Source: Clostridia bacterium
Lineage (GTDB): Bacteria; Bacillota; Sulfobacillia; RBS10-35; JADGHG01
Assembly (NCBI GenBank): GCA_019689585.1
Contig: JADGHG010000004.1
Span: forward strand, 1 to 48,491
Direction of reading: 5' to 3'
Length of the DNA: 48,491 nt
Part shown: in pieces, positions 1 through 48,491 of the stretch
How positions within the stretch are numbered: position 1 is the stretch's first letter
How the letters are laid out: each line of letters opens with the position of its first letter
Notes under the pieces: generated by a model
What the model saw: the letters and a program-made list of their open reading frames with translations, nothing else
The model's database searches: none
Told to the model about the DNA's origin: nothing
Program-made: the position numbers and the translations under genes

Positions 1-164
1 TTCTTCCGAGCCGGCGCGCGTCGACGGCCAGGCCCCGCCCCCGGGCGCCCGCCTCTTCCCCCTCCTTCCGCGCAACCGCGAGCGGCCGCCTGAAGGCCAG
101 GGCGCCACGCCGCCCTGACGGCTCCGCATGGTACCCTAGTGACCCTGAGGGGGATGGACCTCCG

Positions 165-1168
165 GTGGCCCGCGTCTTCTCGGGCGTGCAGCCGACGGGT
201 GAGGCCCACATCGGCAACTACCTGGGCGCGTTCCGGCACTGGCGGCCCGACCCGGAGCACATGTACTGCATCGTCGACCTGCACGCGATCACGGTCGAGC
301 ACGACCCCGAGGCCCTCGAGCGCGACACGCGTTTCATGGCGGGGCTCCTCGTCGCGCTCGGCCTCCACGAGGGCTCGATCCTCTTCGCCCAGTCCGACGT
401 CCCCGCCCACGTCGAGATGATGTGGCTCCTCACGTCGGTGGCGACGGTCGGCGAGCTCGAGCGCATGACGCAGTTCAAGGCCAAGGCCCGGGCCCTCGGC
501 CGCCGGGCCGGCATCCCGGCCGGCCTCCTCATGTACCCGGTCCTCATGGCGGCCGACATCCTCCTCTACCGGACGGACGAGGTGCCCGTCGGCGAGGACC
601 AGAAGCAGCACGTGGAGCTGGCCCGCGACCTGGCCGAGCGCTTCAACCGGCGTTACGGCGAGACGTTCGTCCTGCCCAAGCCGGCCATCTCGCCGGTGGC
701 CGCGCGCATCAAGTCGCTCTCCGACCCGACGCGGAAGATGTCGAAGAGCGACGCCGACCCCGATTCCAAGATCCTCGTCACCGATCCGCCCGACGTGATC
801 CGGCGCAAGGTGATGGCGGCCGTCACCGACTCGGGCCGCGAGGTCTACCCGAGCCCGGAGAAGCCGGGCATCACGAACCTCCTCGAGATCATGTCGGGGT
901 TCACGGGCCGGCCGGTCGAGGCGCTCGTCGCCGAGTACCGCGACGGCGGATACGGCCGGTTCAAGCGCGCGGTGGCCGAGGCCGTGGTCGAAGGGCTGAG
1001 GCCACTCCAGGCGGAGCTCGCGCGCGTGCTCGCCGACCCCGGAGCCATCGAGCGGATCCTCGCCGAGGGCGCCCGCCGCGCGAGCGAGCGGGCCGAGCCG
1101 GTTTTGCGCCTCGCGCGCGAGCGGATGGGCTTCCCGGCCGTGCGGCGGCTCGCAGCCGGGGCCCTGCC

Positions 1169-1172
<4 letters not shown>
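165..1172 (+). CDS. trpS: tryptophanyl-tRNA synthetase
   Basis: GTG start; [32 protein letters not shown] and KMSKS motifs typical of TrpS. Confidence 0.97.
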
Positions 1173-4084
<2,912 letters not shown>

Positions 4085-4120
4085 AGGCGCGAGCGGGCCG
4101 CCCCGGCGCGGGCGTGGGGG

Positions 4121-6244
4121 CTAGGGGAGCGACGCGAGCGAGAAGGCGCTTCGGTCGAGCGCCGAGCCGGCGTCGCCCGTCTCGACCGAGACGAGGACGG
4201 CGCGGCCCGGGGCGCCCGAGGGCGCGACCCGGTCGAGCGGGACGTCGAAGGCGACGACGTCGCCGTCGGCCGTCACCGTCACCGGCTGGGCGAGGGGCCA
4301 GGCCGGCTCGCCCGGCGCGAGCGGGCGGACGGCGACCTCCCCCGCCCGCCAGACGGCGAGGTAGCCTTGGGGCGCCCCGCCGGCGAAGGCCCAGAGGCGC
4401 ACGCGGTACTCCCGGCGCGGGTCGGGCGGGCCGGCGAGCCGGAGCTCGACGCGAAGGCGACCGTCCCGGGCGAGGACGCGTGCACCCACGAGCGAGGCGC
4501 CGCGGTCGAGCCGCGCCTTGAGCGAGGCCGGCAGGACGGGGAGCTCGAGCGCGGCCCGGGCGAGCGACGCCTCGCGCACCGGCGAGAAGACCTCGTCCGT
4601 GCGGGCGAACGATTCGAGCCACGGCCCCATCACGCGCATCTGCGAGCTGTAGGCCTCGATCGCCCTGAGCTTCCGGTCGGCCTCGGCCGTCGTCAGGCCG
4701 AGGCGCACCCAGGCCGTGCGCCGGACGAGGTCGGGCGGCGGCGCGAGCGGCGAGGCCGGCCGGGCGCCGAGGCGGCCGGGCCACATGCCGTGGTGCACGA
4801 CGTACGTGAGGAGCGGCAGGTCGGGCCGCCCCGCGCGCGCGAGCGCGAAGAGGGCGAAATCGTAGGCGGCGCGGTGGTCGGGGTGGCCGTCGAGCGGGTA
4901 GGGCGCGACGACGACCGTCGGCCGGGCCGCCCGGACGACGTCCCAGAGGAGCTCGACCAGGTCCGGGGCGTCGTAGGGGGTTCCCTGGTCGGGGAGCGGG
5001 TAGGGCACGCGGTCGGCGCCCGTGCGGGGGCTCCGGTACGGATGGGCCGGGTCCCAGAAGCGGTCCCAGATCGGCAGAAGGCCCTGGTCGGGGAAGCCGA
5101 GGAGGACGACGTCCTCGCGGCGGAGCCCGAGGATGGCGGCGGCCGCCCGCGACTCGCCCAGGCGGCGCTCGCCGAGGGCGAGGTAGTCGCGGGGCGAGGG
5201 CTCGACGTGGCCCGAGAGGTCGAGGGCCGCGCGCCGGAAGGCGTCGCCGGCCGTGAGGACCACGACCGTCGCCTGCCCGCCGGCGGCGAGCGTGCGCTGG
5301 ATGATGCCTCCGGCCCCGAGCGTCTCGTCGTCCGGGTGCGGCGCGACGACGAGGAGCCTCGTCGCGGCCGAGGGGGCCGGCAGGAGGCTTGCCGGCAGCG
5401 GAGCCTCGGAATCGGCCCGGAGCTCGTAGGCGGTGTAGAGAAAGGGCGAGCCGAGGACGGCGAGCGCGAGCGCGGCGAGGAGGAGGATGCGGCCCGTGGC
5501 GAGGCCGCGCTCGCCGCCAAGGCCGCGGAGCGGCCGGCGAGGTAGACGCCGGGCGCGCCGGCTCGGCCGGGCGACAGGCTTTTCGTCCGCCCTGCGCCCG
5601 AGGCCCGGGGACGGGCCGGCCGCGCCGCCTTCGCCCGGCTCCGCGCCCTCTCGCTCGCGCCTTCTCCCGGCGAGGCGCCAGCCGAGCCAGGCGGCTGCGA
5701 GCGCGAGGACGAGGCCGAGCGCGAGCCAGCCCGCTCCCTTCGCAAGGAGCGAGAGGGCCGTGCGGCCGAGGAGCGTGAAGGCCAGCTGATAGGCGCCCGT
5801 CCAGGTGAGGGCGGCCGCGGCCGACGCCGCCGCGTAGGCGCCGAAGTGGAGGCGGGACGAGCCGGCCAAGAGAATCGCAGGCGTTCGGATCAATCCGAAC
5901 CATCGACCGATGAACACGGTCCACGCGCCGTACCGCCGGAACCAGGCGTGCGCCCGCCCGAGCCGGCGCGGGGAGAGGCCGAGGCGCGGACCGACGTGCC
6001 GTAGGAGGCCGGGGAGCCAGAGCTCGCCGACCTTGTAGCCGGCGAGGGCGCCGAGGAAGTTCCCGAGGGCGGCGGCGAGCCATGCGGAGGTGAACGTCGC
6101 CTTGCCCGCGCTCACGAGGATGCCGGTCGCCAGGAAGAAGGGTTCGACGACGACGCCGGGAAGGCCCGTGCCTTCGAGGAAGAGGGCGAGGGCGAGCACG
6201 GCGAGCAGGGCGACCAGCGGCAGCCCGAAGAGCCAGTTCAGCAC
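4121..6244 (-). CDS. DedA/SNARE-associated membrane domain fused to PIG-L (LmbE-like) deacetylase domain
   Basis: GTG start overlapping psd stop (GTGCTGA). N-terminal DedA pattern (FIGRWFGLIRTPAILLAG), then a TM segment and PIG-L motifs VVAPHPDDETLGAGG and DGHPDHRAAY in one uninterrupted frame. Confidence 0.85.
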   Translation of the reverse strand: MLNWLFGLPLVALLAVLALALFLEGTGLPGVVVEPFFLATGILVSAGKATFTSAWLAAALGNFLGALAGYKVGELWLPGLLRHVGPRLGLSPRRLGRAHAWFRRYGAWTVFIGRWFGLIRTPAILLAGSSRLHFGAYAAASAAAALTWTGAYQLAFTLLGRTALSLLAKGAGWLALGLVLALAAAWLGWRLAGRRREREGAEPGEGGAAGPSPGLGRRADEKPVARPSRRARRLPRRPLRGLGGERGLATGRILLLAALALAVLGSPFLYTAYELRADSEAPLPASLLPAPSAATRLLVVAPHPDDETLGAGGIIQRTLAAGGQATVVVLTAGDAFRRAALDLSGHVEPSPRDYLALGERRLGESRAAAAILGLRREDVVLLGFPDQGLLPIWDRFWDPAHPYRSPRTGADRVPYPLPDQGTPYDAPDLVELLWDVVRAARPTVVVAPYPLDGHPDHRAAYDFALFALARAGRPDLPLLTYVVHHGMWPGRLGARPASPLAPPPDLVRRTAWVRLGLTTAEADRKLRAIEAYSSQMRVMGPWLESFARTDEVFSPVREASLARAALELPVLPASLKARLDRGASLVGARVLARDGRLRVELRLAGPPDPRREYRVRLWAFAGGAPQGYLAVWRAGEVAVRPLAPGEPAWPLAQPVTVTADGDVVAFDVPLDRVAPSGAPGRAVLVSVETGDAGSALDRSAFSLASLP

Positions 6245-6969
6245 GGGCCGCCACCCGCCGCCTGGCCCGCGACGCGCGCGAGGGGCGTCTTCGCGCCGTA
6301 GACCTGCTGGCCCACGCGCACGAGGAACTCGACGTCCGGCCGGTCGAAGTAGACGTCGACCTGGCTCCCGCGCCGGATGAAGGAGAGCTTCTCGCCGCAG
6401 CGCACCGTCTGGCCGGGCTCGACGCGGCACTCGATCTTGTTCACGTAGAGGTCGGCGATCTCGACGAGCGCGAGGCGGATGCCGTCGGCCGGGCCCGTGC
6501 CTCTGAGGAAGACGGTGTTCCGCTCGTTCTCGAGGTGGAAGCGGTGCGCGAAGAGGTCGACGGCGCGGCGCAGGTAGGTGAGGCGGACGTACTCCCAGAG
6601 GTCGACCATCGGCCAGTTGCGGGCGGCGGACGTGTGCACGACGCGCTCCACCACCCCTTCGATCGGCGCGTAGTTATAGTGCACGTCGAGGGGCGACATG
6701 TAGATGCCGAGGAGCCAGCCGTCGGCCGACCACTCGTCGCGGAGGATCTCGCGCACCCGGATCGCCCGGCCGAGCTTCTCGCTCCACACTTCGCCGCCCT
6801 CGACCCGGCGGAGGTAGACGACGCGCCCGTCGGCCGGGGAGACGACGAGGCCCGGCTCGACGGGGGGCACCCGGACCGGGTCGCGGAAGAACCAGACGCG
6901 GCGGAGGTACGTGAGCGCCCCGAGGACGGCGAGGACGAAGAGCGCCGCGGCGACGAGGAAAGCGGTCAC
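6238..6969 (-). CDS. psd: phosphatidylserine decarboxylase proenzyme
   Basis: SPADGRV, YMSPLDVHYNYAPIEG and the processing-type motif RRGSQVDVYF; GTG overlaps upstream stop (GTGA). Confidence 0.92.
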   Translation of the reverse strand: MTAFLVAAALFVLAVLGALTYLRRVWFFRDPVRVPPVEPGLVVSPADGRVVYLRRVEGGEVWSEKLGRAIRVREILRDEWSADGWLLGIYMSPLDVHYNYAPIEGVVERVVHTSAARNWPMVDLWEYVRLTYLRRAVDLFAHRFHLENERNTVFLRGTGPADGIRLALVEIADLYVNKIECRVEPGQTVRCGEKLSFIRRGSQVDVYFDRPDVEFLVRVGQQVYGAKTPLARVAGQAAGGGPC

Positions 6970-8048
6970 GCGAGCCGGCCGCCGTTCTCGACCCAGGCCT
7001 TCCACGCGACGTAGGGGAGCTTCGGCAGGCCGTAGGCGACGAGGCCGAGCGCCGCCCTAGGAGGCGACGGCCTGGGCGGCCGGCCGGCCGCGCCGGCCCG
7101 GCTCGGCGCCCGGCGCGGTCGCCGAGCCCCGGGCGCCTCGGCGCCGCCGAGCCCGGCCGAGGCGCGATAGCGGCGATCGAGCTCCGAAAAGAGCGAGAGG
7201 AGGGCCTCGCGCGGGGGCGCGGCCGGGTCGTGGCCCCCAAGGAGCCGGACGACCTCCCCGGCCGGCGGCGTCCGAAAGAGCTCTTCGTCGACCTCGACAA
7301 GGCGCCGGAGCTCGAGGTAGAGAGGCCGCACGTGAGGGCCGTAGCCGCGCTCCGCCACGGCGGCCCGAAGGCGCGCGTAGGCGCCGACGTCGAGGGGGGC
7401 GTCCGGGGCCCGGGAGACGATCGCCTCGACCGCGCGGAGCACCGCGCCGATGCGGGCGAGGTCCGCGGTGCTGTCGAAGGCGCGGATCTCGACCGTCGGC
7501 AGCCGCCGCGGCAGGATGAGGTCCTGGAAGCGGTCGGCCGGGTCGCCCGTGAGGGGGCCGATCGCGTAGGAGCGCGCGAGGCGGTACGACGGCCGCCTTC
7601 CGTCCGGCGAGTTTTGCAGCGCGCAGAGGATGAGCGGCAAAAAGCGCGCGAGGCGCCGGTAGGCGGCGAGCCGGTCGGGGAGACCGCCCACGTGGACGTG
7701 CAGGCCGCAGGTGTTCGTCGGCAGGAGGAGCCCGGGCAGGGCCCCCATGGCGACCATCCAACCGTCGGTCCGCTCGGCCAGGGCCCGGCGCGCGAGCGCC
7801 AGGGCCGAGACGGCCTCGTCCGGCGAGGGCGCGGGCGCCGTCGCGATCTCGACGCCGCTCATGAGGCAGAGGGCGCGGTCGCGGCCGCGCGCGAAGTTCG
7901 AGGCCGTGCGCGCGTACCAGCTGTGGGGGTCGCTCCAGAGGAGGCGCGCGAGCGGCCAGAACCCGTCGAGCGTGGGCCGGTCCGGGTACGTGAGGAAGAC
8001 CTCTTCTTCGAGGCCGAAGCGGAGGGCGGGGACGGCGGTCGCGCGCAC
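6966..8048 (-). CDS. carboxylate-amine ligase / glutamate-cysteine ligase GCS2 family (YbdK-like)
   Basis: FGLEEEVFL, NTCGLHVHVG, LPTVEIRAFDS motifs of the GCS2 family. Confidence 0.8.
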   Translation of the reverse strand: MRATAVPALRFGLEEEVFLTYPDRPTLDGFWPLARLLWSDPHSWYARTASNFARGRDRALCLMSGVEIATAPAPSPDEAVSALALARRALAERTDGWMVAMGALPGLLLPTNTCGLHVHVGGLPDRLAAYRRLARFLPLILCALQNSPDGRRPSYRLARSYAIGPLTGDPADRFQDLILPRRLPTVEIRAFDSTADLARIGAVLRAVEAIVSRAPDAPLDVGAYARLRAAVAERGYGPHVRPLYLELRRLVEVDEELFRTPPAGEVVRLLGGHDPAAPPREALLSLFSELDRRYRASAGLGGAEAPGARRPRRAPSRAGAAGRPPRPSPPRAALGLVAYGLPKLPYVAWKAWVENGGRLA

Positions 8049-8054
8049 AAGTCC

Positions 8055-8083
8055 AGTCTAGAAGCCGCCCGCGGCGGGAACAA
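8055..8083 (-). promoter_or_regulatory. candidate promoter for GCS2-family gene: -35 TTGTTC, 17-nt spacer, -10 TAGACT, 6 nt to GTG
   Basis: revcomp of 8078-8083 is TTGTTC and of 8055-8060 is TAGACT; start GTG at 8048. Confidence 0.5.
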
Positions 8084-9666
8084 TGCCGCGCGGAGGCGGA
8101 GAGCGCGTGGCCCCCCGCGAGCGCCCGCCCTTCCGGGCGGCCTTGCCGGCCGACGGCCAGGCTCGGGCCGTCGCGAGCGCGGCCTCGATCGACCGCGTCC
8201 GGCGCTACATCTCGAGCGAGCTCGAGGCCAACGTGCGCTACATCGAGGAACTGCTGGGCGTCCGCGAGTCGTACGACATCCTGAGCGAGTCGTACGACTT
8301 CCGCGGCGTGAGGGTGCACGTCTTCGTCATCAACGGCTTCTTCGAGGCCCGCACGGTGCTCCAGGTGCTGCGGACGCTCGCCGAGCTCGGCGGCGGCCGG
8401 CCGGGCGCCGAGGCCGTGCGGCGCATCGTCCACGAGCGCGTCACGCTCCCGGCCTGCAGCGTCGTGCGCACGATCGACGACTTCGTCACGAACGTGCTCT
8501 CCGGGCCGACCGGCCTCCTCATCGACGGCTGCGACGCGGGCGTCGTCGTCGACACGCGCATCTACCCGGCCCGCATGCCCAACACGCCCGAGACGGAGAA
8601 GGTGATCCTCGGGCCCCACGACGGCTTCGTCGAGACGCTCCTCTACAACACGACGCTCATCCGCCGCCGCCTGCGCGACCCGCGCATGCGCTGCGAGATC
8701 ATCCACCTCGGTCGCCACTCGCGGACGGACGTCGCCCTCTGCTACCTGGCCGGGGTCGTCGACGCGGAGCTGCTCGCGCGCGTGCGGGCGCGCCTCGCCG
8801 ACGCCGACGTGCGCAACGTGACGAGCGCGGAGCGCGCCGTCGCCAATCTCCTCTCGCGCCACCCGTGGAACCCGCTGCCGACGGTGCGCTTCACGGAGCG
8901 GGCCGACCTCGCCGCCGCGAACGTCGTCGAAGGCCGCGTCGTCGTCATCGTCGACACCTCGCCGAACGCGATCGTCGTGCCCGCGCCGCTCTTCACGCAC
9001 GTCCCGCATGCCGAGGACTTCCACGTCGGGCCGCTCGCGGCCACCTACATGCGCTGGGTCTCGCTGCTCGCCGGCTTCTTCGCCGTGTTCCTCCCGCCGC
9101 TCTGGCTGCTCGGCGCCCTCGAGCCGCGCTACCTGCCGCCGGCGCTCCATTTCGTCGGCCCGCGCCAGCCGCCGACGGGGCTCTCGCTCACGGGCCAGTT
9201 CGTGCTGGCCGAGGTGGCGATCGAGCTCATCCGCCGCGCCGTCCTGAACACGCCCACCTCGATCACCTCGGCCATGACGATCGTGGGCGCCATCATCGTC
9301 GGCGACGCCGTGACGAGGGTGGGGCTCTTCACGCCCGAGGTGCTCGTCGTGATGGGCTTCGCGACGATCCTCAACTTCGCGATCTCGTCGGTCGAGATGG
9401 GCATCGTGGCGCGCCTCTTCCGCCTCGCGCTCCTCGTCCTCGTCGGGCTCCTCCGGCTCCCAGGCCTCGTCCTCGGCGCCCTCCTCCTCCTCGCGCTCGC
9501 CGTCTCGACCGACTCGCTCGGCGTCCCCTACCTCTGGCCGCTTCTGCCCTTCGACTGGCGGGCCTTCAAGGCCGTCTTCGTCGTCTCGCCCGTGACGGCC
9601 GACATGGCGCCCCGCGGCCAGAGCCCGGCGACGGGCCCGCGGCTCGGGCAAGGGAGCGGCGGGTGA
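8083..9666 (+). CDS. GerA-family spore germination protein (GerAA/SpoVAF-like)
   Basis: YISSELEANVRYIEELLG, membrane core RYLPPALHFVGPRQPPTGLSLTGQFVLAEVAIELIRRAVLNTPTSITSAMTIVGAIIVGDAV; GTG 8107 with GGAGG may be the true start. Confidence 0.9.
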   Translation: MPRGGGERVAPRERPPFRAALPADGQARAVASAASIDRVRRYISSELEANVRYIEELLGVRESYDILSESYDFRGVRVHVFVINGFFEARTVLQVLRTLAELGGGRPGAEAVRRIVHERVTLPACSVVRTIDDFVTNVLSGPTGLLIDGCDAGVVVDTRIYPARMPNTPETEKVILGPHDGFVETLLYNTTLIRRRLRDPRMRCEIIHLGRHSRTDVALCYLAGVVDAELLARVRARLADADVRNVTSAERAVANLLSRHPWNPLPTVRFTERADLAAANVVEGRVVVIVDTSPNAIVVPAPLFTHVPHAEDFHVGPLAATYMRWVSLLAGFFAVFLPPLWLLGALEPRYLPPALHFVGPRQPPTGLSLTGQFVLAEVAIELIRRAVLNTPTSITSAMTIVGAIIVGDAVTRVGLFTPEVLVVMGFATILNFAISSVEMGIVARLFRLALLVLVGLLRLPGLVLGALLLLALAVSTDSLGVPYLWPLLPFDWRAFKAVFVVSPVTADMAPRGQSPATGPRLGQGSGG

Positions 9667-10577
9667 CGGACGAGGGGCCGGCCGTCCGCGAGCGGGCGCT
9701 CGCCGACGGCCTCGTCTGGATCGACGCCGCGCTCCCCGAGGGGCCGGAGGCCGACCTCGGCCGCCACCCGGCCGTCGCCCCTCGGCTCGGCCGTTTGCCG
9801 GAGGTCGTCGCCCGCCGCCTCGGCCGGCCCTTCGAGCGGCCGAGGGTCACGGCCGAGCGGGACGCCGTGTACCTGGCCTTCCTCTGGCCGGCGCGGGACG
9901 AGCGGGGTCGCCTCGCGCCGACGCCCTTCGGGCTCCTCCTCTGGCCCGGCGGCCTTCTCACCGTCCACCGGCCCGGCCTCCGGCCGACCCCGGAGCCCGA
10001 AAGCGGCCGGTCCGCGCGCGACGCCGTCCTCCATGGCCTCCTCGAGCAGGCGGTCGGCCAGTTCGAGGCGCTCGCCCAGGAGCTCGCCCGCGTGGCCGAG
10101 GCGATGTCGGACCGGCTGCAGGAGCCGCCGCCGCGCCCCTTCTTCTACCGGGTCCTTTCCGTGCGCGAGGAGGCCCTGCGCCTGCGCCACGTGCTGGGGC
10201 CGGCGCGCGCGGCCCTCGAACTCCTGCGCTCGCCGCACTTCCCGCTCCTGGGCGAGGCGTGGCGCCCCTTCTTCGACGACCTCGCCGACCGACTCCAGCA
10301 GCTCATCGACGACGTCGAGGACGTCCGCCTCTCGCTCCGGGAGACGCTCGAGGCGCACACGACCATCCACAACGACCGCCAGAACGACATCATGAAGGTG
10401 CTCACGGTGATCTCGACCTTCACGCTGCCGACGACGCTCGTCGCGAGCATCTACGGCATGAACTTCCGCATCCCCGAGTACGCCTGGCCGCACGGCTACG
10501 AGTTCGCGCTCGGCCTCATGTCCGCGATGATGCTCGGGCTCTTCGGCTACCTCCGCTGGCGGGGCTGGTTCGGCTGA
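9663..10577 (+). CDS. CorA-family divalent cation transporter
   Basis: C-terminal two-TM region with YGMNF signature; GTG overlaps preceding stop. Confidence 0.9.
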   Translation: MTDEGPAVRERALADGLVWIDAALPEGPEADLGRHPAVAPRLGRLPEVVARRLGRPFERPRVTAERDAVYLAFLWPARDERGRLAPTPFGLLLWPGGLLTVHRPGLRPTPEPESGRSARDAVLHGLLEQAVGQFEALAQELARVAEAMSDRLQEPPPRPFFYRVLSVREEALRLRHVLGPARAALELLRSPHFPLLGEAWRPFFDDLADRLQQLIDDVEDVRLSLRETLEAHTTIHNDRQNDIMKVLTVISTFTLPTTLVASIYGMNFRIPEYAWPHGYEFALGLMSAMMLGLFGYLRWRGWFG

Positions 10578-10603
10578 GCGAGGGAGCGCGCCGCAAGCGG
10601 CCC

Positions 10604-11476
10604 TCACACGCGGGGCCGGCGGCCCAGGCGGCGCACGCGGCGGGCGGCCGGCTGGAGGAGCATCGCGTGGCGCACGGCGGCGAGCGCCGAGTCGAATTCG
10701 GGGTCGGCCGGGACGTAGGTGACGATGAGGCTCGCCGAGCCCGGGTCGAAGTGGGCCTTCGGCAGGCAGGCCTCGATGCCCGGATGCAGGATGCCGGCCG
10801 CGGCGGCCACCTCGAAGAGGATGAGCTGGATCTGGCCCGGGGCGCACAGCGCGAGCCGGTCGCCAGGCCGGCGCGGGGAGAGCCGGAGCGCACGCACAGC
10901 CGAGGACGGGACAGGGGCCTCGCGCGGAAGGACGACGCGCGCCGTCCCGAAGACGACGGCGTCGCCCTCGACGCGCGGCGCAAGCGGCTCGACCGTCGCC
11001 ACCTCGCCGACCGTCGGGAAGCCGAGCACCCACTCGGCGACGAGGACGGCGGCGAGGGCCGTGGCGATCCCGGCCGGCCAGCCCCAGAGCCAGGCGGCGA
11101 AGCTCGTGGCGAGCGACGTGAGGACGACGGTGTAGTTGCGGGCCTCGAAGCCCATCGCGATCGCCTCGACGTAGGCCGGGCCGCGCGGCACGGGCTCGCT
11201 CCGGTCGAGCTCGGCCAGCATGCGCCGCTCGACCGTGCGCACGGCGTGGAACTGCTGGGCGCCGGCCGCCAGGAAGACGCCGGCGATGAAGTTGTGGGTG
11301 GCGATGGCCGGGACGGCCAGCGCCCCCAGCATGGCCGCCACGAAGCCGAGGAAGAAGTGGATCACGCGGTTGTGCGGGTAGGTGGGGAACTGCCGCACGT
11401 CGGCCCAGAGGAAGTAGGCTCGCTCGAAGAGGCCGGCGGCGACGCCGAGCCCGATGGCGAGGGTCGAGGCGTGCAC
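10604..11476 (-). CDS. YIEGIA-family protein (sporulation-associated membrane protein)
   Basis: GTG start with GGAGG upstream; FPTYPHNRVIHFFLGFVAA and the motif YVEAIAMGFEARNYTVVL, matching the family-defining YIEGIA region. Confidence 0.75.
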   Translation of the reverse strand: MHASTLAIGLGVAAGLFERAYFLWADVRQFPTYPHNRVIHFFLGFVAAMLGALAVPAIATHNFIAGVFLAAGAQQFHAVRTVERRMLAELDRSEPVPRGPAYVEAIAMGFEARNYTVVLTSLATSFAAWLWGWPAGIATALAAVLVAEWVLGFPTVGEVATVEPLAPRVEGDAVVFGTARVVLPREAPVPSSAVRALRLSPRRPGDRLALCAPGQIQLILFEVAAAAGILHPGIEACLPKAHFDPGSASLIVTYVPADPEFDSALAAVRHAMLLQPAARRVRRLGRRPRV

Positions 11477-11569
11477 GGACGCGCCCTCCGCCGTCGAGTC
11501 TGCCCGCCTCCGGCCGGGGGGAGCCGGCCGGCCGGGCTCGCCGCCCGCGGCCGGTGCTACGATCGGCGC

Positions 11570-13483
11570 GTGAAGGCCGAGGCGACGGAGCTTCGTCCGG
11601 ACGGGCCGCCTCGCGCCGTGCGCGAGGCGCTCGCGCGCCTTCCCGACAAGCCGGGCGTGTACGTCTACCGCGACGCGCGCGGCCAGGTGATCTACGTCGG
11701 CAAGGCGGGCTCCTTGCGCTCGCGCGTCCGCTCGTACTGGCACGCCTCGCGGGCGGACGAGGGCAAGGTGGCCGTGCTCGTGCGCCAGGTAGCCTCGATC
11801 GAGACGATCGTGTGCGCGAACGAGGTCGAGGCGCTCGTCCTCGAGAGCAACCTCATCAAGCGCCACCGGCCGCGCTACAACGTCCGCCTGCGCGACGACA
11901 AGCAGTACCCCTGGCTGCGCATCGACCCGCGCGAGCCGTGGCCCAGGCTCCAGCTCGTCCGGAACCGGCGCGACGACGGCGCCCGCTATTTCGGCCCCTT
12001 CACCGACGCGACGGCCGTCCGCCAGACGATGTCGATCCTGCGCCGCGCCTTCCCGTACCGCACCTGCAGCGACCGGCGCCTCCGGCAGGGCGGCCGGCCG
12101 TGCCTCTACTACCACATCGGCCGCTGCCCGGCGCCCTGCGTCGGCTACGTCGACGAGGCGGCCTACGCCCGCACCGTCGGCCAGCTCGTCGCCTTCCTCG
12201 AGGGGCAGGACGCCTCCGTCCTCGGGGAGCTCGAGCGTCAGATGCAGGATGCGGCCGAGTCGCTCGCCTTCGAGCGGGCGGCCGAGCTGCGCGACCGCAT
12301 CCGGGCGCTCGCGGCCCTGCGCGAGGGCCAGAACGCCGTGCTGCGCACCGTGGCCGACCGCGACCTGGTCGCGATCGCCCGGGAGGGCGACCTGGCCGTC
12401 GCGCAGGTCTTCTTCGTGCGCGAAGGGCGCGTCGAGGGCGGCGCCTCGTTCGTCCTCGACGCCGGGCTGGCCGGGTCGCCCGGCGAGATCCTGGCCGCCT
12501 TCCTCAAGCAGTACTACGAGGGCGGCGCCCCCGTGCCGCGCGAGGTCCTCGTCGACGTCGAGCCGGACGTGGGCGAGGTGCGGGCGCTCGCCGCCTACCT
12601 CGCCGAGCGGCGGGGCGCCCGCGTCACGATCCGCCGCCCGCGGCGGGGCGAGGCCCGGCGCCTCATGGAGCGCGTGCGGGAGAACGCGCGCGAGAGGCTC
12701 GCGGCCGAGCTCTGGCGGCGCGACCGCGCCGAGGCCGGCGCGGAGGAGGCGATGGCGGAGCTGGCGCGCGTCCTGGGCCTCGCCGGCCCGCCCCGTCGCA
12801 TCGAGTGCTACGACGTCTCGAACGTGCAGGGCAGCCACATCGTCGCCGCCATGACGGTCGCCGAGGACGGCCGGCTCGCGCCGGGAGAGTACCGGCGCTT
12901 CCGCATCCAGTCGGTCGTCGGCCGCCCCGACGACTTCCAGTCGCTGCGCGAGGTTTTGGGCCGCCGCTTCCGGCGCGCGCTCGCGGCGCGCGCCGCGGCG
13001 GAAGGCGGCCCGCGCCCCGAGGGCGCCGACGCCAAGTGGGCGCGGCTTCCCGACCTCGTCGTCATCGACGGCGGTCGCGGCCAGCTCTCGGCGGCGCTCA
13101 CCGTCCTGCGGTCTTTGGGTCTCGGCGACCTGCCGGCGATCGCGCTCGCCAAGGGCGAGGAGCTCGTATTCCGCCCGGGCGACCCGCGCCCCCTCGCGCT
13201 GCCCCGCGAGTCGGCGGCCTTGCGCCTCCTGCAGCAGGTCCGCGACGAGGCCCACCGCTTCGGCGTCGCCTACCACCGGAGCCTCCGCTCCCAGGGGGCG
13301 CTGCGATCGCTGCTCGACGAGATCCCGGGAGTCGGTCCGCGCCGCCGGCGGGCGCTCGTGCGCGCCTTCGGTTCGGCCGAGGCGATCGTCGCCGCCGGAC
13401 CCGAGGCCGTCGCGGCCGTCCCCGGCATCCCGCGCGCACTGGCCGAGCGCATCGTCGAACATCTCACACGAGAGATGAGATAG
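11570..13483 (+). CDS. uvrC: excinuclease ABC subunit UvrC
   Basis: GIY-YIG start LPDKPGVYVYRDARGQVIYVGKA, UVR-like region, HhH C-terminus IPGVGPRRRRALVRAFGSAEAI. Confidence 0.97.
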   Translation: MKAEATELRPDGPPRAVREALARLPDKPGVYVYRDARGQVIYVGKAGSLRSRVRSYWHASRADEGKVAVLVRQVASIETIVCANEVEALVLESNLIKRHRPRYNVRLRDDKQYPWLRIDPREPWPRLQLVRNRRDDGARYFGPFTDATAVRQTMSILRRAFPYRTCSDRRLRQGGRPCLYYHIGRCPAPCVGYVDEAAYARTVGQLVAFLEGQDASVLGELERQMQDAAESLAFERAAELRDRIRALAALREGQNAVLRTVADRDLVAIAREGDLAVAQVFFVREGRVEGGASFVLDAGLAGSPGEILAAFLKQYYEGGAPVPREVLVDVEPDVGEVRALAAYLAERRGARVTIRRPRRGEARRLMERVRENARERLAAELWRRDRAEAGAEEAMAELARVLGLAGPPRRIECYDVSNVQGSHIVAAMTVAEDGRLAPGEYRRFRIQSVVGRPDDFQSLREVLGRRFRRALAARAAAEGGPRPEGADAKWARLPDLVVIDGGRGQLSAALTVLRSLGLGDLPAIALAKGEELVFRPGDPRPLALPRESAALRLLQQVRDEAHRFGVAYHRSLRSQGALRSLLDEIPGVGPRRRRALVRAFGSAEAIVAAGPEAVAAVPGIPRALAERIVEHLTREMR

Positions 13484-13484
13484 T

Positions 13485-13500
13485 TCAATATCGATATTGA
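13485..13500. promoter_or_regulatory. 16-bp perfect palindrome TCAATATCGATATTGA, putative operator overlapping a -35 element
   Basis: Reads identically on both strands; AT-rich in very GC-rich surroundings; TTGACG (13497-13502), 17-nt spacer, TACGCT (13520-13525) downstream. Confidence 0.6.
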
Positions 13501-13573
13501 CGGTGTTCATCCGCGGGTGTACGCTCGCGTCACAAGGCGGCTCGACGGCCGCCGGGACAAGGGGGGCGGTCGG

Positions 13574-13975
13574 GTGGCGCAGCGGGGGCTTCTCGGGCGT
13601 TGTCCTGTCTGCGGCGAGCCGCTCGAGGTGACCGAGCTCGCCTGCCGCAGCTGCGACACGACGATTCGCGGCCGCTTCCTCCTCGGCCGCTTCGCCGCTC
13701 TCACGCCCGAGCAGTGGGAGTTCCTCGAGATCTTCGTGAGGAACCGCGGCAACATCCGCGAGGTCGAGCGCGACATGGGGCTCTCCTACCCGGCGGTGCG
13801 GAGCCGACTCGACGGGCTCGTCGAGGCGCTCGGCTACCCGGAGAAGGCCCGCGAGGCGCAAAAGCCGCGCGGCGAGCCCGGCCTCTCGCGCGAGGAGCGC
13901 CTGCAGGTCTTGGAAGAGCTGAGCCGGGGGGCCATCACGGCGCGCGAGGCGATCGACCGCCTGAGGGGGCGATGA
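13574..13975 (+). CDS. DUF2089 family protein (zinc-ribbon + HTH-like)
   Basis: LLGRCPVCGEPLEVTELACRSCDTTIRG ... LTPEQWEFLEIFVRNRGNIREVERDMGLSYPAVRSRLD; GTG 13574 with AAGGGGGG upstream (ORF track start 13517). Confidence 0.85.
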   Translation: MAQRGLLGRCPVCGEPLEVTELACRSCDTTIRGRFLLGRFAALTPEQWEFLEIFVRNRGNIREVERDMGLSYPAVRSRLDGLVEALGYPEKAREAQKPRGEPGLSREERLQVLEELSRGAITAREAIDRLRGR

Positions 13976-15090
13976 CCGTGGACGACGAGCGGCGCCTCAT
14001 CCTGAAGATGCTCGAGGACGGGAAGATCTCCGCCGAGGAGGCGGTCGAGCTCCTCAACGCGCTCGAGGGCTTCGAGGAGGGCGAGTCGCTGCGGCACCGG
14101 CCGGGGGAGGGCCGCCGGCCGGCGCGGGTGCGGGACGTGTCGGACATCGCGCAGGAAATCGCCGAGCGCCTGCAGGCGGAAGGCGAGCGCTGGGAGCGGG
14201 TCGGCGAGGAGATCGCCGAGCGCGTCACCCGGAGCGTCCATCGCCTGGGTTTCCCGTTCTTCTCCTTCGGGCCGCGCGCCGAGGAGGTGAGCGAGTGGTC
14301 GCACGCGGCGCCCGAGGGCGGCCCCCTCACGCTCGCCGTCTCCATCCGCAACGGCTCAGTCCGGGTGGTGGGCGAGGATCGGCCCGACGTGCACGTGCGG
14401 CTCGAGTGCGCCGCCCAGGCCGCGACCGAGGAGGCGGCGCGGGCCGCGGCGCGGGCCATGGGGGAGGTGGAATGGCGGGACGGCACGCTCGTCGTCGCCG
14501 AGGGCGCAGGTCAAGGCGGCCCCTGGGGCGTCCGGCGCATGCGCGTCCGCATCGCCGTCCCGAAGGGCGTGCCGGTCGCGGGCCGGGTCGAGTCCCGCAA
14601 CGGCTCGCTCGGCTGCCAGGGCCTCGTCGTGCCCGAGGGCCGCTCGCTCGCGCTCGTGACGACGAACGCGAGCGTGGAAGTCGCGGACGTGCGCGGCGGG
14701 TCCGTCGAGGCGCGCACGACGAACGGCTCGGTGCGCGTCCGCGCCGTCGACGCCGACCTCGCGGCCGGCACGACGAACGGGTCCGTCCGCGTCCAGCTCG
14801 ACGCGCCGTCGCGCGACCGCGAGGTGTCGCTGCGCACGGCCAACGGCTCGGTCCGCGTCGCCCTGCCCGAGACGGGCGGCCTCGACGTCTCGGCCCGGAC
14901 CGTCGCCGGCTCGGTGCGGAGCGAGTTCCCCGAGCTCGGCACGGGGGCGCGGGTAGGCGCCGGCCGCCACCTGGAGGGGCGGCGGGAGGGGTCGCCGCGC
15001 ATCCGGCTCACGGCGGAGACGCGGAACGGCAGCGTGCGGCTCCTGCGGGCGACGTCCCAAGAGGGCGAGGAGGTGGCGGCCGGTGGATGA
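13972..15090 (+). CDS. DUF4097 (YvlB-like) beta-repeat protein with N-terminal SHOCT-like helical module
   Basis: ATG overlaps preceding stop; repeated NGSVRV/TTNGSVRV units; N-terminal DDERRLILKMLEDGKISAEEAVELLNAL. Confidence 0.82.
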   Translation: MTVDDERRLILKMLEDGKISAEEAVELLNALEGFEEGESLRHRPGEGRRPARVRDVSDIAQEIAERLQAEGERWERVGEEIAERVTRSVHRLGFPFFSFGPRAEEVSEWSHAAPEGGPLTLAVSIRNGSVRVVGEDRPDVHVRLECAAQAATEEAARAAARAMGEVEWRDGTLVVAEGAGQGGPWGVRRMRVRIAVPKGVPVAGRVESRNGSLGCQGLVVPEGRSLALVTTNASVEVADVRGGSVEARTTNGSVRVRAVDADLAAGTTNGSVRVQLDAPSRDREVSLRTANGSVRVALPETGGLDVSARTVAGSVRSEFPELGTGARVGAGRHLEGRREGSPRIRLTAETRNGSVRLLRATSQEGEEVAAGG

Positions 15091-15451
15091 CGAGCGTCTC
15101 CGCATCCTGAACATGGTGGCCGAGGGCAAGGTGACGGCGGAGGAGGCGGCCAAGCTCCTCGACGCGCTCGCGCCCCGGCCCCAGCCGGCGCGGGCCGCGG
15201 CGGCCAAGGGGGGCGCCCCCTCGCGCTGGCTCCGCATCCGCGTCTCCTCGGGCGAGGAGCGCGTCAGCGTCAACGTGCCCCTCAGGCTCCTCGACGCCGT
15301 GAAGGGCTTTCTCCCGCAAGGGGGCATCTCGATCGGCGGCGCGATGATCGACCTCGACGAGATCCTCGACCTCGTGCGCGAGGGCATGGACGGCAAGCTC
15401 GTCGAGGTGAAGGGCGCCGACGGCGAGGAGGTCGAGATCTACGTCGAGTGA
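15083..15451 (+). CDS. SHOCT-like domain protein
   Basis: MDDERLRILNMVAEGKVTAEEAAKLLDAL followed by a conserved alpha/beta C-terminus; overlaps preceding gene. Confidence 0.8.
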   Translation: MDDERLRILNMVAEGKVTAEEAAKLLDALAPRPQPARAAAAKGGAPSRWLRIRVSSGEERVSVNVPLRLLDAVKGFLPQGGISIGGAMIDLDEILDLVREGMDGKLVEVKGADGEEVEIYVE

Positions 15452-15663
15452 GGCGGCTCGCCCTCGCCCCGCCTCGCGCCCTCCCGTCCCGGGGAGCCGC
15501 CCTCGCCCGTCCGGCCCGGCCGCGGCCCCAGCGTGCGGGCCGACCGGTTCGAGGCGGCCCACCACCAGACGAGGACGGCGATCGCGGCGATCGCCACCAC
15601 CCACCACCAGAACATCGCGTTCGCGCCCGTCATCATGCGGCCCAGCTGGAGCTGGAAGGCCAC
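15439..15663 (-). CDS. small single-TM protein with tryptophan-flanked helix
   Basis: 74-aa ORF containing MFWWWVVAIAAIAVLVWWW; GTG start. Confidence 0.45.
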   Translation of the reverse strand: MAFQLQLGRMMTGANAMFWWWVVAIAAIAVLVWWWAASNRSARTLGPRPGRTGEGGSPGREGARRGEGEPPHST

Positions 15664-15764
15664 GTGCGTCCCCCCCGCGAAGCGTCTCCGGCACAGGATG
15701 CCCGGCTGGGCCGGCGGCCATGCGGCCGCGCCGACACGACCCCCTGGGAAGGCGGTGAGCCCTC

Positions 15765-16109
15765 GTGCCCTCGATCCTCTTCCGGTGGCTTTTGAACGGG
15801 ATCGCGCTCGTCGTGGTGGCGTACGTCTTCCCCGGCTGGGTCCGCTTCGCCGACCTCGGGACGGCCGTCGCCGCCGCCGTGCTCCTCGGCATCGTGAACG
15901 CCGTGATCCGCCCGCTCGTCCTCGCGCTCACGCTGCCCCTGAACGTCGCCACCCTCGGCCTCTTCACGTTCGTCGTCAACGCCCTCATGCTCGTCCTCGT
16001 CGCCTGGCTCCTGCCCGGCATGACCGTCTCGGGCTTCCTCGCGGCCGTCTTCGCCTCGATCGCCGTGAGCCTCGTGAGCGGCGTCGTCAGCTGGCTCGTC
16101 GGCCGCTAG
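15765..16109 (+). CDS. phage holin family (4-TM, PF04020-type) membrane protein
   Basis: GIVNAVIRPLVLALTLPLNVATLGLFTFVVNALMLVLVAWLLPG pattern. Confidence 0.85.
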   Translation: MPSILFRWLLNGIALVVVAYVFPGWVRFADLGTAVAAAVLLGIVNAVIRPLVLALTLPLNVATLGLFTFVVNALMLVLVAWLLPGMTVSGFLAAVFASIAVSLVSGVVSWLVGR

Positions 16110-16945
16110 GCGGGGAGGACGCGCCCCGTGGGGCCCGGGCGGAGGGGGAGCGGTCGGAGGCCGTGGGCGCGGAGCCTCCGGGACGGGTCGGCCAGGCCGG
16201 CGGGGAAGAGGGCGAGGGCGAGCCGGCCGCCGTCGTCGACGAGGGCGGAGACGGCGCCCGCCTCGCGGGCGCGCGCGACGTCCTCCCGCACCGGCCCGGC
16301 CTCGGGGGCGTCGGCGAGGAGCTCGGCGAGCGCAAGCCACGCGCGCGCGAGGGCCTCGGGGAGCCCATCGGGCGCCGCCGCCGCCGCCTCGGCCGCCGCC
16401 TCCGCCCACGCCCCGAAGGCGCGGTGGGCACGACGACCGCGCGTGGCGAGCCAGGCCTGCGCCACGCTCCGCCGCGCCCAGCCGGGCGCGGGGCGTCGCG
16501 GCGGCCGGAAGAGGGCGAGCCGGGAGGCCAGGGCGCGCCCCACGGCCTCGAAGCCGGCCGGGTCGAGCCGCGCGGCCGGGCGGCCGGCCTCGTCCCGCGA
16601 GATGCGGACGAGGCCGCCGAGAGCCGCCGCGTACGCGTCCGCGAGGGGCTCGGGCGCGCGCCGGCGCGCGGCCAGGGCGGCGCTCGCCCGCCGGGCCGCC
16701 TCCTCCGGGCCGAGGACCGGGGGCGCGAGCGCGCCGCGAAGCGCCTCGCGGGCCACCTGAAGCGCGACGTCGTGCGGGCGCGGGAAGCCGAGCGGCGCGG
16801 TCGCGCGGGCGCGCGGCCCGGCTGCGAGGTAGAGGGCCTCGCTCGGCGCGCTGCCCGGTGCCGCGTCCCACCACGCCGGCGCGAGCGGGAGCGGCGTGGG
16901 CGCCGAGGCGGCGAGGACGCCCGGCACGTGGACGATGGCCGACAT
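16106..16945 (-). CDS. hypothetical protein, Ala-rich helical
   Basis: ATG with GGAGGGG upstream; 279 aa; no family recognised by eye. Confidence 0.6.
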   Translation of the reverse strand: MSAIVHVPGVLAASAPTPLPLAPAWWDAAPGSAPSEALYLAAGPRARATAPLGFPRPHDVALQVAREALRGALAPPVLGPEEAARRASAALAARRRAPEPLADAYAAALGGLVRISRDEAGRPAARLDPAGFEAVGRALASRLALFRPPRRPAPGWARRSVAQAWLATRGRRAHRAFGAWAEAAAEAAAAAPDGLPEALARAWLALAELLADAPEAGPVREDVARAREAGAVSALVDDGGRLALALFPAGLADPSRRLRAHGLRPLPLRPGPTGRVLPA

Positions 16946-17040
16946 GGCTTTGGCCCCTCCGCCTTCCCCCGGCCGCAGGCCTTGTGGGGCAGGTTCGCCC
17001 CCTTCGCGTCGCGCCCCTCCCGCCAAAGGCGTGTGGCACA

Positions 17041-17943
17041 ATGGGCGCGGGGGCGAGGGGCGCGGACGGAAGCCTCCGGCTCGTCATCGTGACCGGGCTC
17101 TCGGGCGCCGGCAAGACGCAGGCCGTGCGCGCGTTCGAAGACCTCGACTTCTTCTGCGTCGACAACCTGCCGCCCTCGCTGCTCCCGCGCATCGCCGAGC
17201 TCTGCGCCGCGCCCGGGACGGGGATCGCGCGCGTCGCGGTCGTCGTCGACGTGCGCGGTCGCGCCTTCTTCGACGACGCCCTGAGCGCCCTCGCCGAGCT
17301 CGAGCGAGCCGGCTACCCGTACCAGGTGCTGTTCCTCGAGGCGTCGGACGAGGCGCTCCTCGCGCGCTTCAAGGAGACGCGCCGGCCGCACCCGCTCGCG
17401 CCCGAGGGGCGGCTCGTCGAGGGCATCCGCCTGGAGCGGCGTCGGCTCGAGCCCCTGCGCGGACGCGCGACCTGGATCCTCGACACGAGCGAGTTCCGGC
17501 CGCGCGACCTGCGGGCGCACGTGCGCGAGCTCTTCGAGGCCGGCGACCGGCAGGGGCCGTTCGTCTCGATCGTCACCTTCGGCTTCAAGCACGGGCTACC
17601 CCGCGACGCCGACCTCGTGTTCGACGTGCGCTTCCTCCCCAATCCGCACTACGTGCCCTCGCTGCGGCCTTTGGGCGGCGAGGACGCGCGCGTGGAGGAA
17701 TACGTCCTCAAGTGGCCGGCGGCGCGCGAGTTCATCGACCACCTCGAGCGCTTCCTCGACTTCCTCCTGCCTCTCTACGAGGCGGAAGGCCGCGCGCAGG
17801 TGACGATCGCGATCGGGTGCACCGGCGGCCGCCACCGCTCGGTCGTGATCGGCAACGCCCTCGCCGAGCACCTGCGGCGCAGCCGGCGCGCCGTGGCCGT
17901 CGAGCACCGTGACTCCGACCGCGAGGCCGCCCTTGAAGCCTGA
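17041..17943 (+). CDS. rapZ: RNase adapter / nucleotide-binding protein RapZ (YvcJ)
   Basis: VTGLSGAGKTQAVRAFEDLDFFCVDNLPPSLL, FGFKHGLPRDADLVFDVRFLPNPHYV, GCTGGRHRSV. Confidence 0.97.
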   Translation: MGAGARGADGSLRLVIVTGLSGAGKTQAVRAFEDLDFFCVDNLPPSLLPRIAELCAAPGTGIARVAVVVDVRGRAFFDDALSALAELERAGYPYQVLFLEASDEALLARFKETRRPHPLAPEGRLVEGIRLERRRLEPLRGRATWILDTSEFRPRDLRAHVRELFEAGDRQGPFVSIVTFGFKHGLPRDADLVFDVRFLPNPHYVPSLRPLGGEDARVEEYVLKWPAAREFIDHLERFLDFLLPLYEAEGRAQVTIAIGCTGGRHRSVVIGNALAEHLRRSRRAVAVEHRDSDREAALEA

Positions 17944-17958
17944 GGCGGCGAAGCCGGC

Positions 17959-19323
17959 GTGAGGCTCGTCAGCTGGCTCTACCCGGGGTTGGGCGTGAAG
18001 CGCTGGCTCCTCCTCTTCTCGGCGGGCGTGGCGCTGCTCGCCCTGGGCGCGGGCCTCGTCGTCCACACGAACGTGTTGGCCGTGGCCGACTCGGTCCTCT
18101 CGCGAGTCGCCTACGCGCTTACGGGGCGCTTCCTCGCCCCGGAGGCCCTCGGCCTCCTAGCCGCCCTCGCCGGGCTCCTCCTCGTCGTCGTGGGCGCCCG
18201 CGGCGCCGTCCGCTCGATCCTCGCCGTCGTCGCGCCGAGCGAGGTGCGGGGGCTGGCGGAGCGCGTCTACGAGCGGCGCTATCTGCCCCGCGGCCCCCGC
18301 GTCGTCGCCGTCGGGGGCGGCACCGGTCTCTCCGCCTTCCTCCAGGGCGCGAAGGAGTACACGTACAACATCACGGCGATCGTGACGGTGACGGACGACG
18401 GCGGCAGCTCCGGGCGGCTTCGCGGCGAGCTCGGCATCCCGCCGCCCGGCGACGTGCGGAACGCGCTCGTCGCCTTGGCCGACACGGAGCCGCTCATGGA
18501 GGCCGTCCTGCAACACCGCTTCGGGCGGGGGGCGCTCAAGGGCCACTCGCTCGGCAACCTCTTCCTCGGCGCGCTCTGCGAGTCGCTGGGGAGCTTCGAG
18601 GAGGCGGTGCGCGCGGCCAGCCGCGTGCTCGCCGTGCGCGGCCAGGTCCTGCCGTCGACGGCCGCCGACGTGCGCCTTGTGGCGGAGTTCGCGGACGGAC
18701 GCACGGTCGTGGGGGAGACGGCCATCGTGGCCGCCGGCCGCGAAGGCCGGCGCATCCGGTCGCTGGCGCTCCTCCCGCCCGACTGCCGCGCCCTGCCCGA
18801 GGCGATCGCCGCCGTGCGCGAGGCCGATGCGATCGTGCTCGGGCCGGGCAGCCTCTACACGAGCGTCCTGCCGAACCTGCTCGTCCCCGACCTGCGCGAG
18901 GCGATCCGGCGCAGCCGGGCGCTCCGCGTCTACGTCGTCAACGTGATGACGCAGCCGGGGGAGACGGACGGGATGACGGCGGCCGAGCACCTCGCGGCCG
19001 TCGAGGCCCTCCTCGGCCCGGGCGCGATCGACGCCGTCATCGTCCACGAGGGTCCTCTGGGCGAGGAGCGGCTGCGCGCCTACCGGGCGCTCGGCTCGGA
19101 GCCGGTGCCCGTCGACGCCGAGGCGCTGCGGCGGCGGGGGCTCGTCGTCGTGGCGGGCGACTTCGCGACGAGCGAGGGCCTCATCCGCCACGACCCGAGG
19201 CGGCTCTCCCGCGCCGTGATGCGCCTTCTCCTCGACCGGGGCCTCGCGAACGCGGCGCGCCTCTTCGACCGGGTCGTGCTGGCCGAACGGCTCGCGCGCA
19301 CGGCGCGAGGGGAAGCCGGGTGA
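17959..19323 (+). CDS. yvcK: gluconeogenesis factor YvcK family protein with N-terminal TM segments
   Basis: VVAVGGGTGLSAFLQGAKEYTYNITAIVTVTDDGGSSGRLR, preceded by two hydrophobic segments. Confidence 0.95.
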   Translation: MRLVSWLYPGLGVKRWLLLFSAGVALLALGAGLVVHTNVLAVADSVLSRVAYALTGRFLAPEALGLLAALAGLLLVVVGARGAVRSILAVVAPSEVRGLAERVYERRYLPRGPRVVAVGGGTGLSAFLQGAKEYTYNITAIVTVTDDGGSSGRLRGELGIPPPGDVRNALVALADTEPLMEAVLQHRFGRGALKGHSLGNLFLGALCESLGSFEEAVRAASRVLAVRGQVLPSTAADVRLVAEFADGRTVVGETAIVAAGREGRRIRSLALLPPDCRALPEAIAAVREADAIVLGPGSLYTSVLPNLLVPDLREAIRRSRALRVYVVNVMTQPGETDGMTAAEHLAAVEALLGPGAIDAVIVHEGPLGEERLRAYRALGSEPVPVDAEALRRRGLVVVAGDFATSEGLIRHDPRRLSRAVMRLLLDRGLANAARLFDRVVLAERLARTARGEAG

Positions 19324-20306
19324 CGGCGCCGGGCCGCTCGCTCTTCGCGGCCGAGGCGAAGGCGCGGCTTGCGCGCCAGGTGCCGAGGGCGCCGGCCGCC
19401 CGGGCGGCCCTCGTCCACGGCCTCGCGCTCGCCGGCGCCCGCGTCGACGCGGGAACGCGCCCGCCGACGCTCCGGCTGCGCACGCGTTCGGCCTCCGTGG
19501 CCCGCCTGGCCGTCCTGCTCTTCCGGGAGCTCGACCCCGCGGCCCGCACCCGGCGCCCGCCGGGCGGCCGGGGCGTCGAGGTGGCGGTCGCGGCCGCGGG
19601 GCCGGCGGCCATGGCGGTCGCGCGGCGGGCGGGGCTCGTCGGGCCGCGCGGCCGGCCGCGCCTCGCGCGGATCCTCCGGACGCGGGCCGCCCGCCGGTCG
19701 TTCCTCGCGGGCCTCTTCCTCGGAGGAGGCTCCGTGAGCGACCCGAGGGCCGCGCCGCACCTCGAGATGGTCCTTCCCTCCGAGGAGGCGGCCCGGCTTG
19801 CGCGCGACGTCGCGGCCGGGTTCGGCGTCGCGTTCGCCTTCGGCCGCCGCCGCGGTGCCTGGCGCGTCTATCTGAAGAGCGCGGCGGAGATCGGCGAGTT
19901 CCTGCGGCTCGTCGGCGCCGGCCCCTCCCTTCTCGCGCTCGAGGACGAACGGGCGCGGCGCGAGGTGCGCGGGCGCGTGAACCGGCTCGTGAACGCCGAC
20001 ACGGCCAACATGCGCAAGGCGGCGCGCGCCGCCGCCGCCCAGCTCCAGGCCGTGCGCCGCCTCCTCGCCGACCGGGGCCTCTCCTCGCTCCCGGCGGCCC
20101 TCTCCGACCTCGCGCGGCTTCGTTTGGAGTATCCTGAAGCGAGTCTGGCCGAACTGGGCGCGCTCCTGCGACCGCCCCTCGGCAAGTCGGGCGTGCGCCA
20201 CCGGATGGCCCGGCTCGTCGCGCTCGCCGAGGGCGGCGGGCGCGAGCGGGGGGCCGGGCGCCCCGCAGGCGGCGCGGGAAGGAAGATGGCATCGCATGCT
20301 CGATGA
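19320..20306 (+). CDS. whiA: DNA-binding protein WhiA
   Basis: FLAGLFLGGGSVSDPR, NRLVNADTANMRKAARAAAAQ, LAELGALLRPPLGKSGVRHRM; follows yvcK. Confidence 0.95.
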   Translation: MTAPGRSLFAAEAKARLARQVPRAPAARAALVHGLALAGARVDAGTRPPTLRLRTRSASVARLAVLLFRELDPAARTRRPPGGRGVEVAVAAAGPAAMAVARRAGLVGPRGRPRLARILRTRAARRSFLAGLFLGGGSVSDPRAAPHLEMVLPSEEAARLARDVAAGFGVAFAFGRRRGAWRVYLKSAAEIGEFLRLVGAGPSLLALEDERARREVRGRVNRLVNADTANMRKAARAAAAQLQAVRRLLADRGLSSLPAALSDLARLRLEYPEASLAELGALLRPPLGKSGVRHRMARLVALAEGGGRERGAGRPAGGAGRKMASHAR

Positions 20307-21309
20307 GGCTCGGCTCCGCGACCGACCCCGAGCCCTCGACCCCTCGCGCGCGTGGGCCCGCATCGCGGACCCCATGGCGAAGGTCGAGCGGACCGTCGAC
20401 GCGATCCTCGACGCCGGCGACGAGTTCCTCTACGAGGCGTCCGCCCACCTCCTGCGAAGCGGCGGCAAGCGCCTGCGACCGGCCCTGCACCTCCTCTCCG
20501 CGGAAGCCTGCGGGGCCGATCCGGCCGGCGAGCCGGCCGTGCCCATGGCGGCCGCGCTCGAGTGCATCCACATGGCGACGCTCGTCCACGACGACGTCAT
20601 CGACGGGGCCGAGGAGCGGCGCGGCCGGCCGACGGTCCACCGCAAATGGGGCGCGCACACGGGGGTGATCGTCGGCGACTACCTCTTCGCGCGCGCCTTC
20701 GCCATCCTGGCCGACGTGGCCGGCCGGCGCGTGCTCCGGCTCATGTCGGCCGTCGTCTTCGAGATGGCGCAGGGCGAGATGGCCGAGCAGCGCTCGCTCT
20801 ACGACCTCGACCAGACGAAGGAGCAGTACTTCGAGCGCGTGCGGCAGAAGACGGCCGCCTTCATCGCCGAGTGCTGCCGGCTCGCGGCCGTCATGGCCGG
20901 GGCGGGCCGCGCCGTGGAGGACGCGCTCTGGCGCTACGGCATGGGGGTCGGCATGGGGTACCAGATCGTCGACGACCTCCTCGACTTCACGGCCGACCCG
21001 CAGGCGCTCGGGAAGCCGGTCGCGAAGGACCTGCGCTCGGGCGTCCTCACGCTCCCTGTGCTGCACGCCCTGAGCCTTCCGGAACTGGGACCGAGATTCC
21101 GGCGCCTCTTGGAGGAGACGGCCTGGGGTCAGGCGGAAATGGAATCGATCGTGGAGTGTCTCGCCGAGGCCGACGCCATCCGCTTCAGCTACGACCTGGC
21201 GCGCCGGTACGCGGAGGAGGGGCGCGAGGGCCTCGCCGCCCTTCCGCCGGGTCCGGCGCGGGACGCGCTCGACGCGCTCGCCCTGGCGCTCGTGGAGCGG
21301 GAGTTCTGA
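20296..21309 (+). CDS. polyprenyl/heptaprenyl diphosphate synthase
   Basis: GGKRLRP, LVHDDVID, GYQIVDDLLDF prenyltransferase motifs. Confidence 0.93.
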   Translation: MLDEARLRDRPRALDPSRAWARIADPMAKVERTVDAILDAGDEFLYEASAHLLRSGGKRLRPALHLLSAEACGADPAGEPAVPMAAALECIHMATLVHDDVIDGAEERRGRPTVHRKWGAHTGVIVGDYLFARAFAILADVAGRRVLRLMSAVVFEMAQGEMAEQRSLYDLDQTKEQYFERVRQKTAAFIAECCRLAAVMAGAGRAVEDALWRYGMGVGMGYQIVDDLLDFTADPQALGKPVAKDLRSGVLTLPVLHALSLPELGPRFRRLLEETAWGQAEMESIVECLAEADAIRFSYDLARRYAEEGREGLAALPPGPARDALDALALALVEREF

Positions 21310-21971
21310 TGAGCCTCACAAGCCGCGAGGCAGGCCGCCGGCCGCGCATCCCGGACGTGACGATCAAGCGGCTTCCGGTCTACCTGCGCGCCCTCGACGA
21401 GGCCGGCGAGCGCGGGGTCGAGATCGTCTCCTCGGCCGAGCTGGCGCGCCAGACCGGCTTCACCTCGGAGCAGATCCGCAAGGACCTCGCCTACTTCGGC
21501 GCCTTCGGCACCCGCGGCGTCGGCTACGACGTCGGGACGCTCGCCGACCGCATCCGCCGCATCCTCGGCCTGCACCGCGTCGTGCCGGCGGCGCTCGTCG
21601 GCGCCGGCCACCTCGGCACGGCCCTCGCCCGCTACAACCTGACGCGCCCGCATCCCGTCCGCATCGAGGCCATCTTCGACGTCGCCCCCGACAAGGTCGG
21701 CACGTCGATCGAAGGGGTGACGGTCGAACCGGTCGAGCGGCTCGAGGAGACGGTGCGGGCCAAGGGCTGCCGCCTGGCCATCCTGGCCGTGCCGGCGCCG
21801 GCCGCGCAGGAGGCGGCCCAAAGGCTCGTCGCGGCCGGCGTCGAGGCGATCCTCAACTTCGCGCCGGCGCAGCTCCAGGTGCCGGCGCACGTCCAGGTCC
21901 AGCACATCGACCTCGGCCTGGAACTCGAGAGCCTCGCGTACTACACGGCGGGGGAGAGGCTCTCGGTCTGA
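21309..21971 (+). CDS. rex: redox-sensing transcriptional repressor Rex
   Basis: TIKRLPVYLRALDE, QIRKDLAYFGAFGTRGVGYDV, Rossmann LVGAGHLGTAL. Confidence 0.96.
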   Translation: MSLTSREAGRRPRIPDVTIKRLPVYLRALDEAGERGVEIVSSAELARQTGFTSEQIRKDLAYFGAFGTRGVGYDVGTLADRIRRILGLHRVVPAALVGAGHLGTALARYNLTRPHPVRIEAIFDVAPDKVGTSIEGVTVEPVERLEETVRAKGCRLAILAVPAPAAQEAAQRLVAAGVEAILNFAPAQLQVPAHVQVQHIDLGLELESLAYYTAGERLSV

Positions 21972-21998
21972 GGCGGAGGCGCCGGGAGGGGGCGGCCG

Positions 21999-22829
21999 GT
22001 GCTCGACTTTCTGGCGGAGCTCGACGTCACCCGCGTCCTCCGCGCCATCGTCGACATCGGCATCATCGCCTACCTCGTCTACCGAGTCCTCATCCTCGTG
22101 CGGGGTACGCGCGCCACCCAGCTCATCCGGGGGCTCGTCGTCATCGTCGTCGCCTACTGGGTCTCGGGCTTCCTCGGCCTCGACGCGCTCCACTGGCTCC
22201 TCGACAAGGTGTGGGTCGGGCTCTTCGTCGCCGTGCCGATCGTCTTCCAGCCGGAGTTGCGGCGCGCCCTCGAGCAGGTGGGGCGCGGCTCGTTCTTCCG
22301 GCCCCTCACGGCGCTCGGCTCGGAGGACGTCGCGCACTTGATCGACGAGGTCGTGCGGGCGACCGAGACGCTTTCGCGCAACAAGACGGGCGCCCTCATG
22401 GTGGTCGAGCGCGAGACGGGGCTCGGCGACATCATCGAGACCGGCATCAAGATCGATGGGCTCGTCACGGCCGAGTTCCTCGTCAACCTCTTCATCCCGA
22501 ACACGCCGCTGCACGACGGCGCCGTCATCATCCGCGGCAACCGCGTGATGGCGGCGGCCACCTTCCTCCCCCTCGCCGAAAGCCACGTCGTGCCCACGGA
22601 GCTCGGCAGCCGCCACCGCGCCGCCGTCGGCATCAGCGAGCACTCCGACGCGGTCGCGATCGTCGTCTCCGAGGAGACGGGCCACGTGGCCGTCGCGCAC
22701 TCGGGGAAGCTCATCCGCGGCCTCGACTCGCAGGACCTGCGGGAGCTGCTCGAGCGCCTCTTGCCGCGCGAGCCGGCCGGGCTCGGCTTCTTCCGCTCCG
22801 GGAGGAACGCCGCCCATGAGGCGCGTTAG
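21999..22829 (+). CDS. cdaA: diadenylate cyclase CdaA
   Basis: TM N-terminus and DAC motifs LHDGAVIIRG and LGSRHRAAVGISE. Confidence 0.97.
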   Translation: MLDFLAELDVTRVLRAIVDIGIIAYLVYRVLILVRGTRATQLIRGLVVIVVAYWVSGFLGLDALHWLLDKVWVGLFVAVPIVFQPELRRALEQVGRGSFFRPLTALGSEDVAHLIDEVVRATETLSRNKTGALMVVERETGLGDIIETGIKIDGLVTAEFLVNLFIPNTPLHDGAVIIRGNRVMAAATFLPLAESHVVPTELGSRHRAAVGISEHSDAVAIVVSEETGHVAVAHSGKLIRGLDSQDLRELLERLLPREPAGLGFFRSGRNAAHEAR

Positions 22830-23760
22830 CGCCTGGCTGCGCGAGGACCTCTGGATCAAGGTCGCCTCGGTCGTCATCGCGGTGCTCCTCTGGGTGAACG
22901 TCGTCGGGCCGCCGCGGAGTTCGCCCCTCGCCCCGGTCCAGGCCACGGCGCAGAACGTGCCGGTCGAGTGGCGGCACCTGCCCGACGGCCTCAGCGTGGC
23001 CCGGCTCGACCCCCCGGTCGTGGCGGTGACCTTCCGCGCGCCGGCCACGATCGCGGACGGACTCGGGCCCGGCAGCTTCGCCGCGTTCGTCGACCTGCGC
23101 GACGCCGAGGCCGGCCGGCTCGCCTTCAACGTCGACGTGGCCGTGCCGGCGCAGGTCCAGCTCGTGAGCGTCGAGCCGCAGCGCGTGACGGTCACCCTCG
23201 CGGCCGTCTCGGCGCGCGAGGTCCCGGTGACGGTCCGCGTCTCGGGCCAGCCGGCCGACGGCTTCCGCGCCGGCGCGGCGCGCGCGACCCCCGAAGCGGT
23301 TGAGGTGTCCGGCCCGACGGCGGCCGTGGCGGCCGTGGCGTCGGTCGTGGCGACGGCCGATGTCGCGGGGCGCGAGGCCGACCTGACGGTCGACGCGCCG
23401 CTTACGGCGGTCGACGCCGACGGCGACCCGGTGGAAGGCGTCGCGCTCGATCCGGCCACGGCGCGCGTCACGGTGCCCGTCGCGGCCTGGGCCGAGAAGG
23501 TCGTCCCGGTCGAGGCCAGCCTCGCGGGCGAGCCGGCGGCCGGGTACCGGGTCGAGCGGGTCGGGGTCGAGCCGGCCGAAGTGCGGCTTTCCGGTCCGAA
23601 GGAGGCGCTCGACGCGATCGCGTCCGTCTACGCGCAGCCGCTCGACGTGGCGGGTCGCGACGCCGACCTCGAGGCGAAGGTCGGGCTCATCCTTCCCGCC
23701 GGGGTGACGAGCGACCCCGCTGAGGTGACCGTCTCGGCCCGGATCGTGAAGGCGCCGTGA
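22816..23760 (+). CDS. cdaR: YbbR-domain protein CdaR
   Basis: N-terminal TM plus YbbR repeats (VEVSGPTAAVAAV, VRLSGPKEALDAI); overlaps cdaA and glmM. Confidence 0.92.
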   Translation: MRRVSAWLREDLWIKVASVVIAVLLWVNVVGPPRSSPLAPVQATAQNVPVEWRHLPDGLSVARLDPPVVAVTFRAPATIADGLGPGSFAAFVDLRDAEAGRLAFNVDVAVPAQVQLVSVEPQRVTVTLAAVSAREVPVTVRVSGQPADGFRAGAARATPEAVEVSGPTAAVAAVASVVATADVAGREADLTVDAPLTAVDADGDPVEGVALDPATARVTVPVAAWAEKVVPVEASLAGEPAAGYRVERVGVEPAEVRLSGPKEALDAIASVYAQPLDVAGRDADLEAKVGLILPAGVTSDPAEVTVSARIVKAP

Positions 23761-25175
23761 AGCTCCGCCTCTTCGGCACGGACGGCGTGCGCGGCCGGGC
23801 CGGCGATGAGCTCACGGCGGAGCTGGCCTTCCGCCTCGGCCGGGCGGCCGCCCGCGTCCTCGGGCCGGGCTCGGGCGCGGAGGGCGGGCGGGTGCTTCTC
23901 GGCCGCGACACGCGCGCCTCGGGCCCGTGGCTCGAGGAGGCGTTGGCGGCCGGCCTCGCCGCCGGCGGGCTCGGCCCGGCGAGCCTCGGCGTCGCGCCGA
24001 CGCCGGCCGTGGCCCACCTCGTCCCCCGGTCCGGCTTCGCGCTGGGCGCCGTCGTCTCGGCCTCGCACAACCCGGCGGAGTACAACGGCATCAAGTTCCT
24101 CGACGGGGCGGGTCGCAAGCTCGCCCAGGCCGTCGAAGCGTCTATCGAGAGGGAGCTCGACGCCCCGGGCGACTGGGGCGAGACCAAGGACGCGGGCGGA
24201 GGCGGGCTCCCTCTCGCCCCCGACCGCTTGCGGGCCGACGCGCTTCTCGAGCTCTACCTCGAGCACCTCGTCGAGGCCGCGGGCGGTCGCTTCGCCGGCG
24301 AGCGGGTCGCGCTCGACTGCGCGAACGGGGCGGCGTTTCGGACGGCGCCCGAGGCCTTCCGGCGAGCGGGGCTCCGCGTCACGTCCCTCCACGACCGTCC
24401 GGACGGCGAGAACATCAACCGGGGGGCCGGGTCGGAGCACCCGGGGGCGCTCGCGGCTCTCGTGCGCGAGGGGCGCTTCGCCTGCGGCTTCGCCTTCGAC
24501 GGCGACGGCGACCGCTGCCTCGCCATCGACGAGCGCGGCGAGATCGTCGACGGCGACGGCCTCCTCGCCGTCCTCGCGCTCGACCTTCACGAACGGGGCC
24601 GCCTGCCCGGTCCGGCCGTCGTCGGGACGGTGATGACGAACCTCGGCCTCGAGCGGTTCCTCGCGCGCCACGGCATCGCCCTCGTCCGGGCGCCGGTCGG
24701 CGACCGCGAGGTGGCGGAGGCGATGGAGGCGGGCGGCTTCCGGCTCGGCGGGGAGCCCTCGGGGCACATCGTCGTCCGCGACTTCGCCGTCACGGGCGAC
24801 GGGGCCCTCACGGCGCTCCGCGTCCTCGACACGCTCCGGCGCAGCGGGCGTACACTGGGCGAGGCGGCGCGCCTCTGGGAGCGCCTGCCGCAGGCGCTCC
24901 GCAACGTGCGCCTGCCGGAGGGCGCGCGGATCGGGGACGACGAGCGCGACGCGCTCGCCGCCCTCCAGGCGAAGGCGGGGCGGGCGCTTTCCGGCCGCGG
25001 CCGGGTCGTCGTCCGGCCGTCGGGCACGGAACCGGTCGTGCGCATCCTCGTCGAAGGGGAGGACGAAGGGGAGGTGAGGGCGCGGGCGGACGAGATCGCG
25101 CAGGACGTCGCCCGGGAGCTCGAACGAAGCGCCAGGGCTCGCGCGGCTCGCGCGAGTCGACGAGGCGGGGACTGA
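23757..25175 (+). CDS. glmM: phosphoglucosamine mutase GlmM
   Basis: LFGTDGVRG, SASHNPAEYNGIKF, DGDGDRCLAID, RPSGTEPVVRI. Confidence 0.97.
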   Translation: MKLRLFGTDGVRGRAGDELTAELAFRLGRAAARVLGPGSGAEGGRVLLGRDTRASGPWLEEALAAGLAAGGLGPASLGVAPTPAVAHLVPRSGFALGAVVSASHNPAEYNGIKFLDGAGRKLAQAVEASIERELDAPGDWGETKDAGGGGLPLAPDRLRADALLELYLEHLVEAAGGRFAGERVALDCANGAAFRTAPEAFRRAGLRVTSLHDRPDGENINRGAGSEHPGALAALVREGRFACGFAFDGDGDRCLAIDERGEIVDGDGLLAVLALDLHERGRLPGPAVVGTVMTNLGLERFLARHGIALVRAPVGDREVAEAMEAGGFRLGGEPSGHIVVRDFAVTGDGALTALRVLDTLRRSGRTLGEAARLWERLPQALRNVRLPEGARIGDDERDALAALQAKAGRALSGRGRVVVRPSGTEPVVRILVEGEDEGEVRARADEIAQDVARELERSARARAARASRRGGD

Positions 25176-25402
25176 TCGAACCGTTCGGCGGATGGTCCCC
25201 CGGCCGGCCACGGTCGTGAGCCCCAAGCCCGAAATCCGGCGAGCGATCGCCGGGACAGGGGCCGGGCAGGTGGCGGCACGGCGCCGTGCCTTCCCGGGTG
25301 GGCGCAGGATGTCCCATCTTCGCCGAGATGGCTGCCGGGGCCCGGGCCCGCCCGCGCCCGGCCGGGCTGGGCCGGCTCGGCGCCGGGGAGAGATGGCGCT
25401 AC
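25176..25402 (+). promoter_or_regulatory. putative structured 5' leader of glmS
   Basis: Hairpin CCGGCGA-gcga-TCGCCGG (25236-25253), long-range GGGACA/TGTCCC (25252-25257/25310-25315), palindrome GGCACGGCGCCGTGCC (25275-25290), hairpin CCATCT-tcgccg-AGATGG (25314-25331). Confidence 0.45.
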
Positions 25403-27421
25403 ATGTGCGGCATCATCGGGTACGTCGGGCCGCGCAGCCCGCTCGACGTGGTCCTTTCGGCCTTGCGCCGGCTCGAGTACCGCGGGTACGACTCGGCCGG
25501 CGTCGGCGTGGTCGCGGACGGGCGCGTGCGGGTCGTCAAGCGCGAGGGCCCGCTCGAGGCGCTCGAGGCCGCCCTCGACGGGCTCTCGTCCGGGGCGGAC
25601 GGGCTCGTGGCGACGGCCATCGGTCACACGCGCTGGGCGACCCACGGCGCCCCGAGCGACCGGAACGCGCACCCGCACACCGACGAGCGCTCGGAAGTGG
25701 CGATCGTCCACAACGGCATCATCGAGAACGAGGGGGAGCTCCGCCGCGAGCTCGAGGGCCGCGGCCACCGGTTCCGCTCCGAGACGGACACCGAGGTCGT
25801 CGCCCACCTCCTCGAGGAGGTCTATCGGCCGGACGGGCCGGCCGGCGGCGACCTGGCCGAGGCGGTGCGCCTCGCCGTCGCCCGGCTCAAGGGCGCCTTC
25901 GCCTTCGTCGTGGCGAGCGCCCGCGAGCCGGGCCGCATCGTCGTCGTGCGCCAGGCGAGCCCGATCGTCATCGGGCTCGGCGAAGGCGAGAACTTCGTGG
26001 CGAGCGACATCCCGGCCCTCATCCCGTACACGCGCCGCGTGATCACCTTGGCCGACGGGGACATGGCCGACGTCCGGGTCGACCGCGTCGCCCTCTCCGA
26101 CCTCCGCGGCCGGCCCGTCGACCGCAGGCCGTTCACGGTGAGCTGGGACCTTGCGCTCGCCGAGCGCGGCGGCTACCCGCACTTCATGCTGAAGGAGATC
26201 CACGAGCAGCCCGACGCCTGGCGGCGCACGCTCGCCGGCCGCGTCGACGGGGAAGGGCGCGTGCGGCTCACGGCGGAAGCCGGCCGGGCCGAGGGGGAGG
26301 CCGCGATCGAGGCGGGCCGCGAGGAGGCGGCGCTCATCTCGGTGACCGGTTCCGGGGAGAAGGAAGCCTTGGCCCGGCTCCTGGCCCGCGAGTTCCGGCG
26401 CGTGGCGATCGTCGCCTGCGGTTCGGCCTACCACGCGGGTCTCGTCGGCAAGGCGCTCGTCGAGCGCTGGGCCAAGCTGCCCGTCGAGGTCGACGTCGCC
26501 TCGGAGTTCCGGTACCGCGAGCCGCTCGTGGGCGAGGACACGCTCGCGATCGCGATCTCGCAGTCGGGCGAGACGATCGACACGCTCGCGGCCCTGCGCG
26601 AGGCGAAGGCGCTGGGCGCCGGGACGCTCGCGATCGTCAACTCGGTCGGCTCGATCATCGCGCGCGAGGCGGACGCCGTGCTCCCGATGCGCGCCGGCCC
26701 CGAGATCTCGGTCTGCTCGACGAAGGCGTACACGACCCCCATCCTCTGCCTCGCGCTCCTCGCGCTCGAGCTCGCGGCCAGGCGGGGGACGATGGACGAG
26801 GAGGCGCGGCTGGCGGTGGGGCGCGAGCTCCTCGCCCTGCCCGACCGCGGCCGGGAGGCGCTCGCGACCGACCGACGCGCGGCCGAGCTCGCGAAGCGGC
26901 TTGCCACGTGCGAGGACGTGTTCTTCATCGGGCGCGGGCTCGACTACGCCGCCGCGATGGAGGCGCAGCTGAAGCTCAAGGAGATCTCGTACATCCACGC
27001 CGAGGCCTACGCGGCCGGCGAGCTGAAGCACGGCACGCTCGCCCTCGTCACGGAGGGCGTGCCGGTCGTGGCGCTGGCCACGCAGCCGGAGCTCATGGAC
27101 AAGGTGACGAGCAACATCCGCGAGGTCGAGGCCCGGGGCGCGTGGGTCATCGCGGTCGCCACCGATCCTCTGCTCCCGGCGGCCGCCGGGCCGGCCGGCG
27201 CGGACGCGGGGGCGGCGCCTTTGAGACGGCGCGCCGAGGGGACGCGCGCGCTCCTTCCCGAGAGCGTCCGGGACGTCCTCGCGATCGCGCCCACGCACCC
27301 GCTTCTCGCGCCGGCCGTCGCCGCCATCCCGCTCCAGCTGCTCGCCTACCACGCGGCCGTGCGCCGGGGGAGCCCCGTCGACAAGCCGCGCAACCTGGCG
27401 AAGAGCGTCACGGTCGAGTGA
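25403..27421 (+). CDS. glmS: glutamine-fructose-6-phosphate aminotransferase (isomerizing)
   Basis: Starts MCGIIGYVG (catalytic Cys2); SIS domains; C-terminus KPRNLAKSVTVE. Confidence 0.98.
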   Translation: MCGIIGYVGPRSPLDVVLSALRRLEYRGYDSAGVGVVADGRVRVVKREGPLEALEAALDGLSSGADGLVATAIGHTRWATHGAPSDRNAHPHTDERSEVAIVHNGIIENEGELRRELEGRGHRFRSETDTEVVAHLLEEVYRPDGPAGGDLAEAVRLAVARLKGAFAFVVASAREPGRIVVVRQASPIVIGLGEGENFVASDIPALIPYTRRVITLADGDMADVRVDRVALSDLRGRPVDRRPFTVSWDLALAERGGYPHFMLKEIHEQPDAWRRTLAGRVDGEGRVRLTAEAGRAEGEAAIEAGREEAALISVTGSGEKEALARLLAREFRRVAIVACGSAYHAGLVGKALVERWAKLPVEVDVASEFRYREPLVGEDTLAIAISQSGETIDTLAALREAKALGAGTLAIVNSVGSIIAREADAVLPMRAGPEISVCSTKAYTTPILCLALLALELAARRGTMDEEARLAVGRELLALPDRGREALATDRRAAELAKRLATCEDVFFIGRGLDYAAAMEAQLKLKEISYIHAEAYAAGELKHGTLALVTEGVPVVALATQPELMDKVTSNIREVEARGAWVIAVATDPLLPAAAGPAGADAGAAPLRRRAEGTRALLPESVRDVLAIAPTHPLLAPAVAAIPLQLLAYHAAVRRGSPVDKPRNLAKSVTVE

Positions 27422-27428
27422 GGCGTCG

Positions 27429-28346
27429 CTAGCGCGGCCGGCGCGCGAGGACGAGGGCGGCGAGGACGGCGAGAAGGCCCGCGAGGGCGAGAAGCCAGGG
27501 GAGCGGCGAACTGCCCGTGGCGCCGGCCGCCCGGCCCTCGTCAGCCGAGGACCCTTCGGGCGGCCGGGAGCCGGGCCCCGCCTCGGATGCGCCCTCCGAC
27601 GGGGGCGGCCCCAGCTCGGCGAAGACGATGGCCCCGCCTTCCGAGCCGGCCTGAAGGTACGAGCGTACGACGGTCCCGCCCTCCCAGAGCGTGAGGTCGG
27701 TCGGGCCGACGACGCGCGCGTGCTCGTAGACCGGGTACGGCCTCCCAGCGAGGACGAGCGTGTAGCTCGCCTCGCCGTCGGGCGTCGTCTCCGTGCGCAC
27801 CTCGGCGACGGGCCCGGTCGGGCCGGGCGCGACGCCGAAGGAGCGGAGCTCGGCGGGGCCGAGGTGGTCCGCGATGACGGCGGCCGCCTGCGCCTTCGTG
27901 ACCGCGCCGCCCGCCTCCTCCGAGAGGCGGAGCCGGCCGTCGAAGATCGCCCGGTCGACGTCGGCGAGCGTCGCGTCCCCCGAGAGGGACGGGAGGTACG
28001 GCCGTCCCGCCGCGACGAGGGCCGCGAGGTCGGGCGCCTCGCCCCCCGGCGCCCGGCGGTGCGCGAGGGCCGCCCAGGCCGCGAGGTCGCGCCGAGTGAG
28101 GCGCGCGTCCGGCTCGAAGACGGGCGTCTCGGGGACGACGCCGAGCGCGACGAGCAGCACGATGTCCCCCGCCTCGGGGGCGGCGCCGATGTCGGGGAAC
28201 TCGGTCTTCTCGTTCGCGATGTGCGCCGAGGCGGAAGGGGCGGGAGGCGCAAGCGAAAGGAGAAGCGCCAGCGCGAAGGCGGCCCGGAGGAGCCGGAACG
28301 AAGCGCGAGAAGACGTCGCGACGACCTGCCGGCGCCGGCGGTACAC
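27429..28346 (-). CDS. secreted, C-terminally TM-anchored protein with SLH-like repeats
   Basis: Signal peptide ending SASA|HIANEKTEF; two SLH-like stretches (FPDIGAAPEAGDIVLLVALGVV..., LADVDRAIFDGRLRL...GAVTKAQAAAVI); C-terminal TM. Confidence 0.65.
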   Translation of the reverse strand: MYRRRRQVVATSSRASFRLLRAAFALALLLSLAPPAPSASAHIANEKTEFPDIGAAPEAGDIVLLVALGVVPETPVFEPDARLTRRDLAAWAALAHRRAPGGEAPDLAALVAAGRPYLPSLSGDATLADVDRAIFDGRLRLSEEAGGAVTKAQAAAVIADHLGPAELRSFGVAPGPTGPVAEVRTETTPDGEASYTLVLAGRPYPVYEHARVVGPTDLTLWEGGTVVRSYLQAGSEGGAIVFAELGPPPSEGASEAGPGSRPPEGSSADEGRAAGATGSSPLPWLLALAGLLAVLAALVLARRPR

Positions 28347-28353
28347 GCGCGCT

Positions 28354-29424
28354 CTACCTCCTCGTGTAGAGCCAGAGGGCCCCGTCGTCCTGCTGGAACT
28401 GGAGGAGGCGCGCGGCCGGGTCGAGCTCCCGCGCCTCGATGCGGAGCATCGTCTCGTCGGCGACGACCTCCTGCATCTGGGGGTCGTCCGGGTCGACGAG
28501 GTAGCCGTCGACGAGCGCGTACTCGACGCGGTAGCGGACGGCCGTCGGCCCCGCGCGCACGAACTGCCCGACGAGGATGACCTGGCGCCGGCCGAGCGGA
28601 ACCGAGAAGGTTCCGACGACGTAGACGTGATCCGCCCGCAGGAGGATCTCGAGGTCGGAGACGCCCTCGATCGGCGACCCTCCCGGGCCGGCGAGGGCGG
28701 GCTCGCCGACGAGCCGCTGGAAGGCCGCCTCGTCGAGCCGGAAGCGGCCGGCCGCGACCGGCGTCACGGCGCCTTCGAGCCCCGGCGAACCGGAGATGCG
28801 GCGCTCCGCGAAGCGGACGTACGCGGCCAGGGGGCCGGCGCGGATCTCCTCCCAGCTCTCCGAGATGCCGTAGAGCGCGAGCTCCTGCTCCTGCGGCGAG
28901 CGGCCCGCGATCGCCTCGCGGTGGCGCCTTTCGGCCTCGACGAACGCCGCGACCAGGTCGCGGTAGCCCCGAAGCTCGCGCTCCTTGGCCTCGAGCTTGG
29001 CGAGCTCCGCCTCGGCCGCGCGGAGGGACTCGAGGTCGCGGCCGACGACCTCCCGCACCATCTGGAGGTTCGCCAGCGCGTCGACGGGGCCTCCGCCGCC
29101 GAAGACGGCCGCGAGGAACGCCTCGCCCGCGTACTGGCCGTAGAAGAGGACGCGCCGGCGCGCCTCGGGCAGCATGGCCTCGTACCTCGCCCGGGCGGCG
29201 TCGACCTGGGGGGCGAGCTCGGCGATGCGCCGGTCCGTCTCGTCGAGCTGGGCCTTCAGGATGTCGAGGCTCGACTGGCCCGCCTGGCCCTGGACGTCCT
29301 TGAGGAAGTAGAGGAACACGCCCGTGATGTGCGCCCCGGCCGAGCCGCCGGGGACGAGCGCGGCAGCGAGCACGGCGAGGGCGAGGGCGAACGCGGCCGG
29401 CCGCACTGCCAGAGGGCGCCTCAC
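28354..29424 (-). CDS. secreted coiled-coil protein, PcsB/CwlO-type coiled coil without a recognised hydrolase domain
   Basis: GTG overlaps ftsX stop; signal peptide ending SAGA|HITG; coiled coil with RVLFYGQYAGEAFLAAVFGGGGPVDALANLQMVREVVGRDLESL. Confidence 0.75.
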   Translation of the reverse strand: MRRPLAVRPAAFALALAVLAAALVPGGSAGAHITGVFLYFLKDVQGQAGQSSLDILKAQLDETDRRIAELAPQVDAARARYEAMLPEARRRVLFYGQYAGEAFLAAVFGGGGPVDALANLQMVREVVGRDLESLRAAEAELAKLEAKERELRGYRDLVAAFVEAERRHREAIAGRSPQEQELALYGISESWEEIRAGPLAAYVRFAERRISGSPGLEGAVTPVAAGRFRLDEAAFQRLVGEPALAGPGGSPIEGVSDLEILLRADHVYVVGTFSVPLGRRQVILVGQFVRAGPTAVRYRVEYALVDGYLVDPDDPQMQEVVADETMLRIEARELDPAARLLQFQQDDGALWLYTRR

Positions 29425-30344
29425 CGGAAGACCCCCTCCCGCCGGGCGAGAAGCGCCAGGGCGAGGGACGCTCCGGCTGCGCCGAGGGCCGTGCCCGAGG
29501 CGAGGCAGAGGACGACGAGCGGCCCGAAGCGGGGTGGGGCGAGCGGCCAGGGGAGGAGGGTGGCGAGGGCGAGCTCGACGCGATGGACGACGAGGACGAG
29601 GCCCATCGCCGCAAGCGCCCCTCCGGCCAGGCCGAGGAGCGCCCCCTCGGCCGCGAACTGGCCGGCGAGCGCCCAGGGCGATACGCCCATCCAGGCCTTC
29701 ACGCGCACTTCGGCAAGGCGCGAGAGCACGGCGAGCTGCCAGGTGACGACCGTCACCGCCAAGCCGAGGAGCGCGAAGCCGACGACCGACGCGAGGCCTG
29801 CCCGGCGCAGGAAGTCGGCCAGGCCGAGGACGGCCGGCAGGTACTTCTGGCCGTAGACGACCTCGTCCACCTCGGGCCAGCGCGCGATCCGGGCGGCCAG
29901 CGCCCCCGCCTCGTCCGGGCCGGTGAGGAAGACGGCCACGCTCGGCGGGAAGGGGTTCTCGGGGAAGAGGCGGCCGAGGTCGACCGTCCCCCCGAACGCC
30001 TCCTCGAGGGCGGCGAGCGTCTCCTCCGGCGGGACGACGCGCGCCGAGGCGACCCCGGGTAGCGCCCGGATGCGCCGGGCGACGGCCTCGGCGCGGCCGG
30101 CGGGCGACGTCGCCTCCGACGGCTCCGTCAGGACGACCCGCATGGCCGCCTGCTCGCGCAGGAGCCGGGCGGCCGACCGCGTCGCATCCGAGCCGAGGAA
30201 GACGAGGGCGGCGAGGGATACGGCGAACGCTGCGACGAGGACGGCCGAGACCGCGGCGACGAGGTTCCGGCCCGCGCCTAGGCGGGCGTCGCGCAGCGCG
30301 TAGTAGAGGGGCCACAGGTTGGGACGGCCGAGGGGGCGCCTCAC
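29421..30344 (-). CDS. ftsX: cell-division-type permease FtsX
   Basis: NPFPPSVAVFLTGPDEAGALAARIARWPEVDEVVYGQ extracellular-loop signature, 4 TMs, adjacent to ftsE. Confidence 0.88.
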   Translation of the reverse strand: MRRPLGRPNLWPLYYALRDARLGAGRNLVAAVSAVLVAAFAVSLAALVFLGSDATRSAARLLREQAAMRVVLTEPSEATSPAGRAEAVARRIRALPGVASARVVPPEETLAALEEAFGGTVDLGRLFPENPFPPSVAVFLTGPDEAGALAARIARWPEVDEVVYGQKYLPAVLGLADFLRRAGLASVVGFALLGLAVTVVTWQLAVLSRLAEVRVKAWMGVSPWALAGQFAAEGALLGLAGGALAAMGLVLVVHRVELALATLLPWPLAPPRFGPLVVLCLASGTALGAAGASLALALLARREGVFR

Positions 30345-31075
30345 CGGATGCGCGCCCCCTCGTCCGAGGCGATGCGGCCGCCCTCGACGCGCACGACGCG
30401 GTGACCGCCCCAGGCCAAGAGCTCCCGCGAGTGCGTGGCGACGACGACGGCCGGCGACCAGAGGCGGTGGATCCGGGAGAGGACCTCGAAGACGACGCGC
30501 GCCGAGGCGAGGTCGAGGTTGCCGGTCGGCTCGTCGGCCAGGACGACGGCCGGCCGGTGGATGAGGGCCCGCGCGATCCCGACGCGCTGTTGCTCGCCGG
30601 CCGAAAGCTCGTTGGGGAAACGGTCCGCGAGGTCCTCGAGGCCCAGGGTCGAGAGCATCGCCTCGGCCAGCCGGCGCGCCTCCCCGGGCGGCCGGCCGAG
30701 CACTTCGGCGCCGTAGGCCACGTTCTCGAGGGCGGTCTTCGCCGGCAGGAGCTCGAACGACTGGAAGACGAGGCCGAGACGGCGCCGCAGGAGGTGGATG
30801 GGCCGGACGCCGACCGGCTCGCCCAAAACCCGCACTTCTCCTCGCGTCGGCCGGAGCGCCCCGTAGGCGAGGCGGAGGAGCGTCGTCTTGCCGGCGCCCG
30901 AGGGGCCGACGAGGAAGACCCACTCGCCCATGGCGACGCGCAGGTCGACGCCGTCGAGCGCCGGGCGCGCCGCCCGGCCTCGACCTCGCCGCGACATCGG
31001 GAAGACGTGGCTCACCCCGAGCCAGGCGACGGCCGGGGCCTCGGACGGACCGGGCAGCTCTGCGCGCACGGGCAC
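30341..31075 (-). CDS. ftsE: ABC ATPase FtsE
   Basis: [65 protein letters not shown]. Confidence 0.9.
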
Positions 31076-31082
31076 CCCGCCC

Positions 31083-31490
31083 TCACCCGCCTCCGCCTGC
31101 GAGTTCCCGCCTGGCCGCCGTGAGGAGCGCGGGGAGCGCCTCGGCCGCGGCGGCCGCCTCGTCCCACGATCCGCGCAGGAACCCGAGCTCGACGACGGCC
31201 ATCTCGTGCCACAGGCGGCCGGCCAGCTCGGGGTCGCGCTCGGCGAGCCGCGGGTAGACCTTGTGGATGACCGGGTCGACCTCGCGCCAGAGCGACCGGG
31301 CCTCCCCGTAGTCCCCCGCCCGGATGAGCGACGCGACGCGCCCGGCCCCGTCGACGGCCGTCCGCCAGTCGCGCTCCGACACGCCGCCGCAGGCGGCCGC
31401 CGCGAGCGCAAGACAGGCCAAGGCCAGCGCGACCCAGGCCCGCCCCGGCCGCCGGCGGGGCGCCGGGCCGCCTCCATCCGCTGGCGGCAT
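31083..31490 (-). CDS. small helical lipoprotein
   Basis: Lipobox LALAAAAC|GG; ATG overlaps SCO1 stop (ATGA). Confidence 0.65.
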   Translation of the reverse strand: MPPADGGGPAPRRRPGRAWVALALACLALAAAACGGVSERDWRTAVDGAGRVASLIRAGDYGEARSLWREVDPVIHKVYPRLAERDPELAGRLWHEMAVVELGFLRGSWDEAAAAAEALPALLTAARRELAGGGG

Positions 31491-32140
31491 CAGCCGCCCA
31501 ACTCCGCCACGCGGCGGATCTGGCGGAGGATCGTCCCCGGGTCGGCGTCCGACTCGATGTAGAGCCGTTCGCGGCCGGCCGGGTCGATGAGGAAGAAACC
31601 GGTGTCGTGCTCGCCGTTCACGCCGTACCGGCCGACGAGCTCCTCGACGACGGCGACGTGGTAGGCGTCCCACACGGGCTTGAGCTCGGCCTCGGTCCCC
31701 GTGAGGAAGTCCCAGGCGCGGGGGGCGACGTTGCCCGGCTGGGAGGCGATGAAGGCCGGCCGCCCGACGGCGTCGAGCCAAGGGTCGACGGAGACGGCGA
31801 CGAAGGCCACGCGCGCCGCGTCCCGGCCGAGCCGCGCCTCGAGCTCGGCCATCGTTCGGAGCGTCTCGGGGCACACGTCCTTGCAGTGGCCGTCGAGGAA
31901 CGTGAGGAGGACGGCGCGGCCGCGGTAGTCGGCGAGGGTGACGCGCTCGCCCTCTTGGTTCGTGAGGGCGAAGTCGGGCGCAGGCACGCCCCCGAGGTCG
32001 GTCCCTTCGTAGGCGTAGGCGCCGCCGGCGCCGCCCTGCCAGGTGAGGAGGGCGAAGGCGGCCAACGCCGCCCAGGCGGCGCGCCGGAGCCAGCCGAGCG
32101 CGCGCGAGGCTGAGCTCCGCGGGGCCGCCGAGCCTCTCAC
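31490..32140 (-). CDS. SCO1/SenC-family copper chaperone / thioredoxin-like protein
   Basis: N-terminal signal; PDFALTNQEGERVTLADYRGRAVLLTFLDGHCKDVCPET with CxxxC; C-terminal DTGFFLIDP. Confidence 0.9.
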   Translation of the reverse strand: MRGSAAPRSSASRALGWLRRAAWAALAAFALLTWQGGAGGAYAYEGTDLGGVPAPDFALTNQEGERVTLADYRGRAVLLTFLDGHCKDVCPETLRTMAELEARLGRDAARVAFVAVSVDPWLDAVGRPAFIASQPGNVAPRAWDFLTGTEAELKPVWDAYHVAVVEELVGRYGVNGEHDTGFFLIDPAGRERLYIESDADPGTILRQIRRVAELGG

Positions 32141-33138
32141 GGCCGCCTGCGCCCCCCGCCGCCCTCGGCGAGCGCGCGGGCGGCCGCGTGCGCGCGCTCC
32201 TCGAGCACGAGCGAGGCGTCCGCCTCGTCGCCGAGAAAGCGCGGGCCGCGCGCGTCGGCGTCCGTGCGGCAGAAGGCCCAGAACGCCTCGAGGAAGGCGA
32301 AGAGGAAGGCGGCGCCACCGAGGAGCTTCATCACGATCCCGCCCATCTGCTGGTCCTCGAGCGGCGTGAGCGCCATGATGCGCGGCGCGTGCGCGTACCA
32401 GTCGTAGACGACGGCGTTCGAGAAGGTGACGCCGGCGAAGACGGGCGTCATGCCGAGACCGTCGACGAACACGTACACCATCCGCGCCGGGGGCGAGAGG
32501 CGCGGCAGCTCGGGAAGCGGCGAGACGACGGGCCACCACGTGAACATCGCCGTGACGAGGAGGGCGGCGTGCTCGAGCGCGTGCAGGGCCGGGTCGGCGA
32601 GGGCGGCCTGGTAGAGCGACGGGATGTGGTAGGCGCTGAAGACGCCGTTGAAGACGAGGATGGCCGCGACCGGGTGGGTGAAGAGCGCGAGCGCGCGCCA
32701 GGCGAGGGCGCCGGCGAGCGAGCGTGCCACGGACGGGCGGCTTTGGGCGGAGCCGCCGGCTGGCCTCCCGCCCTGCACGAGCTCGCGGAGCGGCCGGCCG
32801 ACCCACCGCGGCAGCGGCGGGAAGCGGCCGGAGAGCCCGAGGAGGAGGAGCGGCGCCGCGACGAACGCGATCAGCATGTGCTGGAACATGTGGACCCAGA
32901 AGAGGAAGAGCTCGCCGATCTCGTCGATCGGCGATTCCAGCGCCAAAAGCAGGGTGAGGAGGCCGAGCGCGAACCAGACGGGACGGCCGAGGGCGCGCGG
33001 GTCGCGGCCCCACGACGCGGCCCGCCGGTCGGAGAAGCGCACGAGGGACGCGTAGCCGACGGCGAGGAGGAGCACGATCGCCCAGACGGCCGGGTGGAAC
33101 GAGAAGGCGAGCCAGATCTCGCGGGGCGCGCCGACCAC
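32137..33138 (-). CDS. ctaG: cytochrome c oxidase assembly factor CtaG (caa3-type)
   Basis: HMFQHMLIAFVAAPLLLLG, HALEHAALLVTAMFTWWPVV, DQQMGGIVMKL. Confidence 0.92.
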   Translation of the reverse strand: MVGAPREIWLAFSFHPAVWAIVLLLAVGYASLVRFSDRRAASWGRDPRALGRPVWFALGLLTLLLALESPIDEIGELFLFWVHMFQHMLIAFVAAPLLLLGLSGRFPPLPRWVGRPLRELVQGGRPAGGSAQSRPSVARSLAGALAWRALALFTHPVAAILVFNGVFSAYHIPSLYQAALADPALHALEHAALLVTAMFTWWPVVSPLPELPRLSPPARMVYVFVDGLGMTPVFAGVTFSNAVVYDWYAHAPRIMALTPLEDQQMGGIVMKLLGGAAFLFAFLEAFWAFCRTDADARGPRFLGDEADASLVLEERAHAAARALAEGGGGRRRP

Positions 33139-33174
33139 CTCCCTCGCCGGGACGGCGAGGCGTCCTCCTATAGC

Positions 33175-33696
33175 CTACCCGACGCGCGCGCCGCGGGAGG
33201 CCGGGGCGACGGCCGGCTCGTCCCCGCCGGGCTCTTCGGCGGGCGAAGCCCGATCGGCCTCGGCCTTGGGCCAGAGCAGCGCGCCGGCCGCGGCGAGCGC
33301 GAGGAAGAGGACGTCGCGGACGACGTCCCACGGGCCGACCGGCTCGGCGCCCCCGAAGCAGCCGCAGCCCGAGACGCCTCGCCCCGTGGCGAGCGCCCAG
33401 CTCATGAGGGCCGTGAAGGCGACGAAGCCGGCGGCCGCGAGCCAGAGGAGGAGCGGCACCCGGCGGGGGGTCCAGATCCAGGCGAGGAGCAGCGCGAGGG
33501 CGAGCGCCGTCTCCCCGGCCGGAACGGCGAGCCCGAGCGCGGCCACGGCCCCGGGCCCGAAGCCGTAGCCCGAGAGGGCGAGCGCGAAGCCGGCCGGGTC
33601 GACCCACTTCGTCCAGGCCGAGTACCCATAGACGGCGGCCGTCGCGAGAAGGAGAAGCGCCGCAAGCGGGCGGCGCAGCCCGGCCCGGCCGCTCAC
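33175..33696 (-). CDS. MauE/DoxX-like membrane protein
   Basis: YSAWTKWVDPAGFALALSGYG, ALATGRGVSGCGCFGG; paired with a thioredoxin-like gene. Confidence 0.75.
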   Translation of the reverse strand: MSGRAGLRRPLAALLLLATAAVYGYSAWTKWVDPAGFALALSGYGFGPGAVAALGLAVPAGETALALALLLAWIWTPRRVPLLLWLAAAGFVAFTALMSWALATGRGVSGCGCFGGAEPVGPWDVVRDVLFLALAAAGALLWPKAEADRASPAEEPGGDEPAVAPASRGARVG

Positions 33697-34358
33697 CGGC
33701 TGCCTCCGAAGGACGAGAGGAACCAGCTACGGAAGTCGTCCGGCTCGACGACCCCGCCTCGCGCGGCCACGACGCGGCCCGCGCCGTCGATGAGCACGAC
33801 GGTCGGGTACCCGGTGAAGTGGAACCGGTCGGCTACGCGCCGGTCGGGGTCCGAGAGGAACGTCACCTGGGCCATGGCCGGGTACGCCTCGACGTAGCGG
33901 CGCATCTCCGCCTGGTAGGCCGCCTGGGCGTCGCCGGTGGGAAGCGCCATCGAGCCGTCCTGACCGCTCCCCGGCTGCCCCTTCTCCCCGGGCGTGCCGA
34001 TGCCGAGCCGGTCGGTGGCGTTGATGGCGACGATGCGACCGCCCTGAGAGGCGACGAAGGGCGCGATCTCGGGCAGGTCGTAGGCGGCGAAGTACGCGCA
34101 GTACGGGCACCAGGTGGCCATGATCTCGACGACGAGCGGGTGGCCGTCGGCGGCGATCGTCACCGGTCGGCCGTCCTGGTCCGGGAGCGTGAAGGGCAGG
34201 GCGCTCGCACCCCCGCCCCGGAGCGACGGGTCGCGGACGGCGAGGACGACGACGAGCCCGACGAGCGCGAGGCCGAGGACGGCGAGCGTGAGGCCGACGC
34301 GGCGTCGCCGACGGCGCTCGCTTGCGAGGGACTCCGGGCGTCGGCGCGTCTTGGCCAT
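33693..34358 (-). CDS. TlpA/ResA-like membrane-anchored thioredoxin
   Basis: LPDQDGRPVTIAADGHPLVVEIMATWCPYCAYF, FTGYPTVVLIDGAGRVV. Confidence 0.9.
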   Translation of the reverse strand: MAKTRRRPESLASERRRRRRVGLTLAVLGLALVGLVVVLAVRDPSLRGGGASALPFTLPDQDGRPVTIAADGHPLVVEIMATWCPYCAYFAAYDLPEIAPFVASQGGRIVAINATDRLGIGTPGEKGQPGSGQDGSMALPTGDAQAAYQAEMRRYVEAYPAMAQVTFLSDPDRRVADRFHFTGYPTVVLIDGAGRVVAARGGVVEPDDFRSWFLSSFGGSR

Positions 34359-34369
34359 CGCCACGGGTA

Positions 34370-34385
34370 TCGAACCACGGTTCGA
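34370..34385. promoter_or_regulatory. inverted repeat TCGAACC-ac-GGTTCGA upstream of the TlpA-like gene
   Basis: 7-bp perfect arms, 2-nt spacer, in the intergenic gap. Confidence 0.4.
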
Positions 34386-34433
34386 CCGGCGCGGCAACCG
34401 GCCGGCGCGGCCGGCGAAGGCGGGAGCGGCCCG

Positions 34434-35879
34434 TCAGCCGGCGACGCGCGGCGTACGCCCTTCGCGGCTCGCGCGCCGGACGGCGCGCGCAAGGAGCCGG
34501 GCGGCGCGGTCGAGGAAGGCGGCGTCCGATTCTGCGCCCTCCGCCGCCGCTGCCGGGCTCTTCGCCCGGTAGCGCTCGGGCCAGTAGGCCGCCCGCAGCG
34601 CCTCCGCGAGGGCGGCGGCCTCGGGCGCGGACGCCTCCCCGCTCCCCGGTTCCCCGCCCGCTTCGGCGGCGAGATGCGCCGCGCGCCGCAGCATGGCTGA
34701 GGCCGACTCCCCGCGCGGGTAGCCGGCCTGGACGAGCGCGCGCTTCACGCGCCAGAGGGCGCGGCGGGCCGGCAGGTACGGCGGTCCCGCGACCAGCCGC
34801 GGCCCGGGTGCGCTCTCGGCGCGGGTCCTCGGGATGCGGCTGCGCTCCTCGCCGGCCGGCTGCGGGCCCGCCGGCTCGAGGGCCGGCCGGAGGAGGCGCG
34901 CCGCGAGCCAGGCGAGGAAGGCCACGAGGACGACCGCAAGGAGGGCGCGCGCGCCCCCTTCGACGAGCGGAGGCACGGGCACCGGTCGGCCGGCCTCGCT
35001 CGCGAAGGCCGGCGCGAGGGGCGCCGGTTCCGAGGGCGGGTGCGCTCCCACGTGCGAGCGGACGAGGTAGAGGACGAGCCCGGCGAGGTAGCCGAGGGGG
35101 AGGGCGGCGAGCGCGATGGCGTCGGCGATGAGGGACCAGGCGCGGCCGAGCCAGAGGGCGGCTTGGGACATCGCCTCGGGCGCGAAGGCGAGCGCGGCGA
35201 GCGAAAGGGCGGCGAGGGCGGCTCCGGCGCCGCCGGCAGCGAAAAGCCAGGCGCGGCGGCCGCCCAGGGGGTCGCCGCCCCCTTCGCGGGACGCCTCGGC
35301 CTGACGGGAGACGGTCGCCGTCGCGACCGAGAGGGCGACGAACGCGAGGGCGGAGAGCGAAAGGGGCCCGTAGAGGGGACGCCCCGCGGCCCCGCGCAGG
35401 TCGAGCGCCGCCGAGGCGACGAGCCAGCCGGCCGCGCCGAGGCGCCAGTCGGCCGCCGCGCGCTCCGCCGAGGCGGGCGCTCGCCCGGCCGCCAGACCCG
35501 CGTACGTCGACGCGACCGAGACGGCCAGGACGAGGAGGCCCTTGCGCGCCTCCGCCCCTCCCCGGCCGCCGAGGAAGAACGAGTCGGCCTGGGCTAGGGC
35601 GTCGGCGAGGCCGGCCGGGCCGAGCGCGACGACCGTGGCCGCGAGGGCGGCCGCCCAGGTCGCGGCGGCGGCCGCCCGGCGCGCGTGGGGAGCCACGCCG
35701 GCGCGGAGGAAGGCGGCGCCCGCCAGGTAGGCGGCGGCCGCGCCGCCGGCGGCTGCGAGCGGGGCGCCGGCGCCGCCTCCCCCCGCGCCCGCGAGGACGG
35801 CCGCCAGCGGGGCGGTCCACGACGCGAGGAGCAGGATGCGGACGAGATCGGCGAACGGCTCGGCCCCCGACCCCGTCAC
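34434..35879 (-). CDS. multi-TM protein with C-terminal DUF4129 domain
   Basis: C-terminal RRALWRVKRALVQAGYPRGESASAMLRRA...ALAEALRAAYWPERY; follows DUF58 gene. Confidence 0.75.
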   Translation of the reverse strand: MTGSGAEPFADLVRILLLASWTAPLAAVLAGAGGGGAGAPLAAAGGAAAAYLAGAAFLRAGVAPHARRAAAAATWAAALAATVVALGPAGLADALAQADSFFLGGRGGAEARKGLLVLAVSVASTYAGLAAGRAPASAERAAADWRLGAAGWLVASAALDLRGAAGRPLYGPLSLSALAFVALSVATATVSRQAEASREGGGDPLGGRRAWLFAAGGAGAALAALSLAALAFAPEAMSQAALWLGRAWSLIADAIALAALPLGYLAGLVLYLVRSHVGAHPPSEPAPLAPAFASEAGRPVPVPPLVEGGARALLAVVLVAFLAWLAARLLRPALEPAGPQPAGEERSRIPRTRAESAPGPRLVAGPPYLPARRALWRVKRALVQAGYPRGESASAMLRRAAHLAAEAGGEPGSGEASAPEAAALAEALRAAYWPERYRAKSPAAAAEGAESDAAFLDRAARLLARAVRRASREGRTPRVAG

Positions 35880-37075
35880 CCGGCGGGCCTCCCCCGGTGG
35901 GCCGGCGCGGGAGGCCCGCCCGGCGGCGAGGCGTACCACTCGTCGGCCGCCCAGCCGGGGACGCGCCAGGTGCGGACGCCGGCCATCTCGGGCAGCGGCT
36001 CGTCGCCGACGTAGACGAGCCGGACCTCCCGCGTCCTCGCCGCCCGCACGAGCTCACGCGCGAGCGTAGGGCCGACGTAGGGGGCCACGACCCAGAAGGC
36101 GACGGTCGGGGAGAGGCGCGTCCGCTCCCGGCGGACGAGGCTCGCGAGCGGCGCGGCCGGGTAGCCGCTGACGACGGCGAGGGCCTCGAGGGCGTGCCGC
36201 AGGTGGCGCGCGCCGGCGCCCGCCCCGATCGACAGATGGCGCGGCCCGTTCGGCACGGACCCGTCCGAGTGCAGCGCGAAGCTCCCGCCGGCGACCGTCA
36301 CCTGGCGGACGAGCTCGGCCGCAAGCGCCACGGCCGCCTCGTGGCGCGCCCGGTCGAGGCCGCCCCACGGCTCACCCGAGGTGCGCACCTCGAGGAAGAC
36401 GGCCGCCTCGCGGGCGACGGCCGCCTGGATCTGCCGCACCTGGAGCGATCCTGTGCGCGCCGTCGCCGGCCAGTGGACGAGCCGCTCCGGGTCGCCGTCG
36501 GCGTACGGCCTCACCCCGACCGTGCGCGAGGGGTCGGCGAAGAGCCAGCTCTGCCGCTCGCGCCGGCCCGAGGGCTCGTCCGCGGCCGCGAGGAGACGCC
36601 CGGCCGGGAAGGGCCGCGGGTACACGACGAGCGGAGCCCGCCTCTCGACGGCGGCCGTCGCCTCGCCGGCGCCGAACGGGTTGGCCGCCGAGAGGCGCGC
36701 CGGCCCGACCTCGGCCCGGCCGCGCGCAAGGGGCGTGGCCGTGAGCGTTCGCCGCACCTCCTCCCACGCGCCGACGCTCCACGTCTGGTGGAGCTCGCGC
36801 AGCCGCGGCAGGTGGTGCGCCCGCAGGTCGCCGCCCGCGACGCGGAGCCAGGCCGGGACGACGTCCGCGCTCTTGAGCCAGGGGAGCGGCCAGCGCTTGG
36901 CGTTCCGCAGGGTGAAGGCGAGCTCCACGCGCTCCCCCGGCCACGCGCGCGAAGGGCGTACCTCGCACTCGTAGCTCACGCCGTCGAGGGCGCGCCGGCG
37001 CCACAGGCGGCCGGCCAGGTAGGCGAACAGCGCGCCCAGGCCGACGAGGACGATCGGGGCGAAGGGGCCGGCCAT
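35876..37075 (-). CDS. DUF58 domain protein
   Basis: VGVRPYADGDPERLVHWPATARTGSLQVRQ signature; downstream of MoxR. Confidence 0.9.
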   Translation of the reverse strand: MAGPFAPIVLVGLGALFAYLAGRLWRRRALDGVSYECEVRPSRAWPGERVELAFTLRNAKRWPLPWLKSADVVPAWLRVAGGDLRAHHLPRLRELHQTWSVGAWEEVRRTLTATPLARGRAEVGPARLSAANPFGAGEATAAVERRAPLVVYPRPFPAGRLLAAADEPSGRRERQSWLFADPSRTVGVRPYADGDPERLVHWPATARTGSLQVRQIQAAVAREAAVFLEVRTSGEPWGGLDRARHEAAVALAAELVRQVTVAGGSFALHSDGSVPNGPRHLSIGAGAGARHLRHALEALAVVSGYPAAPLASLVRRERTRLSPTVAFWVVAPYVGPTLARELVRAARTREVRLVYVGDEPLPEMAGVRTWRVPGWAADEWYASPPGGPPAPAHRGRPAG

Positions 37076-38049
37076 CAGACCGGTTCGGTCGGCACGGGCA
37101 CGCGGGCGAGCGCCGAGCGCACGGCGTCGGCGCCCGTGAGTCCGCCGAGCTCCGCCTCGGGCGAAAGGAGCAGCCGGTGGCCGAGGACGGGCACGGCCAG
37201 CGCCACCACGTCCTCGGGCACGGCGTAGTCCCGCCCTGAGAGGGCGGCCCGCGCCTGGACGGCGCGCTGCAGGGCGAGCGCGGCGCGCGGGCTGGCGCCG
37301 AGGCGCACGTCGGCCATGCTCCGCGTCGCGCGCACGAGGCCGAGGACGAAGGCGCGCACGTCCGGGTGCACCTCGACCCGGCGGACGGCCTCGACGAGCG
37401 CCGGGAGCTCCTCGAGCGCGACGACGGGGCCGAGCGCCGGCACGACGTCGTCGGCCGCCTCCGCCCGGGCCGCGCGCGCCAGGATCTCGAGCTCGTCCGC
37501 CTCGTCCGGGTACCCGGGCGCGATGCGGAGGAGGAAGCGGTCGAGCTGGGCTTCGGGCAAGGGGAAGGTGCCCTCGAGCTCGACCGGGTTCTGCGTGGCG
37601 AGGACGAGGAAGGGGCGCGGCAGGGGATAGGCCGTGCCGTCGACCGTCACCTGGCGCTCGGCCATCGCCTCGAGGAGCGCCGACTGCGTGCGCGGCGCGG
37701 CCCGGTTCACCTCGTCGGCGAGGAGCACGTGCGCGAAGACGGGCCCTGGGCGGAAGCGGAACTCGCCCGCCTCGGGCCGCCAGACGTTCGTGCCGGTGAG
37801 GTCGCTGGGCAGGAGGTCGGGGGTGAACTGGACCCGCTTGAACACGGCGCCCCCGAGCGAGCGGGCGACGGCCTGGGCGAGCCTCGTCTTCCCGACGCCG
37901 GGGACGTCCTCGAACAGCACGTGACCCTCGGCGAGGACGGCGACGGCGACGAGCTCGACCGCCTCGTCGAGGCCGACGAGCGCGCGGGCGACGTTCGCCC
38001 GCAGGTCCTGGAAGAAGCGCGCCACGTCCTCGACCGACGCGCGGGCCAC
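37075..38049 (-). CDS. MoxR-family AAA ATPase
   Basis: GHVLFEDVPGVGKTRLAQAVARSL, LLADEVNRAAPRTQSALLEAMAERQVTVDG, LATQNPVELEGTFPLPEAQLDRF. Confidence 0.97.
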   Translation of the reverse strand: MARASVEDVARFFQDLRANVARALVGLDEAVELVAVAVLAEGHVLFEDVPGVGKTRLAQAVARSLGGAVFKRVQFTPDLLPSDLTGTNVWRPEAGEFRFRPGPVFAHVLLADEVNRAAPRTQSALLEAMAERQVTVDGTAYPLPRPFLVLATQNPVELEGTFPLPEAQLDRFLLRIAPGYPDEADELEILARAARAEAADDVVPALGPVVALEELPALVEAVRRVEVHPDVRAFVLGLVRATRSMADVRLGASPRAALALQRAVQARAALSGRDYAVPEDVVALAVPVLGHRLLLSPEAELGGLTGADAVRSALARVPVPTEPV

Positions 38050-38135
38050 GCGATCGCCTCCGCCCGGCCCAGGGGGCCCGGGGCTTCACGCGGTCGATTC
38101 CCGTCGCGAGGCGGGAAACCCTGCGTCGGACGCCG

Positions 38136-38564
38136 TCAGGACTCGAGGCGCAGCTCGCCTTCGGCGTCCGCCGTGAGGAGCGCGTCCCAGTCGTCGGGCA
38201 GCTGCGCCAGGACGTCCTCGAACGCGCCCGGCGTGACAGCCCGGCGCAGGACGGAGAGGACGGCCCGGGCGTGGAAGGCGGCGCGCGGCGCGTCGGCGTC
38301 CTCGCGCACGGCCACGCGGTCGAAGAACTCCGGCAGCGAGAAGCGCTCGCCCTCTTCGTCGCCCTTGGCCTCGATCGCGTCCTCGACGTAGCGCTGGAGC
38401 TCGCGCGGGAGCTGCGCCGCGAGCTCGCGCGCCTCGGCCGCGCTGAGCCGTTCGGCGAGCGTCGTGAGCGTGGCGCGGGTGGCCGCGATCGCCTCGCCCG
38501 CCGAGGCGAGCCGGGCCGCGTGCTGCACCTCGCCGATGAAGCGGTCGAAGTTCACGGTCGCCAC
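38136..38564 (-). CDS. DUF2267 family protein
   Basis: ATRATLTTLAERLSAAEARELAAQLPRELQRYV ... AVLSVLRRAVTPGAFEDVLAQLPDDWDALL. Confidence 0.9.
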   Translation of the reverse strand: MATVNFDRFIGEVQHAARLASAGEAIAATRATLTTLAERLSAAEARELAAQLPRELQRYVEDAIEAKGDEEGERFSLPEFFDRVAVREDADAPRAAFHARAVLSVLRRAVTPGAFEDVLAQLPDDWDALLTADAEGELRLES

Positions 38565-38686
38565 CGCCTCCGAGGCTAGCCTGCCCGCCCGGCGCGCGCG
38601 GGATGCGAGCGAGGTCGCGAAGGGCGCCGGCGCGGCGAGGAAGGGCGGGGGCCGAACGAGAATGGCCCGAAGGAAGGTGATGACGC

Positions 38687-39892
38687 GTGCAGGCGATCGA
38701 GGCGGACAGGGTGCGGGCGGCGCTCGCCGCCTTCTGCGGCGAGCCCGTCTACGTGCACGTCGAGACGACGAACGGCGCCTACGCGAAGCACCCCTTCGGC
38801 ATGTTCGGCCGCAACCTGGTGCTCCGGGCGGAGGAGGCGGCCCTCGCGGGCCAGGGGCCCTACCGGGCTGCGCTGGCGCTCGCGGGCGAGCCGGGGCTCG
38901 GGCCCTCGGGCTGGCTCTACGTGGAGGGGCTCACGCACTGGGAGGAGGGAGAGGGGCGCCTCTTCCTCGCCGGCTACGACGACCGGAACCGGCTGACCGT
39001 CTCGCTCGAGCTCGGGCGCGCCCCCTTCCCGCTCGGGACGGGCGACGCGCCCGACGCGAAGGGCGCCCGGCCGAGGATCGAGCGGATCGCCGTCCCGCTC
39101 GACCCGGCTCTCGTGCCGGAGGAAGGGCGAAGCGGCGCGCCGCGCGCGGTCGGCCCCGCCGACCCGCGGGGCCGGGCGGCGCGGAGGGCGGACCGGCGGC
39201 CCGATCCGGCCCGGGAGCGCGCGCTCCTCGTCGTCCTGCCGCACCCCGACGACGAATGCTTCGGGGTCGGCGGCACGATCGCCCTCCACGCCGCGAACGG
39301 CGTGCCCGTGACCTACCTCTGCCTCACCTCGGGCCAGATGGGCCGCCAGATGGGGGATCCGCCCGTCGCGAACCGCGAGACCCTCGGCGCCGTGCGGGAG
39401 GAGGAGCTCGTCCGCTCCTGCCGCGCCCTCGGCATCCGCGACCTCAGGCTCCTCCGCGTCTGGGACAAGACGGTCGAATTCCGCGACCCCGAGTGGCTCG
39501 TGCAGGCCGTCCTCTCCGTCATGCGCGACGTGCGCCCCTCGCTCGTCCTGACCTTCCACCCCGTCGAGGGCGGCCACCCCGACCATTGCGCGGCCGGGGC
39601 CGCGACGCGGGAGGCGGCTTTGCGGTTCGCCGCCGAGCTGCGCCGGTCGGGGGACGCCGACCTCGTGCCCCGCCTCGTCTATCCGGTCGGCTTCCGCGCG
39701 CGGGCCCAGGTCGGTCTCTCCCGCATCACGTATCCGATCGCCGAGTACGCCGACCGCAAGCGCGCCTCGCGCGAGGCCCACCATTCGCAGACGTCCGCCT
39801 GGGCGCGCCGGCCTTCTGCGCCCAGCCGGCGCCTGCGCGCGCGCTGGGAGCGGGCCCTGCGCGAAGAGTCGTTCTGGGTCGAGGCGGTCTAG
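38687..39892 (+). CDS. YojF (DUF1806)-BshB2-type PIG-L deacetylase fusion
   Basis: N-terminus VYVHVETTNGAYAKH...GWLYVEGLTHWEEGEGRLFLAGYDDRNRLTVSLEL (YojF-like); C-terminus VVLPHPDDECFGVGGTIALHAANGVPVTYLCLTSGQMGRQMGDPP (BshB2-like); GTG with GAAGGAAGG. Confidence 0.85.
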   Translation: MQAIEADRVRAALAAFCGEPVYVHVETTNGAYAKHPFGMFGRNLVLRAEEAALAGQGPYRAALALAGEPGLGPSGWLYVEGLTHWEEGEGRLFLAGYDDRNRLTVSLELGRAPFPLGTGDAPDAKGARPRIERIAVPLDPALVPEEGRSGAPRAVGPADPRGRAARRADRRPDPARERALLVVLPHPDDECFGVGGTIALHAANGVPVTYLCLTSGQMGRQMGDPPVANRETLGAVREEELVRSCRALGIRDLRLLRVWDKTVEFRDPEWLVQAVLSVMRDVRPSLVLTFHPVEGGHPDHCAAGAATREAALRFAAELRRSGDADLVPRLVYPVGFRARAQVGLSRITYPIAEYADRKRASREAHHSQTSAWARRPSAPSRRLRARWERALREESFWVEAV

Positions 39893-39919
39893 GCGGGCGT
39901 CGCCCGGAGGGGAAGGGGC

Positions 39920-41215
39920 TCAGTCCGTCCGGCGGGCGAGGTCGGCGACCGGCCGCAGCACCTCGCGGCCGCCCATGTACGGCTGGAGCGCCTTCGGGAT
40001 GCGCACGCTCCCGTCCCGCATCTGGTGCACCTCGAGGAGCGCGATGAGGATCCGCGGCGAGGCGACGGCCGTGTTGTTCAGCGTGTGGCAGAAGCGGGCC
40101 CGGCCGTCCTCGTCCGTGTAGCGGATGCCGGCCCGCCGAGCCTGGAAGTCGTGGAACGACGAGCAGGAGTGCGTCTCGCCGTAGCCGCCCCGGCTCGGCA
40201 TCCAGGTCTCGATGTCGTGCTTGCGCACCTGGCCCTGCCCCATGTCGCCCGTGCAGACGCGGACGACGCGGTAGGGGAGCTCGAGCCGCTGGAGGACGTC
40301 CTCGGCGTTCCGGAGGAGCTCGGCGTGCAGCCGCCTGGACTCCTCTTCGTCCGCCCGGCAGATGACGACCTGCTCGACCTTCGTGAACTGGTGCACGCGG
40401 TAGAGGCCGCGCGTGTCCTTGCCGGCGCTGCCGACCTCGCGCCGGAAGCAGGTCGAGAGGGCGCAGTAGCGGAGCGGCAGCTCCGAGAGCGGGATCGTCT
40501 CGCCCATGCGCGAGGCGACGAGCGAGACCTCCGACGTGCCGACGAGGTTCAGCTCGTCCCGCTCGAGCCGGTACACCTCCTCGCGGCCGAGGGGGAAGTA
40601 CCCGGTCGCGACCATCGCCTCGTCCCGGACCATGACGGGCACGCCGAAGGGCGTGTAGCCCCGCTCGACGAGGAGGTCGAGGGCGAGGCGCACGACGGCC
40701 AGCTCGAGGAGCAGCCCCTCGTTCTTGAGGAGGTAGGTGCGGGAGCCGGCGAACTTGACGGCCCGCTCCACGTCGAGGATGTCGAGGATGCGGCCGAGCT
40801 CCACGTGGTCGCGGGGCGGGAAGTCGAAGGCGGGCGGCTCCCCCCAGGCGTGGTCGAGCACGTTGTCCTCGGACGAGGCGCCGACCGGCGTGTCGGCGCT
40901 CGGGGGGCTCGGCAGCCGCAGCATGAGGTCCTCGAATTCGCGCTCGAGCGACGCGAGCTCGGGCTCGAGCCGGGCGAGCTCGTCCTTCAGCTGGGCGGCG
41001 CGCGCAAGCGCCGCCTCGCGTTCGGTCCCGGAGAGGCGCCCGATCTCGCGGCTCACCCGGTTGCGCTCGGCCCTGAGGGCCTCGACCCGGCCGATCGCCT
41101 CGCGCCGCCTGCGATCGAGCGCGAGGACGGCCTCGACGTCGAGCTCGAGGCCTTTCAGCCGGGCCGCCTCCGCCACCTTCTCCGGATGGCGGCGGACGAA
41201 CTCGATGTCGAGCAC
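39920..41215 (-). CDS. serS: seryl-tRNA synthetase
   Basis: GTG start MLDIEFVRRHPEKV; TSEVSL, FRREVGSAGKDTRGLYRVHQF, QARRAGIRY motifs. Confidence 0.98.
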   Translation of the reverse strand: MLDIEFVRRHPEKVAEAARLKGLELDVEAVLALDRRRREAIGRVEALRAERNRVSREIGRLSGTEREAALARAAQLKDELARLEPELASLEREFEDLMLRLPSPPSADTPVGASSEDNVLDHAWGEPPAFDFPPRDHVELGRILDILDVERAVKFAGSRTYLLKNEGLLLELAVVRLALDLLVERGYTPFGVPVMVRDEAMVATGYFPLGREEVYRLERDELNLVGTSEVSLVASRMGETIPLSELPLRYCALSTCFRREVGSAGKDTRGLYRVHQFTKVEQVVICRADEEESRRLHAELLRNAEDVLQRLELPYRVVRVCTGDMGQGQVRKHDIETWMPSRGGYGETHSCSSFHDFQARRAGIRYTDEDGRARFCHTLNNTAVASPRILIALLEVHQMRDGSVRIPKALQPYMGGREVLRPVADLARRTD

Positions 41216-41288
41216 TGGGGGACCCCCTCCCCGTCAATCTGCCACAAGTGCCGACCCGGCGGCCGCCGCGGGCGTCGTCCGCGGGGCG

Positions 41289-43310
41289 CTAGCCGCCCTG
41301 TCCGAGCGGGTAGAGGACGCGCGAGGGGTCGTCCGCGCGGGGGATCGACACCGGCAGCCGGCCGCGCGCCTTCGCCGCGCCCGTCAGCACGTCGGCGAGC
41401 GCGCGCAGGAGGGTCGGGTCCGTGCCGTAGGTCGCGAGGTAGGCGTCGACGTCCGGGTAGGCGCGCACGTCGTAGGGGGTGCCGACGGCGACGGCGACCG
41501 TCGGGAGGCTGGCGACGAGGGCCTCGACGAGCGCCGCCTGGCGGCCCCCGGGCGCGGCGTCCCGCGTGAGCACGACGGCCACCCGGGCGCCTCCCTCGCG
41601 GGCCTTTGCCACGACGGCCCGGACCAGGTCGCCCGTGGGCGCGGCCCCGGTCTTCGCCACAAGCGGCTTCACGCCCCGTTCGGCCATCGCCCCGGCGAGC
41701 GCGTCGACGGCCGAGCCCGGGTATCCCGCGACGAGCACCTCGTCCCCCCGCCCGAGCGGGAGGGCTGGGCGGGTGTCTGCGCCGCCGGGGAGGAGCGTGA
41801 CGCCGTGAGCCGCGATCTCGGCCGCGAGGCGGCTGTCGGCCTCCGTGCCCACGGAGCGGTCGACGGCGCCCGGGTCGACGTACGGGTCCGCGAAGAGGCC
41901 GAGTTCCGCCTTGAGGGTGAGGATCCGCCGCACCGACGCGTCGAGGCGGGCCTCGCCGATGCGGCCCGAGCGCACGGCCGCGAGGACGGCGCTCCAGGCC
42001 CCCGGCAGGTCGGGCGGCATGAGGAGCACGTCGGCGCCGGCGAGGAAGGCCTCGACGGCCACCTCCGCGTCGGGCGACGTCCCGCGGACGCCGGCCATGG
42101 CGAGCGAGTCCGTCATGACGACGCCCGAGAACCCCAGTCGGCCGCGGAGGATGTCGGTGAGGAGGACGGGTGAGAGGGTCGCGGGGCGGCCCGAGGGGTC
42201 GAGCGCGGGGAAGGCCAGGTGGCCCGCCATGACGACGTCCACACCCGCGTCGATCGCCGCCAGGAAGGGCGGCAGGTCGACCGCGCGCCACTCCTCAAGG
42301 CTGTGACGGACGACGGGGAGGGCCGCGTGGCTGTCGACGTCCGTGTCCCCATGTCCCGGGAAATGCTTCGCCGCCGCCGCCACGCCGGACTGCCGATAGC
42401 CGCGCACGGCCTGGGCGGTGAAGCGGGCGACGGACGCAGGGTCGGCGCCGAACGAGCGGAGGCCGATGACCGGGTTGGCCGGGTTCACCGCCACGTCCGC
42501 CACGGGCGCCAGGTCGAGGTCGACCCCGAGCGCGCGCAGCTGCCGGCCGGTCACGCGCGCGGCCGCCTCGGCCAGCGCCGGGTCGCCCGTCGCGCCGAGC
42601 GCCATGTTGCCCGGCATGTGGACGAACGGGGCCGGCATGCGCGTGACGATCCCGCCCTCCTCGTCGGTGGCGAGGAGGAGCGGGACGGCCGGATCCTCGC
42701 GCGCCGCCGCGCGCTGGATGCCGTTCGAGAGGGCGGCGACCTGGCGCGGGTCGACGAGATTCCCGTACTGGGGGAAGTAGATCGCGCCGCCGACATGGTA
42801 GCGGGCGATGAGGCCGGCGAAGTCGTCGACCCCGTAGAGCTCGCGGTTCGCGGCCCGGGCGTCGGCGTCGGGGCTCGTGGCCGTCGCTCCCCAGGCGGCG
42901 ACCATGAAGAGCTGGCCGACCTTCTCCTCGAGCGTCATGCGGGAGAGGACCGAGTCGGCGCGGCGCGCCGCCTCGTCCTCGGACCGCGTCCCGCCCGGCT
43001 CGCTCCCAGGACGCGGCCCGCCCGGGGCACCTTCCGACGCGCCGGACGGCGGACCGCCCGACGCAGCGCCCGAGGGCGGGGAGCCGGATGGCAGAGCGCC
43101 GGTCGGGCCGACGGCCCTAGGCACGCGGCACCCGCCCGCGACGACGAGCGCCAGGACGGCCGCACAGACCAGCGCCCTGAGGGCGGCCGCCGGCACCCGT
43201 CCGCTCGCCGCGCCGGGCGCGGTTCGGGCCGGGCCGAAGCGGCCTCGCGCGCTCCGGCCGCCTCCGCCCGCCCGGCCGCCCCGCGGCGCCGCGTCGGCCT
43301 TGGAATCCAC
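41289..43310 (-). CDS. nagZ: GH3 beta-N-acetylhexosaminidase, secreted lipoprotein-like
   Basis: KHFPGHGDTDVDSHAALP motif, MTDSLAMAGV, lipobox LVVAGGC. Confidence 0.9.
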   Translation of the reverse strand: MDSKADAAPRGGRAGGGGRSARGRFGPARTAPGAASGRVPAAALRALVCAAVLALVVAGGCRVPRAVGPTGALPSGSPPSGAASGGPPSGASEGAPGGPRPGSEPGGTRSEDEAARRADSVLSRMTLEEKVGQLFMVAAWGATATSPDADARAANRELYGVDDFAGLIARYHVGGAIYFPQYGNLVDPRQVAALSNGIQRAAAREDPAVPLLLATDEEGGIVTRMPAPFVHMPGNMALGATGDPALAEAAARVTGRQLRALGVDLDLAPVADVAVNPANPVIGLRSFGADPASVARFTAQAVRGYRQSGVAAAAKHFPGHGDTDVDSHAALPVVRHSLEEWRAVDLPPFLAAIDAGVDVVMAGHLAFPALDPSGRPATLSPVLLTDILRGRLGFSGVVMTDSLAMAGVRGTSPDAEVAVEAFLAGADVLLMPPDLPGAWSAVLAAVRSGRIGEARLDASVRRILTLKAELGLFADPYVDPGAVDRSVGTEADSRLAAEIAAHGVTLLPGGADTRPALPLGRGDEVLVAGYPGSAVDALAGAMAERGVKPLVAKTGAAPTGDLVRAVVAKAREGGARVAVVLTRDAAPGGRQAALVEALVASLPTVAVAVGTPYDVRAYPDVDAYLATYGTDPTLLRALADVLTGAAKARGRLPVSIPRADDPSRVLYPLGQGG

Positions 43311-43384
43311 GTAGCTTCGACGCGCGCCTTCGGGGCCGGTTCCCGCAGCGGATCGGGTGGCGGGAGGCTCACCGCGCCGGCAGA

Positions 43385-44656
43385 ATGGAAGCGAAGGGAG
43401 GCGCGCGCTTGAGGGACACGTCCACCGGTCCCGCGCTGCCCTTCGTCCGGCGCATCCGTGTCCGGAATTACAAGAGTCTGGGAGACTGCGACCTCTCCCT
43501 TAGACCCGTCACCCTGGTCGTCGGGCGCAACGGTGCTGGCAAGAGCAACTTGATCGACGCCCTTCGCTTCGTGGCGGACGCCTTGAGCACGACCTTGGAA
43601 CACTCCATTCGGACCCGCGGCGGCATCGACAACGTCCGGCGTCGCTCGCGCGGCCATCCGCGCCACTTTCAAATCTTCGTGGACATGGCCTTGGACGACG
43701 GTGGGGAGGGTTCCTACAGTTTCGTCGTCGGATCCCGGAAGAACGGCGGGTTCGAGGTGACCGCCGAGGAGTGCCGCGTGTACCAGCCGCGGCTCGGGCG
43801 GGTCGTCTCGTTCAAAGCGTCGTGCGGCTCGCTCGATCCGCCCGTCGCGAACCTCCCGGCGCGGATCGAGCCGGATCGGCTGATGCTGCCTGTCGCATCC
43901 GCACTGCCCGAGTTCCGGGAGGTCTACGAGGGGCTGTCCCGCATGGGATTCTACAACCTGAACCCGGAGGCCATCCGCGCGCTTCAGGATCCCGATCCTG
44001 GAGAGCTTCTCGCCGGCGACGGGCGCAACCTGGCGGCCGTCGTCCGGCGCATGCGGGACGAGGACCCGGACGCCCTGGACCGGGTCCAGGAGTACCTTCG
44101 CGCGATCGTACCGGGCGTGACCGCCGTCGGGCCTCGCTCACTGGGACCCAAGGAGACGATCGAGTTCCGACAGCTGGTGCCGGGCGACGGGCAGACGTGG
44201 CGGTTCCTGGCGCCCAGCATGTCGGATGGGACCTTGCGCGTGCTCGGCATCCTGGTTGCCGTCATGCAGCCCGAGTCGAAGACGGCGCGCGGCCGCACGC
44301 GCCTCGTGGGGGTCGAGGAACCCGAGGTCGCCGTCCATCCGGGGGCGGCCGCGAAGCTCATGGACGCCTTGCTCGAGGCGCGGGCGCGCCGCCAGATCGT
44401 GATCACCACCCACAGCCCGGATCTGCTCGAGCACCCGTCGTTGGATCCGGACTGGGTGTTGGTGGCAGAGATGAAGGGCGGCGAGACCCGCGTCGCCCCG
44501 ATGTCGGATCGCCTCAAGGACCTGGTCCGCCGGCACCTCTACTCGATCGGGGAGTTGCTGCGCCTCGACCAGCTGCCGCCGGGTCCGGTACAGTCGGAGC
44601 TTCTGTCGCTCGCCGGCCCAGCCTCCGCGTCGGACGACACCGGGCCCCTGCCGTGA
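43385..44656 (+). CDS. AAA family ATPase (AAA_21/OLD-like) of a putative two-gene defence module
   Basis: Walker A GRNGAGKSNLIDAL; VGVEEPEVAVHPGAAAKLMDAL; IVITTHSPDLL. TTG 43409 with AAGGGAGG 7 nt upstream is a likely alternative start. Confidence 0.88.
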   Translation: MEAKGGARLRDTSTGPALPFVRRIRVRNYKSLGDCDLSLRPVTLVVGRNGAGKSNLIDALRFVADALSTTLEHSIRTRGGIDNVRRRSRGHPRHFQIFVDMALDDGGEGSYSFVVGSRKNGGFEVTAEECRVYQPRLGRVVSFKASCGSLDPPVANLPARIEPDRLMLPVASALPEFREVYEGLSRMGFYNLNPEAIRALQDPDPGELLAGDGRNLAAVVRRMRDEDPDALDRVQEYLRAIVPGVTAVGPRSLGPKETIEFRQLVPGDGQTWRFLAPSMSDGTLRVLGILVAVMQPESKTARGRTRLVGVEEPEVAVHPGAAAKLMDALLEARARRQIVITTHSPDLLEHPSLDPDWVLVAEMKGGETRVAPMSDRLKDLVRRHLYSIGELLRLDQLPPGPVQSELLSLAGPASASDDTGPLP

Positions 44657-45252
44657 CGCCCCCGCAAGTGGTCGTGTGCATCGTCGAGGGCCACGGCGAC
44701 GAGCTGGCCGCGCCCATCCTCGTCCGCCGCCTCTTCGCCGAACTGGTGACCCGCGGCGACGCGCCGTTCCTCCCGGAGATCCGGTCGATACGCTGGCCGA
44801 AGAGCCGCCTCGTGCGCCCGGCCGGGCTCGAGGCGGTGCTCCCCCTCGCGGTGGCCCAGATGGAGGGACGCGCCGGCGCGATCCTCGTCGTCCTCGACGC
44901 GGACGACGACTGCCCGGCCCGACTGGGACCCAGATTGGCGGAGAGGGCGAGGGACGGTCTCCCCAACCACAGGGTCGAGGTGGTCCTGGCCAACCGCGAA
45001 TTCGAATCCTGGTTCCTGGCCGCTCTGCCGTCCTTGGCGGGCGTCGGCGGGTTGCCTCGGACGTCGACCGTTCCTAAGGATCCGGAGTCCGTCCGCGACG
45101 CGAAGGGATACCTGAGGAGGCTGGCCGGACGCTACTCGGAGACGGTCGATCAGCCCCGCCTCGCCGCCCGCATCGACCTCGCGATGGCGAGCGCGAACTC
45201 GCCGTCCTTCGCCAAGCTCTCCCGCGCCGCCCGCGCCCTCGTCCGGCCCTAG
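44653..45252 (+). CDS. DUF4276 family protein (TOPRIM-like)
   Basis: [72 protein letters not shown] overlaps ATPase stop. Confidence 0.85.
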
Positions 45253-46646
45253 CCGACCGAGCCCTCCATCTCGAGCTCGATGAGGCGGTTGAGCTCGATC
45301 GCGTACTCCATCGGGAGCTCCTTGCGGAAGGGCTCGACGAAGCCCTGCACGATCATCTTCGCCGCCTGGTCCTCGGAGATGCCGCGGCTCATGAGGTAGA
45401 ACAGCTGCTCCTCGCTGATCCGCGAGACGGTCGCCTCGTGCTCCATGGCGACGTCGTCCTCCTCGATCTCCATGTAGGGGATCGTGTCCGAGGCCGAGCG
45501 CTCGTCGAGGATGAGGGCGTCGCAGTTCACGCGCGACTTGCAGCCGGTCGAGCCCTTCGGCACCTTGACGAGCCCGCGGTAGGTCGTGCGTCCGCCGCGC
45601 AGGCTGATCGACTTCGAGGTGATCGTCGAGCTCGTCTCGGGCGCGGCGTGGATCATCTTCCCGCCCGCGTCCTGGTGCTGGTTCTCGCCCGCGAGCGCCA
45701 CGGAGATGACCTCGCCCTTCGCCTTGCGGCCGAGCAGGAAGACGCTCGGGTACTTCATCGTCAGGTGCGAGCCGAGGTTGCCGTCGACCCACTCCATCGT
45801 GGCCTCCTCGTAGGCGAAGGCGCGCTTCGTCACGAGGTTGTAGACGTTGTTCGACCAGTTCTGGATCGTCGTGTACCGGCAGCGCGCGCCCGGCTTCACG
45901 ATGATCTCGACGACGGCCGCGTGCAGCGAGGCCGAGGAGTACGTGGGCGCCGTGCAGCCCTCGACGTAGTGGACGAAGGCGCCCTCGTCGACGATGATGA
46001 GCGTCCGCTCGAACTGGCCCATGTTCTCCGTGTTGATGCGGAAGTAGGCCTGCAGCGGGATGTCGACCCGCACGCCCTTCGGCACGTAGATGAACGAGCC
46101 GCCCGACCAGACGGCCGAGTTGAGGGCGGCGAACTTGTTGTCGCCCGGCGGCACGACCGTGCCGAAGTACTCCTTGACGAGGTCCGGGTACTCGCGCAGG
46201 GCGGTGTCCGTGTCGACGAAGATGACGCCCTTCTTCGCGAGATCCTCGCGGATCTTGTGGTAGACGACCTCGGACTCGTACTGCGCCGACACGCCCGCGA
46301 GGAACTTGCGCTCGGCCTCGGGGATGCCGAGCCGGTCGAACGTCTTCTTGATCGTCTCCGGCACCTCGTCCCAGCTGCGGCCCTGCCGCTCGGTGGCGCG
46401 GACGTAGTAGTACATGTCGTCGAAGTCGAGGCCCGAGAGGTCGCCGCCCCAGCGAGGCAGGCGGCGGCGCTGGAAGATCTCGAGCGCCTTGAGGCGGAAG
46501 TCGCGCATCCACTGGGGCTCGCCCTTCATGTACGAGATCTCCTCGACCACGCTGCGGTCGAGCCCCTTGCGGCTCTTGAAGACGTAGTTCTCCGGGTCGC
46601 GGAACCCGTACTTGTACTCGAGGTCGATGTCCAGCTTGCGCGCCAC
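45249..46646 (-). CDS. sufB: Fe-S cluster assembly protein SufB
   Basis: GTG start 46646 with GAGGAG 8 nt upstream; [75 protein letters not shown]. Confidence 0.98.
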
Positions 46647-46700
46647 GCGGCTCACTCCTCGCCGAATCCAAAGTCGTGCGGTCGGATTTGAACCCGCGCC

Positions 46701-46707
46701 TAGCATA
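46701..46707. promoter_or_regulatory. candidate symmetric -10 element TAGCATA between divergent sufB and acpS
   Basis: TAGCAT on + and TATGCT on -, overlapping, in a divergent gap; no clear -35 hexamers. Confidence 0.35.
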
Positions 46708-46766
46708 CACCACGCCGGCCGTCGTTGCCGCCCGCTGCGCGAGCCGTCATCATCACGGCGAAGAGG

Positions 46767-47153
46767 GTGAGGGCGGCGATCGTCGGCACCGGCGTCGACC
46801 TGGTCGAGGTCGAGCGCGTCCGGCGGCTGGTCGCGCGCCGGCCGGAGGCCCTCGCCCGCCTCTTCACCGGGCGCGAGCAGGCGGTGGCCCGCGGGCCCCA
46901 CGCGGCCGAGCGGCTCGCCGGCACGTTCGCCGCCAAGGAGGCGGCGCTCAAGGCGCTCGGGACGGGGCTCCGGCGCATGGCCTTCCGCGAGGTCGAGATC
47001 GTGCGCGACTCCTACGGCCGCCCGAGCCTCCGCCTTTCGGGGCGCGCCTTAGAGCGCGCGCAGGAGATCGGCGCGCGGCGCTTCCACGTGTCGATCAGCC
47101 ACCTGGGCTCGTTCGCGGTGGCGAGCGTGATCGCGGAGGCGGACGGCCTGTGA
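46767..47153 (+). CDS. acpS: holo-[acyl-carrier-protein] synthase
   Basis: [48 protein letters not shown]. Confidence 0.95.
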
Positions 47154-48491
47154 TCCGCGTCGTGACGGCCGAGGCGATGCGGGCCGCCGACGCCTGGACG
47201 ATCGCGCGCGGCACGCCCGCGGGCGAGCTCATGGAGCGGGCGGGCCGCTCGCTCGCCGAAGCCGCCTGGCGCCGCCTGCTTCGGCGCGGCGAGGCGCCGG
47301 GGCGCGTCGTCGTCGTCGCCGGCCTCGGGAACAACGCCGGGGACGGCTTCGTGGCGGCGCGCCTCCTCCGCGCGCGGGGCGCGTCCGTGCGGGTCGCCTT
47401 GGCGGCGGGCGGGGACCGCCTCGCGGGCGACGCCGCGCGCGCGCTCGCGCGGCTCCGCGCCGAGGCGCCGGACGTCGAGGTCGCCCCGGCGCCCCGCCCC
47501 TCGGAGCTCGCGGAGCTTCTCCGCCCCGCCGACCTCGCGCTCGACGCGCTCCTCGGGACGGGCGCGAAGGGCGCGCCGCGGCCGCCGATCGCCCAGGCGG
47601 TCGAGGCACTCGCCGAGGCGGGCCGACCCGTCCTGGCCGTCGACCTGCCGTCGGGGCTCGACGCCGACACCGGCAGGGCGCCCGGCGTCGCGGTGCGCGC
47701 CGAGGCGACCCTCTGCCTCGGCGCGCTCAAGCTCGGCTGCCTCACCGGCCCCGACGCCGGCCTGGCGGGGGAGGTCGAGCTCGGCCCGATCGGGATCCCC
47801 GAGGAGGCCTACGAGGCGTCCGGCCTGCCGGCCATCTTCGCGCTCGAGGCGGCCGACGTGGCGGCGCGGCTCGGGGCGCGGCCGCGCTCGGGCCACAAGG
47901 GGTCGTTCGGCCGCGTCCTCGTCGTCGCCGGCTCGGTCGGCTACTCGGGCGCGGCCGTCCTGGCGGCGCGGGGCGCCTTGCGCGGGGGGGCGGGGCTGGT
48001 CGCCGTGCTCACGCCTGCGCCCGCCTGGCCGGTCGTCGCGAGCCTCGTGCCCGAGGCGACCGTCTTCCCCGGCCCGGCCGACGGCGACGGTCGGCTCGAC
48101 GCCGACGCCTGGGCCGCCCTCGCCCCGCACCTCGCCCGCGCCGACGCCGTCGTCCTCGGACCCGGGCTCGGCCTCGGCCCCGGGCCGGCGGCCCTCGTGC
48201 GGCGGATCGCCGCCGAATTCGCGGGGCCCCTCGTCCTCGACGCCGACGCCCTGCGCCTCCTCCCGGCCGAGGAGGTGCGCGGGCGCCGGGCGGACGGGCG
48301 ACTCACCGTGCTCACCCCCCACGCCGGCGAGATGGCGGCCGTCCTCGGTACGAGCCCGGCGGAGGTCGAGTCGGACCGGGCGGCCGCCGCGCGGCGGGCG
48401 GCCGAGCGCTCGGGGGCCGTCGTGGCGCTGAAGGGGGCGGGCACGATCGTGGCCGCGCCCGGGGGCGGTCCCCTCTACGTGAACCGGACGG
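47150..48491 (+). CDS. nnr: bifunctional NAD(P)H-hydrate epimerase / ADP-dependent NAD(P)H-hydrate dehydratase (truncated by window end)
   Basis: GLGNNAGDGFVAARLL, VDLPSGLDADTG, GHKGSFGRVLVVAGSVGYSGAA, LVLDADALRLL; frame open to 48491. Confidence 0.93.
   Translation, partial: MIRVVTAEAMRAADAWTIARGTPAGELMERAGRSLAEAAWRRLLRRGEAPGRVVVVAGLGNNAGDGFVAARLLRARGASVRVALAAGGDRLAGDAARALARLRAEAPDVEVAPAPRPSELAELLRPADLALDALLGTGAKGAPRPPIAQAVEALAEAGRPVLAVDLPSGLDADTGRAPGVAVRAEATLCLGALKLGCLTGPDAGLAGEVELGPIGIPEEAYEASGLPAIFALEAADVAARLGARPRSGHKGSFGRVLVVAGSVGYSGAAVLAARGALRGGAGLVAVLTPAPAWPVVASLVPEATVFPGPADGDGRLDADAWAALAPHLARADAVVLGPGLGLGPGPAALVRRIAAEFAGPLVLDADALRLLPAEEVRGRRADGRLTVLTPHAGEMAAVLGTSPAEVESDRAAAARRAAERSGAVVALKGAGTIVAAPGGGPLYVNRT

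Follow-up and report, generated by a model that had tools for sequence, protein, structure and literature searches.

Two exported proteins predicted to begin with histidine are encoded beside a second FtsEX-type gene pair in a Clostridia bacterium

Introduction

Two neighboring genes of a Clostridia bacterium encode exported proteins, here called P0001 and P0002, that are each predicted to begin with histidine once the signal peptide is removed. They follow the genes of an FtsEX-type ABC system and lie close to those of SCO1 and CtaG. The locus raises the question of what the pair does: does it handle copper, as a preliminary description had proposed, or does it serve the FtsEX-type system? 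The known role of FtsEX-type complexes is to regulate peptidoglycan hydrolases. We addressed this question in the 48,491-nt stretch of DNA that carries the genes (contig JADGHG010000004.1, hereafter the window) and in related genomes.

Results

Two adjacent genes with a predicted N-terminal histidine

Both open reading frames are present as the preliminary description had them. The features of the locus are:

27429..28346, minus strand: P0002, exported SLH-like protein of 305 aa (open reading frame)
28194..28223, minus strand: predicted mature N-terminus of P0002, HIANEKTEFP; HI.NEK..F.DI is invariant in three orthologues
28354..29424, minus strand: P0001, exported coiled-coil protein of 356 aa (open reading frame)
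29293..29331, minus strand: predicted mature N-terminal patch of P0001, HITGVFLYFLKDV, unchanged in five orthologues
29421..30341, minus strand: FtsX-type permease (FtsX_ECD PF18075, 1e-10), the second FtsX of the genome
30341..31072, minus strand: FtsE-type ATPase (TIGR02673, 5e-60, below its cut-off)
31083..31490, minus strand: small lipoprotein with a lipobox-like AAAC; H, W, M, and E conserved over five relatives
31490..32137, minus strand: SCO1/SenC copper chaperone (1.3e-23)
32137..33138, minus strand: CtaG, assembly factor of caa3 oxidase (2e-52); the genome has two copies
33175..33696, minus strand: MauE-family membrane protein
33693..34397, minus strand: TlpA/Redoxin-like thioredoxin

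P0001 starts with a GTG that overlaps the ftsX stop codon (GTGA). By the (-3,-1) rule it is predicted to be cut at PGGSAGA/HITGVF (the slash marks the cut), giving a signal peptide of residues 1-31 and a mature N-terminus at His32. An N-terminal extension of ~20 residues separates this site from a PcsB-type coiled coil (about residues 51-180), and a C-terminal beta domain (about residues 225-356, from a low-confidence model) holds an invariant ADH motif (H266). P0002 also starts with GTG, 7 nt past the P0001 stop codon and with AGGAGG upstream, and its predicted site, APSASA/HIANEK, ends a signal peptide of residues 1-41 and places His42 at the mature N-terminus. An SLH-like stretch follows at about residues 50-89, then a low-confidence beta region and a C-terminal transmembrane helix.

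The rule-based scan covered ten sequences including those of the window, seven P0001-type and three P0002-type, and agreed with an AXA-type site before His in both proteins. This site was found in 10/10 sequences, and no other rule-compatible site ahead of the mature region was shared by all of them. An alternative, GSA/GA, is permitted in the P0001 of the window and occurs in no orthologue in the scan. We infer that cleavage after AXA would leave an N-terminal His in both P0001 and P0002.

The histidine is conserved in every relative found

Six genomes carry the P0001 family: that of the window, G001, G003, G005, and G007 of the same order, and G144, which belongs to another order and has two P0001-type genes. 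P0002 was found in three of these (the window, G007, and G144), each time directly downstream of P0001. The contigs of G001, G003, and G005 (L019, L020, L021) stop at or just past P0001, shortly after the gene in G001 and G005 and inside it in G003, whose P0001 is truncated, and the region for P0002 lies outside these contigs. The contig end of G005 translates as a repetitive stretch, GEWTTWQGEWTT, perhaps an assembly-breaking repeat. A wider contig search with P0001 gave one match only, with the same content as G005:C13 (the G005 contig matches JADBKN010000020.1).

The preliminary description had named, beforehand, a histidine that varies among orthologues as a finding that would count against it. 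Instead, His at position +1 was kept in 7/7 P0001-type and 3/3 P0002-type sequences, from two orders and at identities down to 29%. The P0001 orthologues vary around it (ADA/HITG, ASA/HITG, AAA/HVTG, and AAA/HLAG) and every one has AXA/His. Residues A31-V44 (A/HITGVFLYFLKDV) form a run of 14 consecutive invariant residues across five proteins, the other four of which are 38-58% identical to the P0001 of the window. In the more distant copies of G144, which have AAA/HVTGVFLHFLKDM and AAA/HLAGSYRAFLDNP, the His, Gly, Phe, and Leu are retained. Thus, overall identity to the window P0001 ranges from 29 to 58% whereas the N-terminus is near-invariant. The second invariant His of P0001, that of ADH, is present in 6/6 full-length P0001-type sequences. 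In P0002, the orthologues begin AWA/HILNEKTQFPDI (G007) and AAA/HILNEKSQFADI (G144), both with HILNEK, and two internal His are invariant.

Beyond these relatives, a weak N-terminal match in G209 is an SLH-type protein with Asn instead of His at +1 and was taken as chance. In G144, the genome with the complete module, contig C17 (L078, 4750-7369) carries a further ftsE-ftsX-P0001-type triplet, with AAA/HLAGSYRAFLDN; it has no P0002, and downstream of it lies a gene resembling methionine aminopeptidase.

We compared these N-termini with those behind the AXA signal peptides of the window genome and of two related ones, 31 in all, a small sample drawn with a crude signal-peptide caller. Three of the 31 begin with His, namely P0001, P0002, and one CopC (Pfam 4e-22), which leaves 1/29 among the others. 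By eye, His followed the signal peptide in none of some 30 other PcsB-type proteins (FtsX neighbors for the most part) and in no SLH protein of those listed. In the window genome, the canonical PcsB/M23 protein has its predicted site at AAS/S or nearby, without His. Together these comparisons confirmed the predicted His start of P0001 and P0002. That both proteins have retained the residue in two orders makes a function for His1 most likely.

The genes belong to a second FtsEX-type locus

The genes form a minus-strand chain in the order TlpA-like, MauE, CtaG, SCO1, lipoprotein, FtsE, FtsX, P0001, and P0002, convergent with glmS. Most junctions from CtaG to P0001 overlap by a few bases (GTGA, TGATG), and because the genes of the chain mostly overlap or are near-adjacent, the sequence suggests that it is one operon from the TlpA-like gene to P0002. 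The gene chain shared with SCO1 and CtaG supports the common operon claimed in the preliminary description. On the other side of the convergence, positions 21999-27421 of the window encode CdaA/DisA_N-like, YbbR-like, GlmM, and GlmS proteins (by eye), an order usual for Bacillota. A search of the window genome for CopD (PF05425) found no copy.

The FtsE and FtsX also match ABC_tran (8e-35) and TIGR00439 (2e-26). Because their scores stay below the NCBIfam equivalog cut-offs, we regard them as divergent FtsEX-type members. The window genome has two FtsX genes; the other, on C57, is followed by a gene for a PcsB coiled-coil/M23 protein and then by one resembling a CtpA-type protease (by eye), which is the usual arrangement. 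Since this canonical FtsX-PcsB/M23 locus exists elsewhere in the genome, the ftsEX operon of the window should encode an additional complex. FtsX is also doubled in G003, G005, and G007, and in G001 the copy of the module was the only one found.

The set of lipoprotein, FtsE, FtsX, P0001, and P0002 recurs in G007 and G144. The small lipoprotein had no family match; it is either a lipoprotein or a helical protein anchored in the membrane, and H...P and W..M...E are conserved in it (window 31083-31490, L019 3193-3549, L077 4110-4580). Second FtsX copies in G016, G037, G041, G049, and G057 (L034-L038) were rejected as orthologues, as their coiled-coil partner, where readable, is encoded upstream of ftsE; these loci showed no His start, and no SCO1 or CtaG was recognized nearby. 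The second FtsEX of G041 and G057 adjoins a very large protein (about 1460 aa) that carries VGLDMGTFA.KG close to the N-terminus and may be of the CoA-dehydratase activase type.

P0001 resembles PcsB without the hydrolase domain

P0001 matched no Pfam or NCBIfam family, including PF24568 CC_PcsB (no match at E <= 1), and no M23, CHAP, or NlpC domain was detected in it. Its profile aligned by hhalign with that of 16 PcsB-type proteins with 98.5% probability (E 2e-15) over 130 columns. The aligned segment is the part that Pfam calls CC_PcsB in the PcsB-type proteins, and the alignment stops before the M23 domain. Aside from true orthologues, the P0001 profile found coiled-coil proteins phylum-wide, almost only at model positions of about 40-230; FtsX adjoins 28/32 of the loci checked, a few of them duplicates. 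The homology of the P0001 coiled coil to PcsB-type FtsEX partners is thus well supported at the level of profiles. As P0001 lacks an M23, CHAP, or NlpC domain and the PcsB alignment ends before M23, we classify it as a variant partner and not as a hydrolase.

In the AlphaFold model of P0001, a beta region comes after a long helical hairpin, at a mean pLDDT of 59.5 and mostly <60 in the C-terminal domain, so that the beta domain that appears to replace the hydrolase domain is a low-confidence prediction. The N-terminal patch is modeled, also with low confidence, as a short helix ahead of the coiled coil. The alignments behind the models were shallow (two sequences for P0001, one for P0002) and too weak for placing His1 relative to ADH. 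A Foldseek search with the P0001 model listed PcsB, FtsEX-EnvC, and SteB-RipA near the top, none of them passing E 0.01. Sequence searches of the PDB with the three family profiles gave nothing credible; the lipoprotein profile had one low E-value, to a designed repeat protein in which no stretch passed.

P0002 scored below the cut-off against Pfam SLH (E 0.065). Its three-member profile matched proteins with SLH-like N-termini, in a stretch covering signal peptide and SLH region, at E 3e-8 to 1e-3. Because the fold model is poor (mean pLDDT 45), anything said of domains past the SLH-like stretch is tentative.

Discussion

A probable specialized FtsEX-type complex

Gene order and the conservation of the His are well supported. 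In our judgment, P0001 and P0002 are probably extracytoplasmic subunits of a second, specialized FtsEX-type complex. In such a complex, FtsE would hydrolyze ATP and FtsX would relay the movement to the coiled-coil hairpin of P0001, whose tip, a PcsB-like FYxxYAG...VDxLANL segment, should bind the extracellular domain of FtsX. P0001 would then act on something through its C-terminal domain; because a beta domain seems to replace the peptidoglycan hydrolase domain, its expected role is that of an adaptor without catalysis of its own, like EnvC. The small lipoprotein and P0002 probably assist as co-factors that tether the complex to the envelope. As a single chemical role for His1, chelation of a metal, probably copper, through the free amino group and the imidazole would be the likeliest.

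What the conserved histidine might do

The conserved N-termini may instead be contact motifs with no metal role, a reading to which we give serious though somewhat less than even weight. Here FtsX, the membrane, or the C-terminal beta domain would be the surface that HITGVFLYFLKDV packs on, and HI.NEK..F.DI would reflect SLH-like packing. Consistent with this, the invariant block of P0001 is hydrophobic, runs far past the His, and falls in the modeled short helix, while the conservation of P0002 extends into the SLH-like F.DI. However, the His stays where its neighbors vary (I/V/L, T/A, V/S), in both proteins and always at +1, and simple packing would not lead one to expect the same feature in two unrelated proteins encoded by one operon.

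The preliminary description had called the two proteins possible copper-handling partners. In its fullest form this means that mature P0001 and P0002 bind Cu with the N-terminal His, in a His brace or mono-His brace, and exchange it with SCO1/CtaG for cytochrome oxidase, with the FtsEX-type ATPase driving loading or release; it overlaps the complex that we favor, with copper as the purpose of the module, and we consider it unlikely. What held of the earlier proposal is the conserved His and the linkage to SCO1/CtaG. The order CtaG-SCO1-lipoprotein-FtsE-FtsX-P0001 occurs in the window genome (G000), G001 (where the lipoprotein frame is assumed), G003, and G005, from three families of one order, and because this synteny recurs a copper link is plausible. 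The sole other AXA/His protein of the background sample is a CopC, and further candidate ligands are available: the ADH of P0001, the two internal His of P0002, and the invariant His/Trp/Met/Glu of the lipoprotein. An N-terminal His chelates metal whatever the fold, and the His1 anglerases bind Cu (PMC12537917).

What did not hold is copper handling as the best label, since it omitted the immediate neighbors ftsE and ftsX, and P0001 is by profile a PcsB/EnvC-type partner and P0002 is SLH-like. Neither protein matched a known Cu-protein family, including the Pfam domains of CopC and YcnI. No His, Met, or Cys is conserved in FtsX, its extracellular domain included, and position 1 of P0001 opens a conserved hydrophobic segment that may be kept for other reasons. 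In G144 the gene order is glyoxalase-like, FtsE, FtsX, P0001, P0002, and lipoprotein homologue; SCO1 is elsewhere in the genome and CtaG had no match there. Because this module stands apart from SCO1/CtaG, we take lipoprotein-FtsE-FtsX-P0001-P0002 as the core module and the copper genes as an order-level addition. In G007, whose contig begins at the lipoprotein gene, neither SCO1 nor CtaG had a match, possibly because of an assembly gap. On this evidence, copper binding by P0001 and P0002 is possible, physiological binding of a metal, probably copper, by their His1 is a tentative prospect that we rather doubt, and a dedicated copper function of the whole FtsEX module seems improbable. We likewise give low probability to an ATP-driven FtsEX-type complex for copper delivery or sensing on the outer side of the membrane, in which the two His1 subunits and the lipoprotein would form copper sites feeding SCO1/CtaG and the output of FtsEX would be metal and not a cell-wall hydrolase.

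A further reading takes the conservation as shared ancestry alone and the adjacency to SCO1/CtaG as inherited without function, in an ordinary regulator of a cell-wall hydrolase. It would fit the few genomes of one class and a linkage confined to one order, but we consider it unlikely given the contrast between overall identity and the near-invariant P0001 N-terminus and given that neither the His nor the N-terminal extension is seen in PcsB-type proteins, among them the canonical one of the window genome.

Comparison with known systems

We regard P0001 and P0002 as a real, conserved pair of exported proteins, judged by sequence, that is unnamed in the libraries searched. The locus brings together a second FtsEX copy, a partner lacking a hydrolase domain, two exported partners with His1, and linkage, within one order, to genes for copper-site assembly; our literature search found no paper naming FtsX, FtsE, CtaG, and copper together. 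If His1 binds copper, mechanotransmission ABC machines would be linked to metal handling; if it does not, the locus still defines a non-hydrolase FtsEX partner and two unnamed protein families.

Like the FtsEX-PcsB, -CwlO, -EnvC, and -RipC systems, the favored complex has an FtsE ATPase, an FtsX with an extracellular domain, and an exported coiled-coil partner encoded beside ftsX. Unlike in those systems, the partner lacks M23, CHAP, and NlpC domains and has another C-terminal domain and an N-terminal His patch, the system is a second copy beside a canonical one, genes for an SLH-like protein and a lipoprotein are linked to it, and SCO1/CtaG are neighbors in one order. In function, P0002 and the lipoprotein would parallel SweC and SweD of Bacillus subtilis, small membrane co-factors of FtsEX-CwlO, a complex working outside the divisome (PMC6705773). 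SweC and SweD have N-terminal transmembrane segments and cytoplasmic domains (PMC6705773), whereas in P0002 the SLH-like region is predicted to be exported and the anchor lies at the C-terminus.

CopC, YcnI, and other N-terminal-His copper proteins share with P0001 and P0002 the AXA signal peptide and a conserved His immediately after it, but P0001 is a coiled coil with a domain of no assigned family and P0002 is SLH-like. New Cu proteins have recently been found by searching for a conserved N-terminal His (PMC12537917). Among them, the anglerases Ang-1 and Ang-2 are membrane-linked, carry a conserved His1 after signal peptide cleavage, and bind Cu; they tie a His1 domain to a membrane transport protein and are a precedent for His1-Cu binding without a shared fold (PMC12537917). 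They are fused to HupE/UreJ-2 permeases, and the solved Ang-1 is an immunoglobulin-like beta-sandwich (PMC12537917), whereas the partner of P0001 and P0002 would be an FtsEX-type ABC protein and their His precedes a coiled coil or an SLH-like domain.
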